The translations under genes and the position numbers were made by a program. A DNA stretch of 64,000 nt. Origin: Algimonas ampicilliniresistens (lineage in GTDB: Bacteria; Pseudomonadota; Alphaproteobacteria; Caulobacterales; Maricaulaceae). Of this stretch, positions 1 to 64,000 are shown piece by piece (the stretch's first letter is position 1; the number at the start of each line of letters is the position of its first letter). The notes beneath the pieces are model-generated. The model was not told the origin of the DNA. It made no database searches and worked only from the letters and a program-made list of their open reading frames with translations. Location: positions 1,054,001-1,118,000 of the forward strand of contig NZ_BSNK01000001.1 in assembly GCF_030159955.1 (NCBI RefSeq), written 5' to 3'.

Positions 1-2348
1 AACTTAATTTCCAGTGTTTCACGATTATAGCGTTGTCCGTTGCAGACATCGCAGGTGACGTAGACGTCCGGCAGGAAGTGCATTTCGATCTTGATGACGC
101 CGCCGCCTTGACACGCTTCGCAGCGACCGCCCTTCACGTTGAAAGAGAACCGACCCGGTTTGTAACCGCGTGTTTTGGCTTCCGGAAGTCCAGCGAACCA
201 ATCGCGGATGGGGGTAAACGCGCCCGTATAGGTCGCGGGGTTGGACCGCGGCGTCCTGCCGATGGCCGATTGGTTGATATCGATGACCTTATCGAGCTGG
301 TCGAGCCCATGAACAGCGGAATGCGGCATGGGCGGCTTGGTCGCTTTGTTCAGTTTGCGCGCTGCCGCTTTGTATAGTGTCTCAATCGTTAGCGTCGACT
401 TGCCGCCGCCCGATACGCCGGTGACACAGGTCAACACGCCGAGCGGGAAGTCCACATCGACATTTTTGAGATTATTGCCGCTAGCCCCTTCAACCCGGAT
501 CACTTTATCCGGGTCAATGGCGCGCCGCTGCGCGGGCATCTCGATTTCCTTCTCACCCGTCAAATATTGACCTGTCAGCGATTTACGGGATCGTTTGATC
601 TGATTGGGCGTACCGCTGGCAATGACTTCACCGCCATGAATGCCGGCCTTCGGACCCATATCGATAACATAGTCCGCCGTTAGAATAGCCTCTTCATCAT
701 GTTCGACGACAAGTACCGTATTACCGAGATCGCGGAGTTCCTGCAGCGTTTCCAGCAGGCGGGCATTGTCGCGCTGGTGTAGTCCGATGGACGGTTCATC
801 GAGCACATAAAGAACCCCAGTCAGGCCAGACCCGATCTGTGACGCTAGTCGGATCCGTTGACTTTCACCCCCGGACAGCGATCCGGAGCCACGGCCGATG
901 GTCAGATAATCTAGGCCGACGGCATTAAGAAATTTCAGCCGATCGGTGATTTCCTTCAAAATACGTTCGGCAATCTCCATATCTTTCGCGGACAGGGCTG
1001 TTTTCAATCCTTCAAAATGCTCCAGAGAATGCGCGATACTCATCTCGCCGGGGCCGGAAATATCCATGCCCGCAATCTTGACCGATAGAGCTTCGGGCTT
1101 GAGCCGCTTGCCGTCACAAGTCTCGCACGGGCTATCGGACATATATTTGCCGAGCTCTTCACGCACCCATGTGCTCTCTGTCTCGCGGTAACGCCGTTCT
1201 AAATTGGGAAGCACACCTTCAAACGGTTTCTTGGTTTCATATCTACGTCGACCGTCCTTGTAGCTGAATTGGATCCGCTTACCCTTGGTTCCGTAGAGGA
1301 CGACATCCTGAGATTTGCTGTTCAATTTATGGAACGGTGTGCTGGTTGAAAAGCCGTAATGGTCGGCCAAGGCCGTGAGCGTTTGTCCGTAGAGTGAGGA
1401 AGGTGTCTTGCTCCAGGGAGCGATCGCGCCGCCCGCAAGGCTACGACTATCGTCCGGAATGATCAGATTGACGTCGAATTTCAGTTCTTTGCCAAGCCCG
1501 TCACAAACAGGGCAGGCGCCTTGCGGCGAGTTGAAGGAAAACAAGCGCGGTTCAATCTCGGCCAGCGTGAACCCTGAGACCGGACAAGCGAACTTGGCCG
1601 AAAACAACATGCGAGTTTCCGGATCGTCAGCATTTTCGGCCATCGCCAAACCATCGGCCAGCTTCAGGGCCTGCTCCAAACTATCGGCCAGCCGCGTTTC
1701 GACACCTTCGCGCACCACGACGCGGTCAACGACGACGTCGATGTCTTGTTTGAATTTCTTATCAAGGTCTGGAGCTTCTTCCAGCCGAACCAATTCGCCA
1801 TTGATCTTGGCGCGCTGATAGCCGGCCTTCATCCATTCGGCGATTTCCTTGCGGAACTCGCCCTTACGATTGCGGACAACAGGGGCGAGCAGATAGAGCT
1901 TCGTGCCATCCCCCATCGCCATGATCAGATCGACCATTTGGCTAACGGTCTGGCTTTCGATTGGTAGCCCGGTGGCGGGTGAGTAGGGGACACCAACGCG
2001 CGCCCAGAGGAGGCGCATATAATCGTAAATCTCTGTGACCGTACCAACTGTCGAGCGCGGATTTTTCGAGGTCGTCTTCTGTTCAATCGAAATGGCGGGA
2101 GAGAGGCCCTCAATCGAATCGACGTCTGGTTTGCCCTGCAGCTCTAGAAACTGACGGGCATAGGCGGAGAGCGATTCGACATAGCGGCGCTGACCCTCTG
2201 CATAGATTGTATCAAAGGCGAGGGACGACTTACCTGAACCCGAAAGGCCCGTAATGACCACAAGCTTATCGCGCGGCAGATCGACATCCACATCTTTTAG
2301 ATTGTGCTCGCGCGCGCCGCGGACTTGGATGTGTTTACTCATAGCCAT
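1..2348 (-). CDS. uvrA: UvrA, excinuclease ABC subunit A (C-terminal end cut by window)
   Basis: DNA-damage recognition ATPase of nucleotide excision repair, which loads UvrB on lesions in the cytoplasm. The N-terminus has the UvrA opening ([13 protein letters not shown]) and a Walker [10 protein letters not shown] near residue 33. The second ABC signature [13 protein letters not shown] reads from about 880 down to 840. The C-terminal zinc-finger region with CEACQGGG and CDVC lies near base 1, so roughly 170-190 residues are missing off the window. The start is ATG at 2348, which has AAGGA seven bases upstream; an in-frame ATG at 2342 is the alternative. It is transcribed divergently from ssb, with a GAAC-N7-GAAC box 74 bases upstream, so SOS control is expected. 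The identity is certain. Confidence 0.97.
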
Positions 2349-2421
2349 GTCATAATCCTTGCCGTCCGGCGCTTCCCGCTTGCGGCACTCTTGATACGGC
2401 TGAGACGGATAAGCGTTTCAA

Positions 2422-2436
2422 GAACATTTGCAGAAC
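2422..2436. promoter_or_regulatory. Predicted LexA (SOS) box for uvrA
   Basis: GAAC-ATTTGCA-GAAC matches the alphaproteobacterial LexA consensus GAAC-N7-GAAC exactly. It ends one base before a TTGAAA (minus strand, 2421-2416) that could be the uvrA -35, so bound LexA would block polymerase. That uvrA is an SOS gene is family knowledge. The use of this box is inferred. Confidence 0.8.
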
Positions 2437-2581
2437 ATTACTGCGCTAGTCAATTTCTTGAAGACAGGCAAGCCTCGGCCTGAGACCTCATTTAGGGATT
2501 GCCCACATAGATTTGAAGCCCGTCGACTCGACTCTTCCTCTATCCCTTTGCAGAAGGCGATGCCGGACGCTCTTGCATTGA

Positions 2582-2596
2582 GAACGAAACCGGAAC
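2582..2596. promoter_or_regulatory. Predicted LexA (SOS) box for ssb
   Basis: GAAC-GAAACCG-GAAC is a second exact GAAC-N7-GAAC direct repeat, 66 bases upstream of the ssb ATG. An AT-rich CATATTAAG follows at once and may hold the -10. The 314-base uvrA-ssb gap therefore carries one box near each promoter. I see no small gene between them. Confidence 0.75.
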
Positions 2597-2662
2597 ATAT
2601 TAAGTGTCCCACGCACGCCGGTCAAAGCGAACCGGCGACTCAGTTAGCTATAGGAGCGTATA

Positions 2663-3178
2663 ATGGCGGGATCAGTGAATAAGGTAATCTTGATCGGGAA
2701 TGTCGGTAACGACCCCGAAATTCGGACCTTCGGCAATGGCGGCAAGGTCGCAAACCTGTCTATCGCGACGTCGGAGACTTGGCGCGATAAGCAAAGCGGC
2801 GAACGCAAGGAAAAGACTGAATGGCACCGGGTCGCTGTATTTGGCGAAGGCTTGGTCGGCGTCATCGAACGTTATGTCAAAAAGGGCTCAAAGCTCTATA
2901 TTGAAGGCAAGTTGCAGACCCGCAAATGGCAGGATCGCGACGGTAATGACAAATATACGACGGAGATCGTTCTCCAAGGCCCCGGCACGACGCTCACTAT
3001 GCTCGATAGCCGCAATTCCGGCGGCGGCGGTGGCTCTGGCGGTGGCGGCTACAACCAAGACAGCGGCGGCTACGGCAATATGGACCAAGGCGGCAGCTCT
3101 GGTGGTGGATCCCGATCTGCCAGCGCAATGGAAGGCCCAAAGCAAGACTTTGATCTAGATGACGATATTCCGTTCTAG
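2663..3178 (+). CDS. ssb: Single-stranded DNA-binding protein
   Basis: Binds and protects single-stranded DNA in replication, repair and recombination. The 171 residues show the usual SSB layout: an OB fold over about residues 1-110 (opening [16 protein letters not shown], with [10 protein letters not shown] in the middle), a glycine-rich flexible linker from about 112 to 150, and the acidic tail ending DDDIPF that recruits partner proteins. The start ATG has TAGGAG seven bases upstream. It diverges from uvrA with its own SOS box, and a strong hairpin terminator follows 28 bases after the stop. Confidence 0.97.
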
Positions 3179-3206
3179 GGTAGAGGTCATTCAAGATTTA
3201 AGTGAA

Positions 3207-3229
3207 GGGCGCGTCAGCGCCCTTTTTCT
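3207..3229 (+). terminator. Rho-independent terminator of ssb
   Basis: The arms GGGCGC and GCGCCC enclose a GTCA loop, followed by TTTTTC. Its position right after ssb fits a classical intrinsic terminator. Confidence 0.85.
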
Positions 3230-3274
3230 TTGCCGGACGGAGTGTGTTATGTTGGTCCAAGCGAGGAGTTTTAC

Positions 3275-3628
3275 ATGACATATATCGATGTTTTCATGGT
3301 GGCTGTGCAGAAAGCGAATAAGGCCGTTTATATTGAACATGCCCAACGGTTTGCGGAGATGTTCAAACGTCTCGGTGCTCTTGAATGTGTGGAGGCATGG
3401 GGGAGTGACGTGCCGGACGGTGAGGTCACGTCCATGGTCAAAGCCGTCGCCAAGAAAGATGACGAAGATGTTGTCACCGGGTGGATGATTTGGCCTGACA
3501 AAGCAGTGCGTGATGCGGCGTGGGAAGCCTGTGAATCCGATCCTGTTATGGTCGAATTTGGCAGCGCTATGCCGTTTGACGGCAAGCGGCTAATCTTCGG
3601 TGCGTTCGAACCAATCGTGAAACTTTAG
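3275..3628 (+). CDS. DUF1428 family protein (YbaA-like)
   Basis: A small cytoplasmic protein of 117 residues belonging to the DUF1428 family, whose biochemical role is not established. Family features visible are the opening MTYIDVFMVAV, the central WGSDVPDGEVTSM, and the C-terminal half with WMIWPDKAVRDAAW and FGAFEPI. The start is ATG 3275 because CGAGGAG lies six bases upstream; an in-frame codon at 3230 would begin inside the ssb terminator. It is a ferredoxin-like alpha/beta fold by family knowledge. It runs tail-to-tail with the next gene, sharing bases 3625-3628. Confidence 0.85.
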   Translation: MTYIDVFMVAVQKANKAVYIEHAQRFAEMFKRLGALECVEAWGSDVPDGEVTSMVKAVAKKDDEDVVTGWMIWPDKAVRDAAWEACESDPVMVEFGSAMPFDGKRLIFGAFEPIVKL

Positions 3629-4635
3629 GGCTGGTTCCAACTGGCTGGAGCAAAGGGCTCCAGAATTTCCACATCGACCTGTTCGATCAGGGGAAGGTCG
3701 CCTCCACCGTCTACGATAGTCCAGCGATGCTGTGTTTTGGCGTGCATCCGGTCCCCCGTGTGGGAGAGGCCATCCCAATTCATCACCATCTCGACGGTGG
3801 AGCGTCCCGGTTCGATTTCTTGATGCTGAACAGTGCTGAGGACATGGCGCGTGGCCGCGAAGGCTGCGGCCGGACCCTCTAGCCAAGCTTGTAACGCGTT
3901 GCTCGTATCGATCGGGCCGGAGGGGAAGTTCATAACGAACTCTGGAGCAAAGAGCGGTCGAGCCGTCTCAATGGACCGTGTCGGGGCTTCAACCTCAACC
4001 AGCCAACGATGGATCAGTGCTCGTGCCCGTGAAGCAGCGGGGGCGTCCCGATAGTCTGCGCGTTCCCGAAAAGACTCATATTTGCTTAGATGTTCCGCAG
4101 CACTGGACCGGATCAGTGCGGGCGTCACGGGCGTGGAGGATGGAACCTGCATTGGCATTGCAATTAGGGTCGATCCTTCAAAAACGGGCGCATCTGCGAC
4201 GGTGACTCCATCACCAAATTGGAAAGCCCCATCCCGATTCACGTCCCTATGTAACATGATGATGAAGGGCGCGCCGTCATCCGGCGTGTTGTCCAAGCGA
4301 ATAGCGACGTTAGTTTGCGTTCCAGCTGGAACGAAAGTCGCCCCGACATAATCGGTTTGAACCGGCGCCCCGTCTGCGAAGGGGTGAAGCACAAGGAAGC
4401 TATCGGCTTCGGCCATAATTTCCGGGACAATCAGGCTGGGTCCATTGCGGGTTATTCCGTTCAGCTGGATTCGGTTTTCCTCACCATTGCCAAGGCTGAC
4501 ATCACTGGGGGAAGGCGTCTGGGTATGCTGCGGATGCGGTGTTGCGGTGTCATCGGCTGCGCCTGTCGTTATCGGTTCAGCCGCCATACATGCCGCTAAT
4601 GTGAAGAGAGGGATGAACAGGGCGCAGTGTTTCAT
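3625..4635 (-). CDS. Predicted two-domain lipoprotein
   Basis: A protein of 336 residues with a lipoprotein signal (lipobox LAAC near residue 16), so probably exported and lipid-anchored. After a Thr/Pro-rich spacer there is a beta-rich domain (about residues 60-160, including DVNRDGAFQFGDGV, an Asp/Gly loop that could bind calcium). It resembles the DUF7282 type seen mainly in archaeal surface proteins. The C-terminal half (about 195-330) looks like an NTF2/SnoaL-type domain, with RALIHRWLVEVEAPT and HRWTIVDGG. Both domain assignments are from memory of sequence style and are tentative. ATG 4635 is preferred over an in-frame GTG at 4650 because it gives a clean signal peptide. No function can be assigned. 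Confidence 0.6.
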   Translation of the reverse strand: MKHCALFIPLFTLAACMAAEPITTGAADDTATPHPQHTQTPSPSDVSLGNGEENRIQLNGITRNGPSLIVPEIMAEADSFLVLHPFADGAPVQTDYVGATFVPAGTQTNVAIRLDNTPDDGAPFIIMLHRDVNRDGAFQFGDGVTVADAPVFEGSTLIAMPMQVPSSTPVTPALIRSSAAEHLSKYESFRERADYRDAPAASRARALIHRWLVEVEAPTRSIETARPLFAPEFVMNFPSGPIDTSNALQAWLEGPAAAFAATRHVLSTVQHQEIEPGRSTVEMVMNWDGLSHTGDRMHAKTQHRWTIVDGGGDLPLIEQVDVEILEPFAPASWNQP

Positions 4636-4798
4636 GGCGCACTGTCCCACTTTAAGTTGGCTCGTGTCAAAACGGGAGACATTCGCTGAATAACGCCGTG
4701 TGACGTGACGGAAGTTTCATTCTGGATAGGGGGTCTTGCCCTTGCTTCGCCACAATTGAGAGATTTAGTTACTTAATAACACGATAGGGGCTGAGATA

Positions 4799-5668
4799 AT
4801 GAAAGTGATGGACTGGGCGAGGGCGCTGTCACGCGATCCACGCCACTATCAAATTGCTATCCTGTCTTCACTGATCCTGATCGGCTTGTTCGCCTACAGC
4901 TTCCGCCTGCCTTGGTGGCATGTCGTCGGATGTGTCGGGGCGACTCTCGGCACACAAGCGCTGGCTGACCGTTTTATCGGGCATCGTCCGTTTGATCCGC
5001 GTAGTCCGCTCATTTCAGCCTTGTCGCTGACTCTGCTGTTGAGAACGGGCAGCGTGAGCCTGTCGATTCTCGCAGGCGTTCTGGCCGTTGGATCAAAATA
5101 TGTCCTGCGCTGGGATGGCAAACATATTTTCAACCCCGCCAATTTTGGCCTTGTGATTGTTAGTCTGTTGTTTGCCTCGGCTTGGATTTCGCCGGGCCAA
5201 TGGGGCTCAGCGCCGATTTTCGCGATTTTGTTGCTCGGTCTTGGCGGTATCGTCACCGGCAAGGCGAAACGTTGGGACGTTAGTCTAGCCTTGCTGTTTA
5301 GCTATGCCGCGCTCTTATTTGGTCGTGCGGTCTGGCTTGGTGATCCGCTCGCCATTCCCTTGCATCAGTTGCAAAGTGGTGCGCTTCTGATCTTCGCTTT
5401 CTTTATGATTTCTGATCCTAAAACGACGCCGAATACGCGGTTGGGCCGCGTTCTGTTTGCGGCTTTGGTTGCCACGGTGGGTTTCTCAATCCAGTTCGGT
5501 CTCTACAATAGTGCAGGCATCATTCTCGCCTTGATACTGTGCGCGCCGCTCGTCCCCGTCATCGATCATTTTTCCCGTGGTCAACGCTATGCGTGGCCTC
5601 GCTTTTCATCCCCTTTCTCTGCCCCTCATTCTGAAGGAGACACTCATGTCCTCACGCCTGCTGAGTAG
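4799..5668 (+). CDS. RnfD/NqrB-like integral membrane protein
   Basis: A very hydrophobic protein of 289 residues with about eight membrane segments. It resembles the RnfD/NqrB family of flavin-linked electron-transport subunits, as shown by the motifs WDGKHIFNPANFG and SDPKTTPNTRLGRVLF. No other rnf or nqr genes are nearby, so this is probably not part of a classical ion-pumping complex. Its 3' end overlaps the start of the DUF2330 gene by 23 bases, which implies translational coupling and a shared job. I recall this pairing in other proteobacteria but cannot check it here. The flavin-attachment threonine of NqrB/RnfD was not identified with confidence. Confidence 0.75.
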   Translation: MKVMDWARALSRDPRHYQIAILSSLILIGLFAYSFRLPWWHVVGCVGATLGTQALADRFIGHRPFDPRSPLISALSLTLLLRTGSVSLSILAGVLAVGSKYVLRWDGKHIFNPANFGLVIVSLLFASAWISPGQWGSAPIFAILLLGLGGIVTGKAKRWDVSLALLFSYAALLFGRAVWLGDPLAIPLHQLQSGALLIFAFFMISDPKTTPNTRLGRVLFAALVATVGFSIQFGLYNSAGIILALILCAPLVPVIDHFSRGQRYAWPRFSSPFSAPHSEGDTHVLTPAE

Positions 5669-7019
5669 CGCCCTTGCGCTCACTGTAACGGCTATCGCCA
5701 CAAATGCCTCGGCCTTTTGCGGCTTCTACGTCGCCAAAGCGGACACGGAGCTGTTTAATGAGAGTTCCAAAGTCGCGATGGTACGAGACGGTAACCGCAC
5801 CGTCATTACTATGGCCAATGATTATCAGGGTGAACCGGAAGAATTCGCCATGGTGATCCCGGTGCCGACGGTCATTACCAAGGATCAAGTCCATATTAGC
5901 GACCCAGCTTTGCTGACCCATTTGGACGCCTACACGGCGCCACGTTTGGTTGAGTATTTCGACGATAATCCCTGTGATCGACGTCAATATATGCGGATGG
6001 AAACCACATCGGCCCCCATGATGGATGGTGCCGCTGCCGAATTTGAAGAGCGCACAAAGTCACTCGGCGTTACGATCGAAGAAGAATTCACGGTCGGTGA
6101 ATATGATATCCTGATCCTGTCCGCAAAAGAGAGCGATGGCCTTCAGACTTGGCTTGAAGAGAACGGCTACAAAGTGCCGGCCAAGGCGAAACGCACCCTC
6201 GGCAGTTACATCAAACAGGACATGAAATTCTTCGTCGCCAAAGTGAACCTTGAAGAGCGCGCGGAGAACGGCTCAGAATATTTGCGCCCTATCGCGGTCG
6301 CCTTTGAGACGCCGAAATTCATGCTCCCCATCCGGTTGGGTACCGTCAACGCTAAGGATGACCAAGACATGTTCGTCTACATGTTGACCCGGAACGGGCA
6401 GGTTGAAACGACCAATTATCGGACGCAAAAAATCCCCACTGGTGAGGAGATCCCGCCTTACGTGAAGGATGAATTCGGCGATTTCTATAAAGCCATGTTC
6501 CAGACCGCGACCGACCGCGACGGCGGCCACGGCGTTTTCATGGAATATGCGTGGGATATGAATTGGTGCGACCCGTGCGCCGCCGATCCGCTATCCGATG
6601 AGCAACTCCAAGAACTTGGCGTGTTCTGGCTAGAGGACGGTCCTGTGATGGAAGAGAAACGCATGCGCCCGATACGGCCTCAGGCCAAGGACGTGTTCGT
6701 GACGCGCCTGCATGTTCGATATGATGCCGAGAGCTTCCCGGAAGACCTGAAGTTCAAGACGACCGGATCACGGGATAATTTCCAAGGCCGTTACGTACTG
6801 CGACATGCCTATGACGGTGAAATGAAATGCGAAGCGGCGGCCGAGTATAAGGCTATGGTCAACAAACGCCGCGAAACTGAGATCAAAACCCTGGCCAACC
6901 TCACTAACTGGGACCGAAAAGCCATCCGCGAAAAAGTAGAAGCCGATACGGGCTTCTTCAATACACGCAAAACGACCCCCGATCACAAATGGTGGAGTCG
7001 GATATGGAGCGGCAATTAA
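5646..7019 (+). CDS. DUF2330 domain secreted protein
   Basis: An exported protein of 457 residues in the DUF2330 family, whose function is unknown. It has a Sec signal peptide over residues 1-23 ending NASA, followed at once by the family hallmark FCGFYVAKAD. Further family blocks include VAMVRDGNRTVITMANDYQG and FAMVIPVPTVI near residues 40-75. Start ATG 5646 has GAAGGAGA five bases upstream, lying inside the end of the RnfD-like gene. Cysteines occur in pairs (for example CDPCAAD near residue 310), which with the electron-transfer-like partner hints at a redox or maturation role. That link is inference. Confidence 0.8.
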   Translation: MSSRLLSSALALTVTAIATNASAFCGFYVAKADTELFNESSKVAMVRDGNRTVITMANDYQGEPEEFAMVIPVPTVITKDQVHISDPALLTHLDAYTAPRLVEYFDDNPCDRRQYMRMETTSAPMMDGAAAEFEERTKSLGVTIEEEFTVGEYDILILSAKESDGLQTWLEENGYKVPAKAKRTLGSYIKQDMKFFVAKVNLEERAENGSEYLRPIAVAFETPKFMLPIRLGTVNAKDDQDMFVYMLTRNGQVETTNYRTQKIPTGEEIPPYVKDEFGDFYKAMFQTATDRDGGHGVFMEYAWDMNWCDPCAADPLSDEQLQELGVFWLEDGPVMEEKRMRPIRPQAKDVFVTRLHVRYDAESFPEDLKFKTTGSRDNFQGRYVLRHAYDGEMKCEAAAEYKAMVNKRRETEIKTLANLTNWDRKAIREKVEADTGFFNTRKTTPDHKWWSRIWSGN

Positions 7020-7035
7020 GCTGACAAGCTTCTGA

Positions 7036-7062
7036 GTTAGACTCGTCGTTAAGGGGTCTAAC
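7036..7062. terminator. Possible convergent hairpin between DUF2330 gene and sodC
   Basis: The seven-base arms GTTAGAC and GTCTAAC flank a 13-base loop and overlap the sodC stop codon. No U-run follows on either strand, so any terminator activity would be weak or factor-dependent. Confidence 0.3.
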
Positions 7063-7636
7063 GTGTGATCACCGCACAAGCGATACGCCCGCCGGCGGCA
7101 CCTGTGGGCTGGGTCTCATAATCATCGGCTGCGGCGTGGATGATCAACGCCGTGCCGTTCGCATCGAAGAGCGGCGCGAGTCCGTCGCGCGGCGACAGGG
7201 TGACGCGTTCATTACGAATGTCCGTTTGAACGACACCTGACATAGGCGCGTCGAAGTTGCGCATATCCCCCGCATGTGGGTTGGGCGCCGTTGATTGGAA
7301 GCCGTGGTTCGCGGAGCTTGGATTATAGTGGCCGCCTGCGCTCATAAAATCTGGCGTGTCGCACGTGCCTGTTTCGTGGAAATGGATCGCGTGTGACCCC
7401 TCCGGAATTGATGTGACTTCGAGCCGGATCATGACGCCGCCCTCTGCCTCATCTGTAATCGTCGCCGTCCCGATTTCGCTACCCGCACTGTTCATGACTG
7501 AAACGCTCTGGCTCATCAGGCTGGCGACGGTTTGAGTGTCTGTCGCAGCCTCGCTGGTGCTCAGGCCAGACGTTTCTTCCGTACCGTTGCAAGCCACAAG
7601 TGCGACGGCTGTCGTTGCGAGAATTAGGTTTTTCAT
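7058..7636 (-). CDS. sodC: Cu/Zn superoxide dismutase, predicted lipoprotein
   Basis: Dismutates superoxide outside the cytoplasm. The 192-residue protein has a lipobox LVAC at about residue 16, so it is probably anchored rather than freely periplasmic. The copper and zinc ligands are in place: HFHETG, then GGHYNPSS, NHG, HAGDMRNF and IIHAAADDY, ending with the typical GGRIACAVI. The cysteines in GTCD and ACAV form the family's usual disulfide. ATG 7636 is chosen because GGAAGGATT precedes it and it places the signal peptide correctly. It is convergent with the DUF2330 gene. Confidence 0.95.
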   Translation of the reverse strand: MKNLILATTAVALVACNGTEETSGLSTSEAATDTQTVASLMSQSVSVMNSAGSEIGTATITDEAEGGVMIRLEVTSIPEGSHAIHFHETGTCDTPDFMSAGGHYNPSSANHGFQSTAPNPHAGDMRNFDAPMSGVVQTDIRNERVTLSPRDGLAPLFDANGTALIIHAAADDYETQPTGAAGGRIACAVITR

Positions 7637-7832
7637 GGCGGAATCCTTCCAGGGCTTTTTATGACTGTAACAGAGCTTTGCGACGAAAAAACGTCCATAT
7701 TTGATCTGTGTTCCAACGCCGGGTTTGTTTGTGAAACGAGCCGCCAAATGATAGGGTTTTGATAACCAGAGCGGCCGAATCGCGCACGGCGTAATCCGTG
7801 ACTTTTCAAGGCACTCGGCTAGAGGATTTCAT

Positions 7833-10613
7833 GTGAGCGACGATACTGAAAATCAGACTGGAACGCCGCCCGAGAAAGAACCGGGAGTCTCTCCAGTAAC
7901 CATCGAGGAGGAGATGAAACGCTCCTATCTCGACTATGCGATGAGCGTGATTGTCAGCCGCGCGATCCCGGATGTTCGGGATGGTCTGAAACCTGTACAC
8001 CGCCGTATCCTCTACTCGATGCATGAAAACGGCTTCACGCGCGAAAAGGCTTACAAAAAATCAGCGCGTGTTGTTGGTGACGTTATCGGTAAATACCACC
8101 CGCATGGTGATAGCGCCGTTTATGACGCGTTGGTCCGTATGGCGCAGGATTTCTCCATGCGTCTGCCGCTCCTCGACGGACAGGGGAACTTTGGTTCTGT
8201 TGACGGCGACCCGCCCGCCGCGATGCGCTATACTGAGGTCCGAATGGACCACCCGGCCGCGCAACTGCTCGCCGATATTGAGAAAAATACGGTCAATTTT
8301 CAGGACAATTACGACTCGTCCGAAAGTGAACCTGTTGTTCTGCCCGCGCGATTCCCGAATATTCTCGTCAATGGCGCGGGCGGTATCGCCGTCGGTATGG
8401 CCACCAATATCGCTCCGCATAATCTCGGTGAAGTAATCGACGCCACGATTGCCTTGCTGGATGGGGAACTGACCGATGAGGAATTGCTAGAAATCATTCC
8501 GGGGCCTGACTTCCCGACAGGCGGCCTGATCATGGGTCGCAGCGGCGCAAAACAGGGCGTTTTGACCGGTCGCGGTAGTGTAACCGTGCGCGCCGTCGCC
8601 GAAGTCGAGGAAATCCGTAAGGATCGCTACGCCATCGTTGTGACGGAAATCCCGTTCCAGGTGAATAAGGCCTCGATGATCGGAAAGATCGCGGCGCTGG
8701 TGAATGAGAAGCGGATCGAAGGTATTTCCGCGGTTCGCGATGAGTCCGATCGTGACGGCATGCGGGTCGTGGTCGAGTTGAAACGCGACGCGGTTGCCGA
8801 AGTCGTTCTGAATCAGCTCTATCGTTATACGCCGTTGCAGCAGAATTTCAGCTCCAACATGCTGGCGCTGAATGGCGGTAAGCCAGAACAGATGAACGTC
8901 CGACAGATGATCGAGGCGTTCCTCTCATTCCGCGAAGACGTGATCGCGCGGCGAACCAAGTTCGACCTCAGCAAGGCACGGGACCGCGCTCACATCTTGG
9001 TTGGTCTGGCGACAGCCGTCGCCAATATTGATGAGATTATCCGCCTTATCCGCACGTCCGCAAACCCCGCCGCAGCTCGTGAGGCGCTGACCTCTCGAAG
9101 CTGGTCGGCAGAAACGATGGGCGCCTTGATCCGGTTGATCGCTGACCCTCGGTCTCGCCTTCAAGATGACGGCACCATCAAGCTGACGGATGAGCAGGCG
9201 CGCGCCATTCTCGACCTCCGTCTGCAGAAGCTTACCGCGCTCGGAATGGAGGAAATTACAGAGGAAGCTGAGAAGCTGGCGGCTCTAATTACCGACTTAC
9301 TGGCTATTCTCCGGTCCAGAGATCGAGTCCGCACGCTGATCCGGGATGAGTTGACTGAAGTTCGTGAGAAATTCGCGACACCACGCCGATCCGCATTCAT
9401 GGATGGCGGCTTCGACTTTGACGATGAGGATCTGATTGCGGTCGAAGATATGGTCGTGACCGTGACCAATGGTGGCTATGTCAAACGGACCCCACTTGAC
9501 ACCTACCGATCGCAACATCGTGGCGGCAAGGGTCGCTCAGGCATGCAGACCAAGGACGAAGATTTCGTCACCACGGTCTTTGTCGCGACGACCCACACGC
9601 CGATCTTGCTCTTTTCCTCTAGCGGCATGGCTTACAAACTGAAGGTCTGGAAAGTCCCGCAGGGTGGCGCAGCAACGCGTGGCCGGAGCTTTAATCAACT
9701 CCTTCCTTTGGATGGCGATGAGAAAATCACCTCCATTATGGCTCTGCCGGAGAATGAAGAGGATTGGGCAGGTCTCGATATTATGTTCGCGTCCAAGTCC
9801 GGCGGTGTGCGCCGCAATAGCTTGGCTGATTTCACGCGCATCAACCGCAATGGTAAGATCGCGATGAAACCTGACGAGGGCGATGGTATTGTTGATGTGC
9901 GTCTCTGCTCTGAGCAGGACGATATCGTTCTGACGACCCTTTTGGGTCGGGCGATCCGCTTCCCTGTTACCGATGCACGCCGTTTTGTCGGTCGGACCTC
10001 ATCCGGGGTTAGGGGGATTAAGCTTGGGTTGGGCGATGAGGTTATCTCGATGGCCGTGTTGCGGCATTTCGATGCTACCAGCGAAGATCGGACAGCCTAT
10101 CTCAAACACGCCAACGCTATGCGTAAGGCGCTGGGCGATGACGTCGACGATAGTTCAGATGATGAGGATGAGGTCGAAAACGAAACAGCCTTGTCTGATG
10201 AGCGATTAGGCGAAATGGGCGCGGCTGAACAATTCCTGCTGACCATTGCCGATGACGGTCTTGGTAAGCGCGCAAGCTCTTACTCCTATCCAGTGCGCGG
10301 TCGCGGCGGGAAGGGCGTGATTGCTCAGAATTTGGATCGTGGCAAAAAAGCGGATGATGCCGAGCTGGTTCGTAGCTTCGTGGTCGAAGATGGTGATCAG
10401 ATCATGCTGGTCACTGATGGTGGGCAGCTTCTACGCACCGGTGTCGACAATATCTCAATCGTCTCACGCAGCTCTAAAGGTGTTTGGGTCATCCGAACGC
10501 GCGAAGATGAGCATGTCGTCAGCGTCGAGCGCATCGCGGAAACCGAAGACGAGGAAGTGGTTTCTGACGGATCAGATGAAGGTGAAGCACCAGAGGGTGA
10601 TACAGACGCTTAA
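7833..10613 (+). CDS. gyrA: DNA gyrase subunit A
   Basis: The ATP-dependent topoisomerase subunit that breaks and rejoins DNA. It is 926 residues, longer than the E. coli protein. The catalytic tyrosine is Y133 in AAMRYTE. The quinolone-determining segment [11 protein letters not shown] carries Ser94 and Asp98, the susceptible-type residues. The C-terminal pinwheel has a GyrA box QHRGGKG and an acidic insert (around residue 770, [13 protein letters not shown]), which accounts for much of the extra length, plus an acidic tail. The start is GTG 7833, eight bases after an AGAGGA; an overlapping ATG at 7831 is followed directly by TGA, so it cannot be the gyrA start. Confidence 0.98.
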
Positions 10614-10650
10614 GAGCTGAGCGCTTTACGCTCTGCCGCTGAAATTAGAT

Positions 10651-10676
10651 GGGCTGCCCCTTAAACGGGGTGGCCC
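10651..10676. terminator. Hairpin between gyrA and convergent thioredoxin gene
   Basis: A ten-pair stem (GGGCTGCCCC with GGGGTGGCCC, two G-U pairs) encloses the loop TTAAAC. It lies between convergent stop codons and probably serves both directions. The U-run is poor on either side. Confidence 0.5.
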
Positions 10677-10678
10677 AC

Positions 10679-11155
10679 CTAAACAGGATGGTTCGGGGCC
10701 GGGCAGGTGACGTCAAACGTGCGGGCGTTGCGCTTGGCTTGACCCTGTAGATTACGAATATGGCTGGCCATCGCGTTGGTGTCGTAAGTGATGTTCAAAC
10801 AACCCAGCGTCCGTTTCGTGTCACCGTCGATGATAGCGGCAAAACCGGTCACACCCATCCACTCATTATACTGTTGAACGATGCCGCGATCAAAAACGGC
10901 ATGTGCGTTCCAGTCTCCGCGTCCGCCTGAAATGTCGATATTGACGTATTCAATGCGTGGATCATGCAGGTTTCGCAGTGCATCGTTGAGGCGCGGTTCA
11001 ACAACTTTGCACGGCGCGCACCAATCTGCCCGGAACATGACGACATAAACATCCGGTGTGGCCGCTGCGACGCGGTAAGTCTGCGCGCTTGTTGCGCTGC
11101 TTAGGCCCGTCGCCAGGGCGAGGGCAGCTAGTGCGCTTTTGATTACAGTCTTCAT
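10679..11155 (-). CDS. Exported thioredoxin-fold protein with WCAPC active site
   Basis: A protein of 158 residues with a signal peptide (about residues 1-24, ending TSAQ) and a thioredoxin fold. The redox motif W45-C-A-P-C49 sits after the strand PDVYVVMFRAD. It is probably a periplasmic disulfide reductase or oxidase; the partner is unknown. Two further cysteines occur late in the chain (in LGCLN and VTCPAP). The start MKTV at 11155 has AAGGA at suitable distance; an ATG three bases earlier is possible. A homologous gene lies directly upstream on the same strand at 11311-11790 and lacks the CxxC, so the two look like an old tandem duplication. Confidence 0.8.
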   Translation of the reverse strand: MKTVIKSALAALALATGLSSATSAQTYRVAAATPDVYVVMFRADWCAPCKVVEPRLNDALRNLHDPRIEYVNIDISGGRGDWNAHAVFDRGIVQQYNEWMGVTGFAAIIDGDTKRTLGCLNITYDTNAMASHIRNLQGQAKRNARTFDVTCPAPNHPV

Positions 11156-11243
11156 CATCTGTCCTTGTTGGACCATTATCCATTGAACCGGATTTTAGTC
11201 CTATCCCAAATATTCTGGCCTGCGGGTCACAGTTTCGTCAACG

Positions 11244-11275
11244 CAAAACGCTCGAACGGTGAACCGTCCGAGCGT
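11244..11275 (-). terminator. Terminator of the CxxC-less thioredoxin-like gene
   Basis: The arm ACGCTCG then ACGGT pairs with ACCGT then CGAGCGT around a GA loop, a two-part stem of 12 pairs. On the minus strand it is followed by TTTTGCG. This separates the two thioredoxin-like genes into different transcripts or attenuates read-through. Confidence 0.7.
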
Positions 11276-11310
11276 CTCTCCCCCCAGAATGGGCAATTTA
11301 ACTGTGTCTC

Positions 11311-11790
11311 TTAATCAACAAGCGGTTTGTTGTATGCGTCTGGGCATTGAGTGGCCGTCGTGCGGCTGGAGACTTTGCTGATATAGGCGTCACCTTTGGC
11401 AACAGAGACCATCTGTTGGATTTCGCGCGCCATCTGTGTCGGATGTACGGAGGCCTTGACGCATCCGATGACTGTTTTGCTATTCGCATCCACAACAGCG
11501 GCGAAGCCGGGTAGGCCAACCCATTTGTTGAAGACCGGAACAATATCGCGGTTGAAAGCGTCATGCGCCGCTTTTTCCCACTTCGCGGCTGTAGTGGTAT
11601 CAATCACCACCTCTTCGGCATTGACGCGCGCCATTTCGAGCGCTGACGATAACTGGCTATCAAGTTTCTGGGATGTTGCGTCTTCAGCGTGACGGAAATT
11701 CACGACATAAACGTCGGGGGCGGCAAAGGCGGGGGCAGCGATGAGCAAAGTAAGTAGAGCGGAAACTGCAGCGGCGGAACGAAGTCTCAT
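11311..11790 (-). CDS. Exported thioredoxin-like paralogue without catalytic cysteines
   Basis: A protein of 159 residues with a signal peptide ending near APAFA (residue 23). It aligns along its length with the neighbour at 10679-11155. PDVYVVNFR matches PDVYVVMFR, but the seven residues that should hold WCAPC read HAEDATS, so both redox cysteines are lost. Shared downstream blocks are FNKWVGLPGFAAVVD and the two late cysteines (IGCVK and TQCPDA). It probably has a non-redox role such as a chaperone or binding partner. AGGACTTC precedes the ATG. The 286 bases upstream hold the purB terminator and a seven-base-arm hairpin (11912-11932) of unknown meaning. Confidence 0.7.
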   Translation of the reverse strand: MRLRSAAAVSALLTLLIAAPAFAAPDVYVVNFRHAEDATSQKLDSQLSSALEMARVNAEEVVIDTTTAAKWEKAAHDAFNRDIVPVFNKWVGLPGFAAVVDANSKTVIGCVKASVHPTQMAREIQQMVSVAKGDAYISKVSSRTTATQCPDAYNKPLVD

Positions 11791-11911
11791 GATGAAGTCC
11801 TGTGTTAGAATGTCGAATTGGCACGGTTGTTCTTAAGTTGAGCCAATGTGTGACGCAGGACGGTGAAGAAAATGGGAATCGCGCGGTAAGGCTCGATTCA
11901 GATTAGTTTCC

Positions 11912-11932
11912 AGATCAGTTAATTTCTGATCT
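11912..11932. other. Unassigned hairpin in the 11791-12076 gap
   Basis: AGATCAG and CTGATCT are perfect seven-base arms around TTAATTT. It lies about 120 bases upstream of the thioredoxin-like gene on the minus strand. It has no U-run and its function is unknown. I see no small gene in the gap. Confidence 0.3.
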
Positions 11933-11983
11933 AAGTCACTCAAATATATGCAAGAATTATTTTTGACTTTTTTCAGCCAGAAC

Positions 11984-12007
11984 GAAAATCCCGACCTCAA
12001 GGGTCGG
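11984..12007 (-). terminator. Terminator of purB
   Basis: The arms CCGACC and GGTCGG surround a five-base loop. Read on the minus strand, the stem is followed by GATTTTCG. It lies 70 bases past the purB stop. Confidence 0.6.
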
Positions 12008-12076
12008 AATCTTTAAACTCAGCTAACCATAGCGCTATCGATTATAAACGTCGTGGTAACAACCATGACGCCGAGG

Positions 12077-13402
12077 TTACGAGAAAACCCGGCTGAAAAT
12101 CGTATCGACATGTTTTAAATGATAGGCATCGTCGAACATGTCGTTGATTTGCTCGGTCGAGAGTAGCGCGGTCACGTCCGCGTCTTTGTGCAACAGGTCG
12201 CGGAATGTTCCGTCCCCCGCATTGCCCTCAGTTCGGAACAGCTCCCAAACCTTCATCGCATTACGTTGCACGAGGCGATAAGCGCTTTCGCGCTGCTCTC
12301 CAGCTTGGGTCAGAGCTAATAGAACACGCTGGCTATTATGGAGGCCACCGAGGCGGTCCATATTAGACTTCATCTTATCCGGGTAGATAACGAGTTTCTC
12401 GATAACGCCTGCAAGGCGGTGCAAAGCAAAGTCGAGATGTATGGTCGTATCGGGCGCGATGCCTCGTTCGACGGAGGAGTGGCTGATATCGCGCTCATGC
12501 CACAGGGCGACATTTTCCATCGCGGGCATGACCGCCATGCGCACCAAGCGAGCGAGACCAGTCAGGTTCTCGGTCAGGACCGGGTTGCGCTTATGCGGCA
12601 TGGCCGAGCTGCCTTTTTGACCCTTGGAGAAAAACTCTTCGGCTTCCAGCACCTCAGTGCGTTGAAGGTGGCGGATTTCGACGGCGATGTTCTCAATGGA
12701 GGAGGCAATTACGCCCAAGGCTGCGAAATAGGCAGCGTGGCGATCGCGCGGAATGATCTGTGAGGAGACGGGTTCAATCGCGAGCCCCATTTTTTCAGCC
12801 ACATGTTCTTCAACCGTTGGGTCGATATTCGCGAAGGTGCCAATCGCGCCAGAGATCGCGCAAACGGCTATCTCTTCTCTTGCTCTGACCAGTCGGTCAC
12901 GGCCACGGGCGAACTCGGCATAGAAGCGGGCGAGCTTGATGCCCATTGTCGTCGGTTCAGCATGAATGCCGTGGCTACGTCCAATCGTAATCGTGTGCTT
13001 ATGCTCTTCAGCGCGGGTTTTTAGAGCGGTCAGAACGCGGTCCATACCGACTAGCAATAGGTCGGTCGCGCGGGCCAGCTGAACAGATAGTGTCGTATCG
13101 AGAATGTCAGAACTCGTGAAGCCCTGATGGACGAAGCGCGCATCATCCCCGATAAATTCGGCTAAATGGGTCAGGAAGGCGATGACATCATGTTTGACCT
13201 CGCGTTCGATTTCATCGATCCGCGCCACATCAAACTCTGCAGCACCCCCCTTGTCCCAGATCGTCTTGGCGGATGATTTAGGGATCACGCCCAACTCTGC
13301 GAGCGCGTCGCAGCCATGCGCTTCAATCTCAAACCAAATGCGGTATTTAGAGGCCTGCGACCAGATCGCAGACATTTCGGGACGGGAGTAGCGGTCTATC
13401 AT
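12077..13402 (-). CDS. purB: Adenylosuccinate lyase
   Basis: Catalyses two fumarate-releasing steps of purine synthesis (SAICAR to AICAR, and adenylosuccinate to AMP). Its 441 residues fit the family. The fumarase/aspartase superfamily signature [10 protein letters not shown] is intact in the loop carrying the catalytic serine, and [14 protein letters not shown] holds the catalytic histidine region. It lies 44 bases downstream of an MFS gene on the same strand and may share its transcript. No strong ribosome binding site is visible before the ATG. A hairpin terminator follows. Confidence 0.97.
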
Positions 13403-13446
13403 GCCCGCGTTCTAACGAAAGCGCGGGCAGAAGAAAGGGATGAGCT

Positions 13447-14772
13447 CTAGGTTTTCCCCGAATTCCTCGCATTGGCGGCAGTCCAGTCATTGGGCAAGGT
13501 CTTTGCCGTAATGAAGAAGAACAAGATGCTGATCGCATAGGGCACGGCCAGCCATGTCATTGCTAAGCGTAGCGCCTGCTCAGGCCCATGTTCAGGTGTC
13601 AGATGTTGACTGATCAACCCAATGATCGTCGGGCCACCGCCGAGGGCAATCATGTTCAGAATAAAGAAGAACAGGGCCGTGCTCATTGCGCGCATGCGGA
13701 TTGGGGCCAGCGTTTGAGCCAAAGCGAAGGATGGTCCAAGATAAAAGCCGGCGGTGAGCGTGTAGAGCGCGATTAAGAGAATATGGATCGTCAGAGAGTC
13801 GACCCAAAAGGACAAAATGAGAGCCGGTGCGCCGATTAGAAGCGCCGCTCCGGGTAGCCAACCATAGGCACGAACGCTTTTCTTGCCGAGGCTATCCGCC
13901 CATTTCGCGCCAAAATAGGTGCCGGGTCCGTAAGCCAGTGCGTTCAAAACACCAAAGGCATACATAAGATTGCGGAAGGACTCGGGTGCCATGACTTCCG
14001 GCTTCCACCGCGCGATATAATCAATGCCCCAGTTAGAGACGGCGTAACCGCCAAAACTAACGAATGAGACGGCGAGGCACATGTTCCACCAACTCGGGAT
14101 AGAAAGCAGTGTCTTTAGATTCTCACTAAACTTAACAGGATCCGCATCCGGATCGACGTCAACTGCGACGTCTTTGGCGCCGCGTTTGGGTTCCGGTACG
14201 ATCAACATCAGTACGACAGCGAGTAGAATTCCGGGGACGCCGAGCGCGATAAGGACCCAGCGCCAGTTGGCGCCTTCCATGCTCAATAATGTTCCGGTCG
14301 CGAAATAGGCCGCCATGACACCGAGCGGGATACCGAGCGAATAGATGCCCAAGGCTGAGGCGCGCTCTTCCTTGGCGTAAAGATCGGAAATGATAGAGTG
14401 GGATGGCGGGCTGCCACCGGCCTCGCCAATGCCGACACCAATGCGAGCGAAGAGCATTTGGGCGAAGGTTTGAGCCATGCCGGTCAGAACTGTAAAGGCA
14501 GACCAAACCGCGAGTGAGATGGACACGATGCGGACGCGATTGAACCGATCAGCCAACAAAGCGATCGGAATGGCGACTGTGCAATAGAGAGCTGCGAAGG
14601 CTAGGCCTTTGAGCCAACCGAGCTGAGCGTCTGTGAATCCAAGATCAGCCTGGATAAAGGGGGAAACAATCCCGATGATCTGTCGGTCTAGGAAATTGAA
14701 GACATAGACCAGCGTTAGCAAGATGAGGACCGTTGATCGGCTCATCGTTTTTTTGCTTTTTTTTGCGCTCAT
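13447..14772 (-). CDS. MFS transporter, spinster-like
   Basis: A 12-helix major facilitator of 441 residues. The opening NFLDRQIIGIVSPFIQADL and the motif ARIGVGIGEAGGSPPSHSI are typical of the spinster-like MFS branch, which is abundant in Sphingomonadales and Caulobacterales. The cytoplasmic loop between helices 2 and 3 reads LADRFNRVR. The substrate is unknown; it may export or import small organic anions or lipids. AAGGGG stands upstream of the ATG. It precedes purB by 44 bases, with no functional link evident. Confidence 0.85.
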   Translation of the reverse strand: MSAKKSKKTMSRSTVLILLTLVYVFNFLDRQIIGIVSPFIQADLGFTDAQLGWLKGLAFAALYCTVAIPIALLADRFNRVRIVSISLAVWSAFTVLTGMAQTFAQMLFARIGVGIGEAGGSPPSHSIISDLYAKEERASALGIYSLGIPLGVMAAYFATGTLLSMEGANWRWVLIALGVPGILLAVVLMLIVPEPKRGAKDVAVDVDPDADPVKFSENLKTLLSIPSWWNMCLAVSFVSFGGYAVSNWGIDYIARWKPEVMAPESFRNLMYAFGVLNALAYGPGTYFGAKWADSLGKKSVRAYGWLPGAALLIGAPALILSFWVDSLTIHILLIALYTLTAGFYLGPSFALAQTLAPIRMRAMSTALFFFILNMIALGGGPTIIGLISQHLTPEHGPEQALRLAMTWLAVPYAISILFFFITAKTLPNDWTAANARNSGKT

Positions 14773-14896
14773 CCCATTCCCCTTTTGATGGGTTCATGGG
14801 GGTAGTTGACGCAATGGGTCAAGGCGAGAAGTTCAATGTAAGACACTGATCTGTGCGAGAATGTTTTGAGCCAGAAAACCCAAAGTTCGTCGCGGC

Positions 14897-15724
14897 CTAC
14901 ATTAAGCCTAGCATCTTAAAGCTGGCCACATCTTCACGTCCGATCACAAGATGATCGTGAACGACAATGTCGATGGCTTTGGCGGTCTCTATAATGGACA
15001 GCGTCAATTCGATGTCTTGGCGGGACGGGGTTGGGTCGCCGGAGGGGTGATTATGCGCAAGGATGATCGCGGTTGCTTCGTGAACCAAGGCGCGCCGCAC
15101 GATTTCCCGTGGGTAGACAGGCGCGCGATCAACCGTGCCGCGGCCCATAACTTCATCGGCAAGTAGGCGGTTCTTACGATCAAGGAACAAAACACGGAAC
15201 TGCTCGCGTCCTTCAAATTGCATAGCGGCGCGGCAGTAATCGAGCAGGGCGTTCCAGCTGGATAGAACTGGGCGGTTTAACACTGAGCTTTGGCTGATGC
15301 GGATGCTGACTTGCTGGAGCAGCTTTAAATGCTGGGCCGTGTTGGGGCCGATCCCTTTTACCTGCGTCAGTTTTTCAACAGGGGCGGCAACGACTTCAGC
15401 GAGATTGCCAAAATTCGCGATGAGGTCTTTGGCAATCGGTTTGGTGTCGATGCGCGGCAAGACTTGAAACAGAATCAGCTCGAGCAGCTCATAATCGTCG
15501 AAGGCCTCAGCCCCACGCCGTACGAATTTATCGCGTAATCGGTCGCGGTGATCGTAATAATGCGGCTTGGGTACTTTGGCCGACTTAGTTTTCGGTTCGG
15601 CGGTTTCGTTCGCTTGGCCTTCGGGATTTACGGCAGTGTCAGTGCTTTCCGTTGCGCGTTTGAACAGGGCTTCGAACCCGTCCGTCGCCCGTTCATTTGA
15701 GTGCGGGCCTGTCTCAGGCGGCAT
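14897..15724 (-). CDS. radC: RadC/JAB-domain protein
   Basis: A RadC-family protein of 275 residues. A disordered N-terminus (about 1-65) leads into a helix-hairpin-helix region with VKGIGPNTAQ (near residue 130) and a C-terminal JAB/JAMM metalloprotease-like domain with HNHPSGDPTPSRQD, which keeps the H-x-H and Asp metal ligands. Despite its name, its repair role is doubtful in other bacteria. The start at 15724 overlaps the map stop by 11 bases, pointing to coupled translation. An in-frame ATG at 15772 would give 16 extra residues. The 124 bases upstream of the MFS gene hold no clear element. Confidence 0.9.
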   Translation of the reverse strand: MPPETGPHSNERATDGFEALFKRATESTDTAVNPEGQANETAEPKTKSAKVPKPHYYDHRDRLRDKFVRRGAEAFDDYELLELILFQVLPRIDTKPIAKDLIANFGNLAEVVAAPVEKLTQVKGIGPNTAQHLKLLQQVSIRISQSSVLNRPVLSSWNALLDYCRAAMQFEGREQFRVLFLDRKNRLLADEVMGRGTVDRAPVYPREIVRRALVHEATAIILAHNHPSGDPTPSRQDIELTLSIIETAKAIDIVVHDHLVIGREDVASFKMLGLM

Positions 15725-16547
15725 AAGGCTTATGTAATCCGGTGGGGGAGAGCGTGAATATCTCGCAGCCATCCTTCGTCACACCAATCGAATGTTCGAA
15801 TTGTGCCGTCAGCTTTCGGTCGCGCGTCACAGCCGTCCAACCGTCCGACAAGATTTTGACGCCCGCCCGACCCAGATTGACCATCGGTTCGATGGTGAAG
15901 AACATACCTTCGCGGATTTCTTCGCCTTCGCCGGGTCGACCATAATGGAGAATGTTCGGACTATCGTGGAACAATTGCCCTAGGCCGTGCCCACAGAAGT
16001 CTTCGACCACTGAATAACGTTCGCCTTCGACGAAGCTCTGAATGGCGTGGCCAATGTCGCCTGTCGTATTACCCGGTTTCACTGCGGCGATTCCAAGCAT
16101 CAGCGCATCATAAGTAATGCCCATGAGCCGTTCCGCGCGTCGGTTGGGTTCGCCTGCCGCATACATACGCGACGTGTCGCCGTGCCAGCCATCCACGATA
16201 ACGGTCACATCAATATTGAGTATGTCGCCATCTTTGAGCGGTTTAGGACCGGGAATACCATGGCAGACGACATGGTTGATCGAGGTGCAGAGCGAATGTT
16301 TATAACCGCGATAGCCCATCGTTGCGGGCAGTGCGCCGTGGTCTAGAATGAACGTGCGCGCTGCATCATCGAGATCGCCTGTCGTTACGCCGGGCTGAAC
16401 CAGGGGCGCGAGGTGGTCGAGACATTCCGCCGCCAGTCGCCCAGCTTTGCGCATGCCTTCGAATCCGGAGGGTCCGTGGAGTTTGATAGCCCCATCGCGC
16501 AGGGCGGGGGCGTCAGCGGCGTCTATATAGTTCATCGAGCGGGTCAT
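15714..16547 (-). CDS. map: Methionine aminopeptidase
   Basis: Removes the N-terminal methionine from nascent proteins. This is a type I enzyme of 277 residues. Metal-ligand segments are NIDVTVIVDGWHGDTSRMY (two Asp), CGHGLGQLFHD (His), FFTIEPMV (Glu) and AQFEHSIGVT (Glu). A second ATG four codons in (16535) is an equally possible start; neither has a convincing ribosome binding site. radC follows with an 11-base overlap. Confidence 0.96.
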   Translation of the reverse strand: MTRSMNYIDAADAPALRDGAIKLHGPSGFEGMRKAGRLAAECLDHLAPLVQPGVTTGDLDDAARTFILDHGALPATMGYRGYKHSLCTSINHVVCHGIPGPKPLKDGDILNIDVTVIVDGWHGDTSRMYAAGEPNRRAERLMGITYDALMLGIAAVKPGNTTGDIGHAIQSFVEGERYSVVEDFCGHGLGQLFHDSPNILHYGRPGEGEEIREGMFFTIEPMVNLGRAGVKILSDGWTAVTRDRKLTAQFEHSIGVTKDGCEIFTLSPTGLHKPYAA

Positions 16548-16577
16548 AGCAGCGAGGCGAAGGTGAGGCTAGTCTTG

Positions 16578-16976
16578 CTATCCTTCCCTGAGCGGGGGCG
16601 AAGATGTTGGGTCGTCACCTGTCTTTGGGTTTGGGATGAGGCGATCCATCCCACGATCGGTCAGCTGGCCCGCTATATTGCGGACTCGCGCCATACCTCG
16701 GCGCAGTCCACGTTCTAGAACAATGGCAACCCCACCGATCGCAAAGGGAATCAGAGCGGGTAGAGCTAATGTCCAATGCAAGCTCAAGGCGGCCACAGCC
16801 AAACCTATTATAAAGAGCGCGCAAAGTCCGATGATAGTCCAAAGAACGATATGGGCTATGAATAGCGGTGCCGTTACGCGCTCGATCGCCTGATCCTGGG
16901 CGAAACGTGCAGCCAGCCGAGCCGCAAGGCGTGGATCGCGACGCGCGCGAAAAATGGCAACGAGGTCCAATATCAT
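16578..16976 (-). CDS. Small two-helix membrane protein, unknown
   Basis: I do not recognise this protein. From ATG 16976 it has 132 residues: a basic N-terminal stretch (FRARRDPRLAARLAARF), two hydrophobic segments (around 35-65 and 70-95), then a basic cytoplasmic-looking tail. The open frame continues upstream to 17207, but that part would overlap the atpH start and looks non-coding. It is divergent from the F1 operon and 30 bases upstream of map. Coding status rests on the membrane-segment pattern only. Confidence 0.5.
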   Translation of the reverse strand: MILDLVAIFRARRDPRLAARLAARFAQDQAIERVTAPLFIAHIVLWTIIGLCALFIIGLAVAALSLHWTLALPALIPFAIGGVAIVLERGLRRGMARVRNIAGQLTDRGMDRLIPNPKTGDDPTSSPPLREG

Positions 16977-17187
16977 CGCGACTCTATATAAGATCGAGGT
17001 CTTATTCGCCACGGGAAGGCTTATCTGACAACTTGTTTGTAAATGGCTGCCATTGCGTGGCAATCCATGGTTGGCAAAGCCGCAGGCCTTTGCTAGGCCG
17101 CGCGCGACCAACGGGCAGGGGTATATCTGCCAGTTTAGAGACACGCGCCGGAACGATTTCGGCCCTTTGATAACGGACACTCCAGAC

Positions 17188-17745
17188 GTGACTTCAGATG
17201 ATGTCATTACGGGCGAAGCCCCGCATCGCTATGCCGAAGCGCTGATTGACCTGGCAGGTGATGCCAAGTCATTGAAACGCGTGGAAAAAGACCTGAAATC
17301 CATCGCTCAAGCGTTTCAGGATAGTGACGACCTACGCCGCATGGCAGATAGTCCTGTCTTTGCGACGGACGATAAGGTTGCGGCGCTGACAGCGATTGCG
17401 AAGGCTGCAAAAGCCAGCCAGCTGACCCAACAATTTCTCGGTGTCGTCGCTGCGAATCGCCGCGCTGGCGATCTTCCCGCCATTATTGCTGCGTTTAACG
17501 ACAAAGTTGCACTGCTTCGCGGTAGTCAAATTGCTAAAGTGACGTCGGCAACCAAATTGACACAGGCGCAACTGACCCAGCTTAAGAGCAAGCTCAAAGC
17601 TGAGACGGGACAACCTGTCGAAATCGAAACGGACATCGATCCTGAATTGTTAGGCGGCTTTGTCGTCAAACTAGGATCGCGCCTGTTCGATGCCTCACTT
17701 AAGACTAAGCTCGAGGACATGCGCCTCGTTCTCAAATCCGCCTAA
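17188..17745 (+). CDS. atpH: ATP synthase F1 subunit delta
   Basis: Peripheral-stalk subunit that joins F1 to the Fo b subunits. The 185 residues are normal for the family. It opens with HRYAEALIDLAGD and ends with the conserved ELLGGFVVKLGSRLFDASL block. No ATG exists at the expected start. GTG 17188 gives the right length; an in-frame TTG at 17167 is the alternative, and neither has a strong ribosome binding site. It is the first gene of atpHAGDC, with the Fo genes elsewhere, as usual in alphaproteobacteria. Confidence 0.93.
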   Translation: MTSDDVITGEAPHRYAEALIDLAGDAKSLKRVEKDLKSIAQAFQDSDDLRRMADSPVFATDDKVAALTAIAKAAKASQLTQQFLGVVAANRRAGDLPAIIAAFNDKVALLRGSQIAKVTSATKLTQAQLTQLKSKLKAETGQPVEIETDIDPELLGGFVVKLGSRLFDASLKTKLEDMRLVLKSA

Positions 17746-17808
17746 TCCCATTCGCTTAATCCAAGACGCCTGACGCGCATACGTTAAGACCGCAGAGGAC
17801 TTCAATTC

Positions 17809-19350
17809 ATGGACATTCGCGCCGCTGAAATTTCCACAATCCTGAAGCAGCAGATCAAGACTTTTGGCAAAGAAGCCAAAGTTTCTGATGTGGGCCAGGT
17901 TCTATCCGTCGGTGACGGGATCGCCCGTGTTTACGGCTTGGACAATGTCCGCGCCGGCGAAATGGTCGAATTCCCCGGTGGGATTAAGGGCATGGCTCTG
18001 AACCTCGAAACTGACAATGTCGGTGTCGTGATCTTCGGTGATGACCGCTCCATTAAAGAGGGCGACCAAGTTCGTCGTCTCGGTGAGATCGTTGACGTAC
18101 CTGTCGGCAAAGGCTTGCTTGGCCGCGTTGTTGACCCGCTTGGTAACCCAATCGACGGCAAAGGCCCGATTGAAGCCACTGAACGCCGCCGTGTTGACGT
18201 CAAAGCGCCAGGCATCATTCCTCGTAAATCTGTGCATGAGCCGGTTCAGACTGGTATCAAAGCCATCGATGCGTTGATTCCGATTGGCCGTGGCCAGCGC
18301 GAGCTGATCATTGGTGACCGCCAGACGGGTAAGACGGCTGTTGCGATCGATGCGATTCTAAACCAGAAATCGGCATTCGACGACGACCGTGAGAACGACA
18401 AACTCTACTGTATCTATGTCGTTATCGGCCAAAAGCGCTCCACCGTGGCGCAGCTCGTCAAGACACTCGAAGAAAATGGCGCGATGGATTACTCCATTGT
18501 TGTTGCTGCCACGGCCTCTGAGCCTGCACCGCTGCTTTACCTCGCACCATTCTCTGGTTGTGCGATGGGCGAATATTTCCGCGATAATGGCATGCATGCC
18601 CTGATCGTTTATGATGATCTGTCCAAACAGGCTGTGGCTTACCGTCAGATGTCTCTACTGCTGCGTCGTCCTCCGGGCCGCGAAGCCTATCCTGGCGACG
18701 TCTTCTATCTGCACTCCCGTCTGTTGGAACGTGCGGCCAAGATGAACGAAGATAATGGCGCGGGTTCGTTGACGGCTCTGCCGATCATTGAGACGCAGGG
18801 TAACGACGTGTCGGCCTTTATTCCGACCAATGTGATCTCGATTACAGATGGCCAAATCTTCCTTGAGACTGATCTGTTCTTCCAAGGTATCCGCCCAGCG
18901 CTTAACGTCGGTCTGTCCGTGTCCCGTGTGGGATCATCCGCTCAGATCAAAGCGATGAAACAGGTTGCGGGTCCGATTAAAGGCGAGTTGGCTCAGTACC
19001 GCGAAATGGCGGCCTTCGCCCAGTTCGGTTCCGATCTCGACGCGTCCACTCAGGCCCTTTTGGCTCGGGGTGACCGCCTCACAGAACTGCTCAAACAGCC
19101 GCAATTCTCGCCACTCGAAGTCGAAGAGCAAGTTGTTGTTCTTTACGCCGGTACGCGTGGGTATCTCGCCAAGGTCGCCGTTGGCGACGTGCAAGATTAC
19201 GAAGCTAAATTGTTGGCCCACCTTCGCAATGATCAGACGGCGTTGCTAAGCGATATCGCGAAGCAGAAAAAGCTGACGGATGAGATCGAAGGCAAGATGA
19301 AGGACGTTCTTGAAGCGTTTACGTCGGGCTATACGGCGGCCAAGGCTTAA
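17809..19350 (+). CDS. atpA: ATP synthase F1 subunit alpha
   Basis: Non-catalytic nucleotide-binding subunit of F1. It has 513 residues with Walker A GDRQTGKT at 169-176 and the family signature near [17 protein letters not shown] (residues 363-380). The N-terminal [16 protein letters not shown] is the helix that contacts delta. GAGGA precedes the ATG. It lies 63 bases after atpH and 9 before atpG. Confidence 0.99.
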
Positions 19351-19359
19351 GGACCTCCC

Positions 19360-21820
<2,461 letters not shown>

Positions 21821-21840
21821 GGCCCCAAGGGTTTCTGGTT

Positions 21841-22233
21841 ATGTCCGATACGCTCACATTCTCTCTCGTCTCACCTGAGCGCGAGCTGTTCTCTGGACAG
21901 GTTGATCAAGTCGACTTGCCAGGGACCGAAGGCAATCTCGGTATTCTGCCGGATCATGCACCGCTGATGGCGGCGATCCGTACGGGCGCAATCACGGTCT
22001 ATGCTGACGGCAAAGAAGAACAGTTCTTCGTTCAGGGCGGCTTCGCCGATGTGACTCCAGCCGGGCTAACCGTGCTGGCGGAACGGGCAACACCGATGGC
22101 TGACGTCAATCGCGATGATTTGCAGTCAGAGATCGATAGAGCCCGTGCCAATCTCGAAACCCTTGAGGATGAGGGCGCTCTGGCGGCTCAACAGAATATT
22201 GACGGCCTAGAAGCTCTCTTCAACATGGTCTGA
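21841..22233 (+). CDS. atpC: ATP synthase F1 subunit epsilon
   Basis: Rotor subunit that couples gamma to the c-ring and can inhibit ATP hydrolysis. It has 130 residues with the beta-sandwich blocks LVSPERELFSGQVDQVDLPG and GNLGILPDHAPLMA, then a helical C-terminus. Its stop overlaps the start of the next gene in TGATG, so the F1 operon probably reads on into the phosphoesterase. Confidence 0.97.
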   Translation: MSDTLTFSLVSPERELFSGQVDQVDLPGTEGNLGILPDHAPLMAAIRTGAITVYADGKEEQFFVQGGFADVTPAGLTVLAERATPMADVNRDDLQSEIDRARANLETLEDEGALAAQQNIDGLEALFNMV

Positions 22234-23042
22234 TGCGCACTCTGCGTTTTGTATTTGTATTTGGAGCGGCCCTTGTGGCCGCTCTTTTCATTTATGCATG
22301 GCAAGTTGAGCCAAAGCGTCTCGAAGTTCGCCGTATGACGATTGGACAGGGAGATGCCGTTTTACGCGTCGCTCTGGTTGCGGATCTTCATTTCGGAGGG
22401 ATCCATTTGTCGCCGGGCCGAGTGCGCGAAATTGTCAAGCGCATCAATCGCGAGCAAGTGGATGTTACTCTGATACCGGGTGATTTCATCAATGGTCACA
22501 CAGCTCGCGCAGAGATGATTACTGAAGATTTAGCAGAAATTTCCGATAGTTTTTCGGCCTTGCAAGCAATCAATTCTAGACTTGTGGCGACCCTCGGAAA
22601 TCATGACACTTGGCACGGGGTAGAAGCTGTTAGAGTCTCGCTTGAGCGCGTTGGTTTCGTGGTTCTCGACAACCAGTCTCTTCGAATTGATGGATTTTGC
22701 TATGTTGGATTAGCGGATAGCGACACAGCCAGTCCATCACGCGACGCCTTTAATGGTTGTGAGACGGGTGATACTATAATTGCCTTGATGCATTCGCCAG
22801 ATGCGCGGCACCTCTTACCTGGAAACACGGCGTTGGCTGTCGCGGGTCACACACATGGCGGGCAGGTTAATCTCCCGATCCTTGGACGCGCTGTAACCAG
22901 TACTCAGTGCGGAAAACCGTGCGCTTACGGCCTGATTCAAAATCGGCCTCCGCTTATCGTCAGTAGCGGAATTGGTACGTCTATCCTGCCAATCCGCTTT
23001 CGAGCTGCACCTGAAATCGTGATTATCGATTTGCGAGAATGA
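22233..23042 (+). CDS. Metallophosphoesterase, membrane-anchored (YaeI-like)
   Basis: A calcineurin-like phosphoesterase of 269 residues. One N-terminal membrane segment (about 5-23) is followed by the metal-binding motifs VADLHFGG (D-x-H), PGDFI, LGNHDTW (GNHD), an HSPD and GHTHGGQ (GHxH). It resembles the YaeI/YkuE group that hydrolyses UDP-sugars or phosphodiesters at the membrane; the substrate here is unknown. It is fused in transcription to atpC by a TGATG overlap. It runs convergent with the DUF2785 gene 26 bases on, with no clear terminator between. Confidence 0.9.
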   Translation: MRTLRFVFVFGAALVAALFIYAWQVEPKRLEVRRMTIGQGDAVLRVALVADLHFGGIHLSPGRVREIVKRINREQVDVTLIPGDFINGHTARAEMITEDLAEISDSFSALQAINSRLVATLGNHDTWHGVEAVRVSLERVGFVVLDNQSLRIDGFCYVGLADSDTASPSRDAFNGCETGDTIIALMHSPDARHLLPGNTALAVAGHTHGGQVNLPILGRAVTSTQCGKPCAYGLIQNRPPLIVSSGIGTSILPIRFRAAPEIVIIDLRE

Positions 23043-23068
23043 CGTTCTGTCGACGGACTATGTTGGTC

Positions 23069-23983
23069 CTAAGGCAAAGCCCGCATCGCATCCGTGACGG
23101 GATCAAGCATGAGTTTGAGATTCTCGTTTGAGCTGACCGATGCATTGATGAAGAGCTCCTGCAAGAACGCTTTCACATTATGCAGGCGAGCGAGTTCGGC
23201 CTCTGACGAAAATGCGTCTCCCCAACTCTCCAGTGGTGCGGGATCAATGAGCGGAGCGAGCCATGCGGTCCAATCTTCTGCTGTCAGTTCGCCAGCCATC
23301 GCCACAAAAAGTGCCGGTCTCGCTAATCGTCCCGGTTCGCCGTGAATATAGGCATGACCATTAGCGGCTGCGACTTGAGACTGAACAGCGCTGAGGATCT
23401 CGCCACGTTGTCCCTGTGTTAGCGCGGGGTTGAGGGATAGTTGCATGAGCCAGTCCGCGCTGTGCGCCACACCGTGACGCCAGCCTTCAGTGTCAGAATA
23501 GCCACGATAGTCATCGACTGAACGAAGATATTGCCCCGCGCTCGAGACGAGATCAGTGCGCTCAGCGTCTGACATCCATGCGTCCACTCGGTCCGTTCGA
23601 GACACTTCAGCCAGAACGAGGGCTGCAAATGGACGCGTAAATCCGTTGGGGTCATCAGAACCAATGCCTTCAAGGAGTTGGTCACGGAGCTGTCTGATGT
23701 GCTCGGCATCCAGATCGCCGCCTCTAAACAGCTGGGTCAGCCCCTCATAAGCCAATCCGTCACGGATCACCGGGTCAGGATCACCCAGACAACCAATAAG
23801 CGCGCTGGCCATTTGTGTTCTAGCGGCCGGCGTGAGCGTGTCGAATTCGGTCGACTTGGCATCTTGCATGGCTTCGATGGTCATGCCGGCTGGCGCGCAA
23901 CTTTTCGCCTCGGCGGTTGAACAGGATGCAAAGGCGAGGGCTGACAGCGCCGTCGCTGCCCATAAAAATTTAGAATGTGTCAT
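23069..23983 (-). CDS. DUF2785 exported protein
   Basis: A protein of 304 residues of the DUF2785 family, function unknown. The signal sequence ends near FASC at residue 20 (a possible but imperfect lipobox) or at AEA a few residues later. The family block GWRHGVAHSADWLMQLS lies near residue 170, and LHNVKAFLQELFINAS near 275. The chain is helical, HEAT-like in feel. It sits at the end of the long leftward gene array, 31 bases after an MFS gene. Confidence 0.8.
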   Translation of the reverse strand: MTHSKFLWAATALSALAFASCSTAEAKSCAPAGMTIEAMQDAKSTEFDTLTPAARTQMASALIGCLGDPDPVIRDGLAYEGLTQLFRGGDLDAEHIRQLRDQLLEGIGSDDPNGFTRPFAALVLAEVSRTDRVDAWMSDAERTDLVSSAGQYLRSVDDYRGYSDTEGWRHGVAHSADWLMQLSLNPALTQGQRGEILSAVQSQVAAANGHAYIHGEPGRLARPALFVAMAGELTAEDWTAWLAPLIDPAPLESWGDAFSSEAELARLHNVKAFLQELFINASVSSNENLKLMLDPVTDAMRALP

Positions 23984-24014
23984 GGCGTTGTGATGAGCCG
24001 CTTTTTAGGGAAAC

Positions 24015-25310
24015 TCAAGTTTCGGCCGGACTGGCTTGGGGAGAAGCACCATCGACCTCAGCCGTCTTCACGTCGCTCAAACGCGCCGAGCGGTCTTCTT
24101 TGGTAGTCACGACCATCATGGCGATAAAGGCTAGGAATGCGAGCGCTGCCGCCACTAAAAAAGGCGCGCCCGGCATGTAAATGGGCGCGGTTTCTGGATC
24201 AGCAAAGACGTAAAAGACCCATGTCAGGAGGAGCGGGCCGATCATCATGGCAAGCCCCTGAGCTGCGCCAATGGCGCCCTGCAGCTCCCCTTGTTCGGTA
24301 TCGTTGACGCGAATACTCATCATATTGGTGAGAGACGGACCATATAGACCAGCGAGCGCTGCAAAAGGCCCCGCAGCGTAGACAATCCAGCCTTGGCTAG
24401 CATTGCCCAAAATCGCGTAACCAAGCACAGCCCCGCCAATACCGATTAGCCCAGACCAGAACAGGCCGATCTTTGGAATGATAATGCGGATCAGATAGCC
24501 TTGAACAAACAGGCTGGCCAAACCGAAAGCACCGAGCGAATTCCCGACATCCTTGGGCGTCCAGCCCAGTGCCTCCTGAGTTGATAGTGTGTAGGTACTG
24601 GGGTAGACTGTGTGAGCGAGAGCCAACAAAAAGAAGACGAAGAGTAACCCCCGAACACCGGAGATGCGGCTTAAGCTTTTTAACGTGCCGGCTGCATTGG
24701 ATCGACGAACATTAAACGCCCGTCTTTTCTCGGGCTTATGCGTTTCGGGAAGAACCAAGACGCCATAGACAAAGTTCAAGGCACAAATCACGCCGGCAGC
24801 GAAGAACGGAACCCGGGGCCCGAACTCGCCGAGCCAGCCGCCAAGAACGGGGCCCAAGATAAAGCCCGCGCCAAACACAGCCCCAACTAAGCCAAAGTTC
24901 TGCGCTCTTAATTCTGGTGGGCTGACGTCGGCGATATAGGCATTGGCGGTAGAGAAGGTTGCGCCGAACGCGCCAGAAATCGCGCGGCCTAGATAAAGTA
25001 TGGCGACGGTTGGCGCGATAGCCATCAAAAAGTAATCGATGGCAAGGGCACCGACGGAGAAGAGCATGACCGGTCTGCGACCATAGGCGTCGGACAGTCC
25101 GCCTACGATTGGCATTGATATGAACTGCATCACCGCAAAAATGAAGGTCATGCCGCCCAGATGCAGCGCAACCTGATTATTCTCCAAACCGGTGAGGGAT
25201 TTGATTAATTCGGGCAGAACCGGGATCATGATCCCGAACCCGACCGCATTGATGGCGACCGTGATCAGAACGAAGACTAGGGCATTACGGTCTTTGAAGC
25301 TGGTCGACAT
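24015..25310 (-). CDS. MFS transporter, TCR/Tet-like
   Basis: A 12-helix proton antiporter of 431 residues. Motifs typical of the TetA-like drug-efflux branch are GFGIMIPVLPELI at the start, GGLSDAYGRRPVML between helices 2 and 3, and GAVFGAGFILGPVLGG in helix 5. Actual drug resistance cannot be inferred from this. It follows rppH by 14 bases in the same direction, so it is probably co-transcribed. Confidence 0.87.
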   Translation of the reverse strand: MSTSFKDRNALVFVLITVAINAVGFGIMIPVLPELIKSLTGLENNQVALHLGGMTFIFAVMQFISMPIVGGLSDAYGRRPVMLFSVGALAIDYFLMAIAPTVAILYLGRAISGAFGATFSTANAYIADVSPPELRAQNFGLVGAVFGAGFILGPVLGGWLGEFGPRVPFFAAGVICALNFVYGVLVLPETHKPEKRRAFNVRRSNAAGTLKSLSRISGVRGLLFVFFLLALAHTVYPSTYTLSTQEALGWTPKDVGNSLGAFGLASLFVQGYLIRIIIPKIGLFWSGLIGIGGAVLGYAILGNASQGWIVYAAGPFAALAGLYGPSLTNMMSIRVNDTEQGELQGAIGAAQGLAMMIGPLLLTWVFYVFADPETAPIYMPGAPFLVAAALAFLAFIAMMVVTTKEDRSARLSDVKTAEVDGASPQASPAET

Positions 25311-25324
25311 TGACGCGGCTTAGC

Positions 25325-25813
25325 TCATGATTTGGGGGTCGCATACTGCGTAAACTCAATCACTAGCCGCTCATAAACGTCGCGTTTAAAGGGGATCACC
25401 TTAGCGGGCGTTTTATGCATCTTGGCCCACTTCCACTCGGAAAATTCTTGACTGCCGTGGGTGGTCAGATTGAAATGGCTCGCATCGCCGTGGAATCGAT
25501 AAGCAAACCAGCGCTGCTTCTGCCCTGCATATAGACGACCCTTTTTCGGGGCCATGCCTTCCGGAAAGTCATAATATAGCCAATCCTCGACGACGCCTAA
25601 GGGCGACAGATGCGCGATTGTGATTCCCGTTTCTTCCCATAATTCTCTCAAGGCCCCGAATTCGGCACTTTCGCCTGCGTCCAAACCGCCTTGCGGAAAC
25701 TGCCAACTATGGGTCCCGGTTTCGCCAAAGCGGCGTCCCAACCAGACCCGACCTTTCGCGTTAAACAAGCAGACACCCACGCAAGGTCGATATCGGGAGG
25801 GGTCTCGGTTCAT
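25325..25813 (-). CDS. rppH: RNA pyrophosphohydrolase
   Basis: A Nudix enzyme that converts 5'-triphosphate RNA to monophosphate and so triggers RNase E decay. It has 162 residues opening YRPCVGVCLFN, with a perfect Nudix box (GGLDAGESAEFGALRELW followed by EETGI). QKQRWFAYRF is the RppH-type RNA-binding strand. Its ATG overlaps the upstream stop by four bases (ATGA). Confidence 0.96.
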   Translation of the reverse strand: MNRDPSRYRPCVGVCLFNAKGRVWLGRRFGETGTHSWQFPQGGLDAGESAEFGALRELWEETGITIAHLSPLGVVEDWLYYDFPEGMAPKKGRLYAGQKQRWFAYRFHGDASHFNLTTHGSQEFSEWKWAKMHKTPAKVIPFKRDVYERLVIEFTQYATPKS

Positions 25814-27000
25814 TTTAAAGTCGCCGTTGCGGGAACAAGGATCAATCCATTATCAGATAGAGTTGCGGCCCAACCTTTCACTGCATCAAGTGTCTGAGGG
25901 TAGACGAAACCCACACCGACAGCGCCGGACCCGCTTTTGGCCTCAGCGATCAACGTGTCGAGCTGTTGGTTGATCAAGGCTCGGTCCGGTGCTGGGTCAA
26001 TGATTCCAAATGCGGTGTTGTAGGGCAGGGACAGGGATTGCGATAAGGCGGGGAGTGACGGCGCATCAAATGCCCCGTCAATAAACAGGCCCAGACCGGA
26101 GGCCTTCAACTCTGTCAGGATAGGGCTAACTGCATCGCTTCGGCGCAGGAAGGCCTCGCCATTATAATTGATGACGCCCGCATAACCCTGCGCCCTCGAT
26201 AAAAGGTAATGCAGGTTTCGCCGATTGTCAGGGACGCTGGCCGCCGTCCGGAGCGTCCTATCCGAGCCGGATTCCTGCGCGTCAAACGCCTCGCTTTCCA
26301 TGGGGAGTTCTAGAAGGACTTCGTGGCCGGCAAGACGAGCTTTGTTGATCCAGCCTTGCAAACCGGGGGCGTGGGCCGCGAAAGACAAGGTGATTTCGGG
26401 TGGCAACTCATCAATCGCCCGCAATGTCAGGGGCGCATTGATGCCGAGACCGCCGATGATGACTGAAACGGGTTTGCTATCAAGGTCCGTTTTGTCTGCG
26501 CCGCGATAGGTTTCCAAGGGTGTGACCCCGGCTCCGTTTGGCGCGGGTATCGGCCCAAATTCGCTTGAGCGCGTCAGGGATGGATCAAGGGGTGTCGGGG
26601 CCGGGCGCGGATCAGGGAGGCGGATCGTCTTTGATTTTGGGGATGCGGGTTTAGATGCGGCGGGACTGGATGGTGTTGGATTACCGAGTGCATCTGTCGT
26701 GACAATCGAGTCCGTCGGATTGTCTCCCATCGGAACTGTGGCCGCTAACAGGTCGGGCAAGTCACTATTGTTACGATCAAGCGGTGACGGGATCTGGTCT
26801 TCCGGCAAGGTCGCAACGGACACAGTGCCTTTCGGAACGGCATCATCGTCATTGCCAAACAGCTGGGCCCAAACCAAGGGCAGGCCGATCAGTAGAATCA
26901 GAAAAATGAGCGCGAGGCTGAGGTGATGACGACGTTTCGGTAGAACGATTGACTGCCGTCGTCGCGGCACATTTCGCCTCAGATGATCATTCCGATTCAT
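25810..27000 (-). CDS. Divergent polysaccharide deacetylase (YibQ family)
   Basis: A protein of 396 residues. A basic N-terminus leads to one membrane segment (about 29-48), a long Pro/Ser-rich linker (about 55-170), and a divergent polysaccharide deacetylase domain from about 180 onwards, with IGGLGINAPLTLRAIDELP and GYAGVINYNGEAFL. In this family the motif after the second strand is usually M-x; true deacetylase activity is unproven. The conserved neighbourhood with envC and ctpA suggests a cell-wall or division role. It overlaps rppH by four bases. Confidence 0.88.
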   Translation of the reverse strand: MNRNDHLRRNVPRRRQSIVLPKRRHHLSLALIFLILLIGLPLVWAQLFGNDDDAVPKGTVSVATLPEDQIPSPLDRNNSDLPDLLAATVPMGDNPTDSIVTTDALGNPTPSSPAASKPASPKSKTIRLPDPRPAPTPLDPSLTRSSEFGPIPAPNGAGVTPLETYRGADKTDLDSKPVSVIIGGLGINAPLTLRAIDELPPEITLSFAAHAPGLQGWINKARLAGHEVLLELPMESEAFDAQESGSDRTLRTAASVPDNRRNLHYLLSRAQGYAGVINYNGEAFLRRSDAVSPILTELKASGLGLFIDGAFDAPSLPALSQSLSLPYNTAFGIIDPAPDRALINQQLDTLIAEAKSGSGAVGVGFVYPQTLDAVKGWAATLSDNGLILVPATATLK

Positions 27001-27028
27001 GGATCGCTCTTAAGGCGAGCCGGGGGCG

Positions 27029-28339
27029 CTAGTCGAGGTCGGACTGGGCGTCGAGCAGCGTTTGATATTGGGAAGATTTCAACACATCGACGGCCGTCTT
27101 GAGTTGGAAATCTTCCGTTTCGGGGAATGTTTCCGGTGGGAATGTAACCGCGTCATAATCTTCTTCATATTCTGACGCATCTATGTTGATCAGCGCATTG
27201 GGTAGGCTGTCTTCTCTGAAACGGCGACGCAGCTCTCCTGTGTCGTCAAAGGCTGAGACGAGGAAATCAGGCATGATCCCGCGTCCTTGAATGCTTTTGC
27301 CCGACGGAGTGTAGTATTTTTGAGTCGTCAGCCGTAACGCCCCTCTTTTGCCTGGCATGGGAATGACGGACTGCACGGATCCTTTGCCGAAAGACCGGCG
27401 GCCAACCACAACGGCACGACCTCGGTCCTGTAACGCCCCAGCTAGAATTTCGGCTGCACTGGCTGAACCCGGCGACACAAGAACGACAATCGGTGTTCCG
27501 GGAAGTAACTCACCATCCTCGGCGTGATAGCGTTCCGTATCGACGTCTTGACGCCCCCGAACCGACAAAACTTCACCGCCATCCAAGAATAAACCCGACA
27601 CAGATACGGATTGGGTCAACAATCCGCCGCGATTACCTCTTAGGTCGATGATCAAGCCGGGAAGTGGATCACCTAACTCAGCCTTGAGTTCATTGATGGC
27701 TTTGGTCAGGTCATCGGTCAGTTTGGTGTTATTGAAACTCTCAATCAGGACATAGCCAAGTCCATCTTCTACCCGGTGTCGGATCGCCCGGCCTCGCACT
27801 TTTTGACGCACAACGGTCAGGTCACGCGTACCTGTTTCGGGGCTCATCACGGTGACAATGACTGGATCGCCCGCGAGTCCCCGAATTCCTTCGACAGCCT
27901 CATCGAGGTTTTTGCCAACAATGGACTCGCCTTCGACGGCTGTAATGAAGTCGCCGGACCGGATACCGGCTTGGAAAGCAGGACCATCTTCCAGCGCGTA
28001 GTTAATCTTGATCATCCCCTCTTCCATCGTCACTTCGATGCCGAGGCCGCCATATTCGCGCCGAGCGGCCTTAACCTGTTCGGTGAACGCGACAGGTGGA
28101 ACATAGCCGGAATGTGGGTCGAGCTTGGCCAATGCACCTTGCAAGGCCCCTTCGATAAGCGCCTGCGTTTCTACAGGCTCGACATAATCGGATTCCACAA
28201 TCGCCAGCACATCCGCCAAAATTTGCATTCTGTCATAAGATGGTGGATCGATCTTGTCGCGTTCATTGGCCATAGACCAGCTAGCGCCCAGAAAGACGGC
28301 CGCGCAAAGCCCAGCAGCAAAACCGTGCTTAAGTGACAC
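27029..28339 (-). CDS. S41 carboxy-terminal processing peptidase, second copy
   Basis: A CtpA-type periplasmic protease of 436 residues. It has a signal sequence (residues 1-24), a PDZ domain (YGGLGIEVTMEEG, about 95-170) and a catalytic domain. The serine is in GSASAAEILAGAL and the lysine in RRSFGKGSVQ, so the Ser-Lys dyad is intact. The start is GTG 28339, which shares one base with the stop of the first copy (TAGTG). It is clearly homologous to the upstream gene, though with many substitutions, so this is an old tandem duplication. Confidence 0.92.
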   Translation of the reverse strand: MSLKHGFAAGLCAAVFLGASWSMANERDKIDPPSYDRMQILADVLAIVESDYVEPVETQALIEGALQGALAKLDPHSGYVPPVAFTEQVKAARREYGGLGIEVTMEEGMIKINYALEDGPAFQAGIRSGDFITAVEGESIVGKNLDEAVEGIRGLAGDPVIVTVMSPETGTRDLTVVRQKVRGRAIRHRVEDGLGYVLIESFNNTKLTDDLTKAINELKAELGDPLPGLIIDLRGNRGGLLTQSVSVSGLFLDGGEVLSVRGRQDVDTERYHAEDGELLPGTPIVVLVSPGSASAAEILAGALQDRGRAVVVGRRSFGKGSVQSVIPMPGKRGALRLTTQKYYTPSGKSIQGRGIMPDFLVSAFDDTGELRRRFREDSLPNALINIDASEYEEDYDAVTFPPETFPETEDFQLKTAVDVLKSSQYQTLLDAQSDLD

Positions 28340-29661
28340 TAGTTCTGCAGCTCGGCCAAGCGTTGCGTATAGCGACCGGACTTGATCAGCTCGACGGCTC
28401 GTTGAAGTTGGTAATCATCCTGCACGTCGAAATCTTCCGGTGGAAAGTCGATCACAGTCTCTTCTGTATCGAGGTCTTCCGCCGCCTCACTATCCTCATT
28501 CTCGATTGAGTTGGGGAGATCTGACTCGCTCAGTCGATCATGATCTTCGCCATCGTCGGGAATAGACGAGACGTAAAGATCAGGGTCGATACCTGTTCCC
28601 TGAATGGACCGCCCAGCTGGCGTATAATAACGCTGGGTTGTGAGGCGTAGCGCGCCGTCGCGACCGCCCCGCAGTGGGATAAGAGATTGCACGGAGCCCT
28701 TACCGAAACTTGTCATGCCGAGCACGAGACCCCGGCCGCGATCTTGGATAGCGCCGGCCACGATCTCAGATGCTGAAGCGGATGCTTCGTCAATCAAGAC
28801 AATCACTGGCACGTCGCGAAGCAACTGGCCGGGCGCCGCATCATAACTCTCCAGATTGGCTCCATCGCGTCCTCGCGTGGAGACGACTTCGCCGCCATCA
28901 AGAAAGGCGGAGGAAACTTTAATCGACTGATCCAGAAGGCCGCCTGGATTAGTGCGAACGTCCAAAACAAGGCCCGGAAGCTCACCGCCGATTTGACGAC
29001 GAAGCTCAGTGATCGCGCCTTCTAATCCGGGGGCGGCTTTCTCATTGAACTGGCTGATCCGGATATAGGGGACACCATCCTTAATTTCGTAAGTGACGAC
29101 TTCGCGATTCACCTCGCGCCGGATCAGCGTTATCTCACTGGGCTCTTCATCCGCTCGAGCGATTGTTATGGTAACGGACTCGCCGGCTTTTCCTCGGATC
29201 TTGTTGACGGCTTCAGTTAGCGACAGACCCAGAACTGTTTCACCGTTGATTTCTGTGATGTAATCGCCCGATTCAATCCCGGCCTCCTTGGCGGGTGTTC
29301 CGTCGATCGGAGAGACGACTTTAACGTAGCCTTCTTCCTGCGTGACCTCCATGCCGACACCAACATAGCGTCCGGATGTTTGCTCTTGCAGTCGTAGCCA
29401 ATCTTCAGGGTTGACGTATGAGCTATGCGGATCGAGCGATTGCAACATACCGTTGATTGCATCTTCAATGAGCTGACCGTCTTCAACCTCGACGACATAG
29501 TCACTACGAACCCGCGCCATGACATCGGCGAAAAGATCTAATTGTTCAAATGTGTCAGAGTAGGAGGGCTTCTCGACAGCCATTGCGGCTTGGTTTGCTG
29601 TGGAAAAGGCAAAAAGCCCCAAAGCGGCCACAGTTCCAACAACCGGCAATACATATTTCAT
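28339..29661 (-). CDS. ctpA: S41 carboxy-terminal processing peptidase CtpA
   Basis: A periplasmic tail-specific protease of 440 residues, known in other bacteria to trim wall-related proteins. It has a signal peptide over residues 1-28, a PDZ domain with YVGVGMEVTQEEGYV, and the Ser-Lys dyad in SASASEIVAGAI and MTSFGKGSVQ. An acidic insert (SENSEAAEDLDTEE-like, near residue 395) precedes the C-terminal helix. ATG 29661 is chosen over earlier in-frame ATGs because AAGGAGA lies seven bases before it. It sits in the usual place between envC and the deacetylase. Confidence 0.95.
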   Translation of the reverse strand: MKYVLPVVGTVAALGLFAFSTANQAAMAVEKPSYSDTFEQLDLFADVMARVRSDYVVEVEDGQLIEDAINGMLQSLDPHSSYVNPEDWLRLQEQTSGRYVGVGMEVTQEEGYVKVVSPIDGTPAKEAGIESGDYITEINGETVLGLSLTEAVNKIRGKAGESVTITIARADEEPSEITLIRREVNREVVTYEIKDGVPYIRISQFNEKAAPGLEGAITELRRQIGGELPGLVLDVRTNPGGLLDQSIKVSSAFLDGGEVVSTRGRDGANLESYDAAPGQLLRDVPVIVLIDEASASASEIVAGAIQDRGRGLVLGMTSFGKGSVQSLIPLRGGRDGALRLTTQRYYTPAGRSIQGTGIDPDLYVSSIPDDGEDHDRLSESDLPNSIENEDSEAAEDLDTEETVIDFPPEDFDVQDDYQLQRAVELIKSGRYTQRLAELQN

Positions 29662-29751
29662 CGCGCGTCTCCTTAACGACATCATACCTATAACTGGTTT
29701 CAAGCCGTTTCCAGTCAATTTGCTGCGATTGCCATGCCAACTTACCAGGGT

Positions 29752-30915
29752 TTAACCCCGTCGGCCCATCCAGGGCTCTGGATCGATGGAACGGCCATTG
29801 CGGCGCAGTTCAATATAGAGCGGTGTCCGTCCGCTCGTGCCAGGCATCAATCCAACCGGTTCACCGCGCCTCACGATCTCATTCGTGTTCACATAGGTCT
29901 GACCAAGGCCTGTCAGTAAAAGATAATAACCATCGTTCATGTTCAAAATGACAACGCGGCCATAGGTTTTGAACGGACCTGCAAATTCAACCCGACCCGC
30001 ATAGGGGGCGATAACCTGCCCACCGCTCCGCGCTGAGTAGGTCTGACCTTTTTCGCCCCGACCAAATCCCAATGTCATCGTGCCAGAGACGGGCCGCACC
30101 ATGCCGCCTTTCGATTCCGCAAAACGCGTTGTTCCGGGCGGTAGTCTGATCGGCCCTGAACTTGGTCTCTCACTAGGTTTCTGGCCCGGTTTCAAACGCG
30201 GAGTCACATCGTCCGGAATGGCGCTGATCCGTTCGAGTAATTCGCGCAACGTATCGGCTTCTGCAGCCAAGCGCGCCGCATTCGACCGAGCTTTGTCTTC
30301 TTCTGTCTCAATCGATTTGCGGAGTTTCTCTTTACTCGCGACGAGGACTTCCGTCTCGTTACGGCGGCGGGACAGCTCCGCTGCATTGGCCTTCAACTCG
30401 GATTGTCGGAGAGCCGCTTCGTCGCGCGTTCTGACAAGATCATCGGTCAATCTTATGGTTACGTTTGCGCGGTCTTGTAATTGCGATGAGAGCAGCTCGA
30501 TCATCGTCGCGGCCTGCGCGGTGCGAACGGCATCATCCGGATCCATGAGGGTGATCGCACTGGGCGCGAGTTGAAGGCGTTGCAAAGAGGCGAGTAAATT
30601 CAGAGTTTGAAGTCGGTTCGCTTCCAACTCTGTTTCCAACTGTGTGATCCGAGACGTAACTTCAATCACGCGATTAGCCAGTCTTCCGCGCTCGCGTTCA
30701 TAGGCCTGAGTTTGCCGCGTATGTCGGGCCAGCTCTGCTTTGAGCGCCTCAATTTCTTGCGTCACTTTGGTTCGTTCAGCCTTGAGACGAACTTCGGTTT
30801 TCCGGGCTTCGGCTTCGGCTTGAGTCAGCGTGTCGAGCTCGCCCGCTTGCTGGGCGTAACATGGCTCAGCAAATGCAAAAACGAACAGGGCCAAAGCTGA
30901 TATGGCGGTGCGCAT
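29752..30915 (-). CDS. envC: EnvC-like murein hydrolase activator
   Basis: An exported protein of 387 residues: a signal peptide ending CYAQQ near residue 22, long coiled-coil stretches (about 25-255), a Pro-rich hinge, then a LytM/M23 fold (about 275-380). The metal ligands of active LytM enzymes are missing: the usual second-motif HxH reads YIE in TPLYIELRRNG, and the first His position reads Gln. As in EnvC of E. coli, this points to an activator of amidases rather than an enzyme. ATG 30915 gives the signal peptide. The longer open frame to 31062 runs into rlmH. Confidence 0.92.
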   Translation of the reverse strand: MRTAISALALFVFAFAEPCYAQQAGELDTLTQAEAEARKTEVRLKAERTKVTQEIEALKAELARHTRQTQAYERERGRLANRVIEVTSRITQLETELEANRLQTLNLLASLQRLQLAPSAITLMDPDDAVRTAQAATMIELLSSQLQDRANVTIRLTDDLVRTRDEAALRQSELKANAAELSRRRNETEVLVASKEKLRKSIETEEDKARSNAARLAAEADTLRELLERISAIPDDVTPRLKPGQKPSERPSSGPIRLPPGTTRFAESKGGMVRPVSGTMTLGFGRGEKGQTYSARSGGQVIAPYAGRVEFAGPFKTYGRVVILNMNDGYYLLLTGLGQTYVNTNEIVRRGEPVGLMPGTSGRTPLYIELRRNGRSIDPEPWMGRRG

Positions 30916-30971
30916 GCTACGCTCATCTGTGTCCCGACGAGTCGCGTCAATCCCGCTTTTCAGTCTGGTTA

Positions 30972-31442
30972 TTAGTCGCGATGATATGGCGAACCCGCCA
31001 AGATCGTCAAAGCCCGGTAGATTTGTTCGGCCAGCATGACTCTGACAAGTTTGTGGGGCCAAGTCTGAGACCCAAAGGAGATTTTTCTGACGCCGCTGGG
31101 AAGGGCGGAGGGGTCAAATCCGTCAGCGCCGCCGATCAGGAAAATGGCGGACGGTGTGCCGTCATCTCTTAGGCGCGCCAGCGTGGAGGAGAGCTGCCGT
31201 GAGGTGAGCGGTTTCCCTCGCTCATCGAGGATAAAGATTGTGGCGCCGTCTGGAAGACTGGCCATGAGTTTTGCGGTTTCCTCTGATCGGTCACGACACT
31301 TTCCAAGGTCGACCGATTGCTCTTCTACATCGAGAAAGCCTAAACCCCGGGCGAGAGAGCGGGCGCGGTTCCGATAGTCATCAACAAGATTACGCTCTGG
31401 CCCGGACCGCATGGCCCCACCGGCACGCAGGATCAGTTTCAC
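30972..31442 (-). CDS. rlmH: 23S rRNA pseudouridine-1915 N3-methyltransferase
   Basis: A SPOUT methyltransferase acting on helix 69 of 23S rRNA in the 70S ribosome. It has 156 residues with the hallmark FLIGGADG, then SFGSQTWPHKLVRVML and EQIYRALTILAGSPYHR at the end. Its ATG overlaps the rsfS stop by four bases (ATGA), the standard rsfS-rlmH pairing. Confidence 0.97.
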   Translation of the reverse strand: MKLILRAGGAMRSGPERNLVDDYRNRARSLARGLGFLDVEEQSVDLGKCRDRSEETAKLMASLPDGATIFILDERGKPLTSRQLSSTLARLRDDGTPSAIFLIGGADGFDPSALPSGVRKISFGSQTWPHKLVRVMLAEQIYRALTILAGSPYHRD

Positions 31443-31885
31443 TCTGACGGATCGGCCGGTGCCTGTTCAGACATCTCGCGTAAACCATCCGGCAGAGGCA
31501 CGGACCAAATCTTCTCCAGATTATAGAAGACCCGGACTTCGGGACGGAAAATATGCAGGATGACATCGCCGCCATCGATCAAAACCCAGTCCTGACCCTC
31601 TTGGCCTTCCGTACCAATATCTTTGAATCCAGCCTGTTTCATGCCGCGGATTACATAGTCGGCCAAGGCGCCGACATGGCGATTGGAACGACCGGATGCG
31701 ACGACCATATAGTCAGCAATCGATGATTTTCCACGAATGTCGATCTCGAGGATGTCCTGAGCGGAGTTTTCATCGAGAATATCCCGGACATAGGTCGACA
31801 GCGCATCTGAATCAGTATGCAGTTTTAGCGCTTCTGGCGTGCCAGCGTCGAAGTAGGTCTTATGGGCGGCGGGGGTGCTGGACAG
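31439..31885 (-). CDS. rsfS: Ribosomal silencing factor RsfS, apparent CTG start
   Basis: Blocks subunit joining by binding L14 on the 50S subunit. The family core is visible: DIRGKSSIADYMVVASGRSN, then ADYVIRGMKQAG and QDWVLIDGGDVILHIF. The family needs about 40-60 residues before the first ATG (31708), and the open frame does continue upstream with matching sequence (DENSAQDILEIDI). Between that ATG and an in-frame TAA just upstream there is no ATG, GTG or TTG. A CTG at 31885 sits seven bases after a perfect AAGGAG (31893-31898). Start at CTG gives 148 residues; an ATT start is less likely. See findings. Confidence 0.85.
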   Translation of the reverse strand: MSSTPAAHKTYFDAGTPEALKLHTDSDALSTYVRDILDENSAQDILEIDIRGKSSIADYMVVASGRSNRHVGALADYVIRGMKQAGFKDIGTEGQEGQDWVLIDGGDVILHIFRPEVRVFYNLEKIWSVPLPDGLREMSEQAPADPSE

Positions 31886-31892
31886 GGTCTGT

Positions 31893-31898
31893 CTCCTT
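31893..31898 (-). promoter_or_regulatory. Ribosome binding site selecting the rsfS CTG start
   Basis: AAGGAG on the minus strand, spaced seven bases from CTG 31885. It is among the best Shine-Dalgarno matches in this gene array and supports a non-ATG start. Confidence 0.7.
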
Positions 31899-31938
31899 TT
31901 GAATCGACGGGCGCATTAGCACATCAAACGCGCGGGGA

Positions 31939-32526
31939 CTATGTCGGGTCTGCAGCTCTGTGTTTGCGGATTGCAGACGATGAAATCGGGTTGAGTGGTA
32001 GGGTCAGATAGGTCCAAGCGGGTGCCTGACGGTTCTTGAGCGTGTGCGCTTGGTTTTCAGGAATACGCGCGCTCGCCATCTGGCTTGCAACGCGGCCCAA
32101 CCGGGCGCGAAGCGGCTCACCGGGACGGGCGATGACGGCAATGGGGATTTGCGAGAAAAGGGCCTGCCAATCCTTCCACAGCGGCATCTGCGCAAGATTG
32201 TCAGAGCCAATTATATAGACGAAGCGTGTCCGAGGTTGCCGTCTTCGTAACTGGCGTAGCAAATCGATCGTGTATTGGGTTTCTAATTGGCTCTCAATGT
32301 GGCTGATTTTCATCGCATAGGGGAGGTTGAGCGCCTCAATGGTTTGCGCTCGGCTCTGAACTGCGGGCTGACTAGGCTTAAGCGGGTTTTGCGGGCTAAC
32401 CATCCACCAGACTTGGTCCAGACCAAGTTCGCGCAAACCAGCGTCCGCCACATGGCGATGCCCGGCGTGAGCAGGATTGAACGACCCGCCAAACAGGCCA
32501 ATAGCAGGGCCTGATAGACGGTTCAC
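31939..32526 (-). CDS. nadD: Nicotinate-nucleotide adenylyltransferase
   Basis: Makes deamido-NAD from nicotinate mononucleotide and ATP. It has 195 residues with the nucleotidyltransferase motifs GLFGGSFNPAHAGH near the start and ISSSAIRK near the end. It shares four bases with proA (ATGA) and lies 53 bases upstream of the rsfS start. Confidence 0.97.
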   Translation of the reverse strand: MNRLSGPAIGLFGGSFNPAHAGHRHVADAGLRELGLDQVWWMVSPQNPLKPSQPAVQSRAQTIEALNLPYAMKISHIESQLETQYTIDLLRQLRRRQPRTRFVYIIGSDNLAQMPLWKDWQALFSQIPIAVIARPGEPLRARLGRVASQMASARIPENQAHTLKNRQAPAWTYLTLPLNPISSSAIRKHRAADPT

Positions 32527-33809
32527 GGACGCAAGGTTCCTTGTCCAGTTACTTGATATTTATAACTTGTCAGATGTTTAGCGCCAACGGGTCCACGCGC
32601 ATGGAGACGGCCCGTTGCGATACCGATTTCGGCACCAAAGCCGAACTCGCCGCCATCGGCAAATTGGGTCGAGGCATTATGCAGGACAATGGCGCTATCA
32701 ACTTCCGCGAGGAAATGCGCTGCAGCGACTTCATCACGGGTAACGATCGCGTCGGTATGCCCAGACCCATGTTTCGCAATGTGGGCGAGGGCGCTTTTGA
32801 GGTCATCAACGATGGCCAAGTTCAGTATAGCGGCAAGATGCTCTGTGTCGAAGTCCTCAGATGAGGCAGGCTTGATATTACCGTCAATGACGCATGCTCT
32901 GGCGTCACCCCGAACCTCACATCCAAGCCCGGTCAGGGCCGGTATCAAATCGGCGATAACGTCTGTGGCGATAGCTTCATCAATCAGAACTGTTTCAGTC
33001 GCCCCGCAAATGCCGGTTCGGCGCATTTTTGCGTTCAGCACAATGTCTTTGGCCATATTCAGATCTGCGCCTGTGTGGACGTAGGTGTGGTTGAGACCGT
33101 CCAAGTGAGCGAGTACGGGCACGCGCGCATCTGTCTGAACCCGCGACACCAGCCCCTTGCCGCCGCGCGGAATGATGAGGTCGACGGTGCCCGACAGACC
33201 GCCCAGCAGGTGACCGACCGCGCCCCTGTCCTGTGTACCCAGCAAGTGCACGCAGGCGGCGGGCAGTTTGGCCGCGTTCAAACCCTCTTGGACGGCGCCG
33301 AAAATGGCGCGGTTAGACCGCACAGCCTCTGATCCGCCGCGCAGGATCACGGCATTGCCGGACTTCAGGCATAGGGCGGCTGCGTCTGCGGTCACATTTG
33401 GCCGACTTTCATAGATCATCCCGATTACCCCAATCGGGACGGCAACTTTGCGGAAGTTAAGCCCATTAGACTGTGTCCAGCTTTCGAGGACCTGTCCAAG
33501 CGGGTCCGGCTGTTCTGAAATTGAGATGACGCTCGCAGCGATCGCTTTAACGCGGTCCTCATTGAGCGTGAGGCGGTCGATCATCGCATCAGATAGACCG
33601 CGCGCTTTGGCGTGCTCCACGTCACTTGCATTGGCCGACAAGATGGCGTCGGATTGGTCTGTCAGCGCCTTGGCCATCGCCAATAGCGCTGTCGTTTTCA
33701 TCTCTGACGACGCCGTGGCAAGTTCACGCGAGGCGGCGCGGGATGCGTGACCGACGGTCTGCATATAATCAGACAGAGACGAAAAATTATCAGGATTAAA
33801 GTCTGTCAT
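32523..33809 (-). CDS. proA: Gamma-glutamyl phosphate reductase
   Basis: Second step of proline synthesis, giving glutamate semialdehyde with NADPH. It has 428 residues. The catalytic cysteine is in RRTGICGATETVLID and the cofactor region includes VIGMIYESRPNVTADAAALC. Overlaps of four bases with both proB and nadD indicate translational coupling. Confidence 0.98.
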   Translation of the reverse strand: MTDFNPDNFSSLSDYMQTVGHASRAASRELATASSEMKTTALLAMAKALTDQSDAILSANASDVEHAKARGLSDAMIDRLTLNEDRVKAIAASVISISEQPDPLGQVLESWTQSNGLNFRKVAVPIGVIGMIYESRPNVTADAAALCLKSGNAVILRGGSEAVRSNRAIFGAVQEGLNAAKLPAACVHLLGTQDRGAVGHLLGGLSGTVDLIIPRGGKGLVSRVQTDARVPVLAHLDGLNHTYVHTGADLNMAKDIVLNAKMRRTGICGATETVLIDEAIATDVIADLIPALTGLGCEVRGDARACVIDGNIKPASSEDFDTEHLAAILNLAIVDDLKSALAHIAKHGSGHTDAIVTRDEVAAAHFLAEVDSAIVLHNASTQFADGGEFGFGAEIGIATGRLHARGPVGAKHLTSYKYQVTGQGTLRP

Positions 33810-34906
33810 AACATGACCAGATTGTCTCTATGGACCACGACGGGGCCAGCCGGATGGGTGATGTTTTCAGATCGAAGACCACAGATGGGCGCAAGATCTT
33901 GGCTGTCATAGGATGACAGCCCCCGCGCAATTTCCCGCCCGTCCGACATCCTTATTCCGACCGTGTCGCCTTTGCTGAAATGGCCTGAAATAGAGGACAG
34001 CCCAGCGGCGAGTAGACTTCGCCCGGACCGTAATGCGGTTTCTGCGCCTGTGTCGATCAGCAGCGTCCCGGATGGGGCCAAACTGCCTGCGATCCACTGC
34101 GCTCTGGCCCCTTTGGGGTCACTGGCAGCACGGAAAATCGTGTGTCTTGCGCCCGTCCCCAATAGGCCGAGCGCGCCATCTTTTGTACCATCGCAAATAA
34201 TCATGTCGCAGCCAGCGCTCATACAGATTTTTGCGGCCAAGAGTTTGGTTGCCATGCCGCCGGATCCGACGCCGCTATCAGCGTTCGCGTCGCCGCCCAT
34301 CGCCAGAATAGTCTCATCAATCACACTCACGTCGTCGATATGTTCGGCTGTGTCTGACTGGCGTGGATCGGACGTGTAAAGCCCGTCGACATCAGACAGC
34401 AGGATCAAAAGATCGGCCCCGATCATCTGGGCAGTCCGTGCTGCGAGCCGGTCATTGTCCCCATAGCGGATTTCCTGCGTCGCGACCGTGTCGTTTTCAT
34501 TGACGACCGGGACGACATTAAGATTCAAAAGCGTGCTCAGCGTCGCTCGAGCATTGAGCCAGCGTCGGCGATCTTCTGTGTCGTCTAAAGTCAGCAGGGC
34601 TTGCGCTGATCGGTGTCCAAAGGCCGCGAGGGCATCATCATAGGCGCGGGTCAGAATCGATTGCCCGACAGCGGCACAGGCTTGCTTTTGCGCCAGAGAC
34701 AATTCGGATCGGTTCATTTTCAAGGCTTCACACCCCAGCGCAATGGCACCGGATGACACGATGATGACTTCCGTGCCGTTTGATTGCAGAACTGAGATGT
34801 CGCCACAAAGCCGTGTCAGCCATGATCGACGCAAAGCCCCATCTTGAACGAGGAGGGCAGAGCCGACTTTTACGACAATCCGTTTATAGGGCGTCAGTTG
34901 GGTCAC
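33806..34906 (-). CDS. proB: Glutamate 5-kinase with PUA domain
   Basis: First step of proline synthesis. From GTG 34906 it has 366 residues: an amino-acid kinase domain ([39 protein letters not shown]) and a C-terminal PUA domain (about 275-350). GTG 34906 makes a GTGA overlap with the obg stop, like the other junctions in this array. A TTG at 34918 is in frame but less likely. Confidence 0.97.
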
Positions 34907-35949
34907 ACGGGCGACCAACCTGCACTTTCATCAACGACGGGGGCGCGTTCGGCGACACGGCGTTTGTCGACATATTGATAGACCGAAGAGAGCAGGGGTT
35001 TCAGGCCCTGCCGTGCCACTGACGAGATCAGAAAAACCGTCTGACCACACGCTGCCTCTAGCTCATCCTTTGCAACGGCTAATTCCTCGTCGTCGAGTGT
35101 CTCGCACTTGGTGAGAGCAACGATTTCGGGCTTATCCGTCAGCCCTTCGCCATAGGCGTCCAGTTCGCCGCGAATGACGCGGTAACTCTCGGCAGGGTCC
35201 GGTGCCGTGGCATCAACAAGGTGCAAAATAGCCGCGCAGCGCTCGACATGGCCGAGAAAACGGTGACCTAGGCCGGCCCCCTCTGCGGCGCCTTCTATCA
35301 AGCCGGGCAGATCCGCGAGAACGAACCGCTCTGCAGGTCCAAGGTCGACGACGCCGAGATGTGGATGCAGGGTCGTAAAGGGATAGTCGGCCTGCTTTGG
35401 CTTCGCCGCTGATACCGCCGCGAGGAACGTCGATTTCCCGGCATTGGGAAGACCTACGAGGCCCGCATCGGCGATCACTTTCAATCGGAACCACACCCAA
35501 CGTTCTTCGCCGGGTTCGCCGGGATTGGCTGTTCGAGGAGATTGATTGGTCGCAGATTTGAACCGCGTATTGCCCCAACCGCCATTACCGCCCTTGGCCA
35601 ACATCACACGCTGCCCATCTTCGGTTAGGTCCGTCAGAACTTCGTCAGTTTCAGCGTCAATCACTTGCGTGCCAATGGGTACGCGAAGAACTTCGTCCTG
35701 TCCGGCTGCGCCGGTACGGTCGCGGCCCATACCGTGTGTGCCCGTTCCGCCTTTGACATGTTGGCGAAAGCGATAATCGATCAACGTGTTGAGATCTTGA
35801 GTGGCCTCAACATAGACATGGCCACCCCGGCCCCCATCACCGCCATTGGGTCCCCCAAAGGCGATGTATTTTTCACGGCGGAACGAAATGCTACCCGCCC
35901 CGCCATTGCCGGAACGGACATAGATTTTGGCTTGGTCAAGGAACTTCAT
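34903..35949 (-). CDS. obgE: GTPase Obg
   Basis: An essential ribosome-associated GTPase. It has 348 residues: the glycine-rich Obg fold ([18 protein letters not shown], 1-158) and a G domain with [18 protein letters not shown] and TKCE. The usual alphaproteobacterial C-terminal extension is short. A GNAT gene starts the transcript, ending 10 bases upstream. Confidence 0.98.
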
Positions 35950-35958
35950 AGCGTGCTC

Positions 35959-36540
35959 TTAAGGGGTCTCGCGGGAGGCGGCTAGGGCCGTGACGGCCCC
36001 ACGGCTAGATTGCAAATCGACAGGGCTGTCCGGTAGGATGAAATTCCAGAGACTACGACGCTCCATACGCCCTAGTGAGTAGCCGCTTGTAACAGCTTCA
36101 TCCTGTTTGAAGCCGCATTTTAGCAATACATGGCGACTGCCCGGATTATCGGTGAAGACACTCGCATGGAGTGGCTGCTTTGGGTGATTTCGTCGGAAAG
36201 CCTCGGCAATTTTGGTAACGGCCTCAGTCGCCAATCCGCGGCCCCAAGCCGTACGAGCGAGGGCGTAGCCAATTTCCCAATGACCGCCGATGCGGAACAA
36301 ACCCATACTGCCAATCAAAACGTCCTTTTCGGTGATGGCCCAATCATAGGCGTGACCGAGAGCCGTCCGAATTCGAGCTATCTCAATGAAGCCCTGAGCT
36401 GAAAGGCGGTCATACTGGGTTGGAAAGCTGGACGTCATGCGTGTCACGGCCGGATCGGCTACGATTGAACGAAACGCAGGGGCATCCGATATTTCGAACG
36501 GTCGAAGGACCAAACGCTGTGTTTTCAGAACTGCATCCAT
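35959..36540 (-). CDS. GNAT acetyltransferase (RimJ/RimL-like)
   Basis: A GNAT enzyme of 193 residues. It shows TQRLVLRPFEISDAPAF at the N-terminus, IGYALARTAWGRGLATEAV (acetyl-CoA loop) in the middle, and ASVFTDNPGSRHVLLKCGF near the end, as in RimJ/RimL-type N-acetyltransferases. The substrate is unknown. ATG 36540 has GGAGG five bases upstream, so the longer frame to 36579 is rejected; that stretch also overlaps the rpmA terminator. It is probably the first gene of the array leading into obg. Confidence 0.9.
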   Translation of the reverse strand: MDAVLKTQRLVLRPFEISDAPAFRSIVADPAVTRMTSSFPTQYDRLSAQGFIEIARIRTALGHAYDWAITEKDVLIGSMGLFRIGGHWEIGYALARTAWGRGLATEAVTKIAEAFRRNHPKQPLHASVFTDNPGSRHVLLKCGFKQDEAVTSGYSLGRMERRSLWNFILPDSPVDLQSSRGAVTALAASRETP

Positions 36541-36577
36541 TTCAGCCTCCAAAGGCAAGTGGAGCAGGGAAGAGGGC

Positions 36578-36612
36578 AATAAAAAAGGGAAACCGGGTGA
36601 CCCCGGTTTCCC
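36578..36612 (-). terminator. Terminator of rplU-rpmA
   Basis: An 11-pair stem (GGGAAACCGGG with CCCGGTTTCCC) has a four-base loop and, on the minus strand, a TTTTTTATT tail. It is a strong intrinsic terminator that separates the ribosomal genes from the GNAT-obg array. Confidence 0.92.
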
Positions 36613-36666
36613 TGCTTATTCGCAACGGGGTCGTCCTATCGGGCGACCCTTGAAAAAGAGCGGTCG

Positions 36667-36936
36667 CTACTCTGCGGCTAGGGCTACCGGCTCAATATTG
36701 ACGTAGGTACGGTTGTTGCGTTTTTTCGTAAACGCCACTTTGCCACCTTCGAGCGCGTAGAGCGTGTGGTCCTTGCCCATACCGACATTGATGCCAGGAT
36801 AGTATTTGGTGCCACGCTGGCGGATGATGATGTTGCCCGGAATGACGGCTTCGCCACCGAATTTTTTGACGCCAAGGCGGCGGCCTGCGGAGTCGCGGCC
36901 GTTATTGGACGAGCCGCCTGCTTTTTTATGTGCCAT
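36667..36936 (-). CDS. rpmA: 50S ribosomal protein L27
   Basis: 89 residues with the conserved N-terminus [20 protein letters not shown] and GVKKFGGE. The N-terminal tail reaches the peptidyl transferase centre. It lies 38 bases after rplU on the same strand. Confidence 0.98.
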
Positions 36937-36974
36937 GTCGGTCTCCTGTCGTTCTTGATAGGGTAGGCGAGAGC

Positions 36975-37286
36975 CTAGCCCTTGATACCTGTGATACGCA
37001 CAACTGTTTCCAGTTGACGATGACCGCGCTTACGACGGTAATTTTGACGGCGCTTTTTCTTAAAGACAAGAACCTTGTTGCCTTTGCGCTGTTCGATGAC
37101 TTCACCGGTGACGGATGCGCCGTCGACCAAAGGAGCGCCGACCTTAACGTCGCCGCTTGAGCCATGCATTAGAACGTCCCCAAAGGTGACTTTCTTGCCT
37201 TCTTCGGCTTCGAGTTTCTCGACAACGATGACGTCGTCCTTGGCAACTTTATATTGTTTGCCGCCTGTCTTGATGACTGCGAACAT
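36975..37286 (-). CDS. rplU: 50S ribosomal protein L21
   Basis: 103 residues, opening [18 protein letters not shown] and ending with a basic rRNA-binding region ([17 protein letters not shown]). It is the first gene of rplU-rpmA. The 221 bases upstream hold its promoter, which I cannot place exactly, and the terminator of the giant gene. Confidence 0.98.
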
Positions 37287-37454
37287 GATGTTCCGTCCTT
37301 ACTATCTGCTCTGTCTGGCCTAAGCCAACGAGCCCAAAAATCACGAAAGCCGCGCGTGCGAGAGACTCACCGGGCGGCAACAGCGGGCGAATTAGCCCTG
37401 TGCCCCAACACTGTCAAGCCAGACCGTCAGCCTATTGCCGAGTGTGAGGGTAGT

Positions 37455-37485
37455 AAAAAGCCCCGCCAAACATATTGGCGGGGCT
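37455..37485 (-). terminator. Terminator of the giant repeat gene
   Basis: The 11-base arms AGCCCCGCCAA and TTGGCGGGGCT enclose a five-base loop. On the minus strand the stem is followed by TTTTAC. It begins 23 bases after the stop of the 2850-residue gene. Confidence 0.88.
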
Positions 37486-37507
37486 ATTCTTGAGGTTGCG
37501 GTCGGGC

Positions 37508-40500
37508 CTAGTTGCTGACCTGACCGAGAACCGTGCCGTCTTGGGCAATGATACGGCCTTGTTCGTCAACGCGGCCAATGACAGCGCCACCAGCGTCAAT
37601 CACGAACCCATCAGCACGTACCGAGAAGGAGCTTGATGAGCTTGATGTGACGACTGAGCGGCCTGTTGAGGACAACACACTGCCGGAGCTTTCAGTCCCA
37701 ACACGTGCCCGTGGCAGAACCGTTGTCGGCGATTGACGCGTCACAGTGGTGGACCCACTGGTCACAACGGTCGGAAGGATCGTCGTTGTGGTTTGAGACT
37801 GAGAGCCTGTGACCACTGTTGGTCCGCTTGTTGTGACGGTCGTTTCACGGCGCGAGCCAGCGACAATTTGCAGGCCGCGAACAACGATCTCACCAGCGCT
37901 ATTGATCACATTGCCAGTGGACGCTTCGTAGCGGCCCACGATGGCGCCGTTACCGTCGATCACCACACCGTCATCACGAACTGTGTAAGAGCGGGTGCGT
38001 GTCAGCGTTTCCGTGACAGTCCCGGTCTGTAGGCCGGTTGTGACAGTGTTTGACGTGGCACCGGTGGTGAAGCCGCTTGTGGTCGTTGTGACAGAGCCAC
38101 CAACCATGGAGCGCCAATCAACCCGAAGCTCATCAACCGTCCGGAGTGTCAGACCACCCGTAGACAGGCTGCGCGACACTTGGAACGCCTCAACAGCGGC
38201 ATAAGTCTCTTGGGTCAGACGACCGTTTAGTGCGCCCTGATAGAAGCCCAGCTCCTGCAGACGACGTTGGATTGCAGAGATAACGACTGAGTTGGCGTTC
38301 GCTTCACAAAGAACCTGACGCCACTCTGAGCGCTGAGCACTCGTTTGCGTGCGTTTCTCGACAGTACCGTATTCAGCCGGGATCTGGATGACCTCGGTCC
38401 GAGCTTGCGACGTGACACGCTGAACCTGAACAGTCTGATAGACAGCCGGGATGGCGCGTCGAGCGACACGAGCCGGGACGTCGACCACGCGGCGGGTAAC
38501 CTGGCGGGTGACAGCCGGGATGACACGCTCTTCTGTCCGAGCCTGCGAGACTAGGACACGACGCTCAACGGTACGCGTGACAGCCGGAATGGTCCGCTGT
38601 TCACTGCGGGCAGGTGTCACAATGCGGCGACGTGTTTCAGTGTTGGTGACCGCTGGGATCACGCGCTCTTCAACACGAGCCGGTGTCCGTAGAACACGGC
38701 GCGTCACAGCTTCCGTAACAGCCGGGATAGTCCGTTCGGTAACTTGCGCCGGGGCGCGAACAACGCGGCGAGTCACGGCACGCGTGACCGCTGGAATTGT
38801 CCGTTCAACAGTACGGGCTGGCGTACGAATAACGCGGCGTGTTTCCTGTGCTGTGACCGCTGGGATGACGCGTTCAGTGGCTTGTGCCGGTTGGCGAAGG
38901 ACTTGACGTTCGACAACTTTCGTTACCGCTGGGATAGTCCGTTCCGTGACCTGAGCCGGGGTCCGAACAACGCGGCGGGTCACTTGTTTCGTAACAGCCG
39001 GGATGGTCCGTTCCGTAACCTGAGCCGGTGTGCGGACGACGCGGCGGGTCACGGCCTTCGTAACAGCCGGGATAGCCCGTTCAACGGTGCGGGCCGGGGT
39101 CCGAATGACACGGCGCGTTTCGGCGCGTGTCACAGCCGGGATAACCCGTTCTGTCACCTGAGCTGGTGTTCGAAGCACACGACGTGTCTCTTGACGCGTG
39201 ACCGCTGGGATCGCGCGCTCGACGACACGAGCTGGCGTTTGGACAACGCGGCGTGTGATGGTGTTGGTCACCGCTGGGATTGTCTGTTCCGTAATCTGAG
39301 CTGGGGTCCGAACAACACGACGCTCAAGCTGCTTCGTCACAGCCGGGATGGTGCGTTCAACAGTCCGAGCAGGCGTCACGATGCGGCGCAATGTCTCCTG
39401 GCGAGTAACCGCAGGAACAGCACGCTCAACAATCTGAGCCGGTGTGCGAACCACACGTCGTTGCAGCTGCTTCGTCACGGCTGGGATAACACGCTCAACC
39501 GTACGAGCCGGGGCCGTGATAACACGACGTGTTTCCTGACGTGTGACAGCGGGGATCGGCCGTTCAACAATGCGAGCTGGTGTTTGGACAACGCGGCGTG
39601 TCAACTGTTTGGTGACAGCCGGGACCGTCCGTTCAACCGTCGCGGCTGGCGTCCGAAGAACACGGCGTGTTTCAAGACGCGTAACAGCAGGGATGAGTTG
39701 TTCAGTTACTTGAGCCGGGGTGCGGACCACGCGACGTTGCAGCTGCTTGGTCACAGCAGGAACAGCGACTTCGACGGTGCGCGCAGGTGTTACCAAGCGA
39801 CGGATCGTTTCTTCGCGTGTGACAGCTGGGATCGCGCGTTCAACGGTGCGTGCAGGCGTTCTGACGACACGGCGGCTCAGTTGTTTCGTAACAGCTGGAA
39901 CAGTCCGCTCAGTCGTCGCGGCGGGTGTAACGACAACACGACGGGTCTCAACCCGTGTGACTGCTGGGATCAACCGTTCGGTGACCTGAGCTGGCGTGCG
40001 AACAACACGACGCTGGAACTGTTTGGTCACAGCCGGGATGGTGCGTTCAACAGTCCGGGCTGGTGCAGTCAGGACGCGGCGTGTTTCCTGACGGGTAACC
40101 GCCGGAATGAGGCGCTCTGTAATCGCAGCCGGTGTGCGAACGACGCGACGTTGCAGCGGCTTAGTCACGGCCGGAACCGTAACTTCGACCGTGCGGGCAG
40201 GTTGCGCAACAATGCGACGTGTTTCGACCTTGGTGACCGCTGGGATCAGACGTTCGACCGTTTGAGCCGGTGTTCTGACAACGCGGCGTGTGATCTCTTT
40301 CGTAACAGCCGGAACAAGAACTTCGACAGTTCGCGCTGGCGTGACGAGGCAACGATACTCTTCCGTGCGTGTGATCGCTGGAATGGCCCGTTCAACAGTT
40401 TGCGCTGGGGTTCTAACGATACGACGGCTGATTTCTTTCGTCACAGCTGGGATGACACGTTCAGTGATCTGAGCCGGAGCTTGCACAACGCGGCGTGTTT

Positions 40501-43500
40501 CAACCTTGGTGACCGCTGGGATCAAACGTTCCGTGACTTGAGCCGGAGTGCGAACAACACGGCGTGTCACTTCTTTCGTGACAGCCGGGATGGTCCGTTC
40601 GACGGTCTGTGCCGGGGTGCGTACCACGCGGCGTTGTTCCAGACGCGTGACAGCCGGGATGGCCCGTTCAACAGTGCGAGCAGGTTGCGAGACAACACGA
40701 CGTGTCAGCTGTTTGGTCACGGCTGGGATTAGGCGTTCGACAGTCGTCGCAGGCTGCGCAACGACGCGGTAGGTCTCAAGCTTCGTCACGGCTGGGATCA
40801 GCCGTTCAGTCACTTGAGCCGGCGTACGAACGACGCGGCGGGTGATTTCCTTAGTCACAGCTGGAACAGCGACTTCCACGGTCCGAGCTGGCGCCCGAAC
40901 GATGCGGCGGGTCTCAAGGCGTGTGACAGCCGGGATAACCCGTTCTGTTGCTTGAGCCGGTGTCCGCAGGACGCGACGCTGAATCTGTTTCGTGACGGCA
41001 GGAACTGCAACTTCCACAGTGCGAGCAGGGGCCCGAACAACGCGGCGAGTTTCCAGACGGGTAACCGCTGGGATGGTCCGTTCAATCGCTTGAGCCGGAG
41101 CATCAACAACACGACGTGTGATTTGACGTGTTACAGCCGGTATTGCGCGTTCAGTCACCGCAGCCGGTGTTCTGACAACGCGGCGTGTGATTTCTTTGGT
41201 CACAGCCGGAATTGCGCGCTCAACAGTTTGAGCTGGGGTTCTGACAACGCGGCGTGTGATCTGTTTTGTGACAGCCGGGATAGCCACTTCAACCGTGCCT
41301 GCTGGGCGCGTGATGCGGCGAAGTTCCTCAACGCGGGTGACCGCAGGGATCGCCCGTTCGACGACGCGGGCCGGAGTTCTGACGACACGGCGTGTTTCTT
41401 GACGTGTGATAGCCGGGATAGCGCGTTCAACGGTGCGGGCAGGTTGCGAGACGACGCGACGCGTTTCTTGGCGCGTGACGGCAGGGATGGCCCGTTCGAC
41501 TGCGGTCGCAGGACGATCCACGACGCGGCGTGTGATCGCTTTGGTCACGGCTGGAATAGCGCGTTCGACCGTGCGAGCTGGCGTGACGATCCGTCGACGT
41601 GTCTCGGCGCGTGTCACGGCAGGAATGACCCGCTCGACCGTGCGAGCTGGTGTATCGATAACGCGGCGTGTCACGTTCTGAGTAACGGCCGGAATGGCCC
41701 GTTCGACTGTGCGAGCCGGTGTTGTAACGACGCGAGTGGTAATCGCGCGTGTTACCGCTGGAATGCGGCGCTCAACAACCCGGGCTTGTTCGATCAGACG
41801 TTGGATCTGAACTGTACCCACTTGCTGTGAATAATCGCCATCAGGTCCGGCATCCACTTCAACCACACGGGCCGGAGTTCTGACGCGGCGCACTTCAAGT
41901 GTTTCATAGACCGCAGGGATCGTGACTTCGCGGGTCGTCGCTGGGGCGTCAACAACGCGAGTTGTGATGTTGCGCGTGACGGCTGGAATTGTGCGTTCGA
42001 TTGCACGAGCCGGGGTAACCACAACTTGCTTTGTAATCGTTTTATACTTGGCAGGAACCAATACCAGGCAAAGGATTTCGCCCGTCTGGGTTACGATTGT
42101 TTGGGTCGACTCGACGACTTGCTGAGACACACCGTTAAAGACGGTGAACTGTCCGCGCGTATTCGTATTAACGCGACCGGTTGATCCAAGTTGTGCGGAG
42201 TTGAGGGCCTGTGTGCCAGGCTTCCACTCTTCGCGAGCCGGTTCGATCAGAACACGCTCGGACCGCGTTTCATAAACGGCCGGAATGACTTCAATGTCGG
42301 TGCGCGCTGGCGACACGACGATAGTTTCTGTCACGTCACGATAAGATGGTGGCACAACTTCAAAGACAGTCGACGCCTCTTGAACCAGGACACGATCTGT
42401 GACGGTTTCATATTCAGCAGGAATAACCTGCAGCAGCGTGGCGCCGTCACGACGGATATATGTCTCGTTGACGGTTTCATATTCTGCCTCGACCACGTCG
42501 TAGGCGACGGTTTCAGGCTGAACGATGACGGTTTCAGTTACAGTCTCATACTGAGCCGGAACGGTTACCAATTCGACGGTCGCGTCTTGAATAACGACAG
42601 TTTCTTGGACCGTTGTGAAGGTCGCAGGCTGGACAACCAACTCTGTTGAAGCTTCTTGAACGACGATCGTTTCTGTGAAGTCTTCATAGACGGCGGGTAC
42701 GTTGACGAACTCGACGGTCGCGTCTTGGACAACAACTGTCTCCGTAACTTCGCGGAAGGACGCGGGTGTAGAGACGAGTTCTGTAGAGGCGGGCCTTACG
42801 ATGATCGTTTCGGTCACCGTTTCAAACTCTGCTGGAACCGTTGTCAATTCTGTTGAGGCTTCTTGAACCACAACTGTTTCTGAGACTGTGTCAAATTCGG
42901 CTGGAACAACAACCAGTTCGGTGGTTGCAGGCTGAACCACAACAGTTTCTGTGTAGGTTTCGAACTGAGCCGGAACGGTCTCGAAATTCACGGAGGCAGG
43001 CTGAACGACAACGGTCTCTGTGACAGTCTCAAAGACGGGCGGGACAGTGACAAGCTCGAAAGAGGCGTCCTGAACGGTGATGACTTCCGTTACAGTCTCA
43101 TACTGAGCCGCAACCGATACCAATTCGACGGTTGCGTCTTGTACAACGACCGTTTCTGTGACGTCTCGGAAAGAGGCGGGTTGGACGACCAACTCGCTAG
43201 AGGCTTCCTGCACGACGACTTGATATTCTTCCGTCTCAAAAACAGCGGGAATGGTTTCAAATGCGACAGAGGCAGGCTGAACCACGACAGTTTCTGTTAC
43301 CGTTTCAAACACGGGCGGGACAGTCACAAGCTCGTTTGAAGCTTCTTGGACGACGACTTGATATTCTTCCGTCTCATAGACCGCTGGAATGGTCTCAAAC
43401 GTTACGGAAGCAGGTTGAACGACAACCACTTCAGAGACGGTTTCAAACACAGCAGGAACGGTAACAAGTTCAGTCGACGCATCTTGAATGACGACGACTT

Positions 43501-46060
43501 CTTCGACGGTTTCGAACACGGCTGGTGTTGAGACATATTCAACGCCAGCAGGCTGGACGATAACAGTCTCAGTGACGGTCTCGAACTCAGCAGGTTGCGT
43601 CACAAACTCGACGGACGCTTCTTGAACGACGACCTGATATTCTTCAGTCTCGTAAACTGCTGGGACAGATGTATATTCAACCGTTGCAGGCTGAACGACC
43701 ACAACTTCTGTGACGGTCTCGAAGACAGGCGGAACCGTGACGAGTTCTGTTGACGCATCTTGGATGACGACAACCTCTTCGACTGTGTCGAATACAGCCG
43801 GGACCGTGACATATTCAACAGTAGCGGGCTGGACGAGAACGGTCTCTGTCACGGTCTCATAAACGGCTGGAATTGAGTCGAACTCAATAGAGGCTTCTTG
43901 AACAACCAGAGTTTCGGTGACGGTTTCGAAGACTGCGGGAACCGACGTGTATTCGACGCCGGCAGGCTGAACGACTACGACTTCTGTTACGGTCTCGAAG
44001 ACAGGCGGTACGGTTACAAGCTCAGTCGAGGCTTCCTGAATGACGATTGTGTCTTGAATGGTCTCGAATACAGCTGGGACAACTTCGTAAGAGACAGTTG
44101 CGGGCTGTACAATGACAGTCTCATTCACAGTTTCGAACACGGCAGGCGTAGAGACAAGCTCAGTCGAGGCCTCTTGGACGACAACTGTATAGTCTTGGTC
44201 TTCATAAACCGCTGGAATTGTATCGAATTCAACGGAGGCCGCTTGAACGACAATGGTTTCGTTTACGGTCTCAAAAACGGGCGGGACAGTAACCAATTCA
44301 GTCGAAGCATCCTGGACAACAACGACTTCCTCGACATTCTCGAAGGTCGCAGGTGTTGAGACATACTCAATGGTTGCCGGTTGGACGATGACAGTTTCTG
44401 TAACGGTCTCAAACTCGGCGGGTTGTGTCACGAATTCAACGGACGCTTCCTGAACAACAACGGTTTGCGTGATGGTTTCGAAAGCGGCAGGAACCGTTGT
44501 ATATTCGACGCCAGCAGGCTGTACGACGACAGTTTCAGTAACAGTCTCGAACACAGGTGGGACGGTCACAAGTTCAGTCGAGGCTTCTTGAACCACGACT
44601 TGATACTCTTCGCTTTCATAGACAGCCGGTGTGCTGACATATTCAATCGTAGCCGGTTGAACGACGACGGTTTCCGTGACGGCCTCAAATGCAGCCGGAA
44701 CGGATGTGAGCTCTGTGGACGCTTCCTGAACCACGATCGTTTCAGTAACAGTGTCGAATTGAGCCGGAACGACGTCATACTCAACGCCTGCAGGCTGAAC
44801 GACAACGGTTTCAGTCACAGTTTCGAAGGCGGCAGGCGCGACGGTTAATTCGCTTGAGGCTTCCTGAACCACGATGGTCTGAGTGTAATCCTCAAACACA
44901 GCGGGGGTCGTGGCATATTCGATTGTGGCCGGTTGAACGACGACAGTTTCGGTCACTGTTTCAAAAGCCGCAGGCGTGACCACGAGTTGATTGGACGCCG
45001 CTTGAGTAACGACCGTCTCGGTCACATCAGCAAAGACGGCAGGAACAACGACAAGCTCAACGTCAGCATCTTGCACGACAACAGTTTCAGTCACGGCTTC
45101 GAACGCAGCCGGTGTAACGACAAGCTCGGTCGAGGCGTCTTGGATGACAATATTATCTGTGACTGTATCGAACTCTGCTGGAATAACCGCAAACTCGACG
45201 CTGGCGGGTTGAACGACGACTGTTTCGGTTACGTCCTCAAAGACGGCAGGAACGGTGACGAGTTCAGCTAGAGCGGGCGTGACAACGAGCGTTTCCGTGA
45301 CGTTCTCAAAGACGGCAGGCGTAACGACAAGTTCGTTCGTAGCCTGTTGGACGACGACCGTTTCACTGACGGTCTCAAATATGGCCGGCACTGTAACGAG
45401 TTCGGTCGAGGCTTCTTGTACGACGATCGTTTCGGTGACCGTGTCGAATTCAGCAGGGACAACTGTATACTCGACGCTAGCGGGCTGAATGACGACGGTT
45501 TCGGAAACATCTTCAAATGCAGCGGGGGTGACGATCAGCTGTGACGCTGCGTCTTGCACGACGACGTTTTCAGTAATTGTTTCAAAGACAGGCGGAACCG
45601 CGACCAGCTCAGTTGAGGCCTGCTGCACGACGACTGTTTCAGTAAAGTCTTCATATACGGCAGGGGTGGCCGCGTAAGTAACAGTTTCGGGTCTGACGAG
45701 GATTGTCTCTGTCCTAGTCTCGTAGATTGGGGGAATCGTAACGAGCTGGGTAGAGGCTTCCTGAATAACGACCGTTTCAGTTACATCGCGGAATTGGGGT
45801 TCCTGTTCGATGACCAGGTCGAAACTTTCCTGTTGGACAAGAACCTGTTCGGAGACTGTCTCAATTTGAGCCGGTATCTTACGGATTTCCTCTGAGGCTT
45901 GGCGCAGGACCACTTGCTCAGTAGAAATTTCATATTGAGGCGGGACGATCACGCGGGCGAAGCATTCGCCTGGAAGCGGATTACCCGGCGGAAGTTCTTG
46001 CGCGATAGTCGGCGCAGCGAGCACAGCAGCACTAGCCGCCATCAACAAAGTTCTTTTCAT
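37508..46060 (-). CDS. Giant exported 23-residue-repeat protein with peptidoglycan-binding-like domain
   Basis: A 2850-residue protein of unknown function. Order: signal peptide 1-20; a cap with PGEC (C33); block 1, residues 39-1281, with 54 tandem 23-residue repeats rich in Glu, Val and Thr and without lysine between K61 and K1280; a hinge 1282-1334; block 2, 1335-2582, with 53 repeats of the same length rich in Arg; a peptidoglycan-binding-like domain about 2585-2650 (ISAIQRRLQELGFYQGALNG); a Thr/Ser-rich tail holding two VR-x-DG-x-VID modules. The repeats look like short beta-strands joined by Pro-Ala turns. Only four cysteines occur (33, 1331, 1904, 2585). GGGGGTC precedes ATG 46060; an open frame to 46126 exists. 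I recall short versions of such repeats in envelope proteins, but not this length. A periplasmic or wall-bound fibre is the best guess. Confidence 0.85.
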   Translation of the reverse strand: MKRTLLMAASAAVLAAPTIAQELPPGNPLPGECFARVIVPPQYEISTEQVVLRQASEEIRKIPAQIETVSEQVLVQQESFDLVIEQEPQFRDVTETVVIQEASTQLVTIPPIYETRTETILVRPETVTYAATPAVYEDFTETVVVQQASTELVAVPPVFETITENVVVQDAASQLIVTPAAFEDVSETVVIQPASVEYTVVPAEFDTVTETIVVQEASTELVTVPAIFETVSETVVVQQATNELVVTPAVFENVTETLVVTPALAELVTVPAVFEDVTETVVVQPASVEFAVIPAEFDTVTDNIVIQDASTELVVTPAAFEAVTETVVVQDADVELVVVPAVFADVTETVVTQAASNQLVVTPAAFETVTETVVVQPATIEYATTPAVFEDYTQTIVVQEASSELTVAPAAFETVTETVVVQPAGVEYDVVPAQFDTVTETIVVQEASTELTSVPAAFEAVTETVVVQPATIEYVSTPAVYESEEYQVVVQEASTELVTVPPVFETVTETVVVQPAGVEYTTVPAAFETITQTVVVQEASVEFVTQPAEFETVTETVIVQPATIEYVSTPATFENVEEVVVVQDASTELVTVPPVFETVNETIVVQAASVEFDTIPAVYEDQDYTVVVQEASTELVSTPAVFETVNETVIVQPATVSYEVVPAVFETIQDTIVIQEASTELVTVPPVFETVTEVVVVQPAGVEYTSVPAVFETVTETLVVQEASIEFDSIPAVYETVTETVLVQPATVEYVTVPAVFDTVEEVVVIQDASTELVTVPPVFETVTEVVVVQPATVEYTSVPAVYETEEYQVVVQEASVEFVTQPAEFETVTETVIVQPAGVEYVSTPAVFETVEEVVVIQDASTELVTVPAVFETVSEVVVVQPASVTFETIPAVYETEEYQVVVQEASNELVTVPPVFETVTETVVVQPASVAFETIPAVFETEEYQVVVQEASSELVVQPASFRDVTETVVVQDATVELVSVAAQYETVTEVITVQDASFELVTVPPVFETVTETVVVQPASVNFETVPAQFETYTETVVVQPATTELVVVPAEFDTVSETVVVQEASTELTTVPAEFETVTETIIVRPASTELVSTPASFREVTETVVVQDATVEFVNVPAVYEDFTETIVVQEASTELVVQPATFTTVQETVVIQDATVELVTVPAQYETVTETVIVQPETVAYDVVEAEYETVNETYIRRDGATLLQVIPAEYETVTDRVLVQEASTVFEVVPPSYRDVTETIVVSPARTDIEVIPAVYETRSERVLIEPAREEWKPGTQALNSAQLGSTGRVNTNTRGQFTVFNGVSQQVVESTQTIVTQTGEILCLVLVPAKYKTITKQVVVTPARAIERTIPAVTRNITTRVVDAPATTREVTIPAVYETLEVRRVRTPARVVEVDAGPDGDYSQQVGTVQIQRLIEQARVVERRIPAVTRAITTRVVTTPARTVERAIPAVTQNVTRRVIDTPARTVERVIPAVTRAETRRRIVTPARTVERAIPAVTKAITRRVVDRPATAVERAIPAVTRQETRRVVSQPARTVERAIPAITRQETRRVVRTPARVVERAIPAVTRVEELRRITRPAGTVEVAIPAVTKQITRRVVRTPAQTVERAIPAVTKEITRRVVRTPAAVTERAIPAVTRQITRRVVDAPAQAIERTIPAVTRLETRRVVRAPARTVEVAVPAVTKQIQRRVLRTPAQATERVIPAVTRLETRRIVRAPARTVEVAVPAVTKEITRRVVRTPAQVTERLIPAVTKLETYRVVAQPATTVERLIPAVTKQLTRRVVSQPARTVERAIPAVTRLEQRRVVRTPAQTVERTIPAVTKEVTRRVVRTPAQVTERLIPAVTKVETRRVVQAPAQITERVIPAVTKEISRRIVRTPAQTVERAIPAITRTEEYRCLVTPARTVEVLVPAVTKEITRRVVRTPAQTVERLIPAVTKVETRRIVAQPARTVEVTVPAVTKPLQRRVVRTPAAITERLIPAVTRQETRRVLTAPARTVERTIPAVTKQFQRRVVRTPAQVTERLIPAVTRVETRRVVVTPAATTERTVPAVTKQLSRRVVRTPARTVERAIPAVTREETIRRLVTPARTVEVAVPAVTKQLQRRVVRTPAQVTEQLIPAVTRLETRRVLRTPAATVERTVPAVTKQLTRRVVQTPARIVERPIPAVTRQETRRVITAPARTVERVIPAVTKQLQRRVVRTPAQIVERAVPAVTRQETLRRIVTPARTVERTIPAVTKQLERRVVRTPAQITEQTIPAVTNTITRRVVQTPARVVERAIPAVTRQETRRVLRTPAQVTERVIPAVTRAETRRVIRTPARTVERAIPAVTKAVTRRVVRTPAQVTERTIPAVTKQVTRRVVRTPAQVTERTIPAVTKVVERQVLRQPAQATERVIPAVTAQETRRVIRTPARTVERTIPAVTRAVTRRVVRAPAQVTERTIPAVTEAVTRRVLRTPARVEERVIPAVTNTETRRRIVTPARSEQRTIPAVTRTVERRVLVSQARTEERVIPAVTRQVTRRVVDVPARVARRAIPAVYQTVQVQRVTSQARTEVIQIPAEYGTVEKRTQTSAQRSEWRQVLCEANANSVVISAIQRRLQELGFYQGALNGRLTQETYAAVEAFQVSRSLSTGGLTLRTVDELRVDWRSMVGGSVTTTTSGFTTGATSNTVTTGLQTGTVTETLTRTRSYTVRDDGVVIDGNGAIVGRYEASTGNVINSAGEIVVRGLQIVAGSRRETTVTTSGPTVVTGSQSQTTTTILPTVVTSGSTTVTRQSPTTVLPRARVGTESSGSVLSSTGRSVVTSSSSSSFSVRADGFVIDAGGAVIGRVDEQGRIIAQDGTVLGQVSN
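37511..37627 (-). repeat. C-terminal VRxDGxVID module, copy 2
   Basis: Residues 2812-2850: FSVRADGFVIDAGGAVIGR then GRIIAQDGTVLG. It matches copy 1 at 2692-2728 in the pattern VR-x-DG-x-VID-x-x-G-x-x-x-GR. It forms the extreme C-terminus of the giant protein. Confidence 0.75.
37874..37987 (-). repeat. C-terminal VRxDGxVID module, copy 1
   Basis: Residues about 2692-2729: YTVRDDGVVIDGNGAIVGR then GNVINSAGEIVVRG. It is separated from copy 2 by a Thr/Ser-rich linker of about 80 residues. Confidence 0.75.
38111..38308 (-). other. Peptidoglycan-binding-like domain in the giant protein
   Basis: Residues about 2585-2650 have the PG_binding_1 pattern: VISAIQRRLQELGFYQGALNG followed by LTQETYAAVEAFQVSRSL. 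This fold usually binds cell-wall peptides. It supports an envelope location, with the C-terminal end near peptidoglycan (inference). Confidence 0.7.
38315..42058 (-). repeat. Basic repeat block: 53 tandem 23-residue units
   Basis: Units of 69 bases, of the type IPAVTK then QETRRVVRTPAQ then VTERA. Every unit I counted is 23 residues long except unit 3, which carries a 29-residue insertion. Arg/Lys occupy positions 6, 10, 11, 14 and often 18 and 22. Codons vary between units, so the DNA repeats are diverged while the protein pattern is kept. The last unit has Trp at position 21 (W2580). Confidence 0.95.
42218..45946 (-). repeat. Acidic repeat block: 54 tandem 23-residue units
   Basis: Units of 69 bases, of the type VPAVF then ETVTETVVVQ then PASVEYVT. 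All are 23 residues apart from one extra residue around unit 3. Glu/Asp occupy positions 6, 10, 20 and often 16. Many units alternate between a QPA and a QEA or QDA form, giving a loose 46-residue period. The last unit has Trp at position 21 (W1279), as in the basic block. Confidence 0.95.
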
Positions 46061-46722
46061 TTTCAAGACCCCCAAGTCTCCAGTAACAATCGCCGAAAAG
46101 GCGTAGATTTGTGGACGCTTACCCAATGGCTGGAAACATGGCTAGGCGTTAATGCGATGGTAGCAAGCTGTTCATCTGGCATTCAATCATTGACGGGTGT
46201 GAGGGGAAAAGGTTCCAAAACAGACCCTTTTAGCGCGTGTCCGTCTTCGCCCATCTCGTTGTAAATCCATCCATGATAAGAAAGTTGATCGTGCTAGGCC
46301 CCTCTGACCCTTGTAATTCTTAGTTTTTGTGGCGTTCGGCTTATTAAGAGCATGTTTCGGGCCAGTTCATCGAAAAAGCTGCTGTGATCTGCTGTGAAGG
46401 GCTCATAAACGTCTCCACGTCACCTCTACCTCAAAATCTACGAACTGCGTGATTGTCGGTTTTCACGCGGGATGTCCGGTCGAAGCGAGTTTTAGTTTTG
46501 AGTTTCTCACCGCAGGCGAATTTCTGTCTACGTGATTCGTTTAAGACATGAGAGCGGCTGATTGCAGGACTGTCGGGACGCGATATAAGAACGACTGACG
46601 TCATTGAATGGGCGAGCCTGCGTGCCCTGATGCAACCGATGGTTCTCGTCCTTGCTTTTGCACGATAAGCTAGTCCAGTGACGCGCCATACAAATCTATT
46701 CTGATATGTGATTGAGGTGATT
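46061..46722. other. Long intergenic region between divergent giant-protein and M16 genes
   Basis: 662 bases without a convincing gene. Short open frames here have no coding character. It must hold two divergent promoters. I see a nine-base direct repeat CTGCTGTGA at 46379-46387 and 46389-46397, one helical turn apart, which could be a regulator site. No tRNA-like or strong hairpin structure was recognised. Confidence 0.5.
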
Positions 46723-49605
46723 GTGACGCAACGACTTTTCTTGGCTTCGACGGCGGTTCTAGCGGCGCTTCTCGTGTCCTCATGCAATACAGATGACGTG
46801 GCACAGAATGACATGCCTGTTGTGGAATTACCGGATATCGATTCCGTTGATTTTGCACATCAGGCCAGTGATCTAACGATGGATGAGGACATCCTCTATG
46901 GGCGTCTTCCAAATGGTCTGCGCTATGCGACGATGAGCAATGATACGCCGTCGCGCACCGCCACACTTTTAATGCGGTTCGACGCGGGGTCGCTCGATGA
47001 AACAGACGAAACTCGCGGGCTCGCTCACTTCCTCGAACATATGGCGTTCAACGGATCGGAAGCGATTCCAGAAGGCGAAATGGTCAAGCGACTTGAACGA
47101 CTGGGTCTCGCCTTCGGGCCGGACACTAATGCCTCAACTGGCTTCGACCAGACTATGTATCAATTGGAACTGCCTGATACATCCGATTCCTTGCTGGATG
47201 AAGCGCTCGAAATCTTCCGTGAAACAGCGGAGCGATTGACCTTGGCGCCCGAAGCGATTGAGCGGGAACGCGGTATCATTTTGGCGGAAAAGCGCGCACG
47301 CAACAGCCCGGCTTTCCGCGCTCAGATTGCATCGCTTGAGTTTCAAACGGCGGGGTCAGGACTCGTGGATCGATTGCCGATCGGAACGAATGAAACCATC
47401 CAGTCTGTCACGCCAGAGCAATTTCGCGACTTTTATACTTCGCAATACCGCCCGGAAGATACTTTCATCGTTCTTGTCGGGGATCGTCCGGCTGAACAGT
47501 TGTCACAGAAAATCGAAAACGCCTTTGCAGATTGGTCGAATGACACACCTGCTGTCGATGATGCCACCGTGCCGGCCATTCGGTTTGACGAGCCGCGTTT
47601 CGGGGCATTCTTCGATCCAGAAGTGTTGAGTTACGTTAGCTTATCAACGATTTCTGACGTTGCGCCTGACAGTGAACGCCGCGACACGGTCGCCAATCGC
47701 GCCGACTCATTGCCGCTCTATTTTGCCAATGCGATGCTAAATCGCCGTTTCGCTAAGTCCGTCAGGGCTGGCGAAGCGAGCTTCACGGGAGCCGGAGCGG
47801 GGGTCAGCGACTTTTTCGACGCCGCCGAAATTGCGGGTCTTCGTGTGTCCGCTGAACCTGACAAGCTTCGCGATGGATTTATCGAGGCGGAACGGATTTT
47901 GCGACAAGCCATCGATCATGGGTTTACGCAAGCCGAGTTCACTGAGCAGATAGCGAATGCTCGCAAAAGCTGGGAAGTGGCTGTCCAGACAGCCCCAACA
48001 CGTCGAACCCCGTCGCTAGCCCGTCAAATTCTGAACGGATTCGCCGGGGAACGAGTAATGACGAGCGCGGAAAGTTCGTTGGTGCGGTTTGAAGCTGCGG
48101 TCGCAGATTTGACGCTCGAAGAGGTTGAAACCGCACTTAAGGAGGCTTGGGATAAGCTTGACACCGCGCCCCAGCTCTATCTGCAGGCAGAAAGCGTCAT
48201 TGAAGAGCCGGAACAATGGTTACGCGACATGCTGAACGAAAGTCAGTCCGTGTCGTTAGACGCCGTCGCGGAGTCGAATGTCGGGGCGTTCGCCTATGCC
48301 GATTGGGGGCAACCCGGCAAAGTCGTGAGCAGCTCCGTCATCGAAGATATCGGCATCACGACCGTTCAATTCGATAATGGTGTACGGCTCAACCTCAAGC
48401 AAACGCCGTATGAAGAAGACGTGATCCGGATCCGGGTGAAAGCGGGGTCTGGCACGGCCTTCTATCCGCAGGACGCGCCTGCTTTCGGGATGCAACTCCG
48501 GTCTGTCCTCAATAGCTCTGCGCTCGGCGCACACAAAGCCGACGATCTGTCCACATTGACTGCAGGACGAACTGTCGGCGTCGGTCGTGGGTTTAGCACA
48601 CGCGGTATGTCTCTCGGCGGGGCTACGGTTCCGGATGACCTCGAACTCCAGCTACAACTCATGGCGGCCTATCTGACCGACCCTGCCTACCGCCCGGAAA
48701 TACTTCCGAATTATGAAAGTCGTATTCGGTCAGTCTGGTCTAAACTGGACTCAACCCCATCTGGGGCCGCCGGTTTGGAAGTGCCGTCACTGCTAAGCTC
48801 AAATCACTGGCGCAATGTTCATCCGACAGAGTCGCAAGCTCTGGACGTTGATCTTAATGCCTTATCCGAATGGTATGCGACCCATATCACGGAGGGACCG
48901 ATTGAGGTCGCGATTGTCGGGGATTTCGATGAGACGCGGGTGATTGACCTTGTCGCCAAGACGATAGGCGCGCTGCCAGACTCGCGGCAGTCCGCCCAAG
49001 CACTGCCGCAATCCGCGATCAATCAGATGTTCCCAGACGGTCAGGCCCGTCCCTACAAAATAACCCATGCAGGTGAGCCGGATACGGCTTTGCTGCGGAT
49101 TTACTGGCCGGTTGATGATCACGAAGACACGCTTGTGGACCGACAATTCGGCGTGCTGGCGCAGGTGCTGAAACTCGAACTCACACGCGTTCTAAGAGAA
49201 GAGGAGGGGGCGACCTATTCTCCGTCTGCGTTCACATCGCTGCCAGAGACAACGCCGAACTGGGGTTATCTCGGCGTCAGCATTGAAGCCTCACCGGAAG
49301 AGCTAGATAGGTTAACCTCCGTGATCGAAGCCGTGGCTGCCAACCTTGCTGAAAACGGGGTAACGGATGACATATTTGATCGGGCGATAAAGCCGACATT
49401 GGAAAATCTCGAAACCAGCCTCGAAAATAATAGCTATTGGCTCAATGTGATCGATGAAGCGCAAGGCCGTCCAGAGACGCTGGATCGCCACCGCACGCGC
49501 GATGTTACGTATCAGAATATGATGGCCGCAGAGATTTCAGCGGTGGCAAAGGACGTGTTCAACGGCGATAAGGCCATTCGCGTCCATGTTGTCCCTGAGG
49601 GATAA
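46723..49605 (+). CDS. M16 family zinc peptidase, lipoprotein
   Basis: A pitrilysin-type protease of 960 residues. The lipobox VSSC ends at C21, so it is probably a periplasmic lipoprotein. The inverted zinc motif is H102-F-L-E-H106, with a third ligand in the following Glu-rich helix (ERERGIILAEKRA). The chain has the two-halved M16 layout, with the second half (from about 540) lacking the zinc motif as usual. The start is GTG 46723, five bases after GAGG; another GTG at 46708 is in frame. It diverges from the giant repeat gene. The substrate is unknown, perhaps peptides or misfolded envelope proteins. Confidence 0.93.
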   Translation: MTQRLFLASTAVLAALLVSSCNTDDVAQNDMPVVELPDIDSVDFAHQASDLTMDEDILYGRLPNGLRYATMSNDTPSRTATLLMRFDAGSLDETDETRGLAHFLEHMAFNGSEAIPEGEMVKRLERLGLAFGPDTNASTGFDQTMYQLELPDTSDSLLDEALEIFRETAERLTLAPEAIERERGIILAEKRARNSPAFRAQIASLEFQTAGSGLVDRLPIGTNETIQSVTPEQFRDFYTSQYRPEDTFIVLVGDRPAEQLSQKIENAFADWSNDTPAVDDATVPAIRFDEPRFGAFFDPEVLSYVSLSTISDVAPDSERRDTVANRADSLPLYFANAMLNRRFAKSVRAGEASFTGAGAGVSDFFDAAEIAGLRVSAEPDKLRDGFIEAERILRQAIDHGFTQAEFTEQIANARKSWEVAVQTAPTRRTPSLARQILNGFAGERVMTSAESSLVRFEAAVADLTLEEVETALKEAWDKLDTAPQLYLQAESVIEEPEQWLRDMLNESQSVSLDAVAESNVGAFAYADWGQPGKVVSSSVIEDIGITTVQFDNGVRLNLKQTPYEEDVIRIRVKAGSGTAFYPQDAPAFGMQLRSVLNSSALGAHKADDLSTLTAGRTVGVGRGFSTRGMSLGGATVPDDLELQLQLMAAYLTDPAYRPEILPNYESRIRSVWSKLDSTPSGAAGLEVPSLLSSNHWRNVHPTESQALDVDLNALSEWYATHITEGPIEVAIVGDFDETRVIDLVAKTIGALPDSRQSAQALPQSAINQMFPDGQARPYKITHAGEPDTALLRIYWPVDDHEDTLVDRQFGVLAQVLKLELTRVLREEEGATYSPSAFTSLPETTPNWGYLGVSIEASPEELDRLTSVIEAVAANLAENGVTDDIFDRAIKPTLENLETSLENNSYWLNVIDEAQGRPETLDRHRTRDVTYQNMMAAEISAVAKDVFNGDKAIRVHVVPEG

Positions 49606-49635
49606 AAAATGCGGAGGTCGATAACCGACCTCCGC
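49605..49635. terminator. Bidirectional terminator between M16 and FKBP genes
   Basis: A perfect ten-pair stem (GCGGAGGTCG with CGACCTCCGC) has the loop ATAAC. On the minus strand a TTTTTT run follows, giving a strong terminator for the FKBP gene; on the plus strand the tail TTCAATATTT is weaker. Confidence 0.88.
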
Positions 49636-49666
49636 TTCAATATTTAGGTTCGAATTCTTCTGAGCG

Positions 49667-50272
49667 TCAGTCGCCTGCGCGGTTCACGCGGATCAACTGC
49701 ATGTTAAAGACCAGCGTGTCGCCGGGGCGAATATCTGCGCCTGCGCCGCGATTACCATAAGCCAGATCTGCCGGGAGATAGAGCGTACGCGCTTCGCAAA
49801 CCTTCATGTTTTCAACGGCCTCGGTCCAACCGCGAATGACGCGTGTTGTAGTAAAGATAAAGGGCAGGTTCCGTTCGTAAGAACTATCGAACACGGTGCC
49901 GTCAGTGCGGTAGCCATGATACATAGCGACCACTTCTTCGCCTGACCGTGGTGTCATGCCATTTTCAAGCCCTGCTTGGATAACCTTGTACTGCATGCCG
50001 GAATCGCTCTGCATCACGTCAGCCCGTTTCGCATTTTCAGTGTGCCACTGAGCATAGTCCTCGGTTGTAGGCAGATCTTCCGCAGGATAATCATCCAAGT
50101 CTAGCACCATCTCGTCCTGGCAGACGGCTTCGGCTTTAGCTTCGACGACTGTTGGTGTGCCTTCGACCAAGGCGGGCACATCATCTGATGAGGCTGCGCC
50201 AACATCATCTGATGAAGCTGTACACGCGGCTAAAATTGCGGCCAGTGACGTGGTTGCAAGTATACGAATCAT
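49667..50272 (-). CDS. FKBP-type peptidyl-prolyl isomerase, lipoprotein
   Basis: A periplasmic proline isomerase of 201 residues. The lipobox LAAC is near residue 17, followed by a short Asp/Ser spacer, a linker, and an FKBP domain from about 90 with SGEEVVAMYHGYRTDGTVFDSS, VIRGWTEAVENM and IPADLAYGNRG-like LPADLAYGNRG. Residues of the active-site cleft (Tyr, Phe-Asp, Trp) are present. An internal 24-base tandem duplication encodes SSDDVGAA and SSDDVPA in the spacer. Confidence 0.93.
   Translation of the reverse strand: MIRILATTSLAAILAACTASSDDVGAASSDDVPALVEGTPTVVEAKAEAVCQDEMVLDLDDYPAEDLPTTEDYAQWHTENAKRADVMQSDSGMQYKVIQAGLENGMTPRSGEEVVAMYHGYRTDGTVFDSSYERNLPFIFTTTRVIRGWTEAVENMKVCEARTLYLPADLAYGNRGAGADIRPGDTLVFNMQLIRVNRAGD
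50178..50220 (-). repeat. Short tandem duplication in the FKBP gene
   Basis: Two 19-base copies of ACATCATCTGATGARGCTG, 24 bases apart and differing at one position, encode the repeated SSDDV spacer. It is a recent slippage-type duplication in a flexible linker. Confidence 0.75.
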
Positions 50273-50320
50273 GGAAACTCCAAAATGTGTTTGAATTTGT
50301 GTTGGTCGTCTAACGGCTTG

Positions 50321-51508
50321 CTAACGAGCGAGTTCCCGCATCGCACTCTCAAGCCCTGATAAAGTCATCGGAAACATTCGGTCTTCGCCGATAACCTCTT
50401 GGATCATCTTGGTAGACTGGCTGAATTCCCAGTATTTTTCCTGTGTCGGATTGATCCAGACTAGATGCGGATAAATATCGACAAGGCGCTTCAACCAGAC
50501 GGCGCCGGGCTCATCATTCCAATGTTCGACTGACCCGCCGCGCATAGCGACTTCATAAGGACTCATCGCCGCATCGCCAACGATCACGACCCGGTGGTCG
50601 CTCGGGAATTTATGCAAAATATCCCATGTCGGCGTCACTTCGCTCATGCGGCGGCGATTGTCTTTCCAAACTTGCTCATACAAACAGTTGTGAAAGTAGA
50701 AATATTCAAGCCGTTTGAATTCGGATTTAGCGGCAGAAAACAGATCTTCAGCCTGCATCACATGCGCATCCATTGATCCGCCGATATCGAAAAAGGCTAG
50801 AACTTTGATGGCATTGCGTCGTTCAGGGCGCATGCGGATATCCAGCCAACCTTGTTTGGCTGTGCCGCTAATTGTTCCGGGTAGGTCCAACTCTTCGGCC
50901 GCCCCCTCGCGCGCGAATTTGCGCAAACGCCGGAGTGCGACTTTGATATTGCGGGTTCCGATTTCGCGGTCGCCATCAAGGTTTTTAAATTGCCGTTTGT
51001 CCCAGACTTTAACCGCCTTGCCGTGGCGGCCTTCTTTCTGGCCAATGCGAACCCCTTCGGGATTATAGCCATAGGCGCCAAAAGGAGATCTACCTGCTGT
51101 ACCGATATTGCGATTGCCGCCTTCATGGCGCTTCTCTTGGTTCTCCAATCGTTCCTTCAACGCGTCCATGATCTTGTCGAAGTCGCCGAGGGCTTCGATC
51201 TCAGCCATCTCTTCAGGGGAGAGATGAAGCTCCGCCATTTTGCGAAGCCAGTCTTCCGGGATTGTGTGTTCGTCCTGCCCAAATATATCGCCAAGATAGT
51301 CGACCCCGCGAAAGACGTGGCTGAAGACCTGGTCGAATTTGTCTAGATCGCGTTCATCTTTTACGAGTGCCGTTCGCGAGAGAAAATAAAAGCCGTCTAG
51401 GCTTTCGTTGGCTACGCCTTTGTCCACACCTTCCAGCAACGTCAGATATTCCCGGATCGAAACGGGAACGGATGCACGTCGTAATTCACTAAAGAAGTGG
51501 TGGAACAT
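50321..51508 (-). CDS. CoxE-like VWA domain protein
   Basis: A protein of 395 residues with an N-terminal helical region (MFHHFFSELRRASVPVSIREY), a charged linker, and a C-terminal von Willebrand A domain. The metal-binding motif reads DIGGSMD rather than the classical DxSxS, as in many CoxE-like proteins. Such proteins normally work with a MoxR-type AAA ATPase to insert metals or remodel complexes. No such ATPase is in this window. It is the last gene of an operon, two bases after the cupin gene. Confidence 0.88.
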   Translation of the reverse strand: MFHHFFSELRRASVPVSIREYLTLLEGVDKGVANESLDGFYFLSRTALVKDERDLDKFDQVFSHVFRGVDYLGDIFGQDEHTIPEDWLRKMAELHLSPEEMAEIEALGDFDKIMDALKERLENQEKRHEGGNRNIGTAGRSPFGAYGYNPEGVRIGQKEGRHGKAVKVWDKRQFKNLDGDREIGTRNIKVALRRLRKFAREGAAEELDLPGTISGTAKQGWLDIRMRPERRNAIKVLAFFDIGGSMDAHVMQAEDLFSAAKSEFKRLEYFYFHNCLYEQVWKDNRRRMSEVTPTWDILHKFPSDHRVVIVGDAAMSPYEVAMRGGSVEHWNDEPGAVWLKRLVDIYPHLVWINPTQEKYWEFSQSTKMIQEVIGEDRMFPMTLSGLESAMRELAR

Positions 51509-51510
51509 GG

Positions 51511-51990
51511 TTAGGGGCGTTCTTCGGGCAGGGACGGATCTGGATCGGTAGGTGCTTCTATATGACGGCCCGAATATTTGAACACGACGAATTCCAGCGG
51601 ACTATCATCAGCCGCTCGAATGCCGTGATAATCCCACGCCCGAGCGAAGAGGATATCGCCCTCGACGGCCGGACGATCTTCGCCGTTTAGTGACCAGGTC
51701 CCACGGCCTTTTGTGACCATCAGATATTCTTCATCAGCATGACGGTGAGGATGATGTATTTGTTGCCCCGCATCGATCTTTGCGACGCCGACGAGAACAG
51801 GCGACAAGACGTGAGTGTCATCCGTGAAATAAGGGTAGAATGCCCCCCAATCCGCGACGTCCGCTGAGACAGCGCGCTCGCTAACAATGGCCGATGGACC
51901 GGCACCATTGGAGCCGGTCGTCACGTCAGAGGGGGCAGTGCTGCAGCCCGCGAGTAGAAGCGCCAACGCGCCGAAGGTCAGCCGCTTCAC
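51511..51990 (-). CDS. Cupin-domain lipoprotein
   Basis: A protein of 159 residues with lipobox LAGC near residue 16, followed by a single cupin barrel. Metal-site residues are HHPHRHADEEYLMV (His and Glu) and a later His in WDYHGIRA. The catalytic role is unknown; it may bind a metal and small ligand in the periplasm. It overlaps the Kazal gene by four bases. Confidence 0.85.
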   Translation of the reverse strand: MKRLTFGALALLLAGCSTAPSDVTTGSNGAGPSAIVSERAVSADVADWGAFYPYFTDDTHVLSPVLVGVAKIDAGQQIHHPHRHADEEYLMVTKGRGTWSLNGEDRPAVEGDILFARAWDYHGIRAADDSPLEFVVFKYSGRHIEAPTDPDPSLPEERP

Positions 51991-52400
51991 TGTCGGCAGG
52001 GCCCGCGATAGGCGGCAGAAACACCGCGACTATTGGCAGAGCATTCGTTGGAATAGGTCTGTCCATCACACCCGCAAACAGGCGTGTAATCCTGAGTGCA
52101 GACTTGTGGACGGGGGCGACAGACGCCGGTCTGATCGGCGGCGCCGCACTGGGCTTGGACGGTCTGATAACAAAACTCTCCGGCAAAGCCGCAGGTCGCT
52201 CCGGTCATACCACCGCAAATGCGGTCGCCGGGTTGGCTCACAGGCGGAGGAAAGCCGGGTGGGGGTGTCTGAGGAGGTGTGTGGGGTTGTTGAACAACGG
52301 GACCATAAGGGCCGGGCGCATACGGACCTTGTCCACCATAGGGCGGGGTCTGCATGCAGGAGATCAGAAGGCCTGCTAGGCCAATCAACAAATACCGCAT
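51987..52400 (-). CDS. Kazal-type protease inhibitor-like lipoprotein
   Basis: A protein of 137 residues. Lipobox LISC near residue 15, a Pro/Gly/Tyr-rich spacer (about 18-58), then a Cys-rich region. Its second half is a Kazal domain (CTQDYTPVCGCDGQTYSNEC). Ten cysteines after the lipobox could form five disulfides. Kazal domains inhibit serine proteases in animals; bacterial lipoprotein forms exist but are little studied. It shares its first base with the DUF533 stop (TAATG). Confidence 0.88.
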   Translation of the reverse strand: MRYLLIGLAGLLISCMQTPPYGGQGPYAPGPYGPVVQQPHTPPQTPPPGFPPPVSQPGDRICGGMTGATCGFAGEFCYQTVQAQCGAADQTGVCRPRPQVCTQDYTPVCGCDGQTYSNECSANSRGVSAAYRGPCRQ

Positions 52401-53116
52401 TATCCAGTCCTCACTTCCGTTTCAATCAAGGCCGCCGACTCTGGGTCGAGGCGCAATGCCATAGCCAGCCGGTCGAGATAGTCGCGTTCAACGGGGTTGA
52501 CCCCGTCGGCGATTCGGCAGCTCACGGCATAGATTTCATAGGCGCATTGGTCGGATGTGGCCATGGCCGCGATTTCGCTCGGATCCGCTGGAGTGGCGAG
52601 CATGTCGGAAAGACCCGACATATCAACGTCCGGATACGTCTTGATGAGAGCTTTTTCGGCTTCACTGATCGTGCCGTCAGCCTTCGCAGCAGCGATCATG
52701 GCGCGCAGCAGCATGTCGGAGCGCCGTTCAGCATCCTGCCCAGTCAAGAGCCCGATCGCATCTTTGAAATTGGTCGGCATAGCGCCGCGCTTGTGGCCCT
52801 TATAGGCAATCGTACCAAGCGCTGCGAGCCCGCCCAATGTGGCGAGTTTCCGAGTTGAGCGTGAACTCAATATCAAAGCCAAAGCCCCAGCAATTCCAGC
52901 GTATTTGGCTTGTTGCCGGATTTGCGCGCGGCTCGCGTCGCTATCATCCATGCCGAGCTTGTCGATTAGAAAATCTTCGCCGCGCTTACCAATATCTTGA
53001 GCTTGATCACTAAGCTCGCCCGACCCGGCTTTGTCCAGTAAAGACTGTCCGCCGCTCAGCAATTGTGCGAGCAATGTTTGCGGGTTGTTAGTGGGCTTGC
53101 GTAATTCTTTTGGCAT
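52400..53116 (-). CDS. DUF533 / TerB-like membrane protein (YebE family)
   Basis: A protein of 238 residues. It has a hydrophobic segment about 75-105 and a C-terminal TerB-like helical domain (MLLRAMIAAAKADGTISEAE, typical of YebE/DUF533). The role is unknown; YebE of E. coli is envelope-stress controlled. ATG 53116 has AAGGAG six bases before it, so the longer frame to 53188 is rejected. It is the first gene of the operon DUF533-Kazal-cupin-VWA. Confidence 0.88.
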   Translation of the reverse strand: MPKELRKPTNNPQTLLAQLLSGGQSLLDKAGSGELSDQAQDIGKRGEDFLIDKLGMDDSDASRAQIRQQAKYAGIAGALALILSSRSTRKLATLGGLAALGTIAYKGHKRGAMPTNFKDAIGLLTGQDAERRSDMLLRAMIAAAKADGTISEAEKALIKTYPDVDMSGLSDMLATPADPSEIAAMATSDQCAYEIYAVSCRIADGVNPVERDYLDRLAMALRLDPESAALIETEVRTG

Positions 53117-53207
53117 CAACGACTCCTTCGGATGAAGCCTAAGCTTTTGTGACGCAGGCATCAAATGCAACCTTGCCGCCGCGCCCATTTATGGCAATGC
53201 AGCGATC

Positions 53208-55349
53208 ATGAAAAAGTTTTTCCTTGGCCTGGCTGCCCTACTTGTCGTCGGTTTTATCGGTGGAGCCATATATCTTTGGACGCCGAGCGCGCCGAAATTC
53301 GATGCAGATGCGGCACGTGCCGAAGCGCAAACCTACAACGCCCGTATCATCCGCGATGGTTATGGTGTCCCACATATTTTCGGTAAGACGGACGCCGACG
53401 CGCATTTCGGTTTTGCCTATGCTCATGCCGAGGATAGCTGGGAAATCATGGAAGAAACGCTACTCGCCGGACGCGGCATGGCGAGCCAGTATCGTGGACA
53501 GGCGGATGCCCCAGCCGATTACCTCTATGACCTGTTCCGAGTTGAGCAGGCGGTCGCGGCCGGTGATCTTGGGATTCCTGATGATGTCCAAGCAATTATA
53601 AAGGCTTACGCCGCAGGTCTAAACTCATTTGGCGCGGATTATCCAGAGCGAGTGACCCCTGGACTGCTTCCGGTGACGGAGGACGATGTGAATGCGGCCG
53701 TGATGTGGTTGACGCCGTTTTTCTATCGCCTGGATGGTTATCTAGAACCGTTGTTTAGCGAAACAGACGCCCCGCAAGTGTCGCCGTGGCAGCAGCAATC
53801 GAGCCTGAATTTGGATGAGGTCGTTCGCGGTTCGAACGGATTTGCGGTTGCGCCGTCACGCAGCGAAGATGGGCACACACGCCTTGTGGTGAACTCCCAC
53901 CAACCGATGAAGGGGCGTTATGCGTGGTATGAGACGCATCTTGTCAGCGAAGAGGGCCTCAACATTGCGGGCGGAACATTTCCGGGAACGCCCGTGGTCC
54001 CGCAGGGTATTACGCCCAACACGGCATGGACCCATACTGTCAATCGGCCAGATCTGATCGATATTTACAAGCTGGTCGTCGACGATGAGGATGATCCGCA
54101 AACCTATCAACTGGACGGTAAATGGCGCGAATTTGACCGGGGTGAGTCGCGCTTTCGGGTGAAATTATGGGGGCCATTCTCTCTGCCGGTGAAATGCGAT
54201 GCGCTCTGGTCAGAGCATGGTCCGGTTCTTTCGACACCGAATGGGCATTTCGCGCTTCGTTTCGCGGGCCTCGGTGAAACAGCGTCTGTTGAACAATGGT
54301 ATCGCATGGCGAAGGCAAGCAATCTTGATGAATGGCGTGCGGCGCTCAACATTAACGGCGTGTTGTCCTTCAATATCGTCTACGGAGATCGTGACGGCAA
54401 TATTGGCACGATCTATAATGGTCGCATTCCAGACCGGATCGAAGGTCCAGATTGGTCAGAAATCCTGCCCGGCGATGATAGTCGTCTGATCTGGAATGGT
54501 TTCCGGGATGTCTCAGAGCTTCCGCAGCACTGGAATCCAGACTGTGGCTGGTTGTTCTCGGCCAATGCCACGCCATTCATGGTGACGGATCCGGCATGCG
54601 ATAATGCCCGTGAAGACTTCTCACCGACATTTGGCATTGAAGATCGGATCACCAACAGGTCTCGTCGCGCGATTTCACTGTTTACGGAAGATCTCTCAAT
54701 CACCCGCGACGAACTGCTCACTTACCGCGCTGACGCGATGTATGATCCAGAATCAGACCTGATGCAGCTCGTTGTCGAATTGGTCGCGATGCCTAGCGAA
54801 GATGAGACCGTGAAAGCCGCTCAGGACGTTTTACGCAACTGGGACGGCAGTGCTGACCAGACGTCCCGTGGCGCCGCGCTCGCTGTCATCACGGGCGTTC
54901 GGACTTTAGGTTATGAATATACGGATGAGGCGGACGCGTCTCTACATGTCCTTAAGACTGTGGCAGCTGAGCTAAATACGGCGTTCGGGCGAATTGATCC
55001 AGAGTGGGGTGAGGTGAACCGTATTGTCAGAGGCGACGAGAATTGGCCGTTAGATGGGGCACCTGACGTGTTGCGGGCCATCTATTCCGACAAGGACGGA
55101 GTTGCGAATCTGGGATATCTGGACGCTTTTGCCGGGGATACGCACATCATGGTCGCGGATTGGGCGCCGGATGGGACGTTAAGGGCCGAGAGTATTCATC
55201 AATACGGTGCCGCGACTGTGGATGAGAACTCCCCGCATTTCGACGATCAGGTCGAGATGTTCGCCAAGCATCAGTATAAAACGATGCCGATGACGTTGGA
55301 TGAGGTCCTCGCCGTCGCGGCGGAGGATTATCGCCCCGGAGAGCGCTGA
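53208..55349 (+). CDS. Penicillin acylase family amidase (PvdQ/acyl-homoserine lactone acylase-like)
   Basis: An Ntn-hydrolase of 713 residues that should self-cleave before the nucleophile serine S209 (VVRGSNGFAVAPSRS), giving two chains. An N-terminal hydrophobic segment (4-24) exports it. Conserved parts include RDGYGVPHIFG near residue 50 and NSHQPMKGRYAWYE after the nucleophile. It is closer to PvdQ/aculeacin-acylase types than to penicillin G acylase, so the substrate may be an acylated peptide or an N-acyl homoserine lactone; this cannot be settled here. Its last 22 bases overlap the convergent alr gene. Confidence 0.9.
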   Translation: MKKFFLGLAALLVVGFIGGAIYLWTPSAPKFDADAARAEAQTYNARIIRDGYGVPHIFGKTDADAHFGFAYAHAEDSWEIMEETLLAGRGMASQYRGQADAPADYLYDLFRVEQAVAAGDLGIPDDVQAIIKAYAAGLNSFGADYPERVTPGLLPVTEDDVNAAVMWLTPFFYRLDGYLEPLFSETDAPQVSPWQQQSSLNLDEVVRGSNGFAVAPSRSEDGHTRLVVNSHQPMKGRYAWYETHLVSEEGLNIAGGTFPGTPVVPQGITPNTAWTHTVNRPDLIDIYKLVVDDEDDPQTYQLDGKWREFDRGESRFRVKLWGPFSLPVKCDALWSEHGPVLSTPNGHFALRFAGLGETASVEQWYRMAKASNLDEWRAALNINGVLSFNIVYGDRDGNIGTIYNGRIPDRIEGPDWSEILPGDDSRLIWNGFRDVSELPQHWNPDCGWLFSANATPFMVTDPACDNAREDFSPTFGIEDRITNRSRRAISLFTEDLSITRDELLTYRADAMYDPESDLMQLVVELVAMPSEDETVKAAQDVLRNWDGSADQTSRGAALAVITGVRTLGYEYTDEADASLHVLKTVAAELNTAFGRIDPEWGEVNRIVRGDENWPLDGAPDVLRAIYSDKDGVANLGYLDAFAGDTHIMVADWAPDGTLRAESIHQYGAATVDENSPHFDDQVEMFAKHQYKTMPMTLDEVLAVAAEDYRPGER

Positions 55350-56617
55350 GGCCGGCTCCCGCCAGGTTTACGCGGTCCACCCGGTCTACGTGTGCCACTT
55401 GGTTTGCGTGGACCACCCGGTTTCCGAGGGCCAGACGGTTTGCGGTGGGACGGTTTGTGACCGGTTGATTTTGAGTCTGTAGCCGTAGTCTCAGGCGCCC
55501 CTTTGTCTTTGTCGTTTCGCGGCTTCCAGTAATCGCGGCGCACCCGCTGGCCGAGCCGGACCAAAAGCTCATAATTGATGGTACCCGCAGCTTTGGCCTG
55601 CGCTTCCAGCCTGTCACCCAGAAAGACCACGACGCCACCAACTTGCACGGGCATGTGCAGATCTGTCACGTCCACGATGGTCAAATCCATCGATACGCGA
55701 CCGACGATCGGAACGTCTTCATCATGAATGACGGCGTGGGCGACATTCGACATCGAGATCGGCACACCGTCCGCGTAACCCGCTCCAACGGTCGCCAGAC
55801 GCATGTCGCGCTTGGCAATATGCGTCGCATCATAGCCGATACACTCGCCAGCCTTGACCTCATGCAGTTGCAAGATGGGCGCGAGGAGCTTCACAACCGG
55901 TTTGCTAACCTCTTGCCCCGGCTTATCGGTGGCCATACCGCCATAGAGGCCGATGCCCGTACGGATCATTTGGAAATGATAATCCTTGCCCAAATAGGCG
56001 CCTGCCGTATTAGCGAGGCTGAGCGGTGTAGGTGGAAGTGTTGCAGATAAAGCTTTGAAAGTTTTGAGTTGTTCTGCGTTAAGCGGATGGTTGGTGATTG
56101 ACGCGCAAGCAAGATGGCTCATGATCCATTCCGGATGGAGCGCCCGCCACAAGGCTTTGTCGCTGGCCAGCATTGCGACCTCTGCGGCAGGCATACCGAG
56201 CCGGTTCATGCCCGTCTCAATATGGATCGCCGTATAGGGCGGCTCATTGGTTTCGCGCGCTATTTCAGCCCAATACCGGGCTTGGCCGATTGAGTTGATA
56301 ACGGGTTTCAGCTTTGCGCCCAGTAGCGCAGCTTTATCGCGAGGGGCTGGCCCATTTAGAACATAGATCGCACCATTCGGACCGATCGCCTCACGAAGCA
56401 GTTTCCCTTCGCCCGCAGTCGCGACGAAATAGATGCGACACCCCGCACCATAGAGTGCGCGGCCGACAGATTCGACGCCGAGTCCATAGGCATCGGCTTT
56501 CACAGCGGCAGCCACCTTGGCGCGCGGGGCTAGACCCTTAAGGGCGTCGTAGTTGGCCTTAATCTGCGCGAGGTCGATGCGCAGGGTCGGTCGGGTGGAA
56601 TAGGGCGGTAGGCTCAT
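55328..56617 (-). CDS. alr: Alanine racemase with basic Pro-Arg-Lys-Gly tail
   Basis: A PLP enzyme making D-alanine for peptidoglycan. The PLP lysine is K40 in VAAAVKADAYGLG. Further blocks are HIETGMNRLG, MIRTGIGLYGG and GRVSMDLTIVDVTD (base region). The core ends near DYWKPR (about 367); the last 62 residues are a disordered basic tail with repeated PRKPGG-type units, not part of the family. Its 3' end lies inside the end of the acylase gene. Confidence 0.95.
   Translation of the reverse strand: MSLPPYSTRPTLRIDLAQIKANYDALKGLAPRAKVAAAVKADAYGLGVESVGRALYGAGCRIYFVATAGEGKLLREAIGPNGAIYVLNGPAPRDKAALLGAKLKPVINSIGQARYWAEIARETNEPPYTAIHIETGMNRLGMPAAEVAMLASDKALWRALHPEWIMSHLACASITNHPLNAEQLKTFKALSATLPPTPLSLANTAGAYLGKDYHFQMIRTGIGLYGGMATDKPGQEVSKPVVKLLAPILQLHEVKAGECIGYDATHIAKRDMRLATVGAGYADGVPISMSNVAHAVIHDEDVPIVGRVSMDLTIVDVTDLHMPVQVGGVVVFLGDRLEAQAKAAGTINYELLVRLGQRVRRDYWKPRNDKDKGAPETTATDSKSTGHKPSHRKPSGPRKPGGPRKPSGTRRPGGPRKPGGSRPQRSPGR
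55331..55516 (-). repeat. Low-complexity basic tail of Alr
   Basis: Residues 368-429 contain GPRKPGG, GPRKPSG, TRRPGG and GPRKPGG in series, encoded by imperfect 15-18 base repeats. Likely disordered, it may bind nucleic acid or the anionic cell wall (speculative). Confidence 0.8.
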
Positions 56618-56659
56618 GTCAGCGCGCGTAGGGCTGCATCACGCCGAATGCAAGGTGAG

Positions 56660-57274
56660 CTACAGCGCTGTTGCCAGCTTGGCATTGCGGGTGATGGCAG
56701 CCCAATCGCGCTTTGCCAGCGAATCTTTGTCGGCAACCCAGGACCCGCCGACACAAACAACGCTGGGTAGATCAAGATAACGGCGGACATCGTCGCGGCC
56801 AATTCCGCCTGTGGGCATAAAAGAGAGCTGTGGCAGCGGCCCACCAATGGCTTTGAGCGTGGAGACTCCGCCAGCGGCTTCTGCCGGGAAGAATTTCACT
56901 GTCTCATAGCCGCGTTCAATCATGGCGACGGCTTCGCCGACTGTACTAATACCGGGCACACAGGGCACGCGGTTTGCCTCAATTGCGTCGGCCAGACGCG
57001 GTGTTGTGCCTGGGGTCACGATGAAATCGACCCCGATTTTAGCGCAGCGTTCAACTTGATCGGTGCTGATTACTGTACCGACGCCGAGCATAATGTCGTG
57101 ATCGGCATCCTTGAGCGCCCTAACAACGTCCAACGCATTGGGTGTTCGCAGGGTGAGTTCGATGACCTCAATCCCGCCGTCTATCAATGCATTGGCGAGC
57201 GGAACTGCATCGCTCGGATCATCTAATGCGACAACTGGCACAACTTGGGACTGCCGAAGGCGCATCATGTCCAT
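56660..57274 (-). CDS. eda: KDPG aldolase
   Basis: Cleaves 2-keto-3-deoxy-6-phosphogluconate into pyruvate and glyceraldehyde 3-phosphate, the last Entner-Doudoroff step. It has 204 residues; the Schiff-base lysine is K127 in TVKFFPAE, with Glu in IEVIELTLRTP and the phosphate site MPTGGI. GAGGA lies before ATG 57274. It is divergent from the LacI-type regulator and separated from edd, with a predicted operator 66 bases upstream. Confidence 0.97.
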   Translation of the reverse strand: MDMMRLRQSQVVPVVALDDPSDAVPLANALIDGGIEVIELTLRTPNALDVVRALKDADHDIMLGVGTVISTDQVERCAKIGVDFIVTPGTTPRLADAIEANRVPCVPGISTVGEAVAMIERGYETVKFFPAEAAGGVSTLKAIGGPLPQLSFMPTGGIGRDDVRRYLDLPSVVCVGGSWVADKDSLAKRDWAAITRNAKLATAL

Positions 57275-57339
57275 AATCTATCCTCAATCAGGCCAAGGGC
57301 ATGACAGGCGCCCAAAGTCGGGAAGGGGGCTAGGGTCGC

Positions 57340-57355
57340 TTGACACCGCTGTCAA
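57340..57355. promoter_or_regulatory. Predicted LacI-family operator, eda/lacI divergent region
   Basis: TTGACACCGCTGTCAA has perfect six-base arms and the central CG typical of LacI-family operators. It lies between eda and the regulator gene and matches a second site before zwf at 14 of 16 positions. It could govern eda and the regulator itself. Confidence 0.75.
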
Positions 57356-57443
57356 CGCCGCCGCAGTAAGGTCTATAAAGCGAATGGAGCGGCTTCGAGT
57401 CTCGAAACGCAATCAGGCTAAAGGATCAGGGAACGTATAGGCC

Positions 57444-58454
57444 ATGAAAGCGACCATCACCGATGTGGCCAAACAAGCGGGCGTCTCGATGAAGACGGTC
57501 TCGCGCGTGTTGAACAATGAACCCAATGTCGCGAAGGCGACTCGCGACCGGGTCATGGAGGTGGCGGCCAGTCTCCAATATCGACCCAATTTGGCGGCTC
57601 GCGGGCTTGCCAGCTCGAAATCCTATCTGATCGCACTGCTCTACGATAATGCCAGTGCGAGCTATATTACCAATATCCAGCGCGGCGCGATCGAGGCTTG
57701 CAGACGCAATGGCTATCATTTGTTGCTTGAGCCGATGCCCTATGAGCAGGCGAATAGTCCAGAGGCCGAAATTCTGTTGGGGCGCTTGGGTGTTGACGGC
57801 GTGATTCTAACCCCTCCGCTGTCGGATTCGGTTGTTCTTAGAGATATTCTGCGCCGTTTGGACATGCGCCATGTGGCTGTCGCGCCGAATAAGATGGATG
57901 ACGTGCATGCCGTTCGGATGGATGATGCTGAGGCGGCCTTTCAGATGACAACCTATCTGATCGAGCAAGGGCATCGCGACATTGGGTTTATTCTAGGTCA
58001 CCCTAACCATGGGGCAACTGCGTCCCGTCGCCTTGGCTTTGAAAAAGCGCTCAATGAAGCGGGGATAAAGCTTAATGAAGACTGGATCAGTGCGGGCGAT
58101 TTTTCGTTCCGATCCGGGGTCCAAGCCGCTGAGCATTTGCTGTCCAACCCTGATAATCGACCGACCGCGATTTTCGCGTCCAATGATGACATGGCAGCTG
58201 GCGTCATGAGCGTGGCGGGACGTCTGGGGATTTCGGTCCCTGAAGCTCTGAGCGTTTGTGGGTTTGACGATACACCGATCGCCCAAATCATCTGGCCACA
58301 ACTGACAACAGTGGCGCAGCCGATCCACAAAATGGGTTTCAAAGCGGCGAGTATTCTCATCAGCCGGGATAACCCGGATGATCCGAAAATTTGCACGCTC
58401 GATTTCGAATTGATCATTCGGGAATCTACGCTTGGCGGACCATTGTTAAAGTGA
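57444..58454 (+). CDS. LacI family transcriptional regulator
   Basis: A protein of 336 residues: a DNA-binding helix-turn-helix (TITDVAKQAGVSMKTVSRVL, 4-23), a hinge helix (NLAARGLASSKS), and a periplasmic-binding-like effector domain with IEQGHRDIGFILGHPNH and VCGFDDTPIAQIIWPQLTTV. The 12 bp of context on each side contain Entner-Doudoroff genes, so it most likely senses a sugar phosphate or sugar and represses eda, itself and the zwf operon. The effector is unknown. Confidence 0.92.
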   Translation: MKATITDVAKQAGVSMKTVSRVLNNEPNVAKATRDRVMEVAASLQYRPNLAARGLASSKSYLIALLYDNASASYITNIQRGAIEACRRNGYHLLLEPMPYEQANSPEAEILLGRLGVDGVILTPPLSDSVVLRDILRRLDMRHVAVAPNKMDDVHAVRMDDAEAAFQMTTYLIEQGHRDIGFILGHPNHGATASRRLGFEKALNEAGIKLNEDWISAGDFSFRSGVQAAEHLLSNPDNRPTAIFASNDDMAAGVMSVAGRLGISVPEALSVCGFDDTPIAQIIWPQLTTVAQPIHKMGFKAASILISRDNPDDPKICTLDFELIIRESTLGGPLLK

Positions 58455-58476
58455 CGCTGTTCATCATCTGCAATTA

Positions 58477-58492
58477 TTGACAGCGCTGTCAG
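58477..58492. promoter_or_regulatory. Predicted LacI-family operator, zwf promoter
   Basis: TTGACAGCGCTGTCAG is a near-perfect palindrome with central CG. It matches the site at 57340-57355 and its first half is the -35 of the promoter below, which fits repression by blocking RNA polymerase. Confidence 0.75.
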
Positions 58493-58505
58493 TCTGCATC
58501 ATAAG
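58477..58505 (+). promoter_or_regulatory. zwf: Predicted promoter of zwf-pgl-edd-glk
   Basis: -35 TTGACA (58477-58482), a 17-base spacer, and -10 CATAAG (58500-58505). The operator covers the -35 and part of the spacer. Transcription would start near 58512, leaving a leader of about 50 bases before the TTG start. Confidence 0.6.
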
Positions 58506-58564
58506 ATTGTGGTTCATTGTGCAGGATTTCAGTTCATTGCGCGCATGTTTCATGGGGACGTTTC

Positions 58565-60091
58565 TTGGCCGATCGCGATCCGAAAATGGATGCTGATGTG
58601 GACACCGCCGAAGAGGCGGGGCGTTCAGCATTCGTCCCGGTTAAGCCGTTCGAACTCGTTGTCTTCGGAGCTACGGGTGACTTGGCGCGGCGTAAGCTTC
58701 TGCCGTCTTTGTACCACCGCTATTGCGATGGCCAGATCCCGAAAAATTCTCGCATTATTGGTGTCTCTCGGTCAGATTTGAGCCGTAAAGATTTCATCAA
58801 ACTGGTTGAGGATAGTTACCACGAGTTTGAGGAAGACCCAGATCTCGACAAACACTGTTTCGCAGAGTTTGCGAGTATGTTGGATTATGTGTCGATCGAC
58901 GTCACTAAAAAAGACGCTGACTGGACCGAACTTGAGGCCCGTTTGGATGGGTCGGCTGAACTCATCCGCATTTTCTATCTGGCAATGCCGCCGCGCCTAT
59001 TCGTTCAGATTGCTCAAGGGCTCCAGGGGGCCGGTCTCGCGCATGATAAAAGCCGGGTTGTTCTAGAGAAGCCGCTCGGCAAGGATTTTGCCTCTGCGGA
59101 CGAAATCAACGAAGGTGTGGGCCGGGTTTTCGACGAAAACCGGATTTACCGGATCGATCATTATCTCGGCAAAGAAACGGTTCAAAACCTCATGGTTCTG
59201 CGCTTTGGCAATATTCTGTTGGAGCCTCTGTGGAACAGCCGGGCGATTGAGCATATCGAAATTACGGTGGCTGAAAGTATCGGTGTTGGCGGTCGCGGTG
59301 GCTATTACGATAGCTCTGGCGCGCTACGTGATATGGTTCAGAACCATCTATTGCAGCTATTGTGTCTAACCACGATGGAACCGCCAGCCTCGATTGATGC
59401 TGATGATCTCCGCACTGAGAAGATCAAAGTGCTGCGGGCACTCAAACCGGTTACTGCCGCGGATGTGAAAGAAACGACGGTTCGCGCGCAATATGTGCGC
59501 GGGCAGGTCGATGGCGAAACGGTGCAGGACTATCTGTCTGACGTTGATGCCGATGCGTCAAAGACCGAGAGTTTCGTTGCGATTCACACGGAAATTCAGA
59601 ATTGGCGTTGGGCGGGTGTGCCGATCTACATCCGGTCTGGTAAACGCATGGCGAGCCGGCGCTCTGAGATCGTCATTCAGTTTCGTCCAGTCCCGCATTC
59701 TATCTTCGGTGATTCAACTAAGGTTGACCCAAACAAGCTGGTGATCCGGCTGCAGCCCGACGAAGCTGTAACGCTCTGGATGGAGATTAAAGAGCCTGGG
59801 GCAGGCGGATTGCGGCTTAAAACTTTGCCTCTGAACTTGTCTTATGCCGACAATTTTACTGTCCGCTATCCTGACGCTTATGAGCGGCTGCTTCTGGATG
59901 TGGTGCGCGGAAATCTATCGCTGTTCATGCGTCGCGATGAGGTCGAAGCGGCGTGGCGTTGGGTCGACGGTATTATCGATGCGTGGGAAGAGGTGGATCA
60001 GCGGATCAGCTTGTACCCGGCGGGCTCTGACGGCCCTGATGCGGCGCATTTTATGCTCAAACAACTCGGCGACGCTTGGTCGGAAGCCTGA
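58565..60091 (+). CDS. zwf: Glucose-6-phosphate dehydrogenase
   Basis: Oxidises glucose 6-phosphate to 6-phosphogluconolactone with NAD(P). From TTG 58565 it has 508 residues. It contains the cofactor loop GATGDLARRKL, the catalytic RIDHYLGKETVQN, and EKPLGKD. The TTG has GGGG seven bases upstream; ATG 58586 is the alternative start, and an earlier in-frame TTG at 58517 lies too close to the predicted transcription start. Its stop overlaps the pgl start in TGATG. Confidence 0.96.
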   Translation: MADRDPKMDADVDTAEEAGRSAFVPVKPFELVVFGATGDLARRKLLPSLYHRYCDGQIPKNSRIIGVSRSDLSRKDFIKLVEDSYHEFEEDPDLDKHCFAEFASMLDYVSIDVTKKDADWTELEARLDGSAELIRIFYLAMPPRLFVQIAQGLQGAGLAHDKSRVVLEKPLGKDFASADEINEGVGRVFDENRIYRIDHYLGKETVQNLMVLRFGNILLEPLWNSRAIEHIEITVAESIGVGGRGGYYDSSGALRDMVQNHLLQLLCLTTMEPPASIDADDLRTEKIKVLRALKPVTAADVKETTVRAQYVRGQVDGETVQDYLSDVDADASKTESFVAIHTEIQNWRWAGVPIYIRSGKRMASRRSEIVIQFRPVPHSIFGDSTKVDPNKLVIRLQPDEAVTLWMEIKEPGAGGLRLKTLPLNLSYADNFTVRYPDAYERLLLDVVRGNLSLFMRRDEVEAAWRWVDGIIDAWEEVDQRISLYPAGSDGPDAAHFMLKQLGDAWSEA

Positions 60092-60804
60092 TGGGCTCGA
60101 CTGACCTCAGACTATTTCAAGATACGCCGTCGCTGGTTACAGCGGCGACAGATCATCTCTCTATGATCCTCAGTGATGCCCTCGATCAGCGTGGTCGAGC
60201 CAGTGCAATGTTATCCGGCGGGTCTAGTCCCAAACCTGTCTATGAACGTTTAGCGCAGCAACCGCTCGCCTGGAACGGCGTTGCCATCGGCCTAGTTGAC
60301 GAACGGTGGGTCCCAGCGGGCAAACCCGGATCGAACGCTGATTTCATTCGCGGGTGCTTTGCGGACTCCCCGGCGGAGCGCGCTCATTTTGTCCCTCTAT
60401 TCAATGGTCACGCCTCAGCTACCGACGGGCTTGAAGCTGCAGAGCAAGCCTTGGCGCTTATGGCTCAACCTTTCGATCTCTGTGTTCTGGGTATGGGTAT
60501 GGACGGCCATACAGCCTCCTGGTTTCCCCGTAGTGGCGGTCTTGAAGCCGCGCTCGATCCGAACTCCGAGGCTGTCGTGACCGCTATCGACGCGACGGGA
60601 TGTGAAGTGGCTGGAGATCATACGGACCGCATGACCTTGACCTATGCCGCCGTCGCCGCATCGAAACATGTCGTTCTTCTTTTGCCGAGTGCCGCAAAAT
60701 TGGCTGTCTTTAACGACGCCATGACACGCGACGTGCTGGACGCGCCCGTTAAGGCGCTGCAATCGCTTGGCGACCGACTGACACTCTTTGGCCTGGACAC
60801 CTGA
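60091..60804 (+). CDS. pgl: 6-Phosphogluconolactonase
   Basis: Hydrolyses 6-phosphogluconolactone to 6-phosphogluconate. It has 237 residues of the DevB/Pgl type, with MLSGGSSPKPVYERLA, GLVDERWVP and LGMGMDGHTASWFP as conserved blocks. The start is taken as ATG 60091, overlapping the zwf stop (TGATG). edd begins one base after its stop. Confidence 0.95.
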   Translation: MGSTDLRLFQDTPSLVTAATDHLSMILSDALDQRGRASAMLSGGSSPKPVYERLAQQPLAWNGVAIGLVDERWVPAGKPGSNADFIRGCFADSPAERAHFVPLFNGHASATDGLEAAEQALALMAQPFDLCVLGMGMDGHTASWFPRSGGLEAALDPNSEAVVTAIDATGCEVAGDHTDRMTLTYAAVAASKHVVLLLPSAAKLAVFNDAMTRDVLDAPVKALQSLGDRLTLFGLDT

Positions 60805-60805
60805 C

Positions 60806-62653
60806 ATGAGCGTGAAAGCCGACCTGCAAGCTGTAACGGACCGGATCATTGAGCGATCCGCGGCAACGAGGTCCGCTTATCTAGAGGATTGCCGGGCGAA
60901 TATGCGGCCCGGTCCACGCCGTAGACGACTCTCAGAAGGCAATATCGCGCACGCATCGGCCGCATGTCCAGTGCTCGAAAAGACAGAATTGCTGGGCGCG
61001 CGTTGGCCCAATATCGGCATTGTCACCGCCTATAACGACATGTTGTCGGCACATCAGCCGTTTGAACGCTTCCCTGAAATCGTGAAACACGCGGCCCGTC
61101 GGAACGGGGCAACGGCACAGGTTGCAGGCGGCGTCCCGGCTATGTGTGACGGCGTGACCCAAGGCCAAGACGGAATGGAGCTATCGCTCTTTTCGCGTGA
61201 CGTTATTGCCCGTTCGACGGCGATTGCGCTGAGCCATGATTGCTTCGACGCGGCTATTCACCTCGGTGTTTGTGATAAGATCGTCCCCGGACTCCTGATC
61301 GCGGCGCTTCGCTATGGCTATCTGCCGCATATCTTTGCCCCCGCTGGCCCGATGCCGTCCGGTATTACGAATCCTGAAAAGGCGAGAGTGCGTCAGCAAT
61401 TCGCCGCTGGTGAGGTCGGACGCGATGTTCTGTTAGCGGCTGAAGCGGCCAGTTATCACGCGCCCGGAACGTGCACGTTCTACGGCACGGCCAACACCAA
61501 CCAGATGTTGATGGAGATTATGGGGCTGCAACTGCCCGGTAGTTCGTTCATCCACCCCAACACGCCTTTGCGCGATGCGATGACGGCGCAGACGACTCGG
61601 CGTGCCGTCCAAATCACCAATATGGGCGATGAATTTACGCCAGCCTGTAACGTTATTGATGAAAAGGCGATTGTGAACGGCCTTGTCGGATTGATGGCAA
61701 CGGGCGGTTCTACCAATTTGACCATCCACCTTTCAGCGATTGCGCGAAGTGCTGGTATCCTGATCAATTGGGATGATTACGCCGATATTTCTCACATCGT
61801 CCCGTTGATTAGCCGCATCTACCCCAACGGTATCGCTGACGTGAACCACTTCCACGCGGCAGGCGGCATGGCTTATCTGATCGGCGAGCTGATCGGCGCA
61901 GAGCTATTGCATACGAATGTGACGACGGTCGCAGGCGGCGACGGTCTGATCGAATATACGCGCGAACCGATCCGCAACGCTCATGCCGAGGCAGACACAG
62001 TGATTTTCCGACCGGGGCCAACAGACAGTCTCGATCATGAGGTCCTGACGACAGTCGCCAAGCCATTCCGTCCGGATGGAGGCTTGGCGCTGATGGCTGG
62101 TAATCTGGGGCGCGGTGTTATGAAAGTGTCCGCTGTTAAGCGTGACAATTGGTTGGTCGAAGCCCCAGCCATCGTCATTGATGATCAAAATGACTTGATG
62201 GCCATGCATAAGGCTGGTGAGCTGGAACATGACTTTGTTGCTGTTTTGCGGTTCCAAGGCCCCCGGGCCAACGGCATGCCCGAACTCCACAAACTCACGC
62301 CAGTTCTTGGCTTATTGCAGGATAAGGGGTTTCGCGTCGCCATTGTCACAGATGGGCGCATGTCGGGCGCATCTGGCAAAGTTCCCGCCGCCATTCATAT
62401 GCACCCTGAAGCGCTCTTGGGGGGACCGTTATCAAGGGTCGAGACCGGGGACATGATTCGGGTCGATCCGGCTAATGGGTCTGTGTCTGTTTTAGATGTC
62501 GATTTGTCACAACGAAAAGCGGCAGAAGCGCCCGTTCGAACCAATCTTTCGGGTCTTGGGATGAATATGTTTGCGCCTCAGCGTGAAGTGGCGTCTGACG
62601 CCGAAAGCGGAGCCTCAACATTAGGGGATATGGATAGGATGACAGAGACCTAG
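60806..62653 (+). CDS. edd: 6-Phosphogluconate dehydratase
   Basis: Dehydrates 6-phosphogluconate to KDPG, the defining Entner-Doudoroff step; an iron-sulfur enzyme. It has 615 residues with the IlvD/Edd blocks [57 protein letters not shown] and [19 protein letters not shown] 60806 starts one base after the pgl stop; a longer frame to 60788 lies inside pgl. Confidence 0.97.
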
Positions 62654-62705
62654 TCGGTCGATCAACTGTCACCATCCAAACAAAAGAAGAGTTAGGGGAG
62701 CCTCA

Positions 62706-63656
62706 GTGGATCAAACACTTGTCGGGGATGTCGGTGGGACAAATGCGCGTTTCGCGCTGGCCGAACGAACTTCCCAAGGCACGATCGAACTGCACCATTC
62801 CAACCGGTACGCCGTTCGTGACTTCAGCAATTTTAACGATGCGGTCTCAGCTTACCTGACCGGAATTGGTGCGAAACCGAAACGCGCCGCGTTCGCTTTT
62901 GCGGGCCCGAAATTCGATGATGAAATCCGCATGACAAATGTGGATTGGATCGTGTCGGAAGAAAATTTGATGAACACGTTTGGCTTTACAGAAGCTGTCG
63001 TTCTCAATGATTTCGTCGCTATGGCCAATGGGGCCACTGTCATTCCCGATGATGGTTTCCAGACGCTGATTCCGGGTAAGGTCAACTACGCCAAACCCGT
63101 GGCCGTGATGGGGCCGGGGACGGGTTTGGGTCTATCTTGCATTTTGCCCGGACGTCCGCCGAGGATTGTCCCGACAGAAGGCGGACACTCGGCATTCTCT
63201 CCCCAATCTGAGATGGAGATTGAAGTGCTGCGCTATTGGACCGGGCGTATTCCCTTCGTCTCCGCCGAAGCGCTGATTTCTGGGCCGGGCCTGTTCCGAC
63301 TCTACACCGCACTCTGTGCGATCCATGGCGAGACCCCGATTTGCACGAAGGAAGACGAAATTGTCGCGGCGGGACAAGCCAATCCGAAGTCCATTGCGCG
63401 ACTTTGCGTGAAGAGTTTTTGCGAAATGCTGGGCACATTTGCGGGGAATGCCTGTGTGACATTGGGCGCGTCGGGCGGTGTTGTTTTGGGCGGCGGAGTG
63501 TCTCGCCATATTGCCCCGTTCATCCAAGAATCAGACTTTGAAAGCCGCTTTCGCGATCGTGGGCATGGGGCTTGGTTTATGACAGACGTGCCAGTTCGAT
63601 TGATCCAAGCGCATTTCGTGGCGCTTTATGGCGCGGCTGCGATGGTTTTAGGATGA
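62706..63656 (+). CDS. glk: Glucokinase
   Basis: Phosphorylates glucose with ATP to feed zwf. It has 316 residues of the Glk (non-ROK) family: the phosphate loop LVGDVGGTNARFALAE, VLNDFVAMANG (catalytic Asp region), PGTGLGLSCI, and EGGHSAFSP. The start is GTG 62706, five bases after TAGGGGAG. Its stop overlaps the next start (ATGA). Confidence 0.96.
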   Translation: MDQTLVGDVGGTNARFALAERTSQGTIELHHSNRYAVRDFSNFNDAVSAYLTGIGAKPKRAAFAFAGPKFDDEIRMTNVDWIVSEENLMNTFGFTEAVVLNDFVAMANGATVIPDDGFQTLIPGKVNYAKPVAVMGPGTGLGLSCILPGRPPRIVPTEGGHSAFSPQSEMEIEVLRYWTGRIPFVSAEALISGPGLFRLYTALCAIHGETPICTKEDEIVAAGQANPKSIARLCVKSFCEMLGTFAGNACVTLGASGGVVLGGGVSRHIAPFIQESDFESRFRDRGHGAWFMTDVPVRLIQAHFVALYGAAAMVLG

Positions 63657-64000
63657 TGGTTATGTTGCGTGTTCTACCTCTTCTGCTTCTCGGTGCATGC
63701 GCCGCGTCACCGACAATATCCTATCCCAACATCGGATCAGTTGAGGCGATACAGGCAGGTATTTTACCTGCAGACGCATTGCCAGAAGACCTTGGTGGGG
63801 CGTTCGGTTGGTCTGAGGGTCCGGTCTGGATTGAGGACGGGTACCTGCTGTTCACAGATGTGCCGGGGAATACGATTTGGAAGTTCAGCGATCAGGACGG
63901 ATTGTCAGTGTGGATGCAGCCCTCTGGTGCTGACCCGGTCGCGGATTACACGTCGAGTCCTGGAGCGAACGGTCTTCTCGCCTATAAGAACGGAACGATC
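63653..64000 (+). CDS. SMP-30/gluconolactonase-like lipoprotein (cut by window)
   Basis: The first 116 codons of a gene running off the window. The N-terminus is a lipoprotein signal (LLGAC). Then comes the SMP-30/gluconolactonase opening, with FGWSEGPVWIEDGYLLFTDV, GNTIWKF and GANGL. A lactone hydrolase anchored in the periplasm would turn gluconolactone into gluconate, consistent with the operon. ATGs at 63653, 63656 and 63662 are in frame; 63653 makes an ATGA overlap with glk. Confidence 0.85.
   Translation, partial: MMVMLRVLPLLLLGACAASPTISYPNIGSVEAIQAGILPADALPEDLGGAFGWSEGPVWIEDGYLLFTDVPGNTIWKFSDQDGLSVWMQPSGADPVADYTSSPGANGLLAYKNGTI

Follow-up and report, generated by a model that had tools for sequence, protein, structure and literature searches.

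Matched repeat arms in a giant protein of Algimonas ampicilliniresistens suggest a 'protein stem'

The giant gene and its surroundings

The window analyzed here, a 64,000-nucleotide stretch of contig NZ_BSNK01000001.1 of Algimonas ampicilliniresistens, carries on its minus strand an open frame at positions 37508-46126. Translation from the ATG at 46060 yields a protein of 2850 amino acids, hereafter the giant, with zero internal stops; the whole gene, stop included, occupies 37508-46060 and has orthologues in the genus and the family. All parts named below lie on the same strand. The protein opens with a stretch that looks signal-like by eye (residues 1-21, 45998-46060) and is conserved in same-genus orthologues, residues ~1-84 being 76-86% identical across 13 same-genus matches. 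Cys33 (45962-45964) marks the start of arm 1, which consists of 54 acidic 23-residue units (residues 40-1282, 42215-45943) and ends with the motif EEWKPG. A 53-residue tip linker (residues 1283-1335, 42056-42214), with a conserved QFTVFNGVS and Cys1331, leads into arm 2, where 54 basic 23-residue units (residues 1336-2583, 38312-42055) end with EWRQV, followed by Cys2585 (38306-38308). Cys33 and Cys2585, which would stand opposite each other in the hairpin proposed below, are present in 20/20 giants, and the cysteine homologous to Cys33 is invariant in 20 short relatives. Beyond the arms lies a PG_binding_1 domain (PF01471, residues 2594-2642, 38135-38281), which scores 27.7 bits, above the gathering cutoff of 23. 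A Thr/Ser/Gly-rich C-terminal tail (37511-38134) completes the protein; its end weakly resembles the beta-flower family PF21785, below cutoff (E 0.49).

An earlier note on this DNA had reported a frame unbroken over 8.5 kb, with a signal peptide before the repeats and a peptidoglycan-binding-like domain after them, and these observations are confirmed. It had tallied 54 plus 53 repeats, with one extra residue and a 29-residue insertion. Our scoring segmentation placed 54 units on either side of the middle cysteine: the first number stands, as does the single extra residue (Q86), and the second becomes 54, since the supposed insertion (residues 1405-1433, in arm 2) is one 23-residue unit plus 6 extra residues. 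The first block is strongly acidic (net charge about -197) and the second strongly basic (about +150). Within the protein, units share a mean identity of 52% in arm 1 and 58% in arm 2, more than chance. Unit similarity along 38312-45943 is higher at even than at odd distances and highest at distance 4, giving superperiods of 2 and 4. An antisense frame of 662 amino acids (38744-40732, plus strand) overlies arm 2; long antisense frames also occur in relatives, and this one is probably a by-product of codon composition.

Neither Pfam nor NCBIfam holds a repeat family matching the arms, and PDB sequence and profile matches were confined to the wall-binding domain, with none to the arms. Pfam likewise returned no ATPase family at E <= 1. 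A literature search, with subscription papers mostly outside its scope, found no description of the giant or its architecture. The suggestion that no protein of such design had been described is thus uncontradicted by these sources, although the design itself proved common to a family with short members.

Matches to the giant were found in 19/19 genomes of the genus, its own included, some of which hold merely a short paralogue or a fragment; stop-to-stop frames of 2766-3049 amino acids were read in nine other genus genomes. Across the family, the hinge fragment was matched (E <= 1e-6) in 37/60 genomes and had no match in 23/60, both counted among the matches listed, and an open frame of at least 2500 amino acids was present in at least 16/60 family genomes, from seven genera. 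Two single-contig nanopore chromosomes, those of Algimonas porphyrae LMG 26424 (3,169,281 bases; locus L020) and Fretibacter rubidus JCM 15585 (3,450,490 bases; locus L093), each encode an intact giant with 54 units in both arms (54:54). We therefore rejected an assembly artefact, for which the earlier note had proposed a long-read test: similar giants exist in seven genera, two such giants sit in complete nanopore genomes, and the A. ampicilliniresistens giant and 19 others are single open frames.

The usual neighbours of the gene are rplU on one side and a divergent M16 peptidase gene on the other. Of the loci examined, 31/34 contained rplU; several of them come from one genome, and some are cut by contig ends. 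In the 15 kb around the giant of F. rubidus, unlike in most other species, neither of these genes occurs.

Comparison of the giant with three orthologues bore out the earlier proposal of strong selection on repeat geometry while codons vary: fourfold-degenerate sites were 29-37% identical, and codon positions 1 and 2 were 74-86% identical. Between species, unit identity was 57-78% at equal index versus 49-65% at other indices, and just 8-23 of the 54 units were most similar to the unit of equal index. By these comparisons, units are partly homogenised while their number stays.

Arms of matched length

The A. ampicilliniresistens genome also encodes a short relative of 428 amino acids, built as C-arm-W-linker-C-arm-W-C with 4 + 4 units. 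Such 4:4 relatives are ~300-450 amino acids long, and many carry a PG_binding_1 or OmpA domain. In 20 of them, the invariant columns were G8, C10, W105, C148, P153, W241, and C246, which are mostly arm anchors; a domain scan of the same number found PG_binding_1 in 11/20 and OmpA in 1/20, seven of the 20 lacking their C-terminus in the scan. The giant carries the corresponding anchors C33, W1279, C1331, W2580, and C2585, and its 54:54 arms follow the matched-arm plan of the family.

Overall, arms were equal in unit number in 71/74 proteins, from 3:3 to 54:54 and in several phyla, with the unit numbers 3, 4, 5, 6, 8, 9, 10, 11, 12, 22, 46, and 54 all represented. The distance from cysteine to tryptophan was taken in 73 proteins. 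In 39, the two arms agreed within 2 residues with zero correction (pairs of 72/71, 95-96/93-94, 115/115, 118/117-118, and 141/140). Another eight, with 8-22 units, had arms 6-12 residues apart, caused by a small insert in arm 2; four had larger arm 2 inserts (two 10:10, and two 12:12 with an OmpA domain), and two were four-arm proteins (3:3:3:3). These last 14 proteins were counted by eye. With inserts set aside, the 20 giants comprised 15 of 54:54 (the count of L100 corrected from 55 to 54) and three of 46:46, together with L021 at 54:50 and L027 at 52:48; the 74th protein, L050, was 42:41. All three unequal proteins come from draft metagenome-assembled genomes, other metagenome-assembled genomes gave equal arms, and the isolate giants were equal-armed in 4/4 cases (L020, L093, L022 from Litorimonas cladophorae, and L098 from Hellea balneolensis).

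Nine of 82 sequences had been left out before arm counting (L070, L085, L088, L091, L092, L106, L176, L188, and L189) as partial, duplicate, YfbK-like, or without anchors. Also outside the count are giant loci whose frame is split in two (L028/L049) or which hold one complete arm only (L052, L058, L060, L062, L063, and L065). With a blind Viterbi repeat counter, the arms came out equal in only 30/74 proteins, with errors of at least one unit and an arm-count correlation of r 0.998; the counter was dropped as too noisy, and anchor-to-anchor lengths and counts by eye were used instead. In many comparisons of 54- with 46-unit giants, the gaps fell close to the middle of the arm, a placement that fits parallel and antiparallel order alike. 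Opposite net arm charge was found in 44/74 proteins and is not universal.

Several variations accompany this plan. Most giants (L020-L027, L050, L093-L098, L101, and L102) carry 76-147 additional residues behind unit 2 of arm 1, an insert similar to the short C-terminal repeats; it is absent from the A. ampicilliniresistens giant and from L019, L099, and L100. In the 12:12 Bacteroidota proteins L171 and L172, arm 2 is interrupted behind unit 7 by a domain that looks OmpA-like by eye, and a PG_binding-like domain follows the arms. A further Bacteroidota protein, L174 (1251 amino acids), was counted by eye as 22:22 and carries an OmpA-like domain at its C-terminus; here too both arms are lengthened, outside the giant's family. 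YfbK-like VWA proteins in the genus and family (L029, L030, L031, L032, L033, and L106) place a few of the same acidic and basic 23-residue units before the VWA domain, several of them in the form of short hairpins with DG/NG turns. We had considered mid-size frames of 957-1087 amino acids as paralogues of the giant, and rejected them: L030 is a VWA/YfbK protein with a few units, and the others look alike by eye, the domains having been scanned in L030 alone.

Charge covariation between the arms

To locate contacts between arms in the 31 relatives of the 4:4 type, we added up charge covariance over each of 253 register lines, both antiparallel and parallel. The lowest was the antiparallel line i+j=96, counted from the two cysteines (rank 1/253, z -4.0, reached in 0/500 row shuffles), and the next was 97. 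The 17 alphaproteobacterial sequences by themselves again ranked s=96 first (z -3.5); the 14 others gave z -1.74 at 96 and -2.37 at 97, with rank 1 at neither. A held-out set of 59 loci, 9 of them unparsed, left 50, from which we dropped 6 repeats of earlier proteins, 2 proteins with an extra residue, and 3 four-arm proteins; the locus parser favours lengths near multiples of 23, so that this set does not prove equal arms independently. Among its 39 remaining short relatives s=96 was again extreme (z -4.05, next line -2.4, 0/300 shuffles). The 16 held-out gammaproteobacterial sequences alone reached z -4.13 at s=96, and the 23 from the giant's own order gave z -1.42, not extreme, with 1/300 row shuffles as low.

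Four-arm relatives carry 3-unit arms, two of the first type and two of the second, a scheme that fits 22/25 of those read. Arm pairs 1-4 and 2-3 were lowest at the predicted s=73 (z -2.96 and -3.21), while pairs 1-2, 3-4, and 1-3 had no lowest line there and pair 2-4 reached -2.01 without being lowest; L217 and L265 are the same gene, and the effective number of proteins is 19. Going by this covariation, the four-arm relatives pair as nested arms.

For the giants, the mean charge at each position was subtracted per protein, and the correlation between arms was then calculated over 2402 registers. Pooling the 17/20 giants with equal counts, the full antiparallel register, in which unit m of the first arm meets unit n+1-m of the second, ranked 1/2402 (r -0.239, z -10, next -0.106); these 17 are orthologues of shared ancestry and not independent. 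The pairing of m with n+1-m had been predicted beforehand. The in-unit sum a+b=17, carried over unchanged from the short relatives, gave no signal in giants; a+b=18 was found by scanning, which makes its one-residue offset post hoc. We rejected a parallel arrangement of the arms, as none of the parallel registers tested alongside compares. Per-unit net-charge profiles did not distinguish parallel from antiparallel order.

Tested as single proteins, 17/20 giants placed the full antiparallel register first, the A. ampicilliniresistens giant included (1/2402). The exceptions were L021 (rank 3), L019 (rank 16), and L100 (rank 141), the last being lowest at +24, which is the full antiparallel register after its count correction. 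In L050, for which antiparallel shifts alone were compared, the lowest was the full register counted from the tip (r -0.297), and the one-unit mismatch of its arms leaves the covariation unaffected. L021 and L027 keep offset 0 at the tip end and shift to -4 at the base end; the 4 units left unmatched mid-arm may be a bulge or a collapsed assembly. The informative units are 1-18 and 28-54 of arm 1, so that the register is shown near both ends and not mid-arm: units 19-36 vary too little, and in that stretch the A. ampicilliniresistens giant scores lower two units off.

Between arm 1 position 5 and arm 2 position 13, like charges occurred in 0/894 pairs, against a mean of 142 and a minimum of 118 in 2000 shuffles, and 85/95 basic residues at arm 1 position 5 face an acid. 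In the A. ampicilliniresistens giant, R stands at units 3, 41, 47, and 53 of arm 1 with D opposite each (chance about 1.6e-5). Positions of such swaps are often common to species. Rare ones include units 19 and 38 of L020, each of which has its match; the R at unit 53 of L020 has A opposite. Covarying positions within the unit were 5-13, 9-9, and 13-5 (sum 18), 3-14 and 14-3 (sum 17), and 18-22 and 21-19 (sum 40). The change in sum looks like a one-residue slide of the register from the 12- to the 7-residue strands, in the manner of a beta-bulge.

Structure prediction gave strands for both proteins modelled. AlphaFold built the short member from 12- and 7-residue strands (pLDDT 68, pTM 0.46), whose breaks coincide in both arms under s=96 by arithmetic, and made strands of the giant's hinge (pLDDT 56, pTM 0.20); both models are weak. 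Foldseek returned zero matches at E <= 0.001. Among weaker alignments, the short member matched long beta-hairpins, with 4/5 within one residue of the register, and the hinge model showed the predicted register in only 1/3.

A possible wall-anchored ribbon

Since charges covary along a single antiparallel register and block lengths change together, the two blocks most likely pair with each other. A continuous residue-to-residue antiparallel register over two strand-like arms implies, in turn, a two-stranded beta ribbon, and we consider it probable that the giant is such a ribbon, anchored to the wall as a hairpin of two paired arms. After export through its putative signal peptide, the acidic arm 1 would fold back at the conserved tip linker and pair residue by residue with the basic arm 2, unit m opposite unit 55-m, with the 12-residue strands at a+b=18 and the 7-residue strands slid by one residue, at a+b=40; the P-A dipeptides of both arms would then face each other. 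The product would be a very long ribbon with the 53-residue linker as its tip and its base closed beside Cys33 and Cys2585, where we infer a disulfide. PG_binding_1, going by the habits of its family, would fix the base to peptidoglycan. A beta strand rises ~0.33 nm per residue. The number of unit pairs would set the length, at ~7.6 nm per pair when fully extended: 54 pairs would span up to ~0.4 micrometre instead of 25 nm, and 1242 residues ~410 nm if straight, or less if the ribbon coils. Such a length-defined, wall-anchored fibre might serve as a tether or spacer, whether within the periplasm, following the envelope, or on the surface, and this is the least certain part of the proposal. To our knowledge, the giant would be the longest beta-hairpin, if so folded.

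Other arrangements of the blocks deserve weighing. The earlier note had envisaged, as an illustration, each block as its own beta-solenoid of ~25 nm; the two would then only lie side by side, and 23-residue units with two predicted strands each, together with the period-2 and period-4 similarity of units, would suit stacked coils. Independent solenoids, however, need no identical coil number, yet the arms match in 71/74 proteins and shift in length together across relatives, and the covariation follows one residue-exact antiparallel line between the arms to which no parallel register compares. We set the solenoid aside on this inter-arm register and regard it as very improbable, so that the earlier interpretation is only partly supported. 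A looser association, in which the blocks are disordered polyampholytes attracting each other without register, draws on the net charges of about -197 and +150, but sits so poorly with residue-exact register, compensated charge swaps, strands predicted throughout the arms, and arms that match despite charges of the same sign, as in L171 (-13 and -17), that we give it almost no credence.

Covariation is blind to whether partners belong to one chain or two, and matched arms equally suit a symmetric dimer; the partner of arm 1 could instead be arm 2 of a second molecule, which would produce dimers or long polymers. Against this, some YfbK-like proteins (L029, L030, L031, and L106) join basic and acidic units by tight DG or NG turns, by eye within about one residue of the register of the short relatives, which suits pairing within a chain, and the nested pairing of four-arm relatives comes naturally in one chain. 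Pairing between molecules therefore seems unlikely to us, and the hairpin within one chain remains the reading we prefer.

Comparison with known proteins helps to place this ribbon. Pore-forming proteins in the PDB, such as lysenin, CDTb, and iota toxin, have long beta-hairpin stems, which are much shorter than the arms of the giant and form barrels on assembly; we saw neither a sequence relation to them nor pore evidence in the giant. The short 4:4 relatives share the C-arm-W-linker-C-arm-W-C anatomy of the giant, in many cases followed by a wall-binding domain, and differ in having 4 (3-22) unit pairs versus 42-54 and in an opposite charge that is weaker or absent. In SMC proteins the chain folds back and two stretches pair antiparallel. 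SMC/Rad50 arms are described as long and length-constrained, with a hinge at the tip (PMC5344682). The giant likewise has two paired stretches of matched length, judged by covariation and length only. Unlike the alpha-helical coiled coil and ATPase heads of SMC, its arms are predicted beta strands made of tandem 23-residue units, flanked by a signal-like start and a wall-binding domain. SMC arms are the nearest analogy, and Periscope Proteins the nearest functional idea. The latter are bacterial surface rods whose length depends on tandem repeat number (PMC8201768). Their repeats are folded domains that vary in number; in the giant the repeats of the two halves pair, and the number is nearly fixed between species, judged from one genome per species.

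Taken together, we lean towards a new class of repeat protein, the 'protein stem', in which repeats of the first half pair one-to-one, in reverse order, with those of the second half through compensating charge swaps, and of which the giant would be a wall-anchored ribbon of up to ~0.4 micrometre. If true, a repeat architecture would be readable from sequence as in RNA, with partners, register, and compensating changes all within a single protein. Matched repeat numbers in the gene would spell out the length of the ribbon and make it a genetically encoded fibre of set length. How two arms of ~1242 residues come into the correct register while being exported, and what keeps their repeat numbers equal as repeats turn over, are questions that follow. 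The same reading also suggests a shape for the short envelope proteins, an unnamed family that spans several phyla.
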